From an uncultured Alphaproteobacteria bacterium (GTDB taxonomy: Bacteria > Pseudomonadota > Alphaproteobacteria > HIMB59 > GCA-002718135): a stretch of 64,000 bases of DNA. Shown here piece by piece: positions 1 through 64,000 of this stretch (the first letter of the stretch is position 1; the number at the start of each line of letters is the position of its first letter). Where the stretch lies: positions 1 through 64,000 of the forward strand of contig CACHBB010000001.1 of NCBI GenBank assembly GCA_902577945.1, read 5' to 3'. The position numbers and the translations under genes were made by a program. The notes beneath the pieces are model-generated. The model ran no database searches. It worked only from the letters and a program-made list of their open reading frames with translations, and was not told the origin of the DNA.

Positions 1-548
1 TAGTTTTTGACCTTATTATTTTAGATAGAATGATGCCATCAGGTGATGGGATAGAATTGGTTGAGTTTATTAAAAATAATTCAAACTCACCAATAATTAT
101 GTTAACTGCTATGTCAGAGGATAAAAATAAAATTGATGGCCTAAAAATAGGTGCAGATGATTATTTAGCAAAACCTTTTGAGCCTGAAGAATTATTTTTA
201 AGAATTAATAATCTTTTAAAATTATATCAAAATATTTCAAACAAAAATACGATAGTAAAATTTGGTGATTTTATTTTTGATATATCTTCATTGAATTTAA
301 AACAAAATAATGATTTAGTTTATTTAACTGAAGCTGAAAGTGATTTGCTTTTAAAATTAGTTTTGAAAAGAAATGACATTGTGATGAGAGAAGAATTAGC
401 AGATCAAGAATTTGATGAATCAGAATTAAGAAAAATTGATGTTAGAATTACCAGACTAAGACAAAAAATTGAAAAAAATGCTAAGCAACCTCAGTATATT
501 AAAACTATTAGAGGAAAAGGATATAAATTAATGTGTGATGAATTATAA
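1..548 (+). CDS. OmpR-family DNA-binding response regulator (5' end outside window)
   Basis: Reading frame is open upstream of the listed ATG (VFDLIILDRMMPSGDG, receiver Asp motif); K-P-F switch residues; C-terminal winged-helix (RGKGYKL). Stop at 548. Confidence 0.9.
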   Translation, partial: VFDLIILDRMMPSGDGIELVEFIKNNSNSPIIMLTAMSEDKNKIDGLKIGADDYLAKPFEPEELFLRINNLLKLYQNISNKNTIVKFGDFIFDISSLNLKQNNDLVYLTEAESDLLLKLVLKRNDIVMREELADQEFDESELRKIDVRITRLRQKIEKNAKQPQYIKTIRGKGYKLMCDEL

Positions 549-1840
549 TGATTAAAAAGATAATTCCATCAACCCTCATAGGAAGATCTATAATAATAAT
601 ATTTGTTCCAATAATAACAATAGTATTAATTACAGCTTTTGTATTTTATCAAACATCTTGGAATATTATCTCAAAAAGATTAGCCGAGTCCGTGGTTGCT
701 GATATTAATGTTCTTGTAAAATTAATAGATGATAATCTCAATAATTATGCAAAAAATATTGCAGAAGAAGATTTTAAAATGAATTTTAAAATAGCAAATG
801 ACCAAACATTAAGTGGACAATTAATTCAAAATAATAGAGGAATTTTATCAAAGCGACTTAAGCAATCTTTACTAAATTTGGATAAACCTTTTATATTTGA
901 CTTAAGCAACATAGAAAAAGGTGTATTAATAAAAATAGAGTTAGATCAAGGTTTACTTATAGTAAATGTAAATAAAGATAGATTATATAGTGAAACTGCG
1001 TTTGTTTTTTTATTATGGATGATTTTTGCATCATTAATATTATTAATTATGTCTTATTTCCTTATGAGCAAACAATTAAAACCTCTTAAGAGACTGGCTA
1101 TAATTGCAGAAACATTTGGGAGAGGCTTAGATGCACCTAAATTAACAAGTGCTGGAGCTTATGAAATACGTCAAACATCTCAAGCTTTTAATCAAATGAG
1201 AACAAGGATAAAAAGATTTTTGAAGCAAAGAACTGAGATGCTAGCAGGTGTAAGTCATGACTTAAGGACTCCTTTAACTAGAATGAAACTTCAACTAACA
1301 CTCTTAAAAGAAGAGAAAGCTAAAAAAGAACTTGAGCTTGATATTAGAGAAATGACTGCAATGTTAGATAGTTATGTAAGTTTTGTAAAAACAGAGTCTC
1401 CAGAGACTATTGAAAATATTTCACTTAATGAAGTTATAAAAGATTGTATAAAAAATATTGATAAGAAAAAATATGATATTTTTATTAATGAGAAAGATAA
1501 GGTCCAAACATCTGGTAGGCCTATTCAGCTAAAAAGAGCTTTCCAAAATGTAATTGATAATTCTAAGCGTTACGCAACTAAAATAGCTATTACCATTTGT
1601 ATTAATGATGATGGATGTAACATCATAATAAGTGATAATGGTCAAGGAATTCCAAAAGATAACTATGAGGATGTATTTAAACCTTTTTTTACTCTTGACC
1701 CTTCTAGAAACAAACTTAAAGGTGAAAGTGGTCTAGGCTTAACAATTACAAGAGATATTATTAGATCTCATGGTGGTGAAATAAAACTAGATAAATCAGA
1801 ATATGGTGGATTAAAATTAAAAATAATACTACCTTTATAA
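548..1840 (+). CDS. EnvZ-like sensor histidine kinase
   Basis: Two TM segments, HAMP region, H-box GVSHDLRTPLTRMKLQ, N/G boxes DNGQGIP and GLGLTI; overlaps the preceding regulator by one base. Confidence 0.92.
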   Translation: MIKKIIPSTLIGRSIIIIFVPIITIVLITAFVFYQTSWNIISKRLAESVVADINVLVKLIDDNLNNYAKNIAEEDFKMNFKIANDQTLSGQLIQNNRGILSKRLKQSLLNLDKPFIFDLSNIEKGVLIKIELDQGLLIVNVNKDRLYSETAFVFLLWMIFASLILLIMSYFLMSKQLKPLKRLAIIAETFGRGLDAPKLTSAGAYEIRQTSQAFNQMRTRIKRFLKQRTEMLAGVSHDLRTPLTRMKLQLTLLKEEKAKKELELDIREMTAMLDSYVSFVKTESPETIENISLNEVIKDCIKNIDKKKYDIFINEKDKVQTSGRPIQLKRAFQNVIDNSKRYATKIAITICINDDGCNIIISDNGQGIPKDNYEDVFKPFFTLDPSRNKLKGESGLGLTITRDIIRSHGGEIKLDKSEYGGLKLKIILPL

Positions 1841-1842
1841 TA

Positions 1843-2187
1843 CTAGTATAATTTTATTCCATTCTTTAGTTTTATTTTTGGAGATAATAAAATTGGTTCA
1901 TTATTTTCATCAGGTAAACCTAAAACTAGCACTTCTGAAAAGATTTTACCAATTTGCTTAGGTTCAAAATTGACAACAGCTATAACTTGTTTGTTTATTA
2001 ATTGTGAAGCTTTATAATTTTGTTGTAACTGAGCAGAACTTTTTTTTATTCCTATATCTTTTCCAAAATCAATTTTTAGTAATATAGAAGGTTTGCGTAA
2101 TTCATTGTATTCACGCGAATCAATTATCGTCCCCAATCTAATATCTATTTTTTGAAAATCTAAATAATTAATTTTATTGTTTTTCAT
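1843..2187 (-). CDS. csaA: CsaA-like tRNA-binding domain protein
   Basis: DIRLGTI...KPSILLKIDFG...GIKKSSAQLQQNY...VNFEPKQIG matches the CsaA/EMAP-II-like tRNA-binding domain. Confidence 0.85.
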   Translation of the reverse strand: MKNNKINYLDFQKIDIRLGTIIDSREYNELRKPSILLKIDFGKDIGIKKSSAQLQQNYKASQLINKQVIAVVNFEPKQIGKIFSEVLVLGLPDENNEPILLSPKIKLKNGIKLY

Positions 2188-2723
2188 TACAGATAATTAG
2201 CAAATTTATTTATTGAACTTAAATATTTATCCAAAGTTGTCATAGTTTTTTCTAGAGAAACTGTTTCGTCATTATTCCAGGTAAAAATTATTAGTAAATA
2301 TAAAATAAAAATACCCTTTATTTTTGTGCCACCTTTAATACCGTTTACATCAATATTTGCTAATGTAGCCATTAAAATAATTGTTTCTAAAAATGATGGT
2401 ATTAACTTTAAAACTTCTTGCGGTTTAGATAATAAATAATTTATCAATTTTTTGATCTGCAATCTATACTTATTAAGAATGTCGAGTCTAGCCATCAGCA
2501 CTTCAAAAAGCATATCTTTAGAATTTGACTTCTCTAATGTTTTTAAATCTTCCTTTAATAAATAATCAAAAAAATTATTAATATTGACTAAAAGATCAAT
2601 TTTTTTTTTTATAAATTCACTGTTATTCTTATTAATTATTGTGGTTAATTTAATACTTTCAAAAGATTGATTTTCTAAAATCTTTAAGGTTTTTTTTGCA
2701 ACAGAAATCTTATTTTTTTCCAT
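2187..2723 (-). CDS. TetR/COQ9-like protein
   Basis: All-helical, 178 aa; C-terminal pattern (IKGIFILYLLIIFTWNNDETVSLEKTMTTLDKYL) resembles alphaproteobacterial COQ9/TetR-like proteins; overlaps proC start. Confidence 0.5.
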   Translation of the reverse strand: MEKNKISVAKKTLKILENQSFESIKLTTIINKNNSEFIKKKIDLLVNINNFFDYLLKEDLKTLEKSNSKDMLFEVLMARLDILNKYRLQIKKLINYLLSKPQEVLKLIPSFLETIILMATLANIDVNGIKGGTKIKGIFILYLLIIFTWNNDETVSLEKTMTTLDKYLSSINKFANYL

Positions 2724-3537
2724 TTATGCTCCCTTGGTGTTTTGCTTTTTTATAAGAAGCATTAGTTAAATCAACGAAGATTTTATGAATTTTATTTTTC
2801 TTCATTATTTTTAGACCAGCCTCAGTTGTTCCACCCTTTGTAGCAACTGTATTAACTAATTGTTGAGCAGTCATTTTACTTTTTGAAAATAAATTAATAG
2901 ATCCTTTGAATGTTTCCAAGACCAATATTCTTGCAGTTTGTTGTTTAAAACCCAATCTAATTGCTGCTTTCTCCATTGCATCTATAAGATTAAATATGAA
3001 ACCTGGTCCACTTCCAGATATTGCTGTCGTCATGTCGATTTCATTCTCATTTTTTAAAAAAATAGATCTACCTGACAAAGAAAATAATTTAAAAATATCC
3101 TTTTTTTTGGATGAATTTGCTTCTTTATTAAAAACTATACAGTTCATACTTTCACCAATTGAAGCAGGCATGTTGGGCATAACTCGGAAATAATTAGAGA
3201 TATTTGAGAAATATTTTCTATAAATATTTATTTTTTTTCCCGCAACAACACTTACTAATGACGTCTTTTTGTTAAATTTTATTTTTGATAATTCTTTTAA
3301 AACATTTGTTAAATCAATTGGTCTAACAGCTATTACAATAAAATGAAATTTTGAAGCATTTTCTATTTTTGATATAGTTTGCACAATTTTAATTTTCTTA
3401 ATTTTTTTATATTTTTTATTTAAAAAATTAATTTTTAAAGGATCAATTAAGGTTATATGGTACTGTTTAGAATCTATCCATGATGTAAGTAGTGCGCTAC
3501 CCATATGACCACATCCTATAAGCAATATATTTTTCAT
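2710..3537 (-). CDS. proC: Pyrroline-5-carboxylate reductase
   Basis: N-terminal GCGHMGSAL; RVMPNMPASIGESM; ISGSGPGFIFNLIDAMEKAAIRLG; ATKGGTTEAGL motifs. Confidence 0.93.
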   Translation of the reverse strand: MKNILLIGCGHMGSALLTSWIDSKQYHITLIDPLKINFLNKKYKKIKKIKIVQTISKIENASKFHFIVIAVRPIDLTNVLKELSKIKFNKKTSLVSVVAGKKINIYRKYFSNISNYFRVMPNMPASIGESMNCIVFNKEANSSKKKDIFKLFSLSGRSIFLKNENEIDMTTAISGSGPGFIFNLIDAMEKAAIRLGFKQQTARILVLETFKGSINLFSKSKMTAQQLVNTVATKGGTTEAGLKIMKKNKIHKIFVDLTNASYKKAKHQGSINGKK

Positions 3538-3567
3538 AAAATTAAAAGTTTATATTAATATTATATA

Positions 3568-4056
3568 TTAAGCTCTACCAATTATTTCAAATTTTGAGAA
3601 CTGAATTGCTTCTTTTGGCGATGTATCTTCAAAAAGAACCTGCTGAAAACTAGGATAAAACTTTTCACATTCATAAATTGCTATGTCAACAACGTCTTCA
3701 AATTTCTTATGTAAAATTTCAGTTTCAGAATTTGATAAAATTGTATGTCTAAACGCAGGTATCCCATTTCTACTAGTTATATCAAAATGACCAATCCATA
3801 AATTTTCGTTGATAAGTCCTAATAATTCATAAGCTGTATTTAATTTTGTTTCTGGGAACCTAATGTCGAAAGTTATAGATAAACTTAATGCATTAATATT
3901 CTCAGACCAGGTAAAATAAAGCCTGTAAGCACACCATTGAGATGATATTTCTGCAACAAGCTCATGATCAGCAGCTCTACTAAAGTTCCATTTTTTTTGA
4001 TGAATTACATCTTCAACAATATCTATTGGATTAAGCATTAAATTTTCATTATCCAT
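3568..4056 (-). CDS. YbjN domain-containing protein
   Basis: Overall similarity to the YbjN family (NPIDIVEDVIHQKKWNFSRAADHELVAEISSQW); located next to proC. Confidence 0.75.
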   Translation of the reverse strand: MDNENLMLNPIDIVEDVIHQKKWNFSRAADHELVAEISSQWCAYRLYFTWSENINALSLSITFDIRFPETKLNTAYELLGLINENLWIGHFDITSRNGIPAFRHTILSNSETEILHKKFEDVVDIAIYECEKFYPSFQQVLFEDTSPKEAIQFSKFEIIGRA

Positions 4057-4174
4057 ACGCTATTTAGTACGTTATATTAAATTGTACTACTATATATTGA
4101 TTACTAAAATTTTACGTTGTTTTGCAAGGTTATTTGATTAATTTTTATAAAATTTGTGAATAATTCAATTTTTT

Positions 4175-4456
4175 TTATGATTTTCTTGTTTTTTTCTTAA
4201 TTTTTTTCTTTTTGATAGCTTTTTTCTTAGGCATTTTTTGATTTTTATTTAACTTCTCATTTTCAATTAGCAGCTTTTGTACTGTACCTTTTAGTGCTTC
4301 AAATTCATCTTTTTTGACTAAATTCATTTTTTTAATAACTTTATTAACTCTTAAAGACACTATTGTTTCTATTTCTTCTTTTAAACCAGAGAATGTACTC
4401 ATAGCATCTACTGCAAATTTTGATAAATCTGAAAAAATTTTGTTTCTATTAGCCAT
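4175..4456 (-). CDS. ubiK: UbiK/BMFP-family accessory factor
   Basis: Short coiled-coil protein (KFAVDAMSTFSGLKEEIETIV...LVKKDEFEALKGTVQKLL) with Lys-rich tail; divergent from lgt. Confidence 0.75.
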   Translation of the reverse strand: MANRNKIFSDLSKFAVDAMSTFSGLKEEIETIVSLRVNKVIKKMNLVKKDEFEALKGTVQKLLIENEKLNKNQKMPKKKAIKKKKIKKKTRKS

Positions 4457-4479
4457 AGTTTATTTATTAGTTAATCTAT

Positions 4480-5271
4480 ATGAATTTTATTCAACCTTCA
4501 ATAGATCCTGTAATTTTCTCTTTAAGTTTTGTTGAGATAAGATGGTACAGTTTATCTTATATTTTTGGTCTAATTCTTGGGTTAATTCTTATAAAAAAAT
4601 TAAACAAAAATAAAGGGAATTTAATTAAAGTTCACAAATTAGATAATTTTTTTATCTGGGCTGTTTTGGGTGTAATTCTAGGTGGGAGAACTGGATATGT
4701 TTTATTTTATCAAACAGAGATTTTCCTTAATAACCCAACTTATATTTTTGAAATATGGAATGGCGGAATGTCATTTCATGGAGGATTGTTAGGAGTAATA
4801 ATTAGTATCTATTTATTTTCTAAGTTTAATAATATTAAATTTTTATATTTATCTGATTTGGTATCTGTTGTTGCACCAATAGGATTGTTTTTAGGAAGAA
4901 TTGCAAATTTTATAAATACAGAATTAATAGGAAGGCCAACTGAATTTTACATATCTGTAATTTATCCATCAGTTGATAATATTCCAAGGCACCCATCTCA
5001 ATTGTATGAAGCATTTTTTGAGGGATTGGTTTTGTTTATTATTTTATTTTTTTATTTTAATAAAAAAAATAGCTTAAGCAAATTTGGCTATACAAGCGGC
5101 TTATTTTTAAGTTTATATGCATTATTTCGTTTCTTTATAGAATTTGTCAGAGAACCTGATGTACACATAGGTTTATTTTATAATTTTTTTTCTATGGGAC
5201 AAATATTAAGTATACCTATATTTATTTTTGGAATATTGATAATGCAAAATGTTAAGCAAAAGAAAAATTAA
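4480..5271 (+). CDS. lgt: Prolipoprotein diacylglyceryl transferase
   Basis: GGRTGYVLFY, WNGGMSFHGGLLG, GRIANFINTELIGRPT, HPSQLYEA motifs. Confidence 0.95.
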   Translation: MNFIQPSIDPVIFSLSFVEIRWYSLSYIFGLILGLILIKKLNKNKGNLIKVHKLDNFFIWAVLGVILGGRTGYVLFYQTEIFLNNPTYIFEIWNGGMSFHGGLLGVIISIYLFSKFNNIKFLYLSDLVSVVAPIGLFLGRIANFINTELIGRPTEFYISVIYPSVDNIPRHPSQLYEAFFEGLVLFIILFFYFNKKNSLSKFGYTSGLFLSLYALFRFFIEFVREPDVHIGLFYNFFSMGQILSIPIFIFGILIMQNVKQKKN

Positions 5272-6301
5272 TAAAATAAAAATTCTTAACAATAAAAAAA
5301 ATTTTCGTTTAGATAAATTTATAGAATTCGCTCTTTTCACAAGTAATGGTTATTATTTAAGAAAAAAACCCATAGGGAGAAAATTTGACTTTGTTACATC
5401 TCCAGAAATTTCACAAATGTTTGGTGAAATTATTGGAGTGTATTTACTTTATCATTGGAAAGAAAAAATTAACTCAAAATTTAATTTAGTAGAGTTAGGT
5501 CCAGGAAATGGAACCTTGTTTAAAGATATTGAAAGAACTGCACGGATACTTCCTAACTTTTTTGAAAATGCTGATGTTAATTTAATAGAAATAAATAAAG
5601 AATTAAGAGAAATACAAAAAAAGAATTTAAATTATTTTAGACAATCAAAAATTAAATGGTCTAAAGTTTTAAATTTCAGATCTAAACTGCCTGCTATAAT
5701 ATATTCAAATGAATTTTTTGACTGTTTTCCTGTAAGGCAATTTTTAAATGATAATAATCATTGGTTTGAAAAATATGTAAAATTTAATGAAAAGGAAAAT
5801 AGATATTATTCTATAAATAAACAAGTAATTAGTAAAAAAATGTTAGACTATTTAAGCAAATACAAAAAACAAAAAATTTATGAAGTTTCTTATTCAAGAA
5901 ATAAATACTTTGAGCAAATTTGTAAATATCTAAAAAAAAACAGGGGTATATGTATTTTAATCGATTATGGATACAATGAGAAAATAAAAAACTTTACGTT
6001 ACAAGCAATATATAATCATAAAAAAACAAATATATTTGAAAATATAGGGCAACAAGACATTTCAAGTCATGTAAATTTCAATGAATTAATTGAAATAGCA
6101 AAACAAAACAAATTAAAAATAAATGAATTTATTTCACAAAGAGATTTTTTAATAAAATATGGAATATTAGAAAGAAAGAAAAAATTGCTAACTAAAAATT
6201 CAAAATTAAATAAAAATTTGTTAGATGAAGAAGTCGATAGATTAATTAATGTTGATAGGATGGGAAACTTATTTAAGTGTCTTGTTGTTTCTAGCTTATG
6301 A
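5249..6301 (+). CDS. MidA/NDUFAF7-family SAM-dependent methyltransferase
   Basis: YYLRKKPIGRKFDFVTSPEISQMFGE, LVELGPGNGTLF, YSNEFFDCFPVRQF, DYGY. Confidence 0.85.
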   Translation: MLSKRKINKIKILNNKKNFRLDKFIEFALFTSNGYYLRKKPIGRKFDFVTSPEISQMFGEIIGVYLLYHWKEKINSKFNLVELGPGNGTLFKDIERTARILPNFFENADVNLIEINKELREIQKKNLNYFRQSKIKWSKVLNFRSKLPAIIYSNEFFDCFPVRQFLNDNNHWFEKYVKFNEKENRYYSINKQVISKKMLDYLSKYKKQKIYEVSYSRNKYFEQICKYLKKNRGICILIDYGYNEKIKNFTLQAIYNHKKTNIFENIGQQDISSHVNFNELIEIAKQNKLKINEFISQRDFLIKYGILERKKKLLTKNSKLNKNLLDEEVDRLINVDRMGNLFKCLVVSSL

Positions 6302-7062
6302 TTACTAAAAATTATTTTTCACATGCAAAAATTAAGTCTTTTGTTAAAGCTGGTTTTTTTACAAGATATGGTGGAGTATCAAAAAAAGAAAACTATTCAT
6401 TAAACTGTAGCTTAAACAACAAAGATGCTGAAATAAATGTAAAAAAAAATATAAATATTTGTCTGAAAAATTTAAATATTAAAAAAAAGGTCAAATTTAT
6501 TAATCAAATACACTCCAACAAAATCATCATAATTAATAAAAAAAATATAAATAAAAAATATTCTGGGGATGGGTTAATTACAAATAATAAAGAAATTGCT
6601 TTAGCAGTTTTAACTGCAGATTGCTGTCCAATTTTTATTTTTGATAAAAGTAAAAAATATATTTGCGCTCTTCATTCAGGCTGGAAAGGTGCATTAAAAA
6701 ATATAGCTGCTAAAGGTGTAGAATACTTTGTTAAACAAAAAATAATTAAAAAAAATATTGTTGTTCTTATTGGTCCATGTTTGAGTTTCAAAAACTTTGA
6801 AGTATCAAAAGATTTTAAAAACAAGTTTATAAGCAAAAATAAAAAATACTCTATTTTCTTCAAATACAAAAATAAAGACAAAGATTTATTTAATTTAAGA
6901 AGATTGATTAACTATCAATTTAAGGAATTAGGTATTAAAAATATACATAATATTAATAGAGATACCTTTTCTAATAAGAGAGTTTTTTTTAGCTATCGGA
7001 GGGAATCACAGAAATTTAGAGATACTGGAAGAATGCTTAATATCATTGCATTTAATGATTAA
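6298..7062 (+). CDS. pgeF: Peptidoglycan editing factor/multicopper polyphenol oxidase family (YfiH)
   Basis: GFFTRYGGVS, NQIHS, GDGLITN, LTADCCPIFIFD, LHSGWKGALKNI. Confidence 0.88.
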   Translation: MITKNYFSHAKIKSFVKAGFFTRYGGVSKKENYSLNCSLNNKDAEINVKKNINICLKNLNIKKKVKFINQIHSNKIIIINKKNINKKYSGDGLITNNKEIALAVLTADCCPIFIFDKSKKYICALHSGWKGALKNIAAKGVEYFVKQKIIKKNIVVLIGPCLSFKNFEVSKDFKNKFISKNKKYSIFFKYKNKDKDLFNLRRLINYQFKELGIKNIHNINRDTFSNKRVFFSYRRESQKFRDTGRMLNIIAFND

Positions 7063-7109
7063 TTTTAGTTGATCTATTGTAATACTAATATAGTAGTAAA
7101 TTTGATTAT

Positions 7110-8045
7110 ATGAAAATAATCGCCTGTAATAGTAGTAAATCTTTAGCTGAAAAAATTTCTCAACATATTGATGTTCCATTAGCAGATGCATCTGTTAGAA
7201 CTTTTAATGATAGAGAAATATTTGTTGAAATAAATGAAAATATTAGAGGTGAAGATGTTTTTATTATTCAATCTACATCACATCCAGCTAATGACCATTT
7301 AATGGAACTTTTAATTACAATAGATGCTGCAAGAAGAGGATCAGCAAAACGGATTACTGCTGTTATCCCATATTATGGATACGCAAGACAAGATAGAAAG
7401 ACTGGACCAAGAACACCAATCACTGCCAAACTTGTTGCAAATTTAATTACATCCGCAGGTGCTGATAGGGTTTTAACAATGGATTTGCATGCTGGTCAAA
7501 TTCAAGGTTTTTTTGACATTCCTTTAGATAATATTTTTTCTGTAAGACCAATAATCGATGATGTTAAACAAAGATTTAATGTAAACAAAGATTTAGTTGT
7601 TACTTCACCTGATGTTGGTGGAGTTGTTAGGGCGAGAGCTTTTGCTAAGAGGTTAGAGGCTGGACTAGCAATTGCTGATAAAAGAAGAGAAAAGGCTGGT
7701 GAGTCTGAAGTAATGAATATTATTGGAGATGTAAAAGATAAAACTTGTATCTTACTAGATGATATAGCTGATTCTGCAGGTACACTATGTAATGCGGCTG
7801 AAGCTCTAAGTAAAAATGGCGCTAAAGAAATTTATTCTTATATTGTGCATGGAGTATTATCTGGAAATGCACTTAAAAAGATTGAAAATTCAAGCATAAA
7901 AGAATTGGTATTAACAGACACAATTGAGCCTTCTAAAGAGGTAAAAAGCACAAAAAACATTAGACATATTAGTATTGCTCCTTTAATGGGTGATGCGATT
8001 AAAAGGATTAACACTGATACTTCAGTGTCTGCCCTTTTCGATTAA
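7110..8045 (+). CDS. prs: Ribose-phosphate pyrophosphokinase
   Basis: [59 protein letters not shown]. Confidence 0.97.
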
Positions 8046-8054
8046 ATTTTTTTT

Positions 8055-8732
8055 ATGAGTGATTTTAAAGCGATTGAAAGAAACAAAGATATTGGTTCAA
8101 ATCATAGTCTTTTAACTAAAGGATTGGTCCCAGGCATTATTTATGGCAAGGGAACTGAGCCTAAGAAAATTGCTCTAGAAGATAAAATACTCAAAAAGTT
8201 AATGGGTACTGGTTCTTTTTATTCTACTATCATCGATCTTGATGTTGATGGAAAGAAAGAAAAAATACTTCCCAAACAATTACAATATCATCCTGTAAGT
8301 GATCGACTTATACATTTTGATTTTCTAAGAGTTCAAGAAAATACAAAAGTAAACGTTGAAATTCCTGTTGAGTTTTTAAATCAAGATAAATGTCCTGGTT
8401 TGAAAAAAGGAGGAGTTTTAAATACTGTTAGAAGACTTGTTGAACTAACATGTAATGCAAATAATATACCTAGCAAACTAGAATTTGATTTAATTGAAAG
8501 CGAAATAGGTGATGCAGTTAAAATTAGTAATATTCAACTACCTGAGGGAGTTGCTCCTACTATATCAGACAGAGATTTCGTAATTGCTACTTTAGTTCCG
8601 CCAACTGTAGAAGTTGAAACTAAAACTGAAGAAACAACTGAAGAAGGTGCGGCAGAAGGTGGTGAAGAGAAATCAGAAGAAAAGAAGGAAGAATCATCTG
8701 ATAATAAAGAAGAAAATAAAGAATCTAAGTAA
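8055..8732 (+). CDS. rplY: 50S ribosomal protein L25/general stress protein Ctc
   Basis: LVPGIIYGKG, HPVSDRLIHFDFLRV, Glu/Lys-rich tail; between prs and pth. Confidence 0.9.
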   Translation: MSDFKAIERNKDIGSNHSLLTKGLVPGIIYGKGTEPKKIALEDKILKKLMGTGSFYSTIIDLDVDGKKEKILPKQLQYHPVSDRLIHFDFLRVQENTKVNVEIPVEFLNQDKCPGLKKGGVLNTVRRLVELTCNANNIPSKLEFDLIESEIGDAVKISNIQLPEGVAPTISDRDFVIATLVPPTVEVETKTEETTEEGAAEGGEEKSEEKKEESSDNKEENKESK

Positions 8733-8753
8733 CTTTACTTTATATTTCACTAT

Positions 8754-9314
8754 ATGTTTTTAATTTGTGGACTTGGGAACCCAGGTGTAAATTATAAAAA
8801 TACCAGACATAATGTAGGTTTCCATTTAGCAGATAATATAATATCACATTATAATTTTGATAAAATCAAAGAAGATAAAATAAAAGAATTATATACAGGT
8901 CTAATTAATAATCAAAAAATCTTTGTGTTAAAACCTCTTACATTCATGAATTTATCTGGAAAAGCTATTTCAGAAATTGTAAATTTTTATAAAATAAAAT
9001 TAGAACATACTTTTGTTATACATGATGATCTTGATTTAGAATTATCGAAAGTAAAAATAAAACAAGGTGGCGGAAACGGAGGTCATAATGGATTGGAAAG
9101 CATTGATCAATTTATAGGGGAAAATTATTTTAGAATACGTATTGGAATTGATCATCCTGGACATAAAGATTTAGTTTCAAGTTATGTTTTAAATAAATTT
9201 TTAAAATCTGAAGAAGAAGTAATAAATAAAAAGGTTGATAAAATGGTTAATAATATAGAACTAATATTTTCAGATATTCCTCTATTTTTAACAAAAATAA
9301 GTGAGCAAAATTAA
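8754..9314 (+). CDS. pth: Peptidyl-tRNA hydrolase
   Basis: CGLGNPGVNYKNTRHNVGF, KPLTFMNLSGKAI, HDDLDL, GGGNGGHNGL. Confidence 0.96.
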   Translation: MFLICGLGNPGVNYKNTRHNVGFHLADNIISHYNFDKIKEDKIKELYTGLINNQKIFVLKPLTFMNLSGKAISEIVNFYKIKLEHTFVIHDDLDLELSKVKIKQGGGNGGHNGLESIDQFIGENYFRIRIGIDHPGHKDLVSSYVLNKFLKSEEEVINKKVDKMVNNIELIFSDIPLFLTKISEQN

Positions 9315-9316
9315 TT

Positions 9317-10417
9317 ATGGGATTTAAGTGTGGGATAGTTGGATTACCAAATGTTGGCAAATCTACTTTATTCAATGCCCTTACCCAATCAAATAAAGCA
9401 GAGGCTGCTAATTATCCATTTGCAACTATAGAACCAAATATAGGAAGAGTTGCAGTACCTGATGATAGATTAAATAAATTAGCAATCATTGGAAAAAGTG
9501 AAAAAATAATCCCTTCTTTCATGGATTTTGTTGATATCGCAGGATTAGTAAAAGGAGCCTCACAAGGAGAAGGTCTAGGAAATAAATTCTTAGGACATGT
9601 GAGAGAAGTTGATGCAATAGCACATGTTGTTAGATGTTTTGAAGATACTAATATTACTCATGTATCATCAAAAATTGATCCACTAGATGATATTGAAACA
9701 ATTAATTTAGAATTACAATTAGCTGATCTTGAGAGCTTAAATAATAAAAAAACTAGTTTAGAAAAAAAATTAAAAGCAATTGATAAAGAAGCTAAAATTC
9801 AATTTGATATAATAAATAAAATCTTACAAATGCTAGATTCTAATAGGATATTAAAAATTGATGAATTTGCTAGTAATGAAATTGACTTTGTAAATAGCCT
9901 TAACTTAATTAGTCTAAAACCTACTATGTACATATGTAATGTAGATGAAGAATCTATTCATACTGGAAACGAATTATCAAAAAAAGTTATCGAGCTTGCT
10001 AAAAAAAATAATCATTCTGTAGTTTTAATCTCTGCATCAATTGAAGCACAAATAGCAGAATTAGATAATGAGGAAGAAAAACTTGAATTTCTTAAAGAGC
10101 TTAATTTAGATCAAACAACATTAAATAAAGTAATAAAGTCAGGATATGATCTTTTGGGTTTAATTAACTATTTTACTTGTGGCCCAAAAGAAACAAGATC
10201 TTGGACAATAAAAGGGGGAACATTTGCACCACAAGCTGCAGGAAAAATTCACACTGATTTTGAAAAAGGATTTATTAGAGCAGAGACTGTCTCTTATGAC
10301 GACTATATAGAAAATAATGGTGATGCTGGAAGTAGAGATTCAGGAAAATTAAGACAAGAAGGTAAAGATTATATCGTTAAAGATGGCGATGTAATGAACT
10401 TTTTATTTAATGTCTAA
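9317..10417 (+). CDS. ychF: Redox-regulated ATPase/GTPase YchF (Obg family)
   Basis: GIVGLPNVGKSTLFNALT, NYPFATIEPN, DIAGLVKGASQGEGLGN. Confidence 0.96.
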   Translation: MGFKCGIVGLPNVGKSTLFNALTQSNKAEAANYPFATIEPNIGRVAVPDDRLNKLAIIGKSEKIIPSFMDFVDIAGLVKGASQGEGLGNKFLGHVREVDAIAHVVRCFEDTNITHVSSKIDPLDDIETINLELQLADLESLNNKKTSLEKKLKAIDKEAKIQFDIINKILQMLDSNRILKIDEFASNEIDFVNSLNLISLKPTMYICNVDEESIHTGNELSKKVIELAKKNNHSVVLISASIEAQIAELDNEEEKLEFLKELNLDQTTLNKVIKSGYDLLGLINYFTCGPKETRSWTIKGGTFAPQAAGKIHTDFEKGFIRAETVSYDDYIENNGDAGSRDSGKLRQEGKDYIVKDGDVMNFLFNV

Positions 10418-11163
10418 GTAACGTCTCTCCATAGTCTATTTTTTGCTAAATAAACAATTGTTCCTAAAATAATAAAGAATAAAATTACTTTAATTCCTAA
10501 ATTTTTTCTTTGTTCCATTTCAGGCTCTGCAGCCCAATGAAGAAAATGTGTTACATCTTCTGATAATTGTTGCGCATTATTATCTGTACCATCATCATAA
10601 TCAACACTTCCATCAGCAATTGGTGCTGGCATAGCTATTTGATTTCCAGCCATCCATTTATTGTAATACATTCCATTACCAACCTCCATCCCTTTAGGAG
10701 GTTCAACATAACCTAAAAGCAAATTATAAATATAATCTACACCATATTTTCTTGCTTTTGTAATTACACTTAAATCCGGAGGATAAGCCCCATTATTATT
10801 TGCTCTTGCTTCATTATCATTGGCGTATGGATTGACAAATCTATCAGCTGGTCTAGCAGGTCTTTCAAACATTTCACCATCATCATTTGGCCCATCTAAA
10901 ACAGTATATTCAGAAGCAATTACCTTTACTTGAGCTTCTGAAAAACCAATATCAATTAAATCTCTATAATATAGCAATCTCATTGAATGACATCCTGCAC
11001 ATACTTCTCTATAGACTTTATAACCTCTTTGAATTGCTGCTCTATCAAAAGTTCCAGTTGCACCTTTAAATGACCAATCATGTTTTGGCATTTTTTCAGT
11101 ACTCATTTCTGCAGCAAATATATGTGAAGATAAGAATAGAAGAATAATAAGTAATAGGCGCAT
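10414..11163 (-). CDS. petC: Cytochrome c1 of the bc1 complex
   Basis: Signal peptide; CAGCHSMRLLYYRDL heme motif; C-terminal TM anchor; downstream of cyt b. Confidence 0.94.
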   Translation of the reverse strand: MRLLLIILLFLSSHIFAAEMSTEKMPKHDWSFKGATGTFDRAAIQRGYKVYREVCAGCHSMRLLYYRDLIDIGFSEAQVKVIASEYTVLDGPNDDGEMFERPARPADRFVNPYANDNEARANNNGAYPPDLSVITKARKYGVDYIYNLLLGYVEPPKGMEVGNGMYYNKWMAGNQIAMPAPIADGSVDYDDGTDNNAQQLSEDVTHFLHWAAEPEMEQRKNLGIKVILFFIILGTIVYLAKNRLWRDVT

Positions 11164-12455
11164 TATAGATTTGTATCTTTTTGCATTGCTGGTGAAGGTA
11201 TTCCTTTTTCACCTCCTCCAATTTTTTGTGATATGTTTTTTGCATATACATCACTAATACTAAGTGGAAGTTTGTTTGGTTTTTCTATCCAACCAACAAA
11301 TGGAGTAATAATAAAGAAAAAACCAAAATAATAAAGTAAACCAACTCTTGCAATTAAAAGATATAAACCCTCAGCAGGCAACATTCCAACGTACCCTAGT
11401 ACAAAAAAGTTAACAAAAAATCCCATCATAAACCATTTATATATTGGTCTGTAATTACAGCTTCTTACTTTTGATCTATCAAGCCATGGTAACACAAATA
11501 AAATTGCTATAGCACCAAACATTAAAAGAACTCCACCTAATTTATCAGGTACTGCTCTTAAAATTGCATAAAAAGGTGCAAGATACCAGTTAGGAACAAT
11601 ATGAGCTGGAGTAACAAGTGGATCTGCTGGTATATAATTGTCAACCTCAGCCATAAGATTTGGTCCAAAAAAAATTACTGTAGAAATTGCAACTCCAAAA
11701 GCACACATCGCAATTGTATCTTTAATCAACATGTATGGAAAAAAGTTTACTGAGTCGTTTTTAGTTTTAATATCAATCCCATCGGGGTTATTTGAGCCAT
11801 GAACATGAACAGCAGCGACGTGAAGACCTACAACACCAAAAATAACAAAAGGTAAAACATAATGAAGAGCGAAGAAGCGATTTAAGGTTGCATTTCCAAC
11901 ATTGTAATCACCAAGAAGCCATGTTTTTAATCCCTCACCTATGATTGGTATCGCACTAAATAGATTAGTTATAACTGTTGCACCCCAGTAGGACATTTGT
12001 CCCCATGGCAAGGTATATCCAAGAAAGGAAGTTGCCATCATTAGAAGGAATATGAATACTCCTAAAATCCAATTTAATTCTCTTGGGTATTTATAGGAAC
12101 CGAAATACATTGCTCTTACAATATGTATGTAAACAATAATGAAGAAAAAAGCTGCTCCATTTGAGTGAATATAACGCATCAACCAACCATAATTTACATC
12201 TCTCATGATTCTTTCAACACTATCAAATGCCATCTCTGTGTGAGGTGTGTAATTCATTGCTAGAAAAATACCACTAACTATCATTGTAACTAGAGTTATT
12301 GTAGCTAGAGCTCCAAAACTCCAAAAATAGTTACAGTTTTTTGGCATCGGGTAATCACCATATTCTTTTTTAAAATAAGAAATTATAGGTAAACGAAATT
12401 CTATCCAATTAAGAACAGGATTTTTAAATTTGTGTACTTTTCTATTTTGGTCCAT
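11163..12455 (-). CDS. petB: Cytochrome b of the bc1 complex
   Basis: RYIHSNGAAFFFIIVYIHIVRAMYFGSY, GYTLPWGQMSYWGATVITN, heme-ligand His residues. Confidence 0.97.
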   Translation of the reverse strand: MDQNRKVHKFKNPVLNWIEFRLPIISYFKKEYGDYPMPKNCNYFWSFGALATITLVTMIVSGIFLAMNYTPHTEMAFDSVERIMRDVNYGWLMRYIHSNGAAFFFIIVYIHIVRAMYFGSYKYPRELNWILGVFIFLLMMATSFLGYTLPWGQMSYWGATVITNLFSAIPIIGEGLKTWLLGDYNVGNATLNRFFALHYVLPFVIFGVVGLHVAAVHVHGSNNPDGIDIKTKNDSVNFFPYMLIKDTIAMCAFGVAISTVIFFGPNLMAEVDNYIPADPLVTPAHIVPNWYLAPFYAILRAVPDKLGGVLLMFGAIAILFVLPWLDRSKVRSCNYRPIYKWFMMGFFVNFFVLGYVGMLPAEGLYLLIARVGLLYYFGFFFIITPFVGWIEKPNKLPLSISDVYAKNISQKIGGGEKGIPSPAMQKDTNL

Positions 12456-12457
12456 AA

Positions 12458-12985
12458 TTATCCAATCTTTATTGTAGTATCATTTAAAAAGGAATATGGC
12501 GGGACGTCCAAATTTTTTGGAGCAGGTCCTTTTCTAATTCTTCCAGATGTGTCGTAATGAGAGCCGTGGCATGGACAATACCAACCATCATATTCACCTT
12601 TCATATCTGAAATTTTTTGACCAAGTGGTACACAGCCTAAGTGCGTACATACACCAACTAAAACTAACCATTCTTCTTTCTGAACTCTTTCTGCATCATC
12701 CTGTGGGTCTCTTAAATCTGAAGCCTGAACCATTTTTGCTGCGTCAATTTCTTGTTTAGTTCTTTTCTTTATGAAAACTGGCTTACCTCTCCATTTTATT
12801 GTAATACTTTGCCCTTCTTCTATTGTACTTATATCTACTTCTGTTGAGCCAGCGGCTAAAGTATCTTCTGCAGGACTCATACTTTTTAAAAAAGGCCATA
12901 TAAATGCTGCTGTTCCAACAGCTCCAAGTGTTACAGTGCTTAACTGTAAGAAATCGCGTCTCTTATTATCTGGTTTTTTTGCCAT
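12458..12985 (-). CDS. petA: Rieske iron-sulfur subunit of the bc1 complex
   Basis: Tat-like N-terminus (KRRDFLQLS); [10 protein letters not shown] and [14 protein letters not shown] Rieske motifs. Confidence 0.97.
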
Positions 12986-13081
12986 TTATTATGATTTTCT
13001 TTATATCTTAATTAATAAAAAAAATACCTATTATTTATGTGCCAGCGTGACGCAAGGTCTTAGATAATGTAATTAAAATAT

Positions 13082-13534
13082 ATGAGAATTGCTCTATTTG
13101 AACCTGATATTCCTCAAAATACTGGAAATGTATTTAGGCTTGGCGCTTGTCTCGGTATACCAGTCGATATCATAGAACCAACTGGTTTCATTATAGATGA
13201 TAAAAGACTTAAAAGAGCATCGATGGATTATTATAATTATCTTGATCTAAAAAAACATTTAAGTTGGGAAAAATTTTATAATTGGTCAATTAAAAATAAA
13301 TATCGATTAATCTTATTAACAACAAAGAGTAATAAAAGTTGTTATAACTATGTCTTTAGACCAAATGACATAATTTTATTTGGCAGGGAAAGTGCTGGCG
13401 TTCCTCAGTCTGTGCATGACTCTGTCGATGATAGATTAAAAATACCCATGGTAAAAGGGCCCAGGTCAATAAATCTAAGTAGTTCAGTGGCTATAGTTGC
13501 TGGTGAAATGTTACGCCAATTAAAATTAAGCTAG
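13082..13534 (+). CDS. trmL: tRNA (cytidine(34)-2'-O)-methyltransferase (SPOUT)
   Basis: FEPDIPQNTGNVFRLGACLG, FGRESAGVP, INLSSSVAIVAGEMLRQL. Confidence 0.93.
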   Translation: MRIALFEPDIPQNTGNVFRLGACLGIPVDIIEPTGFIIDDKRLKRASMDYYNYLDLKKHLSWEKFYNWSIKNKYRLILLTTKSNKSCYNYVFRPNDIILFGRESAGVPQSVHDSVDDRLKIPMVKGPRSINLSSSVAIVAGEMLRQLKLS

Positions 13535-14386
13535 AGTACCCATCTTTCCATCTTGATAATCTATCATAGCTTGTTTAATTTCTCCCTCAGAATTAGCAAC
13601 AAAAGGACCGTATCTGGCAATAGGCTCTTGAATTGGCTTACCTGCTAAAACTAAATACGAACCTTTATTAGATATTGATGTAAGTTGAAGTTCATCACTT
13701 GACTGATCAAAATAAATCATATCCCCCTTGTTTGCAATTTTATTAGAGTCAGAGAACTTTAATTGACCATCAATTAAATAGATCATTAGATTTTGTTCTT
13801 TATCAACTTTAAACTTGATTTTATCTTGTCTTAAAAATCTAATATCAAAAATAGAAACAGGCGAATAAGTTTGAATTTTTGATTTTACTCCTTTTACTTC
13901 ACCAACAAGAACTTTAAATTCTATATTGTTATTTTCCAGTAAAGTGGGAATTGTATTTTTTTTAATGTGTTGATACCAAGGTTTAACTTTTTTATATTTT
14001 TGAGGTAGATTTACCCAAATCTGTAAACCCTGCATAACTCCCCCGGACTTTTTAAATTTTTCTGTAACTAACTCAGAATGAATTAAACCAGAACCCGTAG
14101 TCATCCACTGAACATCACCAGTTTCTATATCTGCTTGCCCACCCCATGAGTCTCGATGTTCTACCTCACCCCCTAACATATATGTAATGGCCTCAAAACC
14201 ACAATGAGGATGAGCAGGAACACCTGTGGCTCCACCAGGTTGATAATTTATTGGCCCAAAGTGATCAAAAAGAAGAAAAGGATCATTTTCTCTCATTCCA
14301 GGAATAGGGAAGGCTCTGGTAACAGGAATACCGTCACCCTCAAAAGTTTTCATGCATTTTTTTATTTGCAAAATTTTTCTAGACAT
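13526..14386 (-). CDS. Pirin family protein
   Basis: DPFLLFDHFGP, HPHCGFEAITYMLGGEVEHRDSWG, GDVQWMTTGSGLIHSE. Confidence 0.93.
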   Translation of the reverse strand: MSRKILQIKKCMKTFEGDGIPVTRAFPIPGMRENDPFLLFDHFGPINYQPGGATGVPAHPHCGFEAITYMLGGEVEHRDSWGGQADIETGDVQWMTTGSGLIHSELVTEKFKKSGGVMQGLQIWVNLPQKYKKVKPWYQHIKKNTIPTLLENNNIEFKVLVGEVKGVKSKIQTYSPVSIFDIRFLRQDKIKFKVDKEQNLMIYLIDGQLKFSDSNKIANKGDMIYFDQSSDELQLTSISNKGSYLVLAGKPIQEPIARYGPFVANSEGEIKQAMIDYQDGKMGTLA

Positions 14387-14442
14387 TAATTATTAAGTGG
14401 TATTTTTAATTGATTTTTCAATGAATAATAAATTTTTTAAAT

Positions 14443-15237
14443 TTAATTTATTATATTATCAATCCTATTTAAACATTTTTTTAAACCAACTTCAAATTTA
14501 GTTCTTATAAAATGTTCTTTTATTATTTCCACCCACTTAAATTTTATTTGGTCTTTGTAAGCATTATAAAAGCAATTTAATGGATATGGCATATTAAACA
14601 TTTTCAAAATTTCTTGTCTAACAACTTCATTTGTTAATACTGATAAAGATTCATGAATATATTTTTCGACTGTTTTTTGTTCACTTAAAATAATATTAGG
14701 TATTTCAAATAGACCAAGAAATCTAAAATAACGATAGATTCGAAGATAATCTTCTTTAATTCTTTCTTCTGTTTCACCTATAAACCTAATTTTCTTTTCT
14801 TTAAGGTCATTTATTCCATTGTAATAATCATATATTTTATTATTACTTCCAAGAAACATAGCATTAAATGAAAAATCTCTCCTCGCTGCATCCCTTTCCC
14901 AATTTGTTGTATAAATCACATTAGTATGTCTTCCAATTTGATTTACGTCCTCACGTAAAGTCGTAATTTGTACTTTTTTATCCATGGGATAAGCAATTAT
15001 AGATCCATATTGTATAGCAAAATCGTCATATTCAATATTGTTACTATTTAGTATTTCCAAAACTTTGTTTGGCTCTACAACTGTTGCGGCATCAATATCC
15101 TTACTTACCTTGTTAAGAAATAAATCTCTTATACACCCGCCAACTAAACGAATTTTGGCATTATTATTTTCAAAAATAGAAAATAAATATTTTATATGGT
15201 CTTTATTTAATAATTCAGCAGTTATATTATTGTTCAT
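14443..15237 (-). CDS. CCA-adding enzyme/poly(A) polymerase head-neck family (short, 264 aa)
   Basis: RLVGGCIRDLFLNKVSKDIDAAT, TLREDVNQIGRH, ERDAARRDFSFNAM, RIKEDYLRIYRYFRF. Confidence 0.85.
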   Translation of the reverse strand: MNNNITAELLNKDHIKYLFSIFENNNAKIRLVGGCIRDLFLNKVSKDIDAATVVEPNKVLEILNSNNIEYDDFAIQYGSIIAYPMDKKVQITTLREDVNQIGRHTNVIYTTNWERDAARRDFSFNAMFLGSNNKIYDYYNGINDLKEKKIRFIGETEERIKEDYLRIYRYFRFLGLFEIPNIILSEQKTVEKYIHESLSVLTNEVVRQEILKMFNMPYPLNCFYNAYKDQIKFKWVEIIKEHFIRTKFEVGLKKCLNRIDNIIN

Positions 15238-15275
15238 TATATAGATATTTCTTAAAAAAAATTTATATTACAGTA

Positions 15276-15887
15276 ATGATGTCGACTTCTTCAAAAGAAA
15301 ATACAGAAGAAATATTTAGGGATATTAAAAGAAATTTAACTAGAGGTGTTAAAGATAGAAAACATAACTTCCATACTCCGGTATTTTCTAATTTAAATGG
15401 TGATGGTGAAATAGATTCTAGGGTTGTAGTTTTAAGAAACTTCGATCCTTTAAAAATGATTCTTAACTTTCATACTGATTTTAGATCTCCAAAAGCAATT
15501 GATTTAAAACACAATAATAATTCTTTATTTGTGTTTTATGATCATAAATTAAAAATTCAGCTTAGAGTCAAAACAACATCAATTCTCAATAATCAAAATG
15601 GAATTGCAGAAGAAATGTGGGAGAAAACTAGACTGTTCAGCAGAAAATGTTACCTAACTACAAAAATTCCAAGTTCCATTACTGCACTACCTGAAGATGG
15701 AATTCCTAATCATCTTGTAGGTAAAGAGCCAAATTTAGAAGAGAGTGAAAAAGGTTTTAAAAATTTTACAGTTGTGGAAAATAAAATTAATGAAATTGAC
15801 TGGTTATATTTAGAAATCTCTGGTCATCGAAGATTAAAATTAATTTTTAAAGAACAAAAACCTGAATATCATTGGATAATACCTTAG
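15276..15887 (+). CDS. Pyridoxamine 5'-phosphate oxidase-like flavin-binding protein
   Basis: SRVVVLRNFDPLKMILNFHTDFRSPKAIDL...GHRRLKLIF; PNPOx-like split-barrel pattern. Confidence 0.75.
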   Translation: MMSTSSKENTEEIFRDIKRNLTRGVKDRKHNFHTPVFSNLNGDGEIDSRVVVLRNFDPLKMILNFHTDFRSPKAIDLKHNNNSLFVFYDHKLKIQLRVKTTSILNNQNGIAEEMWEKTRLFSRKCYLTTKIPSSITALPEDGIPNHLVGKEPNLEESEKGFKNFTVVENKINEIDWLYLEISGHRRLKLIFKEQKPEYHWIIP

Positions 15888-16717
15888 TGTAATTTAAAAT
15901 TATCAATAATTCTTATATTTCCAATGAAAACAGCAACGAATAATCTTGCCTTATTATAATCATTGGTAATCTCTAAATTATTTTCATCACGTATTTCTAA
16001 ATAATCAATTTTATTAATTTTGATTTTTGAAAGGTCATTTTTAAATTCTTTAAAGTTTAATTTAAGATTTTTTTCTTTTAAATTGTTTACAAATAGATTT
16101 ATTTTTTTTGCAAGATTTTGGAAGATTTCAAATTGATGTGGAGTAAAATTAGAATTCCTAGATGATAAGCTCATTCCATTTTTATCCCTAATAGAAGTGC
16201 AAGGAACAATATTAATATTAAGTTTTTTTAATTTCACCAATTCATCAATTAATTTAATTTGTTGATAATCTTTTTCACCAAAATAACTGTTTTTAGGTTT
16301 GATTATATTAAAAAAGGTATTCACTACAGTTGTGACACCATCAAAGTGGCCCGGTCTTGTAATATCACATAGAATATTCCTATATTTTAAAACACTTTTT
16401 ACTTTGACTAATCCTTCTGGATAAATCTCATCTATGGATGGTAAATATAGTAGATCACAGCTAGAAGATTTTAACTTTGCAATATCTTGATCTATAGTTT
16501 TAGGGTATGAATTATAATCATCATCATTATTAAATTGTGTGGGATTTACAAATATTGATGTGATGACAAAATCATTATTATTTTTTGCTTCTTTTATCAA
16601 AGATAAGTGTCCAGCATGGATATTACCCATTGTAAGAACCAATCCAATTGATACTGATGAAGAAGCAAGTGAATCTAATAAATTCTGTAATTCTTTAGTT
16701 TTTGTTATAATTTTCAT
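15884..16717 (-). CDS. panC: Pantoate-beta-alanine ligase
   Basis: VLTMGNIHAGHLSLIKEA, FVNPTQFNNDDDYNSYPKT, RPGHFDGVTTVV, FGEKDYQQ, SSRN. Confidence 0.96.
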   Translation of the reverse strand: MKIITKTKELQNLLDSLASSSVSIGLVLTMGNIHAGHLSLIKEAKNNNDFVITSIFVNPTQFNNDDDYNSYPKTIDQDIAKLKSSSCDLLYLPSIDEIYPEGLVKVKSVLKYRNILCDITRPGHFDGVTTVVNTFFNIIKPKNSYFGEKDYQQIKLIDELVKLKKLNINIVPCTSIRDKNGMSLSSRNSNFTPHQFEIFQNLAKKINLFVNNLKEKNLKLNFKEFKNDLSKIKINKIDYLEIRDENNLEITNDYNKARLFVAVFIGNIRIIDNFKLH

Positions 16718-16779
16718 TAAAACTTTAAGTAAATAATTGACTTATATATGATGAATTCGTATTAGGCCCAATATTTATT

Positions 16780-16914
16780 ATGAAAAGAACATATCAACCA
16801 TCTAGAGTGATTAGAAAAAGAAGACACGGTTTTAGAGCTAGAATGGCTACAAAAGCTGGTCGTCAGATAATTAATAGACGTCGTGCAAAAGGAAGAGCTC
16901 AACTAAGTGCTTAA
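16780..16914 (+). CDS. rpmH: 50S ribosomal protein L34 (missed in ORF track)
   Basis: Translation [44 protein letters not shown], immediately upstream of rnpA. Confidence 0.97.
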
Positions 16915-16922
16915 AAGGCCTT

Positions 16923-17255
16923 ATGGCCCCCAAACTATTTACAATTAAAAAAAGATCAACTTTCCTGATGGTGCGAAATGAAGGATTTTATATTAAAGGT
17001 AAAAATATTAATGTACAGATATTACACAATCAAAAGCTAGAAAAATCTATAGGTGTTGGCTACACAGCTTCAAAGAAAATTGGAAATGCAGTAAAAAGAA
17101 ATAAAGCAAAAAGAATAATGAGAGAATTAGCAAGAAAAATTATTATTAATGGTAAAATAAATTCATATTATGTGTTAATAGCTAAATCGTCATTGCTAGA
17201 CGAAAAGTTTAGCAATTTAATAGTTGAGCTTAAAGAAAAAATAAATGATAAATAG
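16923..17255 (+). CDS. rnpA: Ribonuclease P protein component
   Basis: GVGYTASKKIGNAVKRNKAKRIMRE; rpmH-rnpA-yidD-yidC order. Confidence 0.93.
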   Translation: MAPKLFTIKKRSTFLMVRNEGFYIKGKNINVQILHNQKLEKSIGVGYTASKKIGNAVKRNKAKRIMRELARKIIINGKINSYYVLIAKSSLLDEKFSNLIVELKEKINDK

Positions 17256-17487
17256 AATTCTTATATTTCCACTAATAGTATTTATAAGAATCTATCAATT
17301 AGTTATATCTCCAATTATTGGTCAAAATTGTAGATTCCAACCTACCTGCTCTGAATATGCTGCTAGTTGTTTTAAACAATTTGGATTAATTAAAGGAATT
17401 TTTTTATCTTTAAAAAGAATAGCTAAATGTCATCCTTGGGGAAAGCACGGATATGACCCGATCCCTAGTAAGTTAGAAGAAAAATAA
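17245..17487 (+). CDS. yidD: Membrane protein insertion efficiency factor YidD
   Basis: IRIYQLVISPIIGQNCRFQPTCSEYA, CHPWGKHGYDPIP. Confidence 0.95.
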   Translation: MINRILIFPLIVFIRIYQLVISPIIGQNCRFQPTCSEYAASCFKQFGLIKGIFLSLKRIAKCHPWGKHGYDPIPSKLEEK

Positions 17488-19214
17488 TGAACGAGCAAAA
17501 AAATTTATATTTGGCAATCGGAATATCAATAGCGATAATTATTTTTTTTCAAATACTTTTGCCTACTCAGCCGATTGAACCACCCCCACTTAATGAAGAG
17601 GAAAGTTTAGAACCTGCCACTTCAATCGATGGAAATAATAAACAATTTGTAGAGGAAATTAAATCAAAAGAAGATGTATTAAATACAACTAAAAGAGTTT
17701 CTTTTAAGAATTCATCAGTTGAAGGATCAATTAACTTAACGGGGGGAATAATTGATGATCTAATTTTATCAAAATATAAAACTAGTCTTGCTCCTGACTC
17801 TAAGAATATTCAATTATTATTGCCTAATGGAACCGCAAACCCTTATTATATTGAAACTGGTTGGAAAGAACTTAAAGATACAACAATCGATTTACCAAAT
17901 TTAGAAACAGAATGGCAAAGTGATAGTTTTAATTTAACACCTACAAATCCAGTCAACTTAACTTGGACAAATAAGCAAAATATTACTTTCAAAGTTAATT
18001 ATAAGATTGATGATGAATATATGTTTTCTATTACACAAGAAATAATTAACAATAGCAATAAAACAGTTGAAGTTTTTCCCTACCGTTTGATAAAGAGAAT
18101 AAATACACCAGATACAATTAATTTTTTTATACTCCATGAGGGTTTAATCAGTCTGTTAAATGATGAGCTTTTAGAAAAAAATTATGATGATATAGCTGAA
18201 GATTGCTCATCTTCACTTCAAACAAAAAAATCTTTTTGTGATAACAAGTCAAAAGGTGGTTGGTTAGGATTTACTGATAAATATTGGATGTCTGCTTTAA
18301 TACCAGATGCAGAACAGTCAATTAATGTAAATTATAGACATAGTAATAATGGAAGAGATAATTATAGGGCTGGTTATGTTGGTCAAATTTATGAAATTAA
18401 ACCGAGTAATAATTTGACATATGGTGGTAAATTATTTGTAGGTGCAAAAAAATTAGATATTTTAAGTAATTATGATGAAAGCTTATCAATTACCAGATTT
18501 ACAGATGCAATAGACTGGGGTTGGTTTAGTTTTTTAACTAAACCTGTGTCATATGCAATTAATTGGTTCTTTGGGTATGTTGGTAATTTTGGTTTGGCAA
18601 TTATCGCATTTACAATTTTGATGAGATTAATACTATTTCCACTTGCACAGGCTTCTTTTAAATCAATGGCAAAAATGAAAAAATTACAGCCTGATATGCA
18701 AAGACTAAAAGAGACCTATCCAAATGATAGACAGAAAATGCAACAAGAACTAATGGCTTTATATAAAAGAGAGGGGGCAAATCCAGTTGCTGGATGTCTT
18801 CCAATACTTGTTCAAATACCAATATTTTTTTCATTATATAAAGTTTTATTTGTAACAATAGAAATGTATCATGCTCCTTTTTATGGATGGATACATGATT
18901 TATCTGCGCCTGATCCTCTAGGATTAATGACACTTTTTGGAATAGTTCCTTGGAATGTTCCACCATTATTATCTATCATTGATATAGGAATTCTTCCTAT
19001 ATTTATGGGTTTTACAATGTGGCTTCAACAAAAACTTAATCCAGCTCCAGCTGATCCAACACAAGCTAGGATTTTTGCTATTTTGCCTTTTGTATTCACT
19101 TTCGTGCTTGCAGGATTTGCGGCAGGTTTAGTATTATATTGGTCGGTAAATAATATACTTTCCATTGCTCAACAATGGTTTATTCAGAGAAGAATTTTAG
19201 CCAAAGATGGCTGA
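17487..19214 (+). CDS. yidC: Membrane protein insertase YidC
   Basis: N-terminal TM plus periplasmic domain; FPLAQASFKSMAKMKKLQPDMQRLKETY; NPVAGCLPILVQIPIFFSLYKVLF. Confidence 0.97.
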   Translation: MNEQKNLYLAIGISIAIIIFFQILLPTQPIEPPPLNEEESLEPATSIDGNNKQFVEEIKSKEDVLNTTKRVSFKNSSVEGSINLTGGIIDDLILSKYKTSLAPDSKNIQLLLPNGTANPYYIETGWKELKDTTIDLPNLETEWQSDSFNLTPTNPVNLTWTNKQNITFKVNYKIDDEYMFSITQEIINNSNKTVEVFPYRLIKRINTPDTINFFILHEGLISLLNDELLEKNYDDIAEDCSSSLQTKKSFCDNKSKGGWLGFTDKYWMSALIPDAEQSINVNYRHSNNGRDNYRAGYVGQIYEIKPSNNLTYGGKLFVGAKKLDILSNYDESLSITRFTDAIDWGWFSFLTKPVSYAINWFFGYVGNFGLAIIAFTILMRLILFPLAQASFKSMAKMKKLQPDMQRLKETYPNDRQKMQQELMALYKREGANPVAGCLPILVQIPIFFSLYKVLFVTIEMYHAPFYGWIHDLSAPDPLGLMTLFGIVPWNVPPLLSIIDIGILPIFMGFTMWLQQKLNPAPADPTQARIFAILPFVFTFVLAGFAAGLVLYWSVNNILSIAQQWFIQRRILAKDG

Positions 19215-19827
19215 TACAAATAGAAGCTTAAACAGTTTTTTTAATGTTAATAGGTTTGTCGGATCTTTTAATTCTTATGAAAAAATTCCCTATACTGAAG
19301 TTAAAAAAGAATGCTGTTTTATTGGAAGATCTAATGTTGGTAAATCAAGCTTATTGAATGCCGTTACAAAAACTAAAAAACTTGCCAAAACTAGTAAAAC
19401 GCCGGGCAGAACACAGTCCATAAATGTTTTTGAAATCAATAATAAAATAAATATTATTGATTTACCAGGCTATGGCTTTGCAAAAGTTTCAAAAGTTATA
19501 AGAGAGAATCTAATAGTTTTAATAGAAGAATACATTCAATACAGAAAGGGTTTAGATCACGTGTTTTTATTAATTGATGCAAAAGTCGGTATAAAGAATA
19601 CTGATATAGACATGATGGATTATATTGACAATTGTTCTAAAAACTTTTCATTGGTTTTAACAAAAATAGATAAAATTTCTTCCACTCAAAGAGAGTTTCA
19701 AAAAAAATCTGTATTAAGTATTATGAAAAATTATAAAAAGACATTTCAAAATATTTATTTATCTGAAACAAAAAAAAATAATGGTATTAATGAAATACAA
19801 AAAACAATATATGGATTATTAAAATAA
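19207..19827 (+). CDS. engB: Ribosome biogenesis GTP-binding protein EngB/YihA
   Basis: FIGRSNVGKSSLLNAVT, KTSKTPGRTQSINVFE, DLPGYGFAKVS, LTKIDKIS. Confidence 0.95.
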   Translation: MADTNRSLNSFFNVNRFVGSFNSYEKIPYTEVKKECCFIGRSNVGKSSLLNAVTKTKKLAKTSKTPGRTQSINVFEINNKINIIDLPGYGFAKVSKVIRENLIVLIEEYIQYRKGLDHVFLLIDAKVGIKNTDIDMMDYIDNCSKNFSLVLTKIDKISSTQREFQKKSVLSIMKNYKKTFQNIYLSETKKNNGINEIQKTIYGLLK

Positions 19828-19828
19828 A

Positions 19829-20743
19829 ATGAAATTTGATTTTTTATCTGAAAGTGATCAAGCATATTTCATTCATAAAGCATCTACACTCGTTGAAGCG
19901 CTACCATATATACGTCAACACAGTGGTGATATAATTGTCATAAAATATGGAGGACATGCTATGGGTGATAAAAAACTTTCATCTAGTTTTGCAAAGGATA
20001 TAGGTCTTCTAAAAGAAATTGGCGTTTCTCCTGTTATTGTTCATGGTGGTGGCCCACAAATTGGTGAAAGACTAAAAAGCAAAAATATATCTTCAAACTT
20101 TGTCGATGGTTTAAGAGTAACTGATATAGAAACAATAAAAGTAGTAGAAGAAGTGTTATCAAAAGATATTAATTCTGAGATTGTAAATTCAATATCTTCT
20201 ACCGGTGGTAAGCCAATTGGTATTGCGGGAAATACAGATAATTTGATTGAAGCAACAAAATTAAATATTGAAGTTAAAGATAGTGATTCTAATATTGAAA
20301 AAGTTGTTGATATAGGTTTTGTTGGTAATCCAGTAAATTTAAAAAGTGATATTATTTTAAATCATATTAATAATGGAGAAATTCCTGTTATTGCTCCCCT
20401 TGGGATTGATAAGGAAAATTTTACCTATAATATTAATGCAGATACAGCAGCAGGATTTATAGCGGGCAAACTTAAAGCAAGCAAATTACTATTACTTACT
20501 GATGTATCAGGAATTTTAGATAATAACAAAAAACTCATATCTTCTTTAAGTTTAAATGAAGCGAAAAAAATAATGTCAGAGGATTTTATATCTGGAGGTA
20601 TGAAGCCAAAAATAAAAACATGTATTGAAGCGATGGAGCAAGGTGTTAAAAAATCAACAATATTAGATGGCAGAATTCCTCATTCAGTTATACTGGAATT
20701 ATTTACCGAACATGGTATTGGAACTCAATTAGTATCTAGTTAA
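19829..20743 (+). CDS. argB: Acetylglutamate kinase
   Basis: IVIKYGGHAMG, VIVHGGGPQIGERL, INADTAAGFIAGKL, LLTDVSGIL, SGGMKPKI. Confidence 0.96.
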   Translation: MKFDFLSESDQAYFIHKASTLVEALPYIRQHSGDIIVIKYGGHAMGDKKLSSSFAKDIGLLKEIGVSPVIVHGGGPQIGERLKSKNISSNFVDGLRVTDIETIKVVEEVLSKDINSEIVNSISSTGGKPIGIAGNTDNLIEATKLNIEVKDSDSNIEKVVDIGFVGNPVNLKSDIILNHINNGEIPVIAPLGIDKENFTYNINADTAAGFIAGKLKASKLLLLTDVSGILDNNKKLISSLSLNEAKKIMSEDFISGGMKPKIKTCIEAMEQGVKKSTILDGRIPHSVILELFTEHGIGTQLVSS

Positions 20744-21418
20744 ATGAAATTTAAAGAGAAAATAAATACATGGATTTTTGATTTAGATAATACTCTATAT
20801 TCTGCAGATAGTGGAATTTTTCAACAAGTTCATCAATTAATGGGTGAATTTATCTCAAAAAATTTGAATATGGATATGTCTGATGCAAAAAAACTTCAGT
20901 CAAAGTATTACAAACAACATGGTACGACTCTTAGAGGTTTAATGGATAATCATGGAATAGATCCAGATCATTTTCTTGATGAAGTTCATCGATTAGACTA
21001 CTCTATTGTTGGTTCAAATAAAACTCTAAATGAAGAATTACATAAACTAGAAGGAAGAAAAATTATATACACTAATGCAAATAAAAAACACGTAATAGAT
21101 GTTCTTGATAGAATAGATCTTAGTAATTTTTTTGATGAAATATTCGATATTAAAATGGCAAACTACATTCCTAAACCTGAATTAAAACCATATGAGCAAA
21201 TAATTAATTTATTTAATATTGAACCAAAATCCTCTGCAATGTTTGATGATATTGCTAAAAATCTGGTGCCTGCTAAAAAGGTTAATTTTACTTCAGTTTG
21301 GATTGATGCTGGTTATGAAAATTTTAGTGATGATATCAAAGCTTCCAAAGAATATCTTGATTTTAGCACAAGAGATTTGAGTTTATTTTTAAAAGATGTA
21401 AATGAAGGAAAAATATGA
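20744..21418 (+). CDS. HAD-family pyrimidine 5'-nucleotidase
   Basis: [49 protein letters not shown] (SDT1/PHM8-like). Confidence 0.87.
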
Positions 21419-22239
21419 GTAGTTTAGAAAATATAATTAATAAAGCTTTTGATGACAGAGATAACATTAATGTCAATACAAGTGGTGAAATACGTGATGC
21501 AGTTGATAACACACTTAATCAATTAGATAATGGAACAATTAGAGTTTGTGAAAAATTAGATAATAAATGGGTAGTAAATCAATGGATTAAGAAAGCAATA
21601 TTATTAAGTTTTAGACTGAATGATAATGATATTATTAAAGCCTCTCATGCTACCTGGTTTGATAAAGTAGAAAGTAAAACTACAAATTGGACTAAAGATG
21701 ATCATCTTAAAGCTGGATTTAGATATGTGCCTGATGCGGTTGTAAGAAAGTCCGCATTTATAGCTAAAGGTGTAGTATTGATGCCCTCTTTCGTAAATTT
21801 AGGTGCCTATGTTGATGAAGGTACTATGATTGATACATGGGCTACAGTTGGATCATGTGCCCAAATTGGAAAAAATTGTCATATTTCTGGAGGAGCTGGT
21901 ATTGGCGGTGTATTAGAACCACTTCAAGCAAATCCTGTTATTATTGAAGACAATTGTTTCATTGGAGCAAGAAGTGAAGTAGCTGAAGGTGTTATTGTTT
22001 GTGAAGGTGCAGTTTTATCAATGGGTGTTTTTATTGGTGCGTCTACAAAAATAGTCGATCGAACAAGTGGAGAAATTCATATGGGAAAAGTTCCTGCTTA
22101 TTCAGTTGTTGTGCCTGGTACTTTACCTGGAAAAAAAGAGAGCGGTATTAATCCTTCTTTATACTGTGCCGTTATTGTTAAAAAAGTTGACGAAAAAACT
22201 AGAAGTAAGACATCTATAAATGATTTGTTAAGAGATTAA
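21415..22239 (+). CDS. dapD: 2,3,4,5-tetrahydropyridine-2,6-dicarboxylate N-succinyltransferase
   Basis: Left-handed beta-helix hexapeptides; [50 protein letters not shown]. Confidence 0.97.
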
Positions 22240-23417
22240 TGTCAGAAATTAATTTTGATCCAGTTAGTCTAACACAATCTTTAGTTCAATGTGCAAGTGT
22301 TACACCAAAGGACGAAGGTGCCTTAAAAGTAGTTGAAGAGCATCTAAAAGCTATAGGATGTGATTGCCATCCATTAACTTTCTCTGGGAACAACTCTTAC
22401 GAAGTAAAAAATTTATTTGCAACATTAGGCAATAAAGGGAAGCATTTTGCTTATGCTGGTCATACAGATGTAGTTCCAGTGGGAAATGAAAATTCATGGA
22501 AATACTCCCCATTTTCTGGAAAAATAGATGGTGGTAAACTCTATGGAAGAGGAAGTGAAGATATGAAAAGTAGTGTTGCTTGTTTCATAAGTGCTTCAAA
22601 AAGATTTATTGATAAATATAAAAATTTTCCAGGTAAAATTTCATTTATCATTACAGGTGATGAAGAAAGAGATTCTGTAAATGGTACACCAAGAATTCTA
22701 GAATGGGCAAGTAAACAAAATTATAAATTTGATCATTGTCTTGTCGGTGAACCAACTTCTAAAAATGAGGTCGGTGATAAAGTTAAGATTGGGAGAAGAG
22801 GGTCAGTAAGTTTCTTTTTTCAGGTTAAAGGTATCCAAGGACACACTGCAAATTCTCATTTAGCTGAAAATTCCTCACATCACCTAGTGAATTTATTAAA
22901 TAGTATATTAGAAGAGCCACTAGACAAAGGTAATGAAAACTTTTTGCCAACATCAGTTCAAATTGCTACTATTGATATTGGTAATCCGGTTCAAAACGTA
23001 ATTCCAGAATTATCAAAAGCAACAGTTAATATTAGATTTAATGATATGCACTCATCTGAGTCACTTATAAAATGGATTGATAATAAAATAGAAAAGATTT
23101 TCTCTAAGTTAGAAAATGCTAGTTGTACTTATACATATGATGCAACAGCTGAGTCTTTTCTTAATAAAGCAGGAAATTTATATAATATTATTTCACAATC
23201 TATTTCAGATGTGACAGGAAGAAATAGTCCACCTGAACAAGCAACTGATGGTGGTACATCTGATGCAAGATATATAAAAAACTATTGTGAAGTAGTAGAG
23301 TTAGGTCTTAGAAATCAAACTTTACACAAAGTAGATGAATATGTCTTTGTTGAAGATATTATTAAACTAGAAAATATTTATTTTAGAATTTTAGAAAATT
23401 ATTTTGATCTAAACTAA
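22239..23417 (+). CDS. dapE: Succinyl-diaminopimelate desuccinylase
   Basis: FAYAGHTDVVPVG, YGRGSEDMKSSVA, TGDEERDSVNGT, GRRGSVSF. Confidence 0.95.
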   Translation: MSEINFDPVSLTQSLVQCASVTPKDEGALKVVEEHLKAIGCDCHPLTFSGNNSYEVKNLFATLGNKGKHFAYAGHTDVVPVGNENSWKYSPFSGKIDGGKLYGRGSEDMKSSVACFISASKRFIDKYKNFPGKISFIITGDEERDSVNGTPRILEWASKQNYKFDHCLVGEPTSKNEVGDKVKIGRRGSVSFFFQVKGIQGHTANSHLAENSSHHLVNLLNSILEEPLDKGNENFLPTSVQIATIDIGNPVQNVIPELSKATVNIRFNDMHSSESLIKWIDNKIEKIFSKLENASCTYTYDATAESFLNKAGNLYNIISQSISDVTGRNSPPEQATDGGTSDARYIKNYCEVVELGLRNQTLHKVDEYVFVEDIIKLENIYFRILENYFDLN

Positions 23418-24346
23418 TATCCATTGGATAGATTGACATCCGACTTTACTTTTTTATTTATTTTTAATTTTTTATATATTGAGTACATATATCTTACTGA
23501 TGGCTCTATAGCAGTTACACCTGCTACATGTGGTGTAATTGTTACATTTGGAAGCTTCCAAAATTGACTACTTGATTTTAAAGGTTCATTTTTAAATACA
23601 TCTAAATAAGCAAAAAAATTTTTATTTTTCTTGAGATGATTTAGTAGGTCTTTTTCTTCTATAGTATTACCTCTTCCAATATTTATTAAACATGAATTTT
23701 TTTTCATCGTCGTTAAAAACTTTTTATTTATCATATTATTAGTTTGAGGTGTTGATGGTAGAATAGAAATAATAACATCAGAGTTTTTAATAAATCTTAA
23801 AATATTTTTACCAGTATATATTTTTATATTTTTTACTTTTGTTGGAGATTTTTTATACGCAATCACATTGTAATCTAATTTACACAGTAATCTTGCAATA
23901 TGATTACCAAGAAAGCCCAAACCAAGAATACCTACTGTTAAGTTTTTATTATCAATTGGCGTTCTTTCGCCAGACCAATATCGTTTGTTTTGAGAATTTT
24001 GAAAAATTTTAAAATTTAATTGATAGTTTAGCAGTTGAGCTAAAGAGTAATTAGCAATTCTCTCGCCCATTAGAGTATCTTTTATTCTGATTATAGGAAT
24101 TTTCTTGTTATAATTATTTAGTTTCAAAATATGATCTACTCCAGCCCCCATAGAAAAAATAACTTTAAGATTTTTTAACTTTGGAAGAACCTCATCCGGT
24201 AAGTTCCAAACAATAGCATATTTTACAGCATTAAATTTTTTGTAATCTTTTATAGAAATTATATTTTCATTTTTAAAATATTTTTTTATTGTTTTTTTCC
24301 AGACATCAATTTTATCAAAAGTTGTATTATGAAATAATAAGGTCAT
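23414..24346 (-). CDS. D-isomer 2-hydroxyacid dehydrogenase (GhrA-like)
   Basis: VGILGLGFLGNHIARLL, INIGRGNTIEEKDLL, LDVFKNEPL, PHVAG. Confidence 0.88.
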   Translation of the reverse strand: MTLLFHNTTFDKIDVWKKTIKKYFKNENIISIKDYKKFNAVKYAIVWNLPDEVLPKLKNLKVIFSMGAGVDHILKLNNYNKKIPIIRIKDTLMGERIANYSLAQLLNYQLNFKIFQNSQNKRYWSGERTPIDNKNLTVGILGLGFLGNHIARLLCKLDYNVIAYKKSPTKVKNIKIYTGKNILRFIKNSDVIISILPSTPQTNNMINKKFLTTMKKNSCLINIGRGNTIEEKDLLNHLKKNKNFFAYLDVFKNEPLKSSSQFWKLPNVTITPHVAGVTAIEPSVRYMYSIYKKLKINKKVKSDVNLSNGY

Positions 24347-25446
24347 TGGAAGTCACTTATCAACTTATTGTATTTTTCTATCTGGATTTCCCAGTTTAAT
24401 TCATTATCTGCTCTGATTTTCGCATTTTGCCCCAATTCAGTAGTATATTGTTTATTCTCTATTAGTTTCTTAATTGAATCATCTAGTTCATTAAAATTGT
24501 TAATAATTAAACCTGTTTTGTTATGCAAAACTGCTTCAGGCGTACCTCCTACATTTGAGGCAATTGAAGGAATCCCATATTGTGCTGCTTCAATATATAC
24601 AATGCCAAAACCTTCAATAGAATTTGCATGGGTTTCGTCTAAAGTTGGCATGATCATAATATCAGTTTTAGAAAAGATATATTTTTTTTGATTTTCATTT
24701 ATCGTACCAACTAACTTTACATTTGATTCAAGTTTATAATTTTTTACTTCATACTTGATATTTTCTAACTCATCTCCTTCGCCAGCAATTATGTATTGAA
24801 TGTTAGGATAAATTTTTTTTAAATTAAATATAGATTTAAGAATTAATAAATGTCCTTTTCTTTTTTCAAGTCTGGCGAGAGTGAGCAAGGTTGGATAACC
24901 ATTATTTAAATCTATACATTGTTCCATAATATCTTGAGTTGATTTTACCCCTGGATAAATGACTTCAATATGTTGAAAGTTTTCACTTATTTTTGAAAGT
25001 AAAATTTTAGTGTATGATGAATTAACCACTAATACGTTTGCTGATGCTAAAACTTTCTTAATTCGGTTATGATGATTAACGTTTTTAATTATTATTTCAT
25101 TGCCATGAACAAGACTAATAATTGGTATATTTTTTTCTTTCAAAAAATTAATTGGCAACTCAAGACTTTTCCAGCTATCAGTAATAATTGCATGAATTTT
25201 ATTAGAAGAACAAATTTTTTTTAATTCATTAAATTTCTTCCTTTTTCTTAAAAATTTTAAACCACTGAATCTTAATATTGAAAAATTATTATTATTTTTA
25301 TCAAATTTTAAATCTTTTGAAGCATCATGTTGATCAGCCAACACTTTTACTTCGTGCTTAATGCTTAAATTTGATGCTATATCATACATCAATGTCTCAA
25401 TTCCCCCTACTCTTGATGGAAAGCATTGTGTTAAAATTATTATCAT
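24343..25446 (-). CDS. Glycosyltransferase family 4
   Basis: SRVGGIETLMYDIA; LTLARLEKRKGH; EGFGIVYIEAAQYGIPSIASNVGGTPEAV. Confidence 0.88.
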   Translation of the reverse strand: MIIILTQCFPSRVGGIETLMYDIASNLSIKHEVKVLADQHDASKDLKFDKNNNNFSILRFSGLKFLRKRKKFNELKKICSSNKIHAIITDSWKSLELPINFLKEKNIPIISLVHGNEIIIKNVNHHNRIKKVLASANVLVVNSSYTKILLSKISENFQHIEVIYPGVKSTQDIMEQCIDLNNGYPTLLTLARLEKRKGHLLILKSIFNLKKIYPNIQYIIAGEGDELENIKYEVKNYKLESNVKLVGTINENQKKYIFSKTDIMIMPTLDETHANSIEGFGIVYIEAAQYGIPSIASNVGGTPEAVLHNKTGLIINNFNELDDSIKKLIENKQYTTELGQNAKIRADNELNWEIQIEKYNKLISDFQ

Positions 25447-25557
25447 TGAAAGTTATAATATTATAAAATTTATGAAGTATTAATGTACAAAGTCAATCAG
25501 GAACAATTAAATTTAATCATTATTAAATAATTTAGGTTTTTTTTTGTATATTCTCAT

Positions 25558-25576
25558 ATATGCATTTTTTGCATAT
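25558..25576. promoter_or_regulatory. Perfect inverted repeat ATATGCA-N5-TGCATAT (possible operator)
   Basis: Direct reading; 7-bp arms, T5 spacer, 66 bp upstream of the microprotein pair. Confidence 0.3.
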
Positions 25577-25642
25577 TAATATTAATATTTTTATACTTTG
25601 ATTGCATAGAATAAGTACTATTTAATTATAAAGGAATAGATA

Positions 25643-25816
25643 ATGATTAATGTTTTCAGCTTTTTTAATAGATTTTACAAGGATTTAGGTGATAAAAATT
25701 ATAATTATGACAAAGATTTGGTTAAATATTTCAAATCTGAGTACGGATCCAGTTGGAAATTAGAATTAGATAAGTACCTTATAAAAGAAGAGAATAATGT
25801 TAAAAAAGTTGCTTAA
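25643..25816 (+). CDS. Small hypothetical protein (57 aa)
   Basis: ORF MINVFSFFNRFYKDLGDKNYNYDKDLVKYFKSEYGSSWKLELDKYLIKEENNVKKVA in an otherwise ORF-free gap; overlaps the next small ORF by 20 nt in a different frame. Confidence 0.55.
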   Translation: MINVFSFFNRFYKDLGDKNYNYDKDLVKYFKSEYGSSWKLELDKYLIKEENNVKKVA

Positions 25817-25946
25817 TTTAATATTTCAAGAATCATCACACAGCAATTACGCAAAACATGAGTACTTTTTAAGTAAATCATCAGACCATTATGATCTTGA
25901 TTACAGAATTAAACTTATAGACGAAAAAATATCTAGATTGGGCTAG
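25797..25946 (+). CDS. DUF3563-like small protein (49 aa)
   Basis: MLKKLLNLIFQESSHSNYAKHEYFLSKSSDHYDLDYRIKLIDEKISRLG; resembles the Y-L-x2-S-x-D-x2-D-L-x2-R-I-x3-D pattern of DUF3563 proteins. Confidence 0.6.
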   Translation: MLKKLLNLIFQESSHSNYAKHEYFLSKSSDHYDLDYRIKLIDEKISRLG

Positions 25947-27699
25947 TTGCGCTTTTCAGCCAATCTAATTCTTCAATCGATAACTCTTTTTTATATATAT
26001 CATAAACTTTAAGATGATATTTATTAATCCATTTAATTTCTATTTCATTTAACAGATCTCTATTAATTAAATCTTTGTCAATTGGGCACCATGAAATATT
26101 TTCAAAATAGAGATTATTATTTATATCTTCTTTAACAAGTATTAAATTTTCTATTCTTATTCCATATTCATTAAGTTTATAATAACCTGGCTCATTTGAT
26201 AGAATCATACCTGGTATTAACTCAACACTTTCAAACATTGTTTTTTTTGCGATTCTTTGAGGGGCTTCATGTACACTTAAAAAACTACCTATACCGTGTC
26301 CTGTTCCATGATCATAGTCACAGCCAATTTCATGTAAACTTTCTCTAGCTAAATAATCTATATCTGTTCCTTTTGTGCCTTTTTTAAAAATATGATTTGA
26401 TAATGAAATATGACCCTTTAGCACTCGTGTAAACATTTCTTTTTGTTCTAAAGAAGCTTTACCTAAAATTATTGTCCTAGTTATATCAGTAGTACCGTCA
26501 TAATATTGCGCACCAGAATCAACTAAATATATTTTATTATTTGAGAAATTAGTATTACTATCCTCAGTAACACGATAATGTGGAAGTGCTGCATTTTTTC
26601 CAATTGCAGATATGGTATCAAATGAAAGTGAGTGAAATAATTTGTTTTCATACCTTAAGCTTTTTAAATGTTTAGCTACAGATATTTCATTATTATTATT
26701 AATATCCATTTTATTTTTTAACCAATAAATATATTTAGTAACACTAAGACCATCTCTTATATTTGCTTTCATTGCTCCATCTTGCTCAATTTCATTTTTG
26801 ATAGCTTTTAATAAAATACATGGATTATTTAAATTTTTATAATTTATTTTTCGTTTGTCTAAAAGGTCCAGAAAGTAATATGTTGTAAAATTAAAATCTA
26901 AACCAATTGATTCAGATAAATTAATGTTGTTAAAAATTAATCCGATGTTTTCAATATTATTAATGTTTATTAAAGTTTGGATTTCCCTTTTTAGTTTTTC
27001 TGATATTGCAGACTCTTTAATATATAAAGAGTGTTTATTATTTTTTGAAATTAGAAGATAAGAATAAAGCAGCGGTGTATACTTAATATCATCTGCTCTT
27101 AAATTTAATACCCAAGCAATATTATCAAGCCCAGAAACAAAATAATGATCAATTTCATTTTCATCTAAAAATTTTTTTAAAATATCTAATTTTTCATGTC
27201 TGCTCTGACCAGCAAAACTTGTTGGGTGATCAAATATATCTGTATACTGAATATTAGGCTGATTTTCCCAAATTAAATCAACAAAATTTTTATGAATTAG
27301 TAGTAGTTGAGATTTTGAGTTTTCTAAAATTTTTTGAACTTTTTTAATTTCAATTATTGAATGAAGAATTGGATCTAATGCAATTTTTGATTTTTTTTCT
27401 AACAAAATTTTCTCTAAATCTTGCCAAAAGCTATTTAAGTGCCTTGCTTTAATTTCTTTTACATTAATTTGTTTATTAGCTTGAAAAGTATATCTTCCAT
27501 CAACATACAAGAATGCATCTGTTGGTGTTATAATTGCTCTTCCTGCCGAACCAGAAAAGTTTGTTATAAAATTTAATCTTTCAGCATTTGGAGAAATATA
27601 TTCATTTAAAAATTCATCACTTCTATTAATAACAAAAATATCGACGTTTTTTTCTTTTAATAGATTTTGTAATTTTTTTAAATTTGATTGATTGATCAT
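25933..27699 (-). CDS. pepP: Xaa-Pro aminopeptidase (M24B)
   Basis: Creatinase N domain plus YLVDSGAQYYDGTTDITRTI, GTGHGIGSFLSVHEAPQ, SNEPGYY. Confidence 0.93.
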   Translation of the reverse strand: MINQSNLKKLQNLLKEKNVDIFVINRSDEFLNEYISPNAERLNFITNFSGSAGRAIITPTDAFLYVDGRYTFQANKQINVKEIKARHLNSFWQDLEKILLEKKSKIALDPILHSIIEIKKVQKILENSKSQLLLIHKNFVDLIWENQPNIQYTDIFDHPTSFAGQSRHEKLDILKKFLDENEIDHYFVSGLDNIAWVLNLRADDIKYTPLLYSYLLISKNNKHSLYIKESAISEKLKREIQTLININNIENIGLIFNNINLSESIGLDFNFTTYYFLDLLDKRKINYKNLNNPCILLKAIKNEIEQDGAMKANIRDGLSVTKYIYWLKNKMDINNNNEISVAKHLKSLRYENKLFHSLSFDTISAIGKNAALPHYRVTEDSNTNFSNNKIYLVDSGAQYYDGTTDITRTIILGKASLEQKEMFTRVLKGHISLSNHIFKKGTKGTDIDYLARESLHEIGCDYDHGTGHGIGSFLSVHEAPQRIAKKTMFESVELIPGMILSNEPGYYKLNEYGIRIENLILVKEDINNNLYFENISWCPIDKDLINRDLLNEIEIKWINKYHLKVYDIYKKELSIEELDWLKSATSPI

Positions 27700-28661
27700 A
27701 ACTTATTAAATAAACTTAAATCAATATTACCACCAGAAATCATAACTATAATTTTTTTATTTTTAACATCAATTTTATTATTTAATACTGCTGCAGCTGC
27801 GACTGCTCCTCCTGGTTCCACAACTATTTTAAGTTGTTCAGCTAGTAAAATTATTGCCTTTGTAACTTCTTCATCAGAAACACTTAATCCTCCTTCCAGA
27901 TTATTTGAATTAATTTGAAAGGTAATATTTCCAGGTTGAGGTGCTAGAAGTGCGTCACAAAAAGATTTAGCATTTTTTTTATTTTCTATAATTTTTCCAG
28001 CTTCTAAAGATCTTTTTGTATCATCAAATTCGTCAGGCTCTACAGAATATGATTTTATATTTGGGTAAATATGTTTTAAGTATGTTGATGTTCCTGCAAT
28101 AAGCCCTCCACCTCCACAACAACATAAATACAGATCAGGTTCAATTGATTGCTCTTTCAAATCATTTACAATTTCTATAGCAGCAGTTCCCTGACCAGCA
28201 ATTATATCTTCATCATCATAGGGTTTAATTAGAGCTCTATTATCCTTCTTTTGAATTTCATTTCCTATCTCTTCTCTACTTTGAAAGTAAGTGTCATATA
28301 ATATTACCTCTGCTCCATATTTTTTTGTATTTTCAATTTTTATTTGAGGTGCAGTTTTAGGCATTATTATTTTTGCACTAATGCTATTAATCATAGATGC
28401 ATAAGCAACAGCTTGTGCATGATTACCTGATGAATATGCCACTACACCTGAGTCTTTTACACTTTCTATTAATTTTGTAATTTTATGTGTAGCTCCACGT
28501 AGTTTAAATGATCCAGTATTTTGTAAATTTTCAAGTTTAAAATAAATTTCTGCCTCTAAAAGATTATTTATGTAATCATTAGTTACCAAAGGAGTTTTTG
28601 ATACCTTTTGATTGATTAATTTATAAGCATTATCTACATTTAAATAGCTAAAATCAGTCAT
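27696..28661 (-). CDS. Threonine/serine dehydratase family, PLP-dependent fold type II
   Basis: FKLENLQNTGSFKLRGA (PLP Lys), SSGNHAQAVAYA, CCGGGGLIAGT. Confidence 0.9.
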   Translation of the reverse strand: MTDFSYLNVDNAYKLINQKVSKTPLVTNDYINNLLEAEIYFKLENLQNTGSFKLRGATHKITKLIESVKDSGVVAYSSGNHAQAVAYASMINSISAKIIMPKTAPQIKIENTKKYGAEVILYDTYFQSREEIGNEIQKKDNRALIKPYDDEDIIAGQGTAAIEIVNDLKEQSIEPDLYLCCCGGGGLIAGTSTYLKHIYPNIKSYSVEPDEFDDTKRSLEAGKIIENKKNAKSFCDALLAPQPGNITFQINSNNLEGGLSVSDEEVTKAIILLAEQLKIVVEPGGAVAAAAVLNNKIDVKNKKIIVMISGGNIDLSLFNKL

Positions 28662-28710
28662 AATTTTAAAGTTTTACATCGTTTTAATGGAATAAACTAA
28701 AAAAAAATAT

Positions 28711-28995
28711 ATGTATATTATCATGGAACAGAACAAAGTAACTTCGCCTTGCATTAGTGTATGTAAAACTGACCCAATCTCAGGTTATTGCTATGGTTGT
28801 GGGAGAACCAATGAAGAGAAAGATATTTGGAAAGATGAAAATACTTCAAATGAATGGAAACAAAATAATTTATCTGAACTAAAATCTAGATTTTCTGATT
28901 GGCAGTTAAAGGCATTTGAAGAATCGTATAAATCTAAAGTTGAAACGGGTTTATCTCTTATTAAAAAAAAATTAGCAGAAAATCGTAAAAGTTGA
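28711..28995 (+). CDS. DUF1289 (YdhL-like) protein
   Basis: SPCISVCKTDPISGYCYGCGRTNEE Cys motif; true start may be the internal Met at 28723. Confidence 0.83.
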   Translation: MYIIMEQNKVTSPCISVCKTDPISGYCYGCGRTNEEKDIWKDENTSNEWKQNNLSELKSRFSDWQLKAFEESYKSKVETGLSLIKKKLAENRKS

Positions 28996-29555
28996 AAAGT
29001 TTAATAATTTTTGTTTTTATTTTATTTTTTTCATTCAATCTTCAATCTCAGAATAAAATGATACTTGATAACTTAGAAACACCCGGGATTTCTTCTCAAG
29101 GTCAAAATTGGGCTTTTTTTACCGATGGAGTAATGGGTGGATTATCCCAGGGTAAAGCGATCATATCAAAAGTTAATGATATTAATTGTTATCATATGAC
29201 AGGAAATGTCACGACTGAAAATAACGGCGGCTTTATACAAATAAGAAATCAATTAAAACCTTCAATATCAACAGAAGAGTTTGAGGGTGTTTATTTTAGG
29301 GTGTTTGGTAATAATGAAGAGTATTCAATTCATATAAGAACAGCTCTGACGATGGCTCCATGGCAATATTATAAATATAGTTTTAAAACTAATTCTGAAT
29401 GGACAGTAATAAAAGCTCCATTTAGTGAATTTGAAAAATCTAACGTCTATCAGCCAAAAAAACTTGTAGGTCAGAAGATTAAATCATTAGGACTTGTTGC
29501 TGGATTTAAAGACTTTCAAGCAGATATATGTTTATCGGAAATTGGATTTTATTAA
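28992..29555 (+). CDS. CIA30-like protein (NADH:ubiquinone oxidoreductase intermediate-associated 30)
   Basis: WAFFTDGVMGGLSQGKAII...FEGVYFRVFGNNEEYSIHIRT...PFSEF; TTG start, signal peptide. Confidence 0.8.
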   Translation: MKSLIIFVFILFFSFNLQSQNKMILDNLETPGISSQGQNWAFFTDGVMGGLSQGKAIISKVNDINCYHMTGNVTTENNGGFIQIRNQLKPSISTEEFEGVYFRVFGNNEEYSIHIRTALTMAPWQYYKYSFKTNSEWTVIKAPFSEFEKSNVYQPKKLVGQKIKSLGLVAGFKDFQADICLSEIGFY

Positions 29556-30286
29556 TAATCTATTTTGATCAAATATAATCCTTCAGGTGGTGCAGTGACA
29601 CCGGCATATTCTCTTTTTCTTGATTGAATAATTTCTTTGATAGATTTGTCTATTTTTTTTAATCCAATATCGACTAGTGTACCAACCATAATTCTTACTT
29701 GAGAATGTAAAAAAGATTTAGCTGATATTAAAAAACTTATTTCATCATTATTAAATTTTATATCTAATGAATTAATTGATTTAATTGCTGATTTAGATTG
29801 GCAGTTTATTGATCTAAATGCAGATAAATCAAATTTACCTATAAATTGTTGTGATTGATCTTGAATTATTTTTACATCAATTTTTTTATGAACACACCAG
29901 ACTTTGTTTTGCTCTAACGTGATTGGCGATCTTCTATTTAATATCTTGTACTCATACCACCTTAATTTAGCTGAAAATCTAGAATTAAAATCTTTATCAA
30001 CTTCTTCAGCATGTAAAATAGAAATTGGTTGAGGTCTTAGATAATGATTAATGCCATCTCTAATAGTGTCAGTATCGAAATGTTGTTCTATTTCAAAATT
30101 GGCCACTTGCCCTCTTGCGTGAACACCTGCATCTGTTCGACCAGCTCCAAATAATATTATTTTTTGTTTTGATAGTTTTTCTATTGCCTCTTCAACCAAT
30201 TGCTGAATAGAAGGGCCATTTTCTTGACGTTGCCAGCCAACATAGTTAGTCCCATCATATTCTAATGTTATCTTATAGTTAGGCAT
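29552..30286 (-). CDS. truA: tRNA pseudouridine(38-40) synthase
   Basis: LEYDGTNYVGWQRQ, GAGRTDAGVHARGQVANF, SFLHSQVRIMVGTLVDIG. Confidence 0.96.
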   Translation of the reverse strand: MPNYKITLEYDGTNYVGWQRQENGPSIQQLVEEAIEKLSKQKIILFGAGRTDAGVHARGQVANFEIEQHFDTDTIRDGINHYLRPQPISILHAEEVDKDFNSRFSAKLRWYEYKILNRRSPITLEQNKVWCVHKKIDVKIIQDQSQQFIGKFDLSAFRSINCQSKSAIKSINSLDIKFNNDEISFLISAKSFLHSQVRIMVGTLVDIGLKKIDKSIKEIIQSRKREYAGVTAPPEGLYLIKIDY

Positions 30287-31202
30287 TTATTATTTCATTA
30301 ATCTTAAAGCTATAACCACGAAGAAAATCATCTTTAGTAATAATATTTTTACCTTCTCTTTGTAAAATTAGTGGCTCAATACTTCCGTCGTTACAGCCAA
30401 TATCAAAACTATAATTAATAATTGTTGATGGATTACCATTAGAATTTGATTTTCTAGCTTTTATAATCTTAATTCTTTCATTTTGTATAGTAAACCAAGC
30501 CCCAGGTTTAGGTGAATGAGCTCTTATAAGATTTAAAACTTCATTTACTGGTTTATTAAAATCAATTTTTCTATCTTCTGAAGAAATTTTATTTGCATAA
30601 GTAGCATAATTATCATCCTGATTTGAATAAGATATATTTTTATCAAAAATTAGTGAGATAGTTTTAACTAATAATTTTATTCCAACTTTTGTTAATTTTT
30701 CACTTAATGAATTTTTGTTATCATCATGTTCTATATCTACTTTTTTTTGGTTTATAATTGGTCCAGCATCTAATTTTTCTATTATTTTTATTATTGATAT
30801 ACCAGTCCTTTTATCTCCATTCATTAGAGAATGTTCTATTGGAGCTGCACCTCTCCATCTTGGCAATAGAGATACGTGAATATTAATACATCCAAATGAT
30901 GGAATATCTAAAATTTCTTTTGGTAGTATTTTGCCATATGCCATAACAATAATAAGATCAGGATTTAAATTTTTAATTATCTGAATAGTATTTTTATCAA
31001 AAGTGTTTGGACAAAAAACTTCAATATTATTTTTGTCTGCAAGTTGATGGACCTCAGACTCAATTATCTTCATACCTCTAGATTTTTTTTTTGGAGGTTG
31101 AGAAAATACAGCAGAAATAACAAAATTATTTTTAATTAAGACTTCAAGATAATCAGAAGCTATTTTTGGTGAACCCATAAAAATTATTTTTTTATCATTC
31201 AT
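30279..31202 (-). CDS. fmt: Methionyl-tRNA formyltransferase
   Basis: FMGSPKIASDYLE, NIHVSLLPRWRGAAPIEHSLMNGD. Confidence 0.96.
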   Translation of the reverse strand: MNDKKIIFMGSPKIASDYLEVLIKNNFVISAVFSQPPKKKSRGMKIIESEVHQLADKNNIEVFCPNTFDKNTIQIIKNLNPDLIIVMAYGKILPKEILDIPSFGCINIHVSLLPRWRGAAPIEHSLMNGDKRTGISIIKIIEKLDAGPIINQKKVDIEHDDNKNSLSEKLTKVGIKLLVKTISLIFDKNISYSNQDDNYATYANKISSEDRKIDFNKPVNEVLNLIRAHSPKPGAWFTIQNERIKIIKARKSNSNGNPSTIINYSFDIGCNDGSIEPLILQREGKNIITKDDFLRGYSFKINEIINA

Positions 31203-31711
31203 TTTTTTTTATTCTTTAAAAATTTTTGTACTTTTTTAATCATTATATTCCTTTTTAATGAAGAAAGATAATCAACAAATAACTTCCCGGAAAGATGATC
31301 GATTTCATGTTGTAAAATTCTTGACTCTACACCACTAACTTCTTTTTTTATTAATTTGTTATTTTCATCTAAATATTCAACTACAATATTTTGAGGTCTT
31401 TCTATTTCTGCAAATTGTTCGGGTAGTGATAAACAACCCTCTTCCATAATTATTTTTTCTTCAGAATAATAAGTGATATTAGGATTAAACAATGTATAAT
31501 TTATCTCTTTTTTAGTTTCTTGATCTACAAAAAAAATTGTTACTATTTGTTTTAGAATTCCAATTTGATTAGCTGCAAGACCAACTCCTGGTGCTTTTAA
31601 CATTATTTGCATCATTGTTTTGGCAATTTCTTTTTCAGCAGTACCAACAGATTGAATTTTATCAGCTTTTTGACGCAAAAGTGGATCAGGAACATAAATA
31701 AGATTTTGCAT
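31199..31711 (-). CDS. def: Peptide deformylase
   Basis: GVGLAANQIG, EEGCLSLP, QHEIDHLSGKLFVD. Confidence 0.96.
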   Translation of the reverse strand: MQNLIYVPDPLLRQKADKIQSVGTAEKEIAKTMMQIMLKAPGVGLAANQIGILKQIVTIFFVDQETKKEINYTLFNPNITYYSEEKIIMEEGCLSLPEQFAEIERPQNIVVEYLDENNKLIKKEVSGVESRILQHEIDHLSGKLFVDYLSSLKRNIMIKKVQKFLKNKKK

Positions 31712-31716
31712 GCTTG

Positions 31717-32316
31717 TTAAATTATTTTTTTTCTGGATTTGAATGCCGTGTTTAAAGTATTCTCATCAAGATAATGTACTTCACCACCCATTGGTATTCC
31801 TTGTGCTAAACGTGTAACATTTAAATCTTTAAATTTTTCAAGTTTATCAGCGATTACAAAAGAAGTGGTTTGTCCTTCAATCGTAGTGCTTAATGCTAGT
31901 ATTATTTCTTTAACATGATTTTTTTCAATTCTATTTAGTAACTTTTGTATTCTTAATTCATCTGTTCCTATTCCTTGTATAGCAGAAAGAGTACCGCCTA
32001 GCACATGATATAAGCCTTTATAAATACCAATCTTTTCGAATGTCCATAAATCTGAGACATCTTCTATTATACAAATCATGCTTTGATCCCTTGAATTCTT
32101 AGAACATATATTACATGGGTCCTCCATATCTATATTACCGCAGTTACTGCATTCTTTTATTTTTTCATATGAAAGTTTTAGGCTGTTAATTAAGGATGAT
32201 AAATTTTTATTTTTATTTTTTAATAAAAATAATGCTATTCTTTGGGCTGATCGCCTGCCTAGCCCAGGAAGTTTAGAAATATCATTAATCAATTTATCTA
32301 GAGGAGATTGTTCCAT
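31717..32316 (-). CDS. recR: Recombination protein RecR
   Basis: LPGLGRRSAQRIALFLL, CSNCGNIDMEDPCNIC, TOPRIM, RLAQGIPMGGEVHYLDENTL. Confidence 0.96.
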   Translation of the reverse strand: MEQSPLDKLINDISKLPGLGRRSAQRIALFLLKNKNKNLSSLINSLKLSYEKIKECSNCGNIDMEDPCNICSKNSRDQSMICIIEDVSDLWTFEKIGIYKGLYHVLGGTLSAIQGIGTDELRIQKLLNRIEKNHVKEIILALSTTIEGQTTSFVIADKLEKFKDLNVTRLAQGIPMGGEVHYLDENTLNTAFKSRKKII

Positions 32317-32319
32317 AGA

Positions 32320-32643
32320 TCAAAATGGAAATTTCATTCCAGGAGGCATGGGTAACCCTCCTGTTAGAGATTTCATTTCTTCATTAGCAGCTGTTTCTCC
32401 TTTTTCTTTTGCATCATTTATTGCAGCAGTTATTAAATCTTCGAGTATTTCTTTCTCATCCAATTTTACTAAACTATCATCGATAGATATTCTTTTAAAA
32501 GATCCTTTAGCCGTAGCAATTACTTTGACTAACCCGCCACCAGATTCGCCTTCTACTTCAATATCATTTAATTTTTGTTGAGCTTCAGCCATTTTTTTTT
32601 GTAATTGCTGAGCTTGTTTCATCATATTTCCAATGTTTACCAT
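32320..32643 (-). CDS. YbaB/EbfC nucleoid-associated protein
   Basis: MMKQAQQLQKKMAEAQQKLNDIEVEGESGGGLVKV...GLPMPPGMKFPF; dnaX-ybaB-recR order. Confidence 0.95.
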   Translation of the reverse strand: MVNIGNMMKQAQQLQKKMAEAQQKLNDIEVEGESGGGLVKVIATAKGSFKRISIDDSLVKLDEKEILEDLITAAINDAKEKGETAANEEMKSLTGGLPMPPGMKFPF

Positions 32644-34331
32644 TATTTCTCCCTTTTTAGATTTAAATCAATTTTGTCATCAATACTATTAACATCTGCT
32701 AATTCTGTAATAGAATGAATTTTACTTTCAGGAAATTCTTTAAGAATTCTTTTTATGTTTGGGTTATTTTTCATAATTTCAATCTCTTTCTGTTGCAAAA
32801 TAATATCTTCTTCATATAAACTTTTTCCAATATTGCTATTAGAAGATTTTATTTGCCATATTCTACCTGTCCAAGTTGAAATCATTTTGCCTACATTTCT
32901 GTTAAAAGATTTATCATGAATATTATCTGTATTCAAAACTACTTCCCCCTGCTTAAAAGATATTAATTTAACATCATTGTACAATTTTGTGTGAAGAAGC
33001 CCTTCTCTATTTTTAAAAAATAATTCAACAAAATGTCTATAATTTTTTATATCTTTATGTTTATTTAATTGCTTATTATGATCTTCTACACTTGGATCTT
33101 TCTGAAAGTTCAATACTTTATTTGAATTATCTTTATCACTAGAGTGATCAAAACTTTGTTCTTTTGTTGATTCATTTTGCTCTTTTTTTGTAATATTTTT
33201 TAATAAATCATCAGGACTAGAACCATCAAATAAGTAAATTATTCTTAGAATCAACATTTCACCATGTTGATACAAATGAAAGCCATTTTGCAATTCTTGA
33301 AAACCCTTAAATAGTATTTGCCATATAATATTCAAATTATTTAAACTTAAATTAGCAGACATTTCTACACCCCTTGATCTTTCAAGCTCAGGTATATAAA
33401 TATCATCTCTTAGGTTTGGTGCAATTTTCATTTGAGTTAAAAAATGAACTACATTTATGAGCTCATCAAAAATCATAGTTACATCGGCTCCAAGATCATA
33501 AAGCTCTTTGTATAAATTTAATGATTCTAAAGATTGGCCTTTTAAAATACTTTCTAATAAATCAAAAATTTTTTCTCTTTCTGCAAGACCTAACATTTTT
33601 ATTATTGCTTTGGCATCAATTTTCATATCTCTGTTTGTTATAGCTTGATCAAGAAGGCTTAAACCATCTCTAATAGATCCATCTGCAGATCGTACAATTA
33701 AAGATATTGCATCTTTTTCAATATCTATTTCTTCTTTAGAAGCTATATTTATTAAATGCTCGGTAAGAGCTTTATTTTCAATTCTTAATAAATCAAATCT
33801 TTGACATCTTGATAAAACAGTAATTGGTATTTTTTTTACTTCGGTTGTAGCAAAAATAAATTTTACATGGTCCGGGGGTTCTTCTAAAGTTTTCAAGAGT
33901 GCGTTAAATGCACTTTTTGAAAGCATATGTACTTCATCTATTATAAAAATTTTGTATTTACCTATAATAGGTTTATATTTTATATTATCTATAATCTCTC
34001 TAACATCATCAACGCCTGTGTTGGAAGCTGCATCCATTTCAATTACGTCTAAATTACTGTCTACTCCTGTAGACATACAAGAGTCACACTTTCCACATGG
34101 TTCACAGCTATTTGTTTCTCTGTCTTGACAATTAATACTCATTGCAATTAACCTTGCAGTAGATGTTTTTCCAACACCTCTAACACCTGTTAAAATATAA
34201 GCGTGTGCTAACCGATCATTATTTATAGCACTTGATAGAATTTGAACTAGCACATCCTGACCAATTAAATCTTTAAATTTCTGTGGTCTGTATTTTCTAG
34301 CTAAAACTTTATATTCTATATTTTCATTCAT
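32643..34331 (-). CDS. dnaX: DNA polymerase III subunit gamma/tau (start corrected to 34331)
   Basis: EYKVLARKYRPQKFKDLIGQ, HAYILTGVRGVGKTSTARLIA, four-Cys Zn module, FIIDEVHMLSKSAFNALLKTLEEPP. The listed 34406 start runs through the SRP RNA. Confidence 0.95.
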   Translation of the reverse strand: MNENIEYKVLARKYRPQKFKDLIGQDVLVQILSSAINNDRLAHAYILTGVRGVGKTSTARLIAMSINCQDRETNSCEPCGKCDSCMSTGVDSNLDVIEMDAASNTGVDDVREIIDNIKYKPIIGKYKIFIIDEVHMLSKSAFNALLKTLEEPPDHVKFIFATTEVKKIPITVLSRCQRFDLLRIENKALTEHLINIASKEEIDIEKDAISLIVRSADGSIRDGLSLLDQAITNRDMKIDAKAIIKMLGLAEREKIFDLLESILKGQSLESLNLYKELYDLGADVTMIFDELINVVHFLTQMKIAPNLRDDIYIPELERSRGVEMSANLSLNNLNIIWQILFKGFQELQNGFHLYQHGEMLILRIIYLFDGSSPDDLLKNITKKEQNESTKEQSFDHSSDKDNSNKVLNFQKDPSVEDHNKQLNKHKDIKNYRHFVELFFKNREGLLHTKLYNDVKLISFKQGEVVLNTDNIHDKSFNRNVGKMISTWTGRIWQIKSSNSNIGKSLYEEDIILQQKEIEIMKNNPNIKRILKEFPESKIHSITELADVNSIDDKIDLNLKREK

Positions 34332-34341
34332 AATAATTTGT

Positions 34342-34427
34342 GGAAGGTTATAGACCCGAATAATATTGTTACAGCTGCTTCTTTTCAGATCTGACTGGAT
34401 TGGCAAGTTATTCGCCCCAAACCTTCC
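34342..34427 (-). ncRNA. ffs: Signal recognition particle RNA (small bacterial, 4.5S type)
   Basis: Minus-strand GGAAGGTTTGGGGCGAATAACTTGCCAATCCAGTCAGATCTGAAAAGAAGCAGCTGTAACAATATTATTCGGGTCTATAACCTTCC: perfect 8-bp terminal stem, SRP-domain core CAGTCAGATCTGAAAAGAAGCAGC; located just upstream of dnaX. Confidence 0.9.
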
Positions 34428-34481
34428 TCGACTAATATAACACTATTGTAGAGAAAACATAAATAGACTTTTTAAATAAGA

Positions 34482-35324
34482 CTATTTTTTTCTGAATTTT
34501 GATTTTTTATAAACACCAAGGATTTTTAGCTGTTTACAAAAAAATTTCATTTCTTCTAAAGCTAATTTTACAGAAGAATTCTCTGGATGCCCTTCAAAAT
34601 CAATATAAAATTGCGCAACATCGAAACCTTGAGGATGAACATAACTTTCTAATTTTGTAATATTTACACCATTACTAGCAAAGCCACCTAAACATTTATA
34701 AAGAGCAGCAGGTATACTTCTAACATTAAAGACTAAAGTGGTTAAAATTTGATTAGAGTTAGGGTCAATTTCATTTAAATTTTTTTGCATTATTAAAAAC
34801 CTAGTAACATTATTACTCAAATCTTGAAAATTTGTTTGCAATATATCTAAATTATATATTTTTGCGGCAAGTTCAGAGGCAATTGCAGCATCCTCAATGT
34901 TATTTAAATCTGAAACCATTTTTGCTGAACCAGCTGTATCAGCTTCTATAACCATTTGTTTTTTTAACTCTATAATTTTATTCCTACATTGTGCTATTCC
35001 TTGCTCATGACTGTGTATTCTTTTAATATCGGAAATTTTTGAACCCCTAATGCCCATTAAGTTATGATTAACTTCAAGAAAGTACTCTGAAGTTATTTTA
35101 AGATTAGATTCTGGAATAAGTCTTTGAGTATCTGCAACCCTGCCAGCTAAAGAATTTTCTATTGGAACCATAGCTGCATCAACGTTTCCCAATCGTACTT
35201 GTTCAAACATTTCTTCAAAAGTTGAACACGGTAAACTTACTGCTTCAGGATACAAATTTTTACCAGCTAACTCACTGTATGCCCCTTTGACCCCTTGGAA
35301 AGAAAATGAATTAATTTTATTCAT
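34482..35324 (-). CDS. pheA: Prephenate dehydratase
   Basis: FQGVKGAYSELA, VPIENSLAGRV, NNVTRFLIM, ACT domain with KLESY. Confidence 0.94.
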   Translation of the reverse strand: MNKINSFSFQGVKGAYSELAGKNLYPEAVSLPCSTFEEMFEQVRLGNVDAAMVPIENSLAGRVADTQRLIPESNLKITSEYFLEVNHNLMGIRGSKISDIKRIHSHEQGIAQCRNKIIELKKQMVIEADTAGSAKMVSDLNNIEDAAIASELAAKIYNLDILQTNFQDLSNNVTRFLIMQKNLNEIDPNSNQILTTLVFNVRSIPAALYKCLGGFASNGVNITKLESYVHPQGFDVAQFYIDFEGHPENSSVKLALEEMKFFCKQLKILGVYKKSKFRKK

Positions 35325-36045
35325 TATTTGCTCTTATAATACTTTCAACATTTATTAAATCTTCTTTTGTATCTATACTTGGAGCTACATCTGGAACATA
35401 AGTTACTCCAATGGTTAATCCTGCATCAAGGGCTCTGTACTGTTCAAGTTGCAAGTAATTTTCATTTTTTGACTTTGGTAGATTAACAAATTTTGACAAA
35501 GAATTAATTGAATAGCTATAAATTCCGACATGATGAAATACATTTTTACTTATGTTATTTTTTTGTCTGAAAAATTCTTTTGCTCGTCCAAATTTATTAT
35601 CTACCCATTCTATCTCTGCCTTAGTTATGTTTGGGTTGTTTATTTCATCCTCCTTAAGTGTAGTTACTAAAGATCCTATTGAATAATCTTTTTGTAATGG
35701 TTCAATTACATTTTTGATATGATTAGGTTTAATAATTGGCATATCTCCCTGTAAATTAATAATATATTTAATGTCTGAAGAGTTCTCTATTTGTTGAAAA
35801 GCAGCAAAGATCCTATCTGTGCCAGAAGGAAGCTTTGGATCTGTTAAAATAGCTTTACCTCCTCTTTCACTAATAAGATCGTAAACCTCATTTTCGGAAC
35901 AGGCTACATATACTTCTCCAATTTTTGCAGCTATAGCTTGCTCCCAAACTCTTTGTACCATTGGAATACCAGCAATTTTGACCATCGGTTTCCCTGGAAA
36001 ACGAGTTGAAGCCATTCTTGATGGAATAATAATTATAGTTTTCAT
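35317..36045 (-). CDS. kdsB: 3-deoxy-manno-octulosonate cytidylyltransferase
   Basis: IIPSRMASTRFPGKPM, LPSGTDRIFAA, NLQGDMPII. Confidence 0.94.
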   Translation of the reverse strand: MKTIIIIPSRMASTRFPGKPMVKIAGIPMVQRVWEQAIAAKIGEVYVACSENEVYDLISERGGKAILTDPKLPSGTDRIFAAFQQIENSSDIKYIINLQGDMPIIKPNHIKNVIEPLQKDYSIGSLVTTLKEDEINNPNITKAEIEWVDNKFGRAKEFFRQKNNISKNVFHHVGIYSYSINSLSKFVNLPKSKNENYLQLEQYRALDAGLTIGVTYVPDVAPSIDTKEDLINVESIIRANNE

Positions 36046-36135
36046 AATTATGCGACAATTAGGCTATAAGTTTTAAATTTCGTTCTAATTACTAGTGTAT
36101 TCATTCGATAAAAAAAACTGTATATACGTTTATAC

Positions 36136-36681
36136 ATGTCTGGACTTGAAGTTAATAAAATAATAGCATCAATAATATTTGCAGTGCTCATAGTAACGTT
36201 AATTGGGCATTTTGGCGACTTAATAATCAATATTGATCACCACGATGATAAAGAAACAGCCTATAAAATTGATGTCGATGAAGCACCGACAGGTGATGGT
36301 ATTTCATTAAAAAAAGAAGAAGTTATTGAGCCTATCTCAGCTTTATTGGCAAGTGCATCCATGGAAAACGGTGAAAAATTATTTAAAAAATGCTCTACAT
36401 GTCATAATTATGAAAAAGGTGGTGCTAACAAAGTTGGTCCACAGTTATGGAATTTGATCAATCGTCCTAAAGCTAATGTTGAAGGTTTTGCTTATTCAAA
36501 AGCCCTTGCAGAATATGGTGGTGAGTGGGGGTACGAAGAATTAGCCGAATTTCTTTATAAGCCTAAAAAGTATATCAAGGGTACAAAAATGAATTTTGCT
36601 GGATTAAAAAAAGTAAAAGATCGTGCTGATTTAGTTTATTTTTTAAGAGCGCAATCTGATAATCCAGTCCCACTTCCCTAA
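36136..36681 (+). CDS. cycM: Membrane-anchored cytochrome c (CycM-like)
   Basis: N-terminal TM; GEKLFKKCSTCHNYEKGGANKVGPQLWNLI; KGTKMNFAGLKK. Confidence 0.9.
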   Translation: MSGLEVNKIIASIIFAVLIVTLIGHFGDLIINIDHHDDKETAYKIDVDEAPTGDGISLKKEEVIEPISALLASASMENGEKLFKKCSTCHNYEKGGANKVGPQLWNLINRPKANVEGFAYSKALAEYGGEWGYEELAEFLYKPKKYIKGTKMNFAGLKKVKDRADLVYFLRAQSDNPVPLP

Positions 36682-36688
36682 TTTTATA

Positions 36689-37465
36689 ATGGTATCTAAT
36701 ATCAATGAGTTTGTTAGCTTTGCTAACCAATTGGCTGATGAGGCCTCAGAAACATCAATGAAGTATTTTAGAAAAAAATTAAATATAGAAAATAAAATTG
36801 ATGAAAGTCCAGTTACAATTGCTGATAAAGAAACGGAAGAGGTTATTAGAAATAAAATTAGAAGAAGTTTTCCAAATCATGGAATTTTGGGTGAAGAATA
36901 TGAGAACGAAAAATTAGACTCAGAATTTGTTTGGGTTATAGATCCAATTGATGGAACACGTAGTTATATTGCTGGGCATAAAGACTTTGGTAATTTAATA
37001 TCTTTACTTCACAACAATCAACCAATAATTGGAATTATTAATTGCCCTGCTCATAATGAAAGATGGGTTGGAGTTAAGAAGACCAATACTACTTGTAATG
37101 GTAAGAAAGTTTCAACCTCTAATATCAGTAAAATTAAAGATGCTTATCTATTTACTTCAGGCATATATTTTCATGAACCATTTTTTAGAAATGGATTTGA
37201 AATTATAAAAGAAAATTCAAAATATTTTAGACTTGGTGGAGATTGTTATATGTATGGAATGCTCACAAATGGTCTTATTGATATAGTTATTGAGGATACA
37301 CTTAAAGCACATGATTACATGGCACTTGTAAATGTTGTTGAAGGAGCAGGTGGAAAAATAAGTGATAAATATGGAAAACCAATAACTTTAAGCTCAGATG
37401 GAAGCTTGGTGGCTTCAAGTACACATAAATTGCACGAAGAAATAATAAAAATTATTAATAATTAA
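36689..37465 (+). CDS. Inositol monophosphatase family (histidinol-phosphatase HisN-like)
   Basis: GILGEEYENEK, WVIDPIDGTRSYIAG, KAHDYMALVNVVEGAGG. Confidence 0.88.
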   Translation: MVSNINEFVSFANQLADEASETSMKYFRKKLNIENKIDESPVTIADKETEEVIRNKIRRSFPNHGILGEEYENEKLDSEFVWVIDPIDGTRSYIAGHKDFGNLISLLHNNQPIIGIINCPAHNERWVGVKKTNTTCNGKKVSTSNISKIKDAYLFTSGIYFHEPFFRNGFEIIKENSKYFRLGGDCYMYGMLTNGLIDIVIEDTLKAHDYMALVNVVEGAGGKISDKYGKPITLSSDGSLVASSTHKLHEEIIKIINN

Positions 37466-37498
37466 AATTTCATTTTTTAAAAAATACAATTATATTAA

Positions 37499-39331
37499 TT
37501 GAATATGAAAATAAAACTCATATTGTTTTTAATAGTTATAGCCACCTCCTTTAATGTATATTCTAAAAATAGAATTTCTCATGGTATTGCCATGCATGGT
37601 GAACCCAAATATAATGATAATTTCTTAAATGTAGATTACATTGATTTAAATTCTCTTAAAGGTGGAGCCATAGTTAGAAGTGCTATTGGTAGTTATGATT
37701 CATTTAATCCTTTTATACTAAAAGGCACTTCAGCTGCAGGTATAGGTAGCTTATATGAAACTTTAACAACAGGTTCAAGCGATGAAGCTTTTACAGAATA
37801 TGGATTGATTGCAAAAACTATTGAATGGCCTGAAGACAGATCTTGGGTATCATACGTAATAAGAGAAGAAGCTATGTGGCATGACGGAAAAAAAATAACT
37901 GCAGATGATGTAGTTTGGACTTTTAATACCCTAATGGAAAAAGGGCATCCATTTTATAAATACTACTATAGTGATGTAAGTGAAGTAATAAAAGAATCGG
38001 ATAAAAAAGTTAGATTTAATTTTAAAACTAATACTAATAAAGAGCTTGTTTTAATCATTGGTCAACTTCCTGTATTACCAAAGCATTATTGGAAAAATAA
38101 AAATTTTGATGAAACATCCCTAGAAGTTCCAATAGGAAGTGGTCCATACAAAATAAAACAGTTTGATAGTGGCAGATCAATTACCTATGAATTAAATAAA
38201 GACTATTGGGGTTTTAAAAGCAACAACCCTATTAAAGTTGGCAAAGATAACTTTGGAACAATAAGATATGATTATTATAAAGATAGGGGAATTGAAAGAG
38301 AAGCATTTAAGTCCGGAGAAATAGATTTTTTTAGTGAAAATTCCTCAAAAGAGTGGGCAACTTCTTATGACATATCTGCTGTAAAAAAGGGTTTAATAAA
38401 AAAAGAATTAATACAACACGAAAACCCTCAAGGTATGCAAGGATTTGCTTTCAATATTAGAAAGGAGAAATTTAAAGATAGAAGGGTTAGAAAAGCTCTT
38501 TCCTATGCATTTGATTTTGAGTGGTCAAATAAAAATTTATTTTTTGATGCATATAAAAGAACCGATAGTTATTTTGAAAATTCAGAATTAGCGTCCAGTG
38601 GCCTACCATCAGTAGAAGAATTAAGTTTTTTAAACCCATATTTTGATATTTTGCCAAAAGAAATATTTACAAAAAATTACAAAAATCCTGTTACCGATGG
38701 CTCTGGTTATATGCGAGAACAGCTTCAAGAAGCATCAAAACTTCTTAAAGATGCTGGATGGGAACTTGTTGAAGGAAATCTGATTAATTCTTCTACAAAG
38801 GAAATATTTGAATTTGAAATTCTACTAAATTCACCAGCTTTTGAAAGAATAGTTTTTCCTTTCAAAGACAACCTTGAAAAATTAGGAATAAGAGTTGAAG
38901 TTAGAACTATTGACACAGCACAATATCAAAAAAGAATGGAAACGTTTGACTTTGATATGGTTGTTCAAACATTTTCGCAATCATTGTCTCCTGGTAATGA
39001 ACAAAGAAATTTTTGGGGTTCAAATGCGGCTGATACAAATGGTTCAAGAAATGTAATTGGTATTAAAAATTATGCAATAGATGGTTTAATAGATAGTTTA
39101 ATTAATGCAAGGGACAGAGAAGAATTGATCACTATAACTAAAGCTTTGGATAGAGTCTTGCTTTGGAATTATTATGTTATTCCACAATGGCATATTTCTT
39201 CATATAGAGTTCTATATTGGGACTTTTTTAATCAACCTCCAATTAAACCAAAATATTCACTTGGTTTTGATACGTGGTGGATTAATCAAAATAAGTTCAA
39301 AAAAATTCAATCTAATAGAACTGCAAACTAA
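37499..39331 (+). CDS. yejA: Extracellular solute-binding protein of a YejABEF-type peptide ABC transporter
   Basis: Signal peptide; GIAMHGEPKYNDNF, SBP family 5 features; operon with two permeases and a duplicated ATPase. True start may be 37505. Confidence 0.9.
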   Translation: MNMKIKLILFLIVIATSFNVYSKNRISHGIAMHGEPKYNDNFLNVDYIDLNSLKGGAIVRSAIGSYDSFNPFILKGTSAAGIGSLYETLTTGSSDEAFTEYGLIAKTIEWPEDRSWVSYVIREEAMWHDGKKITADDVVWTFNTLMEKGHPFYKYYYSDVSEVIKESDKKVRFNFKTNTNKELVLIIGQLPVLPKHYWKNKNFDETSLEVPIGSGPYKIKQFDSGRSITYELNKDYWGFKSNNPIKVGKDNFGTIRYDYYKDRGIEREAFKSGEIDFFSENSSKEWATSYDISAVKKGLIKKELIQHENPQGMQGFAFNIRKEKFKDRRVRKALSYAFDFEWSNKNLFFDAYKRTDSYFENSELASSGLPSVEELSFLNPYFDILPKEIFTKNYKNPVTDGSGYMREQLQEASKLLKDAGWELVEGNLINSSTKEIFEFEILLNSPAFERIVFPFKDNLEKLGIRVEVRTIDTAQYQKRMETFDFDMVVQTFSQSLSPGNEQRNFWGSNAADTNGSRNVIGIKNYAIDGLIDSLINARDREELITITKALDRVLLWNYYVIPQWHISSYRVLYWDFFNQPPIKPKYSLGFDTWWINQNKFKKIQSNRTAN

Positions 39332-39372
39332 TTATTAAAAATTTAAAATAAATAATATAAAATACCTGAATA

Positions 39373-40467
39373 ATGGGGGCTTACCTAATTAAAAGACTTT
39401 TGCTTATAATCCCAACACTTTTTGGGATAATGCTAATTAATTTTGCTATTGTTCAAATTGTTCCTGGTGGACCAGTAGAGCAAATGATTGCGCAGATGAC
39501 AGGTACCGCCGTAGAATCTACCGCTAGATTTTCAGGAGGGAGTGACAGTGAGACAATAGAATTTAATAATAATGATACAATAAATGATATTAAGTATAGA
39601 GGTGCTCAGGGATTAGATCCAGATGTTATAGCAGAAATTGAAAAAATGTATGGTATGGATAAACCAGCACATCAGCGTTTTTTAAAGATGTTAAAAGATT
39701 ATCTAACTTTTGATTTTGGGGAAAGTTTTTTTAGGGATGAAAAAGTAACATCTTTAGTTTTGGATAAAATGCCCGTATCTGTTTCTTTAGGTTTATGGAC
39801 AACCCTTTTAGTTTACTTGATATCAATACCACTAGGCATTCGAAAAGCAATTAAAGATGGTACAAAATTTGATATTATCTCAAGTTCTATTGTTACAATT
39901 GGGTACGCTATACCAAACTTTTTGTTTGCAGTAATTTTAATAGTTTTTTTTGCCGGAGGAAGATTTTATGATATTTTTCCACTAAGGGGATTATTTTCTG
40001 AAAATTTTAATGAATTAAATTTATTCCAACAGATAATTGATTACTTTTGGCACTTAGCTTTGCCACTTACGGCAATGCTGGTTAGTGGTTTTGCGGGCTT
40101 AACATTCTTAACTAAAAATTCATTTCTTGACCAAGTTAATCAACAGTATGTTATTACAGCAAGATCAAAAGGATTAAGTGAAAGTAAAGTACTTTATGGT
40201 CATGTATTTAGGAATGCAATGCTTATTGTTATTGCAGGTTTTCCCTCAGCTTTTATAGGAATACTTTTTTCAAGTTCATTGTTCATAGAAGTAATATTTT
40301 CATTAGATGGTTTAGGATTGCTTGGTTATGAAGCAGCTCTTACTAGAGATTATCCAGTAATTTTTGCTACACTTTATTTCTTTTCACTATTAGGATTGAT
40401 AATGGGAATTATAGGTGATTTTATGTATTCAATAATTGATCCACGCATTGATTTTGAGTCTAGATAA
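39373..40467 (+). CDS. yejB: Peptide ABC transporter permease (YejB-like)
   Basis: BPD-type permease; [44 protein letters not shown]. Confidence 0.93.
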
Positions 40468-41493
40468 ATGAATTTATCTAAACTGAATCAAAGAAGGCTT
40501 AATAATTTTAAAAATAACAAAAGAGGGTATTATTCATTTTGGATATTTACTTTTTTATTTATTGTTACTTTATTTGCAGATTTTATAGCTAATGAAAAAC
40601 CCTTATTGGTAAAATTTAATTCAAATTATTATTATCCAATTTTTTCTTATTATTCAGAAACAACTTTTGGAGGTGATTTTGAAACTGAGGCTGATTACAA
40701 AGATCCATATGTTATAAATTTGATTAATGAAAAAGGTTGGATAATTATGCCTATAATACCTTATTCATATAATACAATAATTAGAGATCTTAATTCTCCA
40801 GCACCTTCTCCTCCATCAACACAAAACTGGTTAGGAACTGATGATCAAGCAAGAGATGTCCTTTCAAGATTAATTTATGGTTTCAGAATTTCTGTATTAT
40901 TTGGTTTCACACTTACTTTATTTTCAATGATTATTGGTGTTTCCGCAGGAGCTATTCAAGGTTACTTCGGTGGTAAAACAGATCTTTTTTTTCAAAGATT
41001 TATGGAAATCTGGTCAGCAATTCCAACTCTTTACGTTTTAATAATCTTAGCCAGTGTTATTCAACCAAATTTTTGGTGGCTTTTAATCATCTTATTGCTT
41101 TTTAGTTGGATGGGATATGTAGGAGTAGTTAGGGCTGAATTTTTAAGGGCAAGAAACTTTGATTACATAAGAGCTGCTAAAGCTTTAGGCGTATCTAATA
41201 CAACAATAATGTTTAGACATATGTTACCCAATGCAACTATTGCAACTATTACTTTTCTTCCCTTTAGTTTAAGTGCATCAGTTACGGCTTTGTCAGGTTT
41301 AGATTTTTTAGGTTTTGGTTTGCCTCCAGGATCAGCTTCACTAGGGGAAATGGTAAATCAAGGTAGAAACAATTTACAAGCTCCTTGGCTTGGTTTAACC
41401 AGTTTCTTTACTTTAGGACTAATGCTAGGTCTTCTAGTTTTTGTAGGAGAGGCAGTAAGAGATTCTCTAGATCCGAGAAAGACTTTTTTTTGA
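40468..41493 (+). CDS. yejE: Peptide ABC transporter permease (YejE-like)
   Basis: LNQRRLNNFKNNKRGYYSFWIF; FLGFGLPPGSASLGEMVNQGRNNLQAPWLG. Confidence 0.93.
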   Translation: MNLSKLNQRRLNNFKNNKRGYYSFWIFTFLFIVTLFADFIANEKPLLVKFNSNYYYPIFSYYSETTFGGDFETEADYKDPYVINLINEKGWIIMPIIPYSYNTIIRDLNSPAPSPPSTQNWLGTDDQARDVLSRLIYGFRISVLFGFTLTLFSMIIGVSAGAIQGYFGGKTDLFFQRFMEIWSAIPTLYVLIILASVIQPNFWWLLIILLLFSWMGYVGVVRAEFLRARNFDYIRAAKALGVSNTTIMFRHMLPNATIATITFLPFSLSASVTALSGLDFLGFGLPPGSASLGEMVNQGRNNLQAPWLGLTSFFTLGLMLGLLVFVGEAVRDSLDPRKTFF

Positions 41494-41494
41494 A

Positions 41495-43069
41495 ATGAAT
41501 AATTTAATATCAATTAAAAGTTTAGATATTTCATTTAATAAAAATAATGTTTTAAATAATGTAAATATTGATATTGTTAATGGAAAAACTACAGCCATAG
41601 TTGGAGAGTCAGGCTCTGGAAAAACATTATCTGCATTAAGTATTCTTAAATTACTTCCTAATAGTGCTAAAATAAATAAGGGTAAAATTTATTTTAAGAA
41701 TAAAAATATTTTAGATTTACCTGATAATGAGATTCAAAAAATAAGAGGTAATGAGATAACAACTATTTTTCAAGAACCTATGACAAGTTTAAATCCTCTT
41801 CATACAATAAATAAACAAATTGAAGAAATTATTCTTACACACAATAAATTGAGCGATAAAGAGGTTAAGGATCAAACAAAAAATCTATTAAATGAAGTTG
41901 GTTTAAGTAAAATTGCTACAAGGCAAAAAGTATATCCATTTGAATTATCAGGAGGTCAAAGACAAAGAATAATGATAGCAATGAGTATAGCTAATAATCC
42001 CGATTTAATAATAGCCGATGAACCAACTACTGCACTTGATGTTACAATTCAAATGCAGATTTTAGAATTGTTATCAAATCTTCAAAATAAATTTGGTATG
42101 ACTATGCTTTTTATTAGTCATGATATTTCTGTTGTAAAAAAAATAGCTGATTATGTTTACGTAATGAAAGAAGGAAAAGTTATAGAAAAGGGAACGAAAG
42201 AAGAAATTTTTAATAGTCCTTCTGAAGAATATACAAAAAAATTAATTCTATCTCAAACTAAAGCAAAAAATAATATTAATTTAACTTCAACCGAAATATT
42301 GAAAATAGAAAATTTAAAAGTATGGTATCCGATAAAGAAGGGTTTACTTCGAAAGACTATTGATCATGTTAAGGCTATAGATGGTGTTAGCTTTAAATTA
42401 CATGAAGGGGAGAGTGTTGGTATCGTAGGTGAGTCAGGCTCAGGGAAAACAACTCTTATGTTGGCAATATTAAAATTGATTAATTCAGAAGGTAAAATTT
42501 TAATAAACAATAAAAATATTAACCAGCTTGATAAACAAAAAATACTAAATTTAAGAAAAGAAATTCAAATAGTTTTTCAAGATCCTTTTTCATCATTAAG
42601 TCCTAGAATGAATATTGAAGAGATTATATGCGAAGGACTTGATGTTCATTATCCAGATATCTCAAAAACTATAAGAAAAACTAGATTAAAAAATGTTTTA
42701 ACTCAGGTAGGCTTAAATTATTTTGAAACTATAGAAAAATATCCTCATGAATTTTCTGGAGGTCAAAGACAAAGAATAGCAATAGCTAGAGCATTAATAT
42801 TAGAGCCAAAAATATTAATATTGGATGAGCCAACTTCGGCACTAGATATTACAATTCAAAATCAAATAATTGATTTATTAAATGAATTACAAAATAAATT
42901 ATCTCTGAGCTACATTTTTATAAGTCATGATATGAAAGTTATTCGTTCAGTTTCAGATAAAGTAATTGTGCTCAAAAACGGTGTAATTGTTGAGTCTAAT
43001 ACAGCTGAAGAAATTTTTAGAAATCCAAAATCTAATTATACAAATAATTTGATTAGATCAGTGTTGTAA
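41495..43069 (+). CDS. yejF: Peptide ABC transporter, fused dual ATPase (YejF-like)
   Basis: Two Walker A (GESGSGKT), two LSGGQRQRI/FSGGQRQRI signatures, two Walker B. Confidence 0.95.
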   Translation: MNNLISIKSLDISFNKNNVLNNVNIDIVNGKTTAIVGESGSGKTLSALSILKLLPNSAKINKGKIYFKNKNILDLPDNEIQKIRGNEITTIFQEPMTSLNPLHTINKQIEEIILTHNKLSDKEVKDQTKNLLNEVGLSKIATRQKVYPFELSGGQRQRIMIAMSIANNPDLIIADEPTTALDVTIQMQILELLSNLQNKFGMTMLFISHDISVVKKIADYVYVMKEGKVIEKGTKEEIFNSPSEEYTKKLILSQTKAKNNINLTSTEILKIENLKVWYPIKKGLLRKTIDHVKAIDGVSFKLHEGESVGIVGESGSGKTTLMLAILKLINSEGKILINNKNINQLDKQKILNLRKEIQIVFQDPFSSLSPRMNIEEIICEGLDVHYPDISKTIRKTRLKNVLTQVGLNYFETIEKYPHEFSGGQRQRIAIARALILEPKILILDEPTSALDITIQNQIIDLLNELQNKLSLSYIFISHDMKVIRSVSDKVIVLKNGVIVESNTAEEIFRNPKSNYTNNLIRSVL

Positions 43070-43076
43070 ACTTTAG

Positions 43077-45053
43077 ATGAACTATGAACCAGATAAAAAA
43101 ATAGCTGAAGAATTATTAAGTTACTTCAATTTAAAAAGATATTCTGAACTAATAAATAAAATTACAATTATACAACTGAAATTTCCACAATCTGTTTTTT
43201 TATTAAATATTTTAGGAAGTACATATTTTGAGTTAGGGAATAATGAAAAAGCAATTAAATCCTTTGAAAAAATAATTAAAATTAACCCTAGCTTTGCAGA
43301 TGCATATTATAATTTGGGAATTATTTATAAAGTTACTGGTAACACAGATAAATCATTCGATTGTTATATTAAATGTATTAATTTAAATCCTAAAAAATTT
43401 GAAGCTTATAATAATTTGGGTAATATTTACAGAGATAGAAATAATTTAGAAAAAGCAATTGAATATTATTTTGATTCTTTAAAAATTAATCCAAAATATT
43501 CTGTAGCACTACAAAACTTTGGTGTTTGCTTGCAGAATTATAAATTTAATAAAAGATCAGAGCTGATTGATAATCATATTGTAACTTTACTAGAGAGTAA
43601 TAAAATATTAAGACCTGTAGATGTTGTTCATAATTTAATAGACTATCTTTACTTAGATCCAAATTTTAAATTGATAATTGATGACAAAAAAGATTTAAAA
43701 AATAATAGGAATTTAGATCAAATCATTAAAAAAATTTTAGATTTTAAAATTTTAATTACTTTATTAAAAATTACCCCTATTACTAATATCAAAATTGAAT
43801 TTTTTTTAAGAAATTTGAGATACAAAATTTTAATAAATTTATTTGAAATTAAAAATAAAAAAGATGCATTAATACTTATGAAAACTATGGCAACGCAGTG
43901 CTTTATAAATGAATATATATACCCTGTGAAAATAGAAGAAAAAGAATTATTAAAAAGTATTGAAAATAAATTGCTTACTTATTTAGAAACTAATAAAAAG
44001 AATGACATTGAGCTAATTATTGCTTGTCTAGCAGCATACAAAACTCTAGGTTTATATAAATGGTCTGACCGAATAATTAATTTAGAGGAAATTAGTGAAT
44101 TAGTGACACAGCAGATTACTGAACCAAACAAAGAAAGAATATTAAAAAAACAATTAATATCTAAAAATATTAATAACTCTATTTCCTTAAATGTAATGAA
44201 ACAATATGAAAAAAATCCTTACCCTAGATGGAGCAAAATAGCATTAAATAGGCAGCAGAAAAATATAATTGAATTTTTTCAAAATCTTAATTTAAAATTT
44301 GAAAAAGCAAAACTAAAAGAATTGAAAAATATAAATGTGCTCGTAGCCGGTTGTGGAACAGGTCAACATGCGCTAACAACAGCTAGGAAATATGAAAATT
44401 CATTTATTACTGCATTAGATTTAAGTCTCAGTAGTTTAAGTTACGCAAAAAGAAAAGCAGATGAATTACAAATTAATAATATTGAGTTTATTCAAATGGA
44501 CATATTAGATATACAAAAACTTAATAAAACATTTGATATTATTGAAAGTGTAGGTGTACTTCATCATATGGAAAACCCCTTATTAGGATGGGAAAATTTA
44601 TATAAAGTATTAAACCAAGATGGATTAATGATGATTGGGCTTTATAGTGAAATTGCTAGAAAACATATAAAAAAAATTAGAGATAAAATTAAGGTTAATT
44701 ATTTAAATTTGACAGATGAAGATATAAAAAATTTAAGAGATGAAATTATTAAATCAAAAAATAAAGACAAAAAAATATTAACCTATAGTTCAGACTTTTA
44801 CTCACTAAGTACAATTAGAGATTTGTTATTACATGTTAAAGAGCATACATTTAATATTAATCAAATAAAAAATATATTAAAAAAATTGAATTTACAGTTT
44901 TGCGGCTTTGAAGATAGAGAATTAATTAATTTGTTTAATAAATACTATAATGGGAAAGAAGATATATATAACTTGGAAATTTGGAATGATTTTGAATTAA
45001 AAAATCCCAGAATTTTTGCAAATATGTACCAGTTTTGGTGTCAAAAAACTTAA
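43077..45053 (+). CDS. TPR-repeat protein fused to SAM-dependent methyltransferase
   Basis: Tandem TPRs (FADAYYNLGIIYKVTGNTDKSFDCYIKCINLNP) followed by VLVAGCGTGQHALTTARKY...ESVGVLHHMENPLLGWENLYKVLNQDG. Confidence 0.85.
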   Translation: MNYEPDKKIAEELLSYFNLKRYSELINKITIIQLKFPQSVFLLNILGSTYFELGNNEKAIKSFEKIIKINPSFADAYYNLGIIYKVTGNTDKSFDCYIKCINLNPKKFEAYNNLGNIYRDRNNLEKAIEYYFDSLKINPKYSVALQNFGVCLQNYKFNKRSELIDNHIVTLLESNKILRPVDVVHNLIDYLYLDPNFKLIIDDKKDLKNNRNLDQIIKKILDFKILITLLKITPITNIKIEFFLRNLRYKILINLFEIKNKKDALILMKTMATQCFINEYIYPVKIEEKELLKSIENKLLTYLETNKKNDIELIIACLAAYKTLGLYKWSDRIINLEEISELVTQQITEPNKERILKKQLISKNINNSISLNVMKQYEKNPYPRWSKIALNRQQKNIIEFFQNLNLKFEKAKLKELKNINVLVAGCGTGQHALTTARKYENSFITALDLSLSSLSYAKRKADELQINNIEFIQMDILDIQKLNKTFDIIESVGVLHHMENPLLGWENLYKVLNQDGLMMIGLYSEIARKHIKKIRDKIKVNYLNLTDEDIKNLRDEIIKSKNKDKKILTYSSDFYSLSTIRDLLLHVKEHTFNINQIKNILKKLNLQFCGFEDRELINLFNKYYNGKEDIYNLEIWNDFELKNPRIFANMYQFWCQKT

Positions 45054-45129
45054 ATTAAATGTTGGAGATAAAGGGATTCGAACCCTCGAAAGTATTGCTA
45101 CTTTACACGCTTTCCAAGCGTGCTGATTA
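45051..45129 (-). pseudogene. Partial tRNA-Ser copy (3' two-thirds, 5' end missing) with 3' flank
   Basis: Aligns without gaps to 46015-46093 (79 bp, 8 mismatches): anticodon arm, variable arm, T arm, acceptor 3' strand; no D-arm or 5' acceptor strand on its right side. Confidence 0.9.
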
Positions 45130-45259
45130 GAAAAGAGTTAAGAAATTACAAAGAGTTTTTTACAATTAAATATTAATTTTTGATGTAAATAGTTTGTCAT
45201 ATATGTGTCTAACATTGTATATAGTATTCAGATGAAATTTCTTATAGGTATTTTTAGTA

Positions 45260-45943
45260 ATGAAAATATTTGTTAAAAATCTTATTCTTGTTTTTATATT
45301 TTTCCTATCTAATCAAAACATAGCTTATGGAGAGAAATATCTAGAGGTTTTAAAATTATATGATTTATATTCTCAAGAAATTTTAGATATTGACCAACTA
45401 AATTCCAGCTTTGAGAAAATGAATCTAAATAGTGAAAATATAAAAAATTTAATTTCTCTAAGAAAAAGTGATATTGTTTCAGAAGATGATTTTATAAATG
45501 GTATAAAGAAAATTTTGGAAGAAGTTTCTAGTTTAGAAAATGAATTAAAAGAAAATAAAAAGGATAATATTGAAGTAGATACAACTAAATATGAGTTTCA
45601 AGTTGGAATTACAAATATACATGCCGCTGTAGTTTCTGATTTCAATTACGGAGATATATGGAACCATAAATTTGAAATTATTGATAATGAAATTTCTAAA
45701 ATTTCTTTTAAAAATTCTAAAAATATTGATTTATTAAAATTTTCAAAACCAAAAATAAAATTTTTGAAGGATAATAACTTTTCTATTCGTTCTAGTGTCA
45801 TCTATTTACCAGAACCGTCTGTAAGTGTTAGGTATGATTTTAAAGGAAAATTTATAGATAGCAATGTTGAAGGTGAGGTCATAATAACTTACACTGGACA
45901 TGAAGAGGCGGGATTAGTTTTATTAAAAGCAAAAACAAATTAA
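45260..45943 (+). CDS. Hypothetical putatively secreted protein (227 aa)
   Basis: N-terminal hydrophobic segment (MKIFVKNLILVFIFFLSNQNIAYG) resembling a signal peptide; helical middle; beta-rich C-terminus; no family recognised. Confidence 0.7.
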   Translation: MKIFVKNLILVFIFFLSNQNIAYGEKYLEVLKLYDLYSQEILDIDQLNSSFEKMNLNSENIKNLISLRKSDIVSEDDFINGIKKILEEVSSLENELKENKKDNIEVDTTKYEFQVGITNIHAAVVSDFNYGDIWNHKFEIIDNEISKISFKNSKNIDLLKFSKPKIKFLKDNNFSIRSSVIYLPEPSVSVRYDFKGKFIDSNVEGEVIITYTGHEEAGLVLLKAKTN

Positions 45944-46023
45944 GTTTTTGACTTGAATTAAGTGTGTCGTATGTTTGTCAAAATACAGTTTTTTCGAATA
46001 AACTTAATTACGCCTAAATTAAA

Positions 46024-46113
46024 TGGCGGAGAGAGAGGGATTCGAACCCTCGGTAGTATTGCTACTACACACGCTTTCCAAGCGTGCTGATTAAACCGCT
46101 CTCACATCTCTCC
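46024..46113 (-). tRNA. tRNA-Ser (anticodon GGA)
   Basis: Minus strand GGAGAGATGTGAGAGCGGTTTAATCAGCACGCTTGGAAAGCGTGTGTAGTAGCAATACTACCGAGGGTTCGAATCCCTCTCTCTCCGCCA: 7-bp acceptor stem, long variable arm, encoded CCA; anticodon at 46077-46079. Confidence 0.96.
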
Positions 46114-46128
46114 TTTTTTAATTAAGTA

Positions 46129-47394
46129 TTATATTAAATATTTATTATGAAAAGTATGATAAAAATAACTATCACTATTTTTGTGGCTATTATTTGAGTT
46201 ATTATTTATTTTTCCATTTTTAAATCTTTTAATATAAATGTATGCTACATATAAGATAATCTGATCTATATGCCATCTGATTTTTTTATTATTTATTAAG
46301 TAGCTAACATAGTTGGTATAGAATTTTAAAAAAATTTTTGAATTGTTAGTATTGATAAATAAAGATTGATTAGCTGTAATAGACGTTTGGAAGTATCTAA
46401 GCTCTTCCTTTATGTGTAAGGTCATATCGAAATTTTTATTCATTTCTAAATATTGATTTAAATCTTTGCAAATAATACTATCAGCATCAAAAATAAACAC
46501 TGGTTCGTTATATTTTTTCATTAATTCATCTACTAAAAGATATCTCCTAGCTGTGTAGTAAGATTTTGTTTCAATATTATCAAAATTAAATGATTTACTA
46601 TTTTCAAAGATTAATGAAAAATTTGTAATATTCAAATGTTCTATTTCAGAGCAAATTTTTTTTATTTCTTGTTCGCTAGCATCGTGGATCAAAATAGAGA
46701 TTAAATAACTTTTAGAATTTTTCTTCAAAGAATTTAAGAATCTTAATATTTCATTATTAAATATTTCATAGGTTCCAGAAACAACTACTATATAATTATA
46801 TAAAGATTCTATTTTATTTTTTTGATAAACTATTTCATGTTTAATTGGTGAATTATTATCTAGAATAAAATCAAAATTTTTCTTATCGATAAAAAAATAG
46901 TCTAAATTTTTATAATAATCTCTTCTATTTAATTTTAAATCACCTAAAATCTTTTCAGCTGCTTCAAATTGATCTGTTTCCAATAAATGGTGAAAATATT
47001 CAAACTGAATAAATAATATTTTTTTAATACCTGATTCTAGTGCTTCATAAAATATTTTAAATTCATGATTTTTTTTAAATTCTCTTAATAATTTTAAATT
47101 AAGATAATATAATTCATTTGTTAGTGGTGTTTTTTTATCTTTATTTAAACCAAATTTAATTAAGGAATCAATTAATTTGAATTTTAATTTCTTATTTTGT
47201 AAAAAATTTTTTTTTGTTGAAATAAAAGCAATATCTATCAAATTAGGTATCACTCTTAAATCATTAAATTTTCTATAAATAGATTTATAAAGCTGATATG
47301 ATTCTATAAATTTCTGTGCTTTGTAAAAATCTTTTGCTTTAATAACAATCGATTGTATTTCTTGAATATTTTGATTTTCATTTGTTAAAGTCAT
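46129..47394 (-). CDS. Putative glycosyltransferase (nucleotide-diphospho-sugar transferase-like) with helical N-terminus
   Basis: Catalytic-type FIFDADSIICKDL, ITANQSLFINTNN, WHIDQIILY. Confidence 0.6.
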   Translation of the reverse strand: MTLTNENQNIQEIQSIVIKAKDFYKAQKFIESYQLYKSIYRKFNDLRVIPNLIDIAFISTKKNFLQNKKLKFKLIDSLIKFGLNKDKKTPLTNELYYLNLKLLREFKKNHEFKIFYEALESGIKKILFIQFEYFHHLLETDQFEAAEKILGDLKLNRRDYYKNLDYFFIDKKNFDFILDNNSPIKHEIVYQKNKIESLYNYIVVVSGTYEIFNNEILRFLNSLKKNSKSYLISILIHDASEQEIKKICSEIEHLNITNFSLIFENSKSFNFDNIETKSYYTARRYLLVDELMKKYNEPVFIFDADSIICKDLNQYLEMNKNFDMTLHIKEELRYFQTSITANQSLFINTNNSKIFLKFYTNYVSYLINNKKIRWHIDQIILYVAYIYIKRFKNGKINNNSNNSHKNSDSYFYHTFHNKYLI

Positions 47395-47419
47395 CTCTTG
47401 TTAATATTATTTTATAGTT

Positions 47420-48274
47420 TTAAATATAAATTAAAATAGTAATTAATATAAATAAAGTTGCAAAAATATTAATTATTAAAAAGTAATTCTGTAAGATTAA
47501 TGAAATTGGATTTTCGCCATCCGTTGACCTTATTGCAATCAAATAATATCGATAGATAAACATAAAAATAAATGGAAAGGTTAAAATTAAAAAAAATGAT
47601 GTACTGTAAGTATAAATAAAAACAAGTATAAAAAAAGTAATTATCATTAGTATTGTTATATTTTTAAGAGTAGTAATATTATAGAAATTTAAAACAGATC
47701 TTGTTTGTATAAATTCATTATCCTTCAATAAATTAAGCTCGCCTATTCTCTTTAGTAAGATAAAAAAAATAGATATTATCAATGTTGTAAGTAACATTAA
47801 GTTTGTACTTTCAACATTTATCACTAATGATCCTGTATCTATCCTAATTAAATATAGTGATGATAAAATAAGTAATTCTAGGAATGGTATTTTTTTAAAA
47901 AATAAAATATATGTGCAAGATGTCACTAGATATATTAAAATATGAATAAATATTGTTTTTTGGAATATTAAAAATATTAATCCAACAAATACTAAGGATA
48001 TTAAAATATAAATAGACTCTTTAATTGATATCTTATTTGAAGCTAAAGGACGGGATTTTTTAATTGGGTGTTTTTTATCATTGTTCAAATCAATTATATC
48101 ATTAAGTATATAAACAATTGAAGATGTAATAGAAAATATTATAAAACTTATTATTAAATCAAAATAGTTATTTAATTCTAAAAACTTTACAGAAAAAATA
48201 ATGGGAAAAAATATAATTAAATTTTTAAACCAATCTTTAATTCTTAACAATTGTAGTATATTTGTATACTTCAT
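47420..48274 (-). CDS. UbiA-superfamily prenyltransferase, decaprenyl-phosphate phosphoribosyltransferase-like
   Basis: LLRIKDWFKNLIIFFPIIFS; YILNDIIDLNNDKKHPIKKSRPLAS (NDxxDxxxD); multiple TMs. Confidence 0.8.
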   Translation of the reverse strand: MKYTNILQLLRIKDWFKNLIIFFPIIFSVKFLELNNYFDLIISFIIFSITSSIVYILNDIIDLNNDKKHPIKKSRPLASNKISIKESIYILISLVFVGLIFLIFQKTIFIHILIYLVTSCTYILFFKKIPFLELLILSSLYLIRIDTGSLVINVESTNLMLLTTLIISIFFILLKRIGELNLLKDNEFIQTRSVLNFYNITTLKNITILMIITFFILVFIYTYSTSFFLILTFPFIFMFIYRYYLIAIRSTDGENPISLILQNYFLIINIFATLFILITILIYI

Positions 48275-48277
48275 TAT

Positions 48278-50230
48278 ATGATTTTTAGTTTTACATTAAA
48301 ATCAATATTTTTAATATTTTTAATTATAATTTTAAAACCGCCGTTAAATAATTATATTGATCTAATATTCTTTTCACTGGGTATATTTGTAGTTTTTTGT
48401 TTTGAAACAAAAATTAAAAAAAAAATAAACAATTATTTAATTACGTTTATTTTTTTTGTAATTTTAATATTAAATTTCTTTACAAATACAAATAGTATTA
48501 AAGAAATTCATTCAACTTTTTTTTCAGATAAAGATATTGAAACAATTTCCAAAATTTTACCTAAAAATATAATAAATAAAATATTGATTGATTATGAAAA
48601 ATTTAATCTTTCAAGGGCATTAGAATCACATGATGGAAGTGAATTTCAATCTGAAGAAAACTTTAAGAATTTTTCATTTATTGAGATACCTAATAAATTT
48701 TCAGCTGATAATTTTTTTTATGATAAAGCTTATACAAGATCTATCAATAATATTAACTTTTCTAATAGAGAAGAATTAAGGATAAGCCAAATTAATAATT
48801 TAAAATATAATTTAGTTTTTGATAAAGAATTTAGAAGAGAAATACCTTATTTTGTCATATTTGATATTCCAAAAAAATATAAAAATTCAAAAATATGTGG
48901 TTATGGAAATATTTTTTATAGTTATAATTTTAAAGATATAAATGAGTTGCAAGACACAACTTTCAAAATAAAAAAGAATAATTGTTTAGTTTTTGATAAT
49001 GATAAGGACCTAAAAATTTTAGGGTATTCAATAAATAAAGATAAAGATCTTTCAATAAAGTTAAATAAAAATTTTATAAATATTTTATTAGATACCCTTA
49101 AATATTACTTAGCTTCTTTAATTATATTAATTTTCATATTTAATTTTTTTAGCCTTAAGAGATTTAGCAACAAAGAAATAATCATCATAACAACATCAGT
49201 TTTATCATCTATTCTTTTTATCCTACTTAAGGATCATAATATGATCTTTGGACTTAGATATTTTAGAGGTGGAGCAGATGGTCTTGTATATGAAAATCAT
49301 GCAGTACTAATGCTACATTATTTAAAAAACCTTGATGTTTTAGAATTTTTAAGAGGTCAGGAAAATGTTTATTATTTTATGCCTGGATTAAGATATTTTT
49401 TAGCAATAACAAAAATTATATTTGGTGATACTAGTTATGGATATTTAATTTTAAGTTTTCTCATACCAATAAGTTTATTTTATTTATTTAAAAATATAAT
49501 TTCTGAAAAAATTGCATTTTATTTGATTATTTCATTTACATTATTGCCTATTTTTGAAAACATGGGTTTTGGGCATTATAACTATATCCATCAAATAGTT
49601 AGGAATCACGCAGAAACTTTATCAATTTCTATTATTATTTTTTGTTTTGCTAAATTTACTAATCCAAATTTTGAAGATAATATTAATTATTTAAAAGTAT
49701 TTTTTTATTGTTTAATTTTGGCGATAGCTACATTTTGCCGACCTAATTTTTTCCCAGCAACGTCAATTCTCTTTATATATTTATTTTTTATCTCTGTAAA
49801 AAGAAGTTATATGTTGTCTGTGAGTGCGGTATTGGGATTTTCTTTGGTGTTTGTTTCACTATTTCATAATTATTATTTTGGTAATGATATTTCATTATTT
49901 ACAAAGTCAGATATTCATTTTGTATTTAACGATGCATTTGCTAATTTAAATTTACAAAAAATAGAGAACAATTTTGTTATAAATCAATTTATAAAATGGA
50001 ATCCAATTTATAATATTCATAGAATATTTATATTGATTTTTATCATTTATTGTTTTTTTAGATTTGAAAAAAATAATATAAATATTCTTTTATTTTCATC
50101 AGCTATTAGTCAACATATCGTTTTACTGTTAACGCACCCTGATAGCAGATATGCTTATCTAGCGTGGTTGCTAACATTTATTTTGTTTGTTAACTATTTA
50201 TTTAATTTTTATTTAAAAAAATTAAAATAA
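48278..50230 (+). CDS. Large polytopic membrane protein, possibly a GT-C-type glycosyltransferase
   Basis: Many TM segments and a large extracytoplasmic loop between the early TMs and the rest; FRGGADGLVYENHA...GQENVYYFMPGLRYF; family not certain. Confidence 0.5.
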   Translation: MIFSFTLKSIFLIFLIIILKPPLNNYIDLIFFSLGIFVVFCFETKIKKKINNYLITFIFFVILILNFFTNTNSIKEIHSTFFSDKDIETISKILPKNIINKILIDYEKFNLSRALESHDGSEFQSEENFKNFSFIEIPNKFSADNFFYDKAYTRSINNINFSNREELRISQINNLKYNLVFDKEFRREIPYFVIFDIPKKYKNSKICGYGNIFYSYNFKDINELQDTTFKIKKNNCLVFDNDKDLKILGYSINKDKDLSIKLNKNFINILLDTLKYYLASLIILIFIFNFFSLKRFSNKEIIIITTSVLSSILFILLKDHNMIFGLRYFRGGADGLVYENHAVLMLHYLKNLDVLEFLRGQENVYYFMPGLRYFLAITKIIFGDTSYGYLILSFLIPISLFYLFKNIISEKIAFYLIISFTLLPIFENMGFGHYNYIHQIVRNHAETLSISIIIFCFAKFTNPNFEDNINYLKVFFYCLILAIATFCRPNFFPATSILFIYLFFISVKRSYMLSVSAVLGFSLVFVSLFHNYYFGNDISLFTKSDIHFVFNDAFANLNLQKIENNFVINQFIKWNPIYNIHRIFILIFIIYCFFRFEKNNINILLFSSAISQHIVLLLTHPDSRYAYLAWLLTFILFVNYLFNFYLKKLK

Positions 50231-51313
50231 TTTGCGAATACTATTTTTAAATATTTTTTTATTATAATATTTGAAGAGATTATCTACAACACGTTTTTTA
50301 CTAAATTTATTTTTCTTAAATAATAAAAACTTATTTAATAAATCATCTAGATTTTTAGTTTCAAAAATATATCCATTTTTTGTTTTATTTATAATTGTTC
50401 TCACACCATTTATATCACTTGAAATTACAGGTACTCCATAACTCATTGCTTCAAGTTGAACGATACCAAATGCTTCAAATGAATTAATACTAGGCAATAT
50501 AAATAAATCTATATTTTTATAGAAATACTCTTTTTGATTATTATCTAACTTCCCAACAAATTTAATAGATTTATTACTTGAACTTAATCTTTTTAATTTA
50601 TGTATATACTTAATAAATCTTTTATCACCGATATCACCAGCAATTATTAATTCGTGGTTAATATTTTTATCTCTAAGAATATTACTAAGAGATATAAGAT
50701 AGTTTAATCCCTTCTCTTCACAGATTCTTCCTAGAAAACCTATTCTTGTTTTATCTAACGAATTATCACTAAGAACTATATTTTTGTCTTCTACATATGG
50801 TGGTATTTCAATTATTTTATTAGGTAAATACTTATTAAATTTAATATTAATAAAATAATCTTTCGATAATACTACTATGTATTTTGAACATAAAGATGCA
50901 ATAAAGCCAAAGAAAAAAAAATATAATTTAAATATTTTCAAAGGAAGTGGAAATTCAGGTAAACAATGATAATGTATAATTGTATTTTTTTTTCTAATAA
51001 ATAATACTAATGGTAATATTTCTACAAGAGGTAAGTGGATATTTATATATTTATAATTTTTATAAATTTTTATAAATTTGAGTATTAGCGATAAACTAAA
51101 ATAACCTCTAGATATTTTAAAAAGTGGCTTACATCTTATAATTTCAATATTACCGGAGGATTCAAGACTATCTAATTCACTACTATGCTTAGTTGTTAAA
51201 ACCGTTATTTTATAATCATTTTCTAATATACCAATGAATTGATTAATATAAGTTACAATTCCACTAATGTGAGGCTTATAAAAATCAGTTACTATTAATA
51301 TTTTTTGTTGCAT
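50222..51313 (-). CDS. Glycosyltransferase family 4
   Basis: DFYKPHISGIVTYINQF; IGFLGRICEEKGLNYLI; EAFGIVQLEAMSYGVPVISSDINGV. Confidence 0.87.
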   Translation of the reverse strand: MQQKILIVTDFYKPHISGIVTYINQFIGILENDYKITVLTTKHSSELDSLESSGNIEIIRCKPLFKISRGYFSLSLILKFIKIYKNYKYINIHLPLVEILPLVLFIRKKNTIIHYHCLPEFPLPLKIFKLYFFFFGFIASLCSKYIVVLSKDYFINIKFNKYLPNKIIEIPPYVEDKNIVLSDNSLDKTRIGFLGRICEEKGLNYLISLSNILRDKNINHELIIAGDIGDKRFIKYIHKLKRLSSSNKSIKFVGKLDNNQKEYFYKNIDLFILPSINSFEAFGIVQLEAMSYGVPVISSDINGVRTIINKTKNGYIFETKNLDDLLNKFLLFKKNKFSKKRVVDNLFKYYNKKIFKNSIRKLF

Positions 51314-52169
51314 TAAGTTTATCGATTAAATATTTATTTGTGGGAGCATGGGCAACATTATAATTAAATAGTTCGTAGTTTGAAGGCGAATATAACTGTT
51401 CAAGACTTTGGCCTAATGTTTTGCATTTTTTGACTAAATCTTTTCTAACAAAAAAAGCATTTGAACCAGTTATATTTGTTGCAACTAAATTATAACCTTT
51501 TTTATTCATCATTTCATTAATAGAAGCTAGAGAAGAACCCATATAATCGTTAAATTCCCACTTAAAGTTTTTATATTTATTAATTTCCAATTTTAAATTG
51601 TTTCTAAATTTAGAATTATATTCAATACATATTAGCCTAGGATCAATTACTTTTAAGAATTTTACACAATCTATGTCATAAGAATCAATATCGATACTAA
51701 AAAAATCAATTTCTTTATTAATAATATTTTTAATAATTTTCGAACTACCAATAACTTTATTAATATTATCTTTATCAATTTTATAAATTAATAAATCTAA
51801 TAATTCTTGATCATGATTAATTTTTCCTTTTAATTTATTGATATATTTTGATTTTATATCAATCCATATACCCTTCCAGTTTTTTAATAATAAATAATGT
51901 GTATTGTTTTCTATACAATCACCAATGCCTATTTCACAAAATATTTTATTTTTAGTTCCTATGTCTTTAAATATATCTTCAATTATTCCATCTTCTTCAT
52001 TCTGAGAGTAAACCTTGAAACCATTTAAAGCATATTGATTAATTGCTTGTGATCTTAATTTTTTATGAATTTCATTTACATATAACTTTGAAAGAAACTC
52101 ATTATTTGTTTTATTTGTTAAAAAAAGTTTAAATTTTCTAATTAAATTATAATAAATTGTATATAGCAT
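51285..52169 (-). CDS. Putative SAM-dependent methyltransferase-like protein of a glycan cluster (FkbM-like region)
   Basis: YSQNEEDGIIEDIFKDIGTKNKIFCEIGIGDCIENNTHYLLLKNWKGIWIDI; DFFSIDIDSYD. Confidence 0.5.
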   Translation of the reverse strand: MLYTIYYNLIRKFKLFLTNKTNNEFLSKLYVNEIHKKLRSQAINQYALNGFKVYSQNEEDGIIEDIFKDIGTKNKIFCEIGIGDCIENNTHYLLLKNWKGIWIDIKSKYINKLKGKINHDQELLDLLIYKIDKDNINKVIGSSKIIKNIINKEIDFFSIDIDSYDIDCVKFLKVIDPRLICIEYNSKFRNNLKLEINKYKNFKWEFNDYMGSSLASINEMMNKKGYNLVATNITGSNAFFVRKDLVKKCKTLGQSLEQLYSPSNYELFNYNVAHAPTNKYLIDKLNATKNINSN

Positions 52170-52182
52170 TAATAAATTTTAA

Positions 52183-53982
52183 TTATTCTTTCATCTTAAG
52201 CGCATTTAAAAATGTATTTTGTGGAATATCCACTTTTCCAAATTGTCTCATTCTTTTTTTACCTTTTTTCTGCTTATCAAGAAGTTTATTTTTTCTTGTT
52301 ACATCTCCACCATATAACTTTTGAGTAACATCTTTTCTGAATGAGGCAACTGTTTCTCTAGCTATTATTTTGCCTCCAATTGCTGCTTGAATTGCAACTT
52401 TAAATTGTTGCCTTGGTATTAAATCTTTTAATCTCTCGCATAATGCCCTTCCTCTTTGCTCAGATCTATCTTTATGCACTATTAATGAAAGAGCATCCAC
52501 TGGATCTCCGTTTATTAATATACCAACTTTAACTAAATTATTAATTTCATACCCAGTAATTTCGTAATCAAAACTTGCATATCCTTTTGTCATAGATTTT
52601 AACCTATCATAAAAATCAAATACTACTTCATTCAATGGCAGTTTATATTCTACTAAAGGTCTATTACCTGCATAACTCATATTTAGTTGAATTCCTCTTT
52701 TTGATGTACATAATTCAAGAACAGATCCAAGATATTCTTCAGGTACAATTATTGTAGCTTTTATCCAAGGTTCAGAAATATTTTCTACTTTTACTGGATC
52801 AGGCATATCTGTAGGATTATGTAAATTTATTACAGACTCATCTTTCATTTTAATTTTATAAACAACTGAAGGCGCGGTAGTAACAAGTTCTAAATTAAAC
52901 TCTCTTTCAAATCGATCTCGTATTATTTCTAAGTGTAATAACCCCAAAAAACCACATCTAAACCCATATCCAAGTGCTGGACTAACTTCTGGCTCATATG
53001 AAAAACTAGAATCATTTAAAGCAAGTTTAGCCATACTATCTCGCATATGCTCAAAATCATCAGAATCTACTGGAAACATTCCACAAAAAACAACAGGTTG
53101 AGAAGGTTTAAAACCAGGCAAAACTTCATCTGTTGGATATCTATCATCAGTTATTGTATCACCAACTTTACAGTCAGATACACTTTTAATACCTGAATTA
53201 ATAAAACCAATTTCACCAGGTCCTAGTGTTTCCACCTCAGTGGCTTTGGGTGAAAATACACCTACTCTATCAATAGTATAAGTAGCTCCAGTAGCCATAA
53301 ATCTAATTTTTTGATTTTTTTTTAAATTACCATTTACAACCCTTACCAATACGACAACACCTAAATAACTATCATACCAACTATCAACAAGCATGCACTT
53401 GAGAGGACTGTTTAAATCTCCAGAAGGAGAAGGAAGAGAAACAATAATTTTGTTCAATAAATCCTCAATTCCTAATCCTGTTTTTGCTGAGACTAGAGAT
53501 GCATTCTCCGTATCTATACCTAAAACATCTTCAATCTGAGATTTGATTTTTTCAGGCTCTGAAGATGGTAAATCTATTTTATTAAGAACTGGCAAAATTT
53601 CATGATCATTATTTATTGCTTGGTATGCATTTGCAAGTGTTTGTGCTTCAACACCCTGAGTAGAATCTACAATTAGCAATGAACCTTCACAAGCTGCTAG
53701 AGATCTTGATACCTCATAGGAAAAATCAACATGACCTGGTGTATCCATAATATTTAAAATATATTCTTTTCCATCTTGTGATTTGTAAGTAAGTCTAACA
53801 GTTTGAGCCTTAATTGTTATCCCTCGTTCTCTCTCTAACTCCATTGAATCGAGAACTTGTTCTTTCATTTCTCTGTCAGTTAAACCTCCACAGAATTGTA
53901 TAAGTCTATCAGCTAATGTAGATTTACCATGATCAATATGTGCTACAATAGAAAAATTTCTTATAGAACTAAGTTCCGTCAT
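52183..53982 (-). CDS. lepA: Elongation factor 4
   Basis: [74 protein letters not shown]. Confidence 0.97.
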
Positions 53983-56372
53983 TAATTTCTAATAATAGCT
54001 TCAAATGACTTTGAGACCTGGTCAATAATTTGTTTTGATAAATTTTCTATATCTTCATCTTTAAAAGTTTTATCAGTAGGTTGTAATAAAACTCTAATTG
54101 CAATACTTTTTTTATTATCAGGTAATTTATCTCCCTCATAGACATCAAATATTGTTACTTTATTAATTATAATCTTATCAATTTTTTTAACTTTGTTAAT
54201 AATTTCGTTTGCTTCAATTTCTTTTGGTAGCATAAATGCAAAATCTCTTTCAACCATTTGATATGGATTATTCGAAAACGATCCTCGAGATGAGGATTTA
54301 TTTTCTTGAAATTGGTAAATATTATCTAAATATATTTCAAATCCATAAACTTTAATACTTATATCCATTGTTTTTAGTAGAATCGGATGAAGTTCTCCAA
54401 ATTTTGCAACAACGTTTTTACCTAATCTTAATGTAGATGATTTACCAGGATGATAAATATTTCCTTCATTTTTATCATATAATAAATTATCAGTTGGAAC
54501 ATTTAAACGATTTAAGACACTAAATAGATCGGCTTTTGCACTAAAGACATCACTAAATTTTTTATTAGATAACCAATTCTCTTCGTCGATTGAACCATAT
54601 GTAATAGCTGAAGCAACATTTTCTTGATAGTCATTTAGAGATTTAGAAAAGTTTGGACCAACTTCAAAGATCTTAGCTCTTGTAAACATACGAGATTTAT
54701 TTTGATTAATTGCTTCTAAAAGATTAGGGATTGTTGAGGGTCTCATGGTATTTAAATCACTGCTAATAGGGTTTTGTAAATTAATGACATTATCAAATAA
54801 TACTTTTGCTTTATTTCCATCCATAAAAGACCATGTAACTACTTCTGAATAACCTTCTGCAGCAATAATTTTTTTAACTTTGTGATATGTTTTAATCGAA
54901 GACTTTAAAATTTGTTTTTTATCTTCTTCATTAATTATTTTTTTAAGTGGAATTTTATCAAAGCCATAAATTCTTATTATTTCCTCTACTATATCAGCTT
55001 CTCCAACAATATCTGGTCTAAATGTTGGTATTTCAATTTCTAGAATTGATTTGTTTTCTTTCACTTTAAATCCAAGAGAGCTTAAAATTTTAAATTGATC
55101 TTTAACATCAATATTAACACCTCCAAATGATTTGGTTTTATTAGTATCATATTTTATTTTATTAATTTTCGTTTTGGTTATTTCTGTAGCAACAAATTCA
55201 CTTGCTTCACCACCACATAATTCAAGTATCATTTGGCTTGCAGCTTCAACACCCCAATAAATTGATTCAGTGTCTATTCCTCTCTCAAAACGATATCTTG
55301 CGTCACTTTGTAAATTTATTTTTCTACCTGTCTTAGTAACTGATATAGGGTCAAATAAGGCCACCTCTAAAAAGACATTGTTTGTTTCCATACTACAACC
55401 ACTATTAAAGCCTCCCATAACGCCGCCTATGCCATGAAGTTTTCTGTTATCATCAGATATAACAATCATATCTTCAGTACATTTATAATTTATTTCATTA
55501 AGTGCTAAACATTCTTCATCTTTTTCTGCTAATCTCATGGTTAGATTTCCAGAGACTTTATCAGCATCATAAACATGCAATGGGCGACCTAAATCAAATG
55601 TTATATAATTTGTAATATCAACCAAAGCTGATATCGGACGAAGCCCAATAGCTGTCAATCTATCTTGAAGCCATTTAGGACTTTCAACGTTTTTAACATT
55701 TTTAAAATATCTACCAGAGACTCCTGGACATAGATTTTGATTTTTGAAATCTTTTTTCCATTTAATTGGACTTTTAAATTTCTCGTTTATTTTTTTAATT
55801 TTTAAATCCTTAAGTTTTCCCAGTCCTGCAGCAGCTAAATCTCTTGCTATTCCTCTCACAGATAAACAGTCAGATCTATTGGGTGTTAAATTTATTTCTA
55901 TAACAGGTTCACTAATCTTAAATATTTTATTAAATGATTCTCCTACTTTGTGTTTCGTATCTACTTCAATAATACCATCGTGCTCATCAGAAATACCCAT
56001 CTCTCTTTCAGAAACTAGCATTCCACAAGACTCAACACCTCTAATTTTTGTTTTTTTTAGATGCAGTTCTGTACCTGGGATATAACTATTTTCAGGAGCA
56101 AAAATTCCTAGCATACCCTGTCGTGCGTTTGGAGCACCACATACAACTTGGAATTCTCCACTTTTTGTTTTTACCTGACATACTTTTAATTTATCTGCGT
56201 CTGGATGTTTTTCTGCTTTAATAACTTTTGCAACACTAAAATCTTTAAATTCCTCAGATTTATCTTCAACATTTTCTATCTCTAATCCAATATTTGTTAA
56301 AGTGTCAGTTATAGTAGTTAAATCTGCAGAAGTATCTAAATGATCTTTTAGCCAGTCTAAAGTGAATTTCAT
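53982..56372 (-). CDS. pheT: Phenylalanyl-tRNA synthetase beta subunit
   Basis: N-terminal tRNA-binding domain, B3/B4, B5, anticodon-binding-like C-terminus; adjacent to pheS. Confidence 0.97.
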
Positions 56373-57431
56373 TTAAAGACCGGACCTTGTTTGATTATCT
56401 AATATACTAAAACCATAGTGATCTAACCATCTATAATTTAGATCAAAAAAACTTCTTAAATCTGAAATACCATATTTTAACATTGATAAACGTTCTATAC
56501 CCATTCCAAATGCAAAGCCTTGGTAAACTCTCGAGTCAATCTTGCAATTATCTAACACTACTGGATTAACCATTCCACACCCTAAGATTTCTAACCAGTT
56601 GTTTCCCTCACCTATTTTTATTTTATTGTTAACTTTAGTGTAAGCTACGTCCATTTCTGCACTTGGCTCAGTAAATGGAAAATAACTAGGACGAAAACGA
56701 TATTGTAAATTTTTAACTTCAAAAAATTCTTCAAGAAATGTGACTAATGTAGATTTCAAATCTACCATATTAGCATTTTGATTAACGACTAAACCTTCAA
56801 CTTGATGAAACATTGGAGCATGTGTTGCATCAGAGTCACTTCTATAAGTCCTGCCAGGAACAATTATTTTTATTGGTGGTTTTTTTGTTAACATCGTTCT
56901 TACTTGAACTGGACTAGTATGTGTTCGAAGTACATTGTTTTCCTGATTACCCTCAAGATAAAATGTATCCTGCATTTCTCTAGCAGGATGATGCTCTGGA
57001 ATATTTAATGCAGTAAAATTATTAAAGTCTGTTTCTATGTCTGGTCCTGTTTCAACTGAGTAATTTAGACTTCCAAATATTTCTATGATATTAAAAATTG
57101 TTTGACTAATTGGATGTATTTTACCAACTGTTTTAATATTAGGAGGCAAAGTAACATCAATGATTTCTTTATTAATTTTTTTTTCAATTTCAGATTTTTC
57201 TAGAATTGATTTTTGTTCTCTTAAATTTTCTTCAACAAATTTCTTGATTAGATTAATCTCCTGTCCTTTAGATTTTTTTTCTTCAATTGATAGTTTTGCT
57301 AAACCTTTAAGTGCTTCAGGGATGATCCCTTTTTTTCCTAAATAATATAGTCTTAATTTTTCTAAATCTTCAAAAGAATTTGAATTCCTTATTTTCTTTG
57401 AAATATCATTTTTATTTTCTACAAAAGCCAT
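56373..57431 (-). CDS. pheS: Phenylalanyl-tRNA synthetase alpha subunit
   Basis: HPARDMQDTFY-type motif (HPAREMQDTFYL), LRTHTSPVQVRTM, FHQVEGLVV, GFAFGMGIERLSMLKYG. Confidence 0.97.
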   Translation of the reverse strand: MAFVENKNDISKKIRNSNSFEDLEKLRLYYLGKKGIIPEALKGLAKLSIEEKKSKGQEINLIKKFVEENLREQKSILEKSEIEKKINKEIIDVTLPPNIKTVGKIHPISQTIFNIIEIFGSLNYSVETGPDIETDFNNFTALNIPEHHPAREMQDTFYLEGNQENNVLRTHTSPVQVRTMLTKKPPIKIIVPGRTYRSDSDATHAPMFHQVEGLVVNQNANMVDLKSTLVTFLEEFFEVKNLQYRFRPSYFPFTEPSAEMDVAYTKVNNKIKIGEGNNWLEILGCGMVNPVVLDNCKIDSRVYQGFAFGMGIERLSMLKYGISDLRSFFDLNYRWLDHYGFSILDNQTRSGL

Positions 57432-57460
57432 TTCTTTCTATTATATTTTATAAATAAAAA

Positions 57461-57814
57461 TTATCTAGCAGATTGAGCTTTATCAACTAATGCTTTAAAA
57501 GCATCAGGTTGATTAACAGCTAGATCAGCTAAGATTTTTCTATCAATTTCAATAGAAGATTTTTTTAAACCTGAAATAAATTGAGAATAAGTGAGTCCAT
57601 GCAATCTAACTCCAGCATTAATTCTCTGTATCCAAAGACCTCTAAAATCACTTTTTCTTTTTTTACGATCTCTGTATGCATATTGCATACCTCTCTCAAC
57701 AGCTTGAACTGCAACTCTGAATACATTTTTTCTTCTACCGTAATAACCTTTTGCTCTTTTGATAACTTTTTTGTGTCTTGCTCTTGCTGTAACACCTCTT
57801 GATACTCTTGCCAT
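57461..57814 (-). CDS. rplT: 50S ribosomal protein L20
   Basis: [35 protein letters not shown]. Confidence 0.97.
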
Positions 57815-57826
57815 AATTAATCTCCG

Positions 57827-58027
57827 CTACTTATTGTATGGTAACATATGATCAATCAAAGCAGAATCACCTGGTGACATAATTGCTGATCTTTTAGTGT
57901 TACGAATAAATTTGTTGGAACGTTTACTCATTCCATGTCTTTTTCCAGCAGGTTTAAATTTAATTTTTCCTGTTCCTGTTCTTGAAAATCTTTTTTTAAG
58001 ACTACTCTTAGTTTTAAGCTTGGGCAT
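57827..58027 (-). CDS. rpmI: 50S ribosomal protein L35
   Basis: [23 protein letters not shown]...HGMSKRS. Confidence 0.96.
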
Positions 58028-58127
58028 TGAAATCTCCTTTATTAAAGTTTACCGTTAGGCTGCCCCGCAGGCCATAACAAGTTTTTTAGGCTTATACTTA
58101 TAAATAGATTTTTTGCAATATTTAGAA

Positions 58128-58667
58128 TTATTTAGCAACTTGAGGCACTAAAATCATCATTATTTGTTTACCCTCAAACTTAGGAGCTACCTCAACCTTT
58201 GCGTATTCTTCAACCTCTGAGGTAAGTTTTTTTAAGAGATCAAAGCCTAAATTTTGATGCTCCATCTCCCTGCCCTTAAAACGCATTGATACTTTAACCT
58301 TATTACCTCCCCCAATAAACTTTGAAAGAGCTTTTACTTTTACATTATAATCGTGTGTATCTATTCCAGGTCTCATTTTAATTTCTTTTACTTCAATTGT
58401 CTTTTGCTTTTTTTTAGCCTCTTTTTTACTTTTTTGTTCTCTATATTTTAATTTTCCATAATCAATAATCTTACAAACTGGAGGGTTTGCCTCTGGAGAC
58501 ACTTCAACTAGATCAAATCCCTCATCTTCAGCTTGAATAAGGGCTTCACGGATACTCAATATTCCCAATTGTTTCCCATTACTAGAAATTAGTCTAACCT
58601 CACTTGCAGTGATTTTCTCATTGATTCTTGGACCAAAATCTTTCTTTGTTTTGAAATTGACGGCCAA
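58128..58667 (-). CDS. infC: Translation initiation factor IF-3 (non-ATG start; ATT 58670 or TTG 58667)
   Basis: PRINEKITASEVRLI, EVSPEANPPVCKIIDYGKLKYREQKSKKEAKKKQ, IKMRPGIDTHDY. Confidence 0.95.
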   Translation of the reverse strand: MAVNFKTKKDFGPRINEKITASEVRLISSNGKQLGILSIREALIQAEDEGFDLVEVSPEANPPVCKIIDYGKLKYREQKSKKEAKKKQKTIEVKEIKMRPGIDTHDYNVKVKALSKFIGGGNKVKVSMRFKGREMEHQNLGFDLLKKLTSEVEEYAKVEVAPKFEGKQIMMILVPQVAK

Positions 58668-58823
58668 AATTATATAGAGATTATGTTATAGCTATTAATT
58701 AATAGCATATTAGGAAATTAAGTGTTTTGTCATATTTTGTTAGGATATAATCTCAAATGAAATTAAATTCAAGACCTGATTTTATAAAAAAATTAAATTG
58801 TCTTTGAATTATTAAATAGGATT

Positions 58824-59831
58824 ATGAAAATCTGTATAGTTAGAACTGATAAAATGGGTGATATGATACTTACTCTTCCAATAATACAAGGATTGAAGGA
58901 GGTTAATGAAGCTTATCAAATTGATGTTGTGTGTTCTAGTATAAATCAAAAAGTTTGTAATAAATTTAAAAATATAAATAATATTTTTTTACTTCAAAAT
59001 AATTTTTTTGGAATTTTCAAAACAATTACAACTTTAAGAAAAAATAAATATGATTATATTTTTACATTTAGCCCGGGAATTGTAAGTATATTAATATCTA
59101 TTTTTTCTAATAGTAGAATAAAATCTCTATTGATTTTAAAATCCAGATATAAAAATAACTATAAAAATAAGTTAATTGAAAGAATTTTTGGTAAAATTTT
59201 TTTTAATCAATGCTTAATAATTGATCGACGGTTAAGATATTCACAAAATAACTCAATACATCAAACCAAAATTATGATGGAATTAGTTACTAAAAATGGA
59301 TTAGACTTAAATGATGAGGCTGAAATAAAAAATATATTTGATTTGGATAAAATAAATTTTAGTTCTGAGAAACTATGCTTGATTCACTTATCCTCAAAAT
59401 GGATAAATAAATATTTTTCAGAACATCAATTTATGAATCTATTAGAAAATTTAAAAAAATTAAATATTAATATTCTGATGACAACTGATAGTACATCTCA
59501 AGACGTATTTTTTGAGATCTTTGAAAAATACGCGATAGTAACCAATGGCAACTTAAAAAATCTTAATGGTATAAATAAAATTTTAATCTTAGATCAGTTG
59601 GATTTTAATAATTGGATATCAATAATTAATTCATCATCATATGTAATCACACCTGAATGTGGATGCACACATGTTGCGTCACTTTCTGAGGCTAAACTTT
59701 GCGTAATTTATGATTCTGATAATGCTCCAAACATGATTGCAAATGAATATGCGCCTTGGAAAAAAAATTATACTAAAATATTTTCAAATAACCAAAATTT
59801 AGAAAAAGAATTAATATCATTTATTAATTAA
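58824..59831 (+). CDS. Glycosyltransferase family 9 (heptosyltransferase-like)
   Basis: IVRTDKMGDMILTLPIIQGL; YVITPECGCTHVASL. Confidence 0.8.
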   Translation: MKICIVRTDKMGDMILTLPIIQGLKEVNEAYQIDVVCSSINQKVCNKFKNINNIFLLQNNFFGIFKTITTLRKNKYDYIFTFSPGIVSILISIFSNSRIKSLLILKSRYKNNYKNKLIERIFGKIFFNQCLIIDRRLRYSQNNSIHQTKIMMELVTKNGLDLNDEAEIKNIFDLDKINFSSEKLCLIHLSSKWINKYFSEHQFMNLLENLKKLNINILMTTDSTSQDVFFEIFEKYAIVTNGNLKNLNGINKILILDQLDFNNWISIINSSSYVITPECGCTHVASLSEAKLCVIYDSDNAPNMIANEYAPWKKNYTKIFSNNQNLEKELISFIN

Positions 59832-60761
59832 TTTTTTATCATTTAAAAAATCTAAAACATAATTTACTGATATTGCCTCCATAGTATCACTTAAGATGTA
59901 GTGTCCATGCTTATATTCAGACAAATTTGATTTTGAGATAACATTATCTTGAGCTAAAAAAAGAATAGGTGATTTACTTAGAGCTGCTATGTGACCTGGA
60001 CCAGTATCATTGCTGATCACAAATTTACTTTTTTTTGCTACTGAGTAGATAACTTCAGGAGGTGACTTATCTGTTAAATCTATAATTTGTTGGCAAGCAC
60101 TACGTATGGTTGTTACTGTTTCTTTATCTGATTTTTGACCAACAACACAAATACGATAACCTTTTTTTTCTAGTAAACTTGCAAGTTTTGCAAAATTATT
60201 AGGCGACCATTGTTTATCTTTTCCTGATTTAGAAACGCCAGGTACCATTAAGATTATCTTATCTTCAATAATTGATGAAATATTTTTTAAAAGCCAATCT
60301 ATATTTTGGTTAATTTTATTTATACCAATTAATTTTAATTGGTTGTATAACCCATTTTGAGGAGATTCAGTTCCTTGAGGAGGAATTACATATTTAATAT
60401 CACAATTTGATCTAGATCCATTAATTTTTACCTTTGAAATAAGTTTTAATAATGCCCAGTAAAAATTTGTTCTTTTAGAATTCTGTAAATCTATTATTAG
60501 ATCATATTTACTTAGATTAATTTTAAAAATCACCCTTAAAGATTCTATTATTCCTCTTCTATTATCTCGAATAATTGTTTTAAAATAATTAGAGCTTTTT
60601 AAAAAATTTATGTATTTTTCCTCAGTAAGTAAATCAATAGTTGCATTGCTAAAATTTTTTTTAATTGAAGCCATGGCAAATAGAGAAAAGGCAATATCAC
60701 CAAGTGATCCATGCTTTACTACAAGTATATTATTAAATTGATTGTTGTTCATATAAATCAA
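59817..60761 (-). CDS. Glycosyltransferase family 9 (ADP-heptose:LPS heptosyltransferase-like)
   Basis: ILVVKHGSLGDIAFSLFAMASIKK; GVSKSGKDKQWSPNNFAKLA; VISNDTGPGHIAALSKSPILFL. Confidence 0.87.
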   Translation of the reverse strand: MIYMNNNQFNNILVVKHGSLGDIAFSLFAMASIKKNFSNATIDLLTEEKYINFLKSSNYFKTIIRDNRRGIIESLRVIFKINLSKYDLIIDLQNSKRTNFYWALLKLISKVKINGSRSNCDIKYVIPPQGTESPQNGLYNQLKLIGINKINQNIDWLLKNISSIIEDKIILMVPGVSKSGKDKQWSPNNFAKLASLLEKKGYRICVVGQKSDKETVTTIRSACQQIIDLTDKSPPEVIYSVAKKSKFVISNDTGPGHIAALSKSPILFLAQDNVISKSNLSEYKHGHYILSDTMEAISVNYVLDFLNDKKLINK

Positions 60762-61860
60762 CGTAGCTTTTTATCATTTGAGATTTTGAAAATGATTTTG
60801 ATATATACTCTTTACTTAGTGAAGAAAGATTAAAAAATTTTTCATCATCTAATTTTAAAATATTTTGAAGTTTTACAGGAATATCACTATATTTTAGAGG
60901 ATCTACTTTGTAGATGTCATCTAACTTCTCTAATTGATCCCTAACTCCTCCATAGTTAAATGAGAGTATCTTTTTTTTCATTATCAATGCTTCACTTATA
61001 ATTCTTCCAAATCCTTCAGCTTGTAAAGGAAAAGAGGCAATAATTGATGATAGATAGTATAAAATTTTTAAATCATCTCTAGACAGATTACCTATAATTT
61101 TGCAATTATGACTAAGGTTTAAGCTTTGAATTTTTTTCTGTAATTTTTCTGTATATGATTTATTTTTTGTGTCGCCTACAAAATACAATAAAAAATCATC
61201 ATTTTTCATCTTATTAAATATTTCTAAAAACTCAATTTGTCCTTTCCAGCTAGTTAACCTTGCTGGATAAAGTATAAGTTTTTTAAAAGTATCAATTTGG
61301 AATTTATTAATCAATTTATCTATTTTAAAATCTAAAATCTGTTTTTCAAAATATTTAACATCAACTCCTCTGTTAATTACTTTAATTTTTTTTGAGTCTA
61401 AATTGTATTTTGTACAAATTTCATTTTTTACATAATTTGAAATTGCAACAATTTGATCAACTTTTGATAATTGCTTATTATAGATTTTTTTTAAATAAGA
61501 ATTTCCACTATAAACATTATGGAATGTAGATATTGTTCTAAAGTTTTTATTTTTAATAAAACTTATAATCCATGCTGGCGCTCTTGATCGAACATGGACT
61601 ATATTTACATTTTGATCTATAATTATTTTTTTTAATTTATTTGCAATTATTGGATACCTAAAAAAATTTTTTGAATGAACTGCTAGTTGAAAATGAGCAG
61701 TATAATTTTTATTAATTTCATTAATTAAACGTCCTCCATTAGAAATAATACTATTTTTAAGCTTTAACTCAGATAAATAACTGGAAACATCAAGAGCACC
61801 TCTTTCTGCACCACCAGATTCTAGGGATGGAATTATTTGAGCTACATTAAATGATGACAT
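60733..61860 (-). CDS. Glycosyltransferase family 4
   Basis: IIPSLESGGAERGALDVSSYL; LYPARLTSWKGQIEFLEIF; EGFGRIISEALIMKKKILSFNYGG. Confidence 0.88.
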   Translation of the reverse strand: MSSFNVAQIIPSLESGGAERGALDVSSYLSELKLKNSIISNGGRLINEINKNYTAHFQLAVHSKNFFRYPIIANKLKKIIIDQNVNIVHVRSRAPAWIISFIKNKNFRTISTFHNVYSGNSYLKKIYNKQLSKVDQIVAISNYVKNEICTKYNLDSKKIKVINRGVDVKYFEKQILDFKIDKLINKFQIDTFKKLILYPARLTSWKGQIEFLEIFNKMKNDDFLLYFVGDTKNKSYTEKLQKKIQSLNLSHNCKIIGNLSRDDLKILYYLSSIIASFPLQAEGFGRIISEALIMKKKILSFNYGGVRDQLEKLDDIYKVDPLKYSDIPVKLQNILKLDDEKFFNLSSLSKEYISKSFSKSQMIKSYVDLYEQQSI

Positions 61861-61890
61861 TTTATTAAAATATAAGTATTTGTATCAAAG

Positions 61891-62625
61891 ATGGCCTACT
61901 TTATTAATAAGAAAAAAGAAAAAATACATTATAAATCTGTTAAGGGTAAATCTCCTGGCATCATTTTTATCCATGGATTAAATTCTGATATGAGTGGTCA
62001 AAAAGCAATATCTGTTGAAAAATATGCTAGGAAAAACAAGCTTCGTTTTATTCGTTTTGAGTGCCGAGGTCATGGTAAATCTAGTGGAAAATTTGAAGAT
62101 TTTACAATCTCTGATTGGAAAAAAGATTTAATTGATATCATTGATAATATAGCTAAAGGTCCTCAAATACTTGTTGGAAGTAGCATGGGAGGATGGTTAA
62201 TGTTCTTAGCAGCTAAGTCAAGATCATCACGAATAGCTGGTATGATAGGACTTGCAGCAGCTCCAGATTATATAGATGGATTTTACAATGATCTTACTAC
62301 TAAGAAAAAAATAGAGTTGGGCAAAAAAGGATTTATTAGATATTCTTCTTATGGCTTTAGTTATCTTGTAAAAAAGAAATATATTATTGATGGAAGAAAA
62401 AATAAAATTTTAAATAAAGAATTTAAATGGAACAAACCCTTAATATTAATACAAGGTTTAAAAGATAATGTTGTTAAGCCAGATATTCCAGAAAAAATAG
62501 TTAAAAAAGTAAAAGGTAATCAAATTCAAATAAAGCTTTTAAAAAACAGTGATCATCGTTTGTCTGAGCCATTTGATCTAAAAGTAATTAATGAATCTAT
62601 TGCTTCTGTAATTAAAAAAAATTAA
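61891..62625 (+). CDS. Alpha/beta hydrolase
   Basis: FIHGLNSDMSGQKA, RGHGKSSG, VGSSMGGWLMFLAA, catalytic-type DNVV and SDHRLS. Confidence 0.87.
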   Translation: MAYFINKKKEKIHYKSVKGKSPGIIFIHGLNSDMSGQKAISVEKYARKNKLRFIRFECRGHGKSSGKFEDFTISDWKKDLIDIIDNIAKGPQILVGSSMGGWLMFLAAKSRSSRIAGMIGLAAAPDYIDGFYNDLTTKKKIELGKKGFIRYSSYGFSYLVKKKYIIDGRKNKILNKEFKWNKPLILIQGLKDNVVKPDIPEKIVKKVKGNQIQIKLLKNSDHRLSEPFDLKVINESIASVIKKN

Positions 62626-64000
62626 GCTGATTTTTCTTCTTTAATTAAAACTGGTTGATCAAATTTATTAATCATTTCTTTTGGAACTATCTGCCAAAAT
62701 AGTAATTTTTCATTATCCCAGTTATCTAATATATTTTGAGCATATTTAGAGTTTGTCTCTTTGACATGCTCTTCAATTTTTTGAATTAATATTTGTTCCC
62801 AATAGTTTGTCATTTGTTGTTGATAAAAAATGTCTTCAAGATTAATTCTTAGAGGAAGCGTACCCTCTTTGTCATAAACAAATGCCATACCACCTGTCAT
62901 TCCTGCTCCAAAATTATTACCAACCTCTCCAAGAATAACAGCACTTCCACCCGTCATATATTCACAACCATTATCTCCACAGCCTTCTATAACCGCATGT
63001 GCCCCTGAATTTCTTACACCAAATCTGTCTCCTGCAGTTCCTGCAGCAAATAATTTTCCTCGTGTTGCACCATATAGAATTGTATTTCCTATAATTACGT
63101 TTTTATTTGTTGGTAGTGATGAAGCAGAACTTGGTTGAATAACAATCTTACCTCCAGATAGTCCTTTTGCAACATAATCATTTGCATCTCCATAAACTCT
63201 TAAGGTAGTTCCTTGTACACTCCATGCACCAAAAGATTGACCAGCCGACCCATGAAAGTTAACAGTAAAAAAATCTTCATCAAGAGTGTTCATACCTTTT
63301 GTAGTTGTAATTTCAGAAGCTAATCTGGTTCCGATCGCTCTATCTGTATTTTGAATATTATAGTTTAACTCAATTTTATTATTATTATCAAAAAATGACT
63401 TTGCATCATCTATTATTTTTAAATCTAAACTATCATTTACTTTGTTAATAGTATTCTTTTTACTATTAAAATCTCCTACAGCTGAATCTATTGTTTGAAT
63501 GATTGGATTAAGATCAAGATCATCAAGATCTGAACTTCCTCTGCTTACTTGATAAAGAAGATCCGACCTTCCAACAACTTCATCTAGGGAATTAAAACCA
63601 AGGTTAGATAAAATTTCTCTAACTTCTTCGGCAATAAAGCTAAATAAATTAATAACTTTTTCAGGTGTGCCAGTAAACTTTTCTCTTAACTTTTCATCTT
63701 GAGAACATACTCCAACTGGGCAAGTATTAGAGTGACACTGTCTTACCATTATACAACCCATTGCAACTAAACTAGCTGTGCCAATACCGTATTCTTCCGC
63801 TCCAAGCATTGCAGCTATAACAATGTCTTTACCGGTTTTTAAACCACCGTCTGTTCTAAGAACTACTTTGTCTCTTAAGTTATTTAAAGATAAAACTTGA
63901 TGAACTTCACTTAAACCTAACTCCCATGGAAGACCTGCGTATTTAATACTTGTTTGAGGACTTGCACCAGTTCCACCATTATGGCCTGAAATTAAAATAG
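62622..64000 (-). CDS. gltB: Glutamate synthase large subunit, C-terminal part (5' end outside window)
   Basis: Frame remains open to the window edge (ILISGHNGGTGASPQTSIKYAG...); CPVGVCSQDEKLREKFTG; GXGXG beta-helix GSAGQSFGAW. Confidence 0.96.
   Translation of the reverse strand, partial: ILISGHNGGTGASPQTSIKYAGLPWELGLSEVHQVLSLNNLRDKVVLRTDGGLKTGKDIVIAAMLGAEEYGIGTASLVAMGCIMVRQCHSNTCPVGVCSQDEKLREKFTGTPEKVINLFSFIAEEVREILSNLGFNSLDEVVGRSDLLYQVSRGSSDLDDLDLNPIIQTIDSAVGDFNSKKNTINKVNDSLDLKIIDDAKSFFDNNNKIELNYNIQNTDRAIGTRLASEITTTKGMNTLDEDFFTVNFHGSAGQSFGAWSVQGTTLRVYGDANDYVAKGLSGGKIVIQPSSASSLPTNKNVIIGNTILYGATRGKLFAAGTAGDRFGVRNSGAHAVIEGCGDNGCEYMTGGSAVILGEVGNNFGAGMTGGMAFVYDKEGTLPLRINLEDIFYQQQMTNYWEQILIQKIEEHVKETNSKYAQNILDNWDNEKLLFWQIVPKEMINKFDQPVLIKEEKSA

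Follow-up and report, generated by a model that had tools for sequence, protein, structure and literature searches.

The window, that is the whole stretch of 64,000 nucleotides analysed here, carries a sole tRNA gene, tRNA-Ser(GGA) (ARAGORN), and a partial copy of this gene marks the other end of an element of 964 bp (Table 1). Positions 45051-45129 align with 46015-46093 without gaps over 79 bp, with 71/79 identical letters and 8 mismatches, and the similarity stops at about tRNA position 21, within the D-loop; any other 79-mer of the window, on either strand, matched the tRNA repeat at fewer than 42 of its 79 positions. The tRNA-bounded interval contains a single ORF of 60 aa or more, encoding a protein of 227 aa. 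The first-pass annotation, made from sequence alone, had reported the intact tRNA, the gap-free 79-bp copy with its 8 mismatches ending in the D-loop, the one 227-aa ORF and the lack of a recombinase in the interval; all of these held upon examination with ARAGORN, re-alignment, window-wide comparison and an ORF list, and what it overlooked were the two arm-like pairs inside the element.

Table 1. Features of the tRNA-Ser(GGA) locus in the window.
Feature	Position	Strand	Remarks
TPR and methyltransferase gene	43077..45053	+	upstream boundary; ORF, Pfam, empty sites
Left attachment site, partial tRNA-Ser copy	45051..45129	-	tRNA positions ~21-90 plus 9 bp
Anticodon-loop letters of the partial copy, TTGGAAA	45111..45117	-	putative strand-exchange region; crossover inferred from the G026 chimera
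Left arm-like pair, GTT-TGTCA-TAT-ATG-TGTCT	45192..45210	+	period 11 bp
Cargo gene, 227 aa	45260..45943	+	signal-peptide-like hydrophobic N-terminus; no Pfam match
Right arm-like pair, GTG-TGTCG-TAT-GTT-TGTCA	45962..45980	+	period 11 bp; ~44 bp before the tRNA 3' end
Intact tRNA-Ser(GGA)	46024..46113	-	target and right attachment site; ARAGORN
Anticodon loop of the intact tRNA, TTGGAAA	46075..46081	-	putative crossover region; inferred from the G026 chimeric tRNA and the ARAGORN anticodon position
421-aa protein gene	46129..47394	-	boundary gene across the tRNA; ORF; no Pfam match

Relatives of the orphan protein were found in 11 of the 101 other genomes of the genus, and in other genomes there are longer ones (365-373 aa) with an extra C-terminal part. 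One long relative (L128 / L044, G005:C15) adjoins a tRNA-Arg gene and a phage-type integrase. The predicted fold (mean pLDDT 73) has a helical N-terminal and a beta-rich C-terminal part, without a significant match in the PDB. The gene is under purifying selection, with dN/dS of about 0.3.

Empty, occupied and arrayed sites in relatives

The locus was used as a query against 102 genomes of the same genus, which are fragmented and 50-96% complete, and we examined 80 related loci in addition to the window. The site is empty in 25 related loci, where the stop codon of the flanking gene lies 5-46 bp from an intact tRNA-Ser(GGA); in 12 relatives it is the methyltransferase stop that lies 13-21 bp from the tRNA. 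In 28 loci, the window included, a partial tRNA, as a rule spanning positions 19-21 to 90, is followed by cargo and then by the intact tRNA, such that the left-attachment element occupies the equivalent spot in each and the same flank runs up to the repeat. Another 19 loci are occupied without a visible tRNA repeat. The island layout resembling attL/attR that had been proposed for the window thus held, given the empty sites and the displaced partial copies in relatives, and the two checks suggested with it, empty sites and different cargo between equivalent repeats, were both found. The tRNA repeat of the window is a genuine insertion scar.

Occupied sites may hold arrays of up to four repeat-bounded cassettes with differing cargo, as in G007. 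In G000 and G046 the unit with the orphan gene of the window is the only one at its site, and in G031 it has other units of an array on either side; another cassette recurs in different company in G033, G057 and G090. The median size over 41 delimited cassettes is 1,146 bp and the largest reaches 12 kb. A 12-kb cassette (L113, G043:C2:93000-112600) bears identical GTGCGCCGTATGTGCGCCG pairs at both ends and 11 ORFs of at least 70 aa. At the other extreme, a geneless cassette of about 125 bp beside tRNA-Ser in G067 (L065, on C3) consists of a tRNA piece and two TGATC arm pairs, and is MITE-like.

None of the 41 cassettes at the site encodes a tyrosine recombinase, and a Pfam search for PF00589 throughout the genus gave no match inside any of these islands. 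The cargo includes an ammonium transporter, a transporter of the small multidrug-resistance family, zinc dehydrogenases, esterases, a glutaminase, a homocysteine S-methyltransferase, a solute-binding protein, a transporter operon and many short unknown proteins. Comparison of 37 cargo proteins with PHROGs returned metabolic or unnamed families only, with no phage structural, packaging or replication genes, such as would mark a phage satellite or prophage remnant, among them, and no conjugation or integrase remnants were seen inside the cassettes. A defence role for the cargo was considered and rejected (PADLOC matched 2 of the 37 proteins). The cargo is mostly of the nutrient type, not defence.

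The cassette of the window is younger than its surroundings. The dS of the orphan gene against the G046 copy is 0.39, below the 0.94-1.92 of nine neighbouring genes, and it was therefore horizontally exchanged; against G031 the value is 0.65, with neighbours at 1.14-1.76, and against the more distant copy in G094 it is 1.32, inside the range of the neighbours there. Exchange of the cassette between lineages thus postdates the divergence of the core genome; for G000 and G046, re-insertion cannot be distinguished from homologous replacement.

The position of the strand exchange was inferred from an element in G026 (L252:4809-7493, on C10), after whose insertion the intact tRNA-Ser has a foreign 5' half. 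This tRNA carries 9 mismatches in positions 1-33 and 2 in positions 34-90, and the displaced 5' fragment agrees with the host type at 41/41 letters (positions 1-41). The split of the mismatches places the strand exchange in the anticodon stem-loop. The G026 case is also an observation in its own right, that of a tRNA gene partly replaced by a mobile element.

Paired words at the cassette ends and at integrases

A side-by-side comparison of cassette ends revealed a paired direct repeat, GTG-N5-NAT-GTG-N5, with a period of 11 bp. The pair at one end starts about 61 bp inside the left repeat, that at the other about 65 bp before the tRNA end. After removal of homologous cassettes, 26 remained for scoring. 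At each end, 17 of the 26 scored at least 11 of 13, as against 0.05% and 0.02% of shuffles, and clear arms were missing at one or both ends in 9/26. The N5 word varies among cassettes (TGCCA, TGCCG, TAGCC, TGATC, AGACC, CAACC, TGTCG and others; TGATC is found in G056, L062, and in the geneless L065 cassette). Within one cassette, however, the words of the two ends match: in the 17 cassettes with both arms readable they agree at 4.41 of 5 letters, an agreement reached in none of 20,000 permutations, versus 2.70 when permuted. The motif frame was derived from the same data, and the pairing test is independent of the choice of frame. An over-representation of the 13-mer TATGTGTGCCAAA was discarded, as most of its matches come from one conserved coding sequence, which we take to be MsrB-like.

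The pairs of the window itself score just 10 and 11 of 13. Since both its repeats and its arms are somewhat worn, this copy is possibly no longer active, although the class to which it belongs may be.

Similar pairs accompany integrases. Where elements with an integrase occupy other tRNA genes of the genus (Arg, Gln, Leu, Gly and others), period-11 pairs lie directly upstream of the integrase, for example GTGCCGCGTATGTGCCGCG; an exact 8-bp pair lies near most of the 18 tyrosine integrases inspected, a near-exact one near another (L131), and the words differ. These pairs are best read as arm-type sites, the binding of integrase to them being inferred. At tRNA-Ser(GGA) itself, integrases with sites of this type are present in decayed form: those of the L132 type adjoin 5' fragments of this tRNA, with TGATC pairs, in G020, G026 and G094, the G026 element having a TGATC pair at both ends, and an integrase remnant with a different word lies at the same tRNA in G102, of another genus.

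An intact helper integrase for tRNA-Ser(GGA) was detected neither in 162 genomes of the order (two families; inferred from this structure and PMC10734472 to be HIMB59, of the marine Alphaproteobacteria) nor, with the patterns tried, in viral contigs, and no integrase-bearing element with the TGTC word of the window was found at this tRNA. The exact tRNA 47-mer was absent from the viral contigs. A looser pattern matched 52 of them, a few with an integrase near the match and none with cassette-type arm pairs beside one; an L132-like integrase was not found there, and the arm patterns gave no matches or unrelated ones of higher GC. As the scans relied on exact patterns, they may have overlooked relatives. 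In the phage collection the integrases were just about 30% identical.

The search of the host genome for an integrase, also proposed in the first-pass annotation, yielded a single tyrosine recombinase, about 355 aa long, in this assembly, which is 82% complete. It belongs to a conserved recombinase of 355-368 aa that we considered as a helper and judged to be a chromosomal gene, because it is adjacent to a sirtuin gene, occurs in most genomes of the genus and has no cassette-type arm pair at the scanned copies; the sirtuin neighbour is present in both genomes examined (L256:303-1370 on G000:C4 and L258:3097-4155 on G046:C4). A helper role is not excluded.

A cassette probably moved by borrowed enzymes, and rival readings

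We propose that the element of the window is a 964-bp non-autonomous integrative attP cassette mobilised in trans, a reading that we consider likely, neither movement nor excision having been observed. It would consist of one gene for a secreted-type protein, enclosed by the components of an attachment site: a core of tRNA-Ser(GGA) sequence, running from the anticodon arm to the 3' end, and two integrase sites of the arm type. The cassette would enter by recombination within the anticodon loop, which would restore an intact tRNA and leave the former 3' part at the opposite end. The enzymes are probably borrowed, because the cassettes have no insertion enzyme of their own and yet keep matched end sites of the integrase type. 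An integrase with the matching arm specificity, from another element or a phage, would insert and excise the cassette in trans, and the cassettes would copy the arm specificity of their helpers. That the pairs bind integrase and that the helper acts in trans are both inferred, and the vehicle between cells is unidentified. The choice between an element mobilised in trans and a decayed remnant had been left undecided from the window; the former is favoured by the lack of an integrase in all 41 cassettes together with matched arm-like end sites in most, the action in trans remaining an inference.

The decayed remnant, that is an immobile CIME-like fossil of a larger integrase-bearing element whose cargo was kept by selection, agrees with the decay of the integrase-bearing relatives at the same tRNA and with the worn repeat and arms of the window. 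It appears unlikely, however, as no trace of an integrase remains in 41 cassettes, the typical cassette is of about 1.1 kb with one gene, both arms are kept and matched in most cassettes, and the presence of one cassette in different arrays together with the low dS indicates spread without an integrase of its own. A replacement island is a weaker candidate still. Here, the content would be exchanged by ordinary homologous recombination between the tRNA and the conserved genes on its flanks, and the tRNA pieces would be fossils of the original insertions; neighbours at the locus do change, 19 occupied loci show no repeat and G000 and G046 have the cassette at an identical position. This leaves unexplained the matched arm words at both ends and the repeat-bounded cassettes in new orders, and the cassette is less diverged than the methyltransferase and transporter genes that flank it, such that we regard a replacement island as very unlikely. 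A segmental duplication of old date, with the gene between two tRNA copies, had been named beforehand as the outcome that would refute an island. It accounts for a direct repeat with 8 mismatches, but is refuted by the 25 empty alleles, the differing cargo and a cassette younger than its flanks.

The proposed trans-mobilised cassette resembles several known systems. Additive flexible genomic islands (fGIs) made of tRNA cassettes have been described in 'Candidatus Actinomarinales' (PMC7771536), and with tRNA-Lys repeats in 'Candidatus Methylopumilus' (PMC10872708). They share with ours the small size, the location at tRNA genes of streamlined aquatic bacteria, the partial tRNA repeat of each cassette and the additive arrays, and the defining tandem cassettes, tRNA-fragment repeats and variable content at one locus are all met here. 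In contrast, every cassette here is without a recombinase, and the paired end sites, the matched cassette word and the decayed helpers at the same tRNA are not described in the bearing sections of those papers. What is new is thus the matched word of the cassette ends, tRNA-cassette islands being already known. Of the marks of a tRNA-targeted island, the intact tRNA with a displaced copy and the empty site are met and an own recombinase is not. Tycheposons, of 4-200 kb and with a tyrosine recombinase (described in PMC10872708), are likewise tRNA-targeted marine elements with nutrient-type cargo, but with a median of about 1.1 kb and no tyrosine recombinase the cassettes meet neither description.

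CIMEs are cis-mobilizable elements that keep attL and attR without integration or transfer genes (PMC5704250), as the cassettes do; CIMEs, however, arise by decay of conjugative or mobilizable elements and move in cis by accretion, whereas the cassettes here mostly have one gene and complete arms, with no remnant of such an element seen inside them. The tandem arrays are compatible with cis mobilisation by accretion. Integron cassettes in CALINs, which are integrase-less arrays of mostly single genes thought to be moved in trans (PMC11389934), are similar in organisation, but the repeats here are 3' pieces of a tRNA with arm-type sites, and the nature of the repeats as copies of tRNA-Ser speaks against attC sites. 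In lambda-type attP sites, a core is flanked by arms with tandem direct repeats of about 10-11 bp. The cassettes have this arrangement, but, unlike in lambda, no integrase gene accompanies the attP and neighbouring cassettes of a single array differ in their arm word.

The arm word as a possible address, and other tRNA targets

Streamlined ocean bacteria swap genes at fixed spots despite having few mobile elements. The mechanism proposed here is that tiny cassettes mimic the attachment site of integrases and would need no enzyme of their own. A bolder reading, possible but less likely than not, is an integron-like exchange on tRNA genes in which the N5 arm word would be an 'address' read by diverse helper integrases; if true, the integrases entering a cell would decide which cassettes move. 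The proposal can be tested, since the arm word of a cassette should tell by which integrase it is moved.

Beyond the genus, G105, from a second genus, has tRNA-Ser(GGA) repeats and TGCCA pairs at both cassette ends. Beyond this tRNA, a single 222-aa gene in G040 (L212, on C2) lies between two tRNA-Leu(CAA) copies that differ at 3 of 85 positions, with no recombinase in the 3 kb examined; therefore, the design is not limited to tRNA-Ser(GGA). The product of the gene is one we take to be FkbM-type methyltransferase-like. This cassette carries TGTC arm pairs, a word like that of the window, and it is possible that the address is common across tRNA targets.
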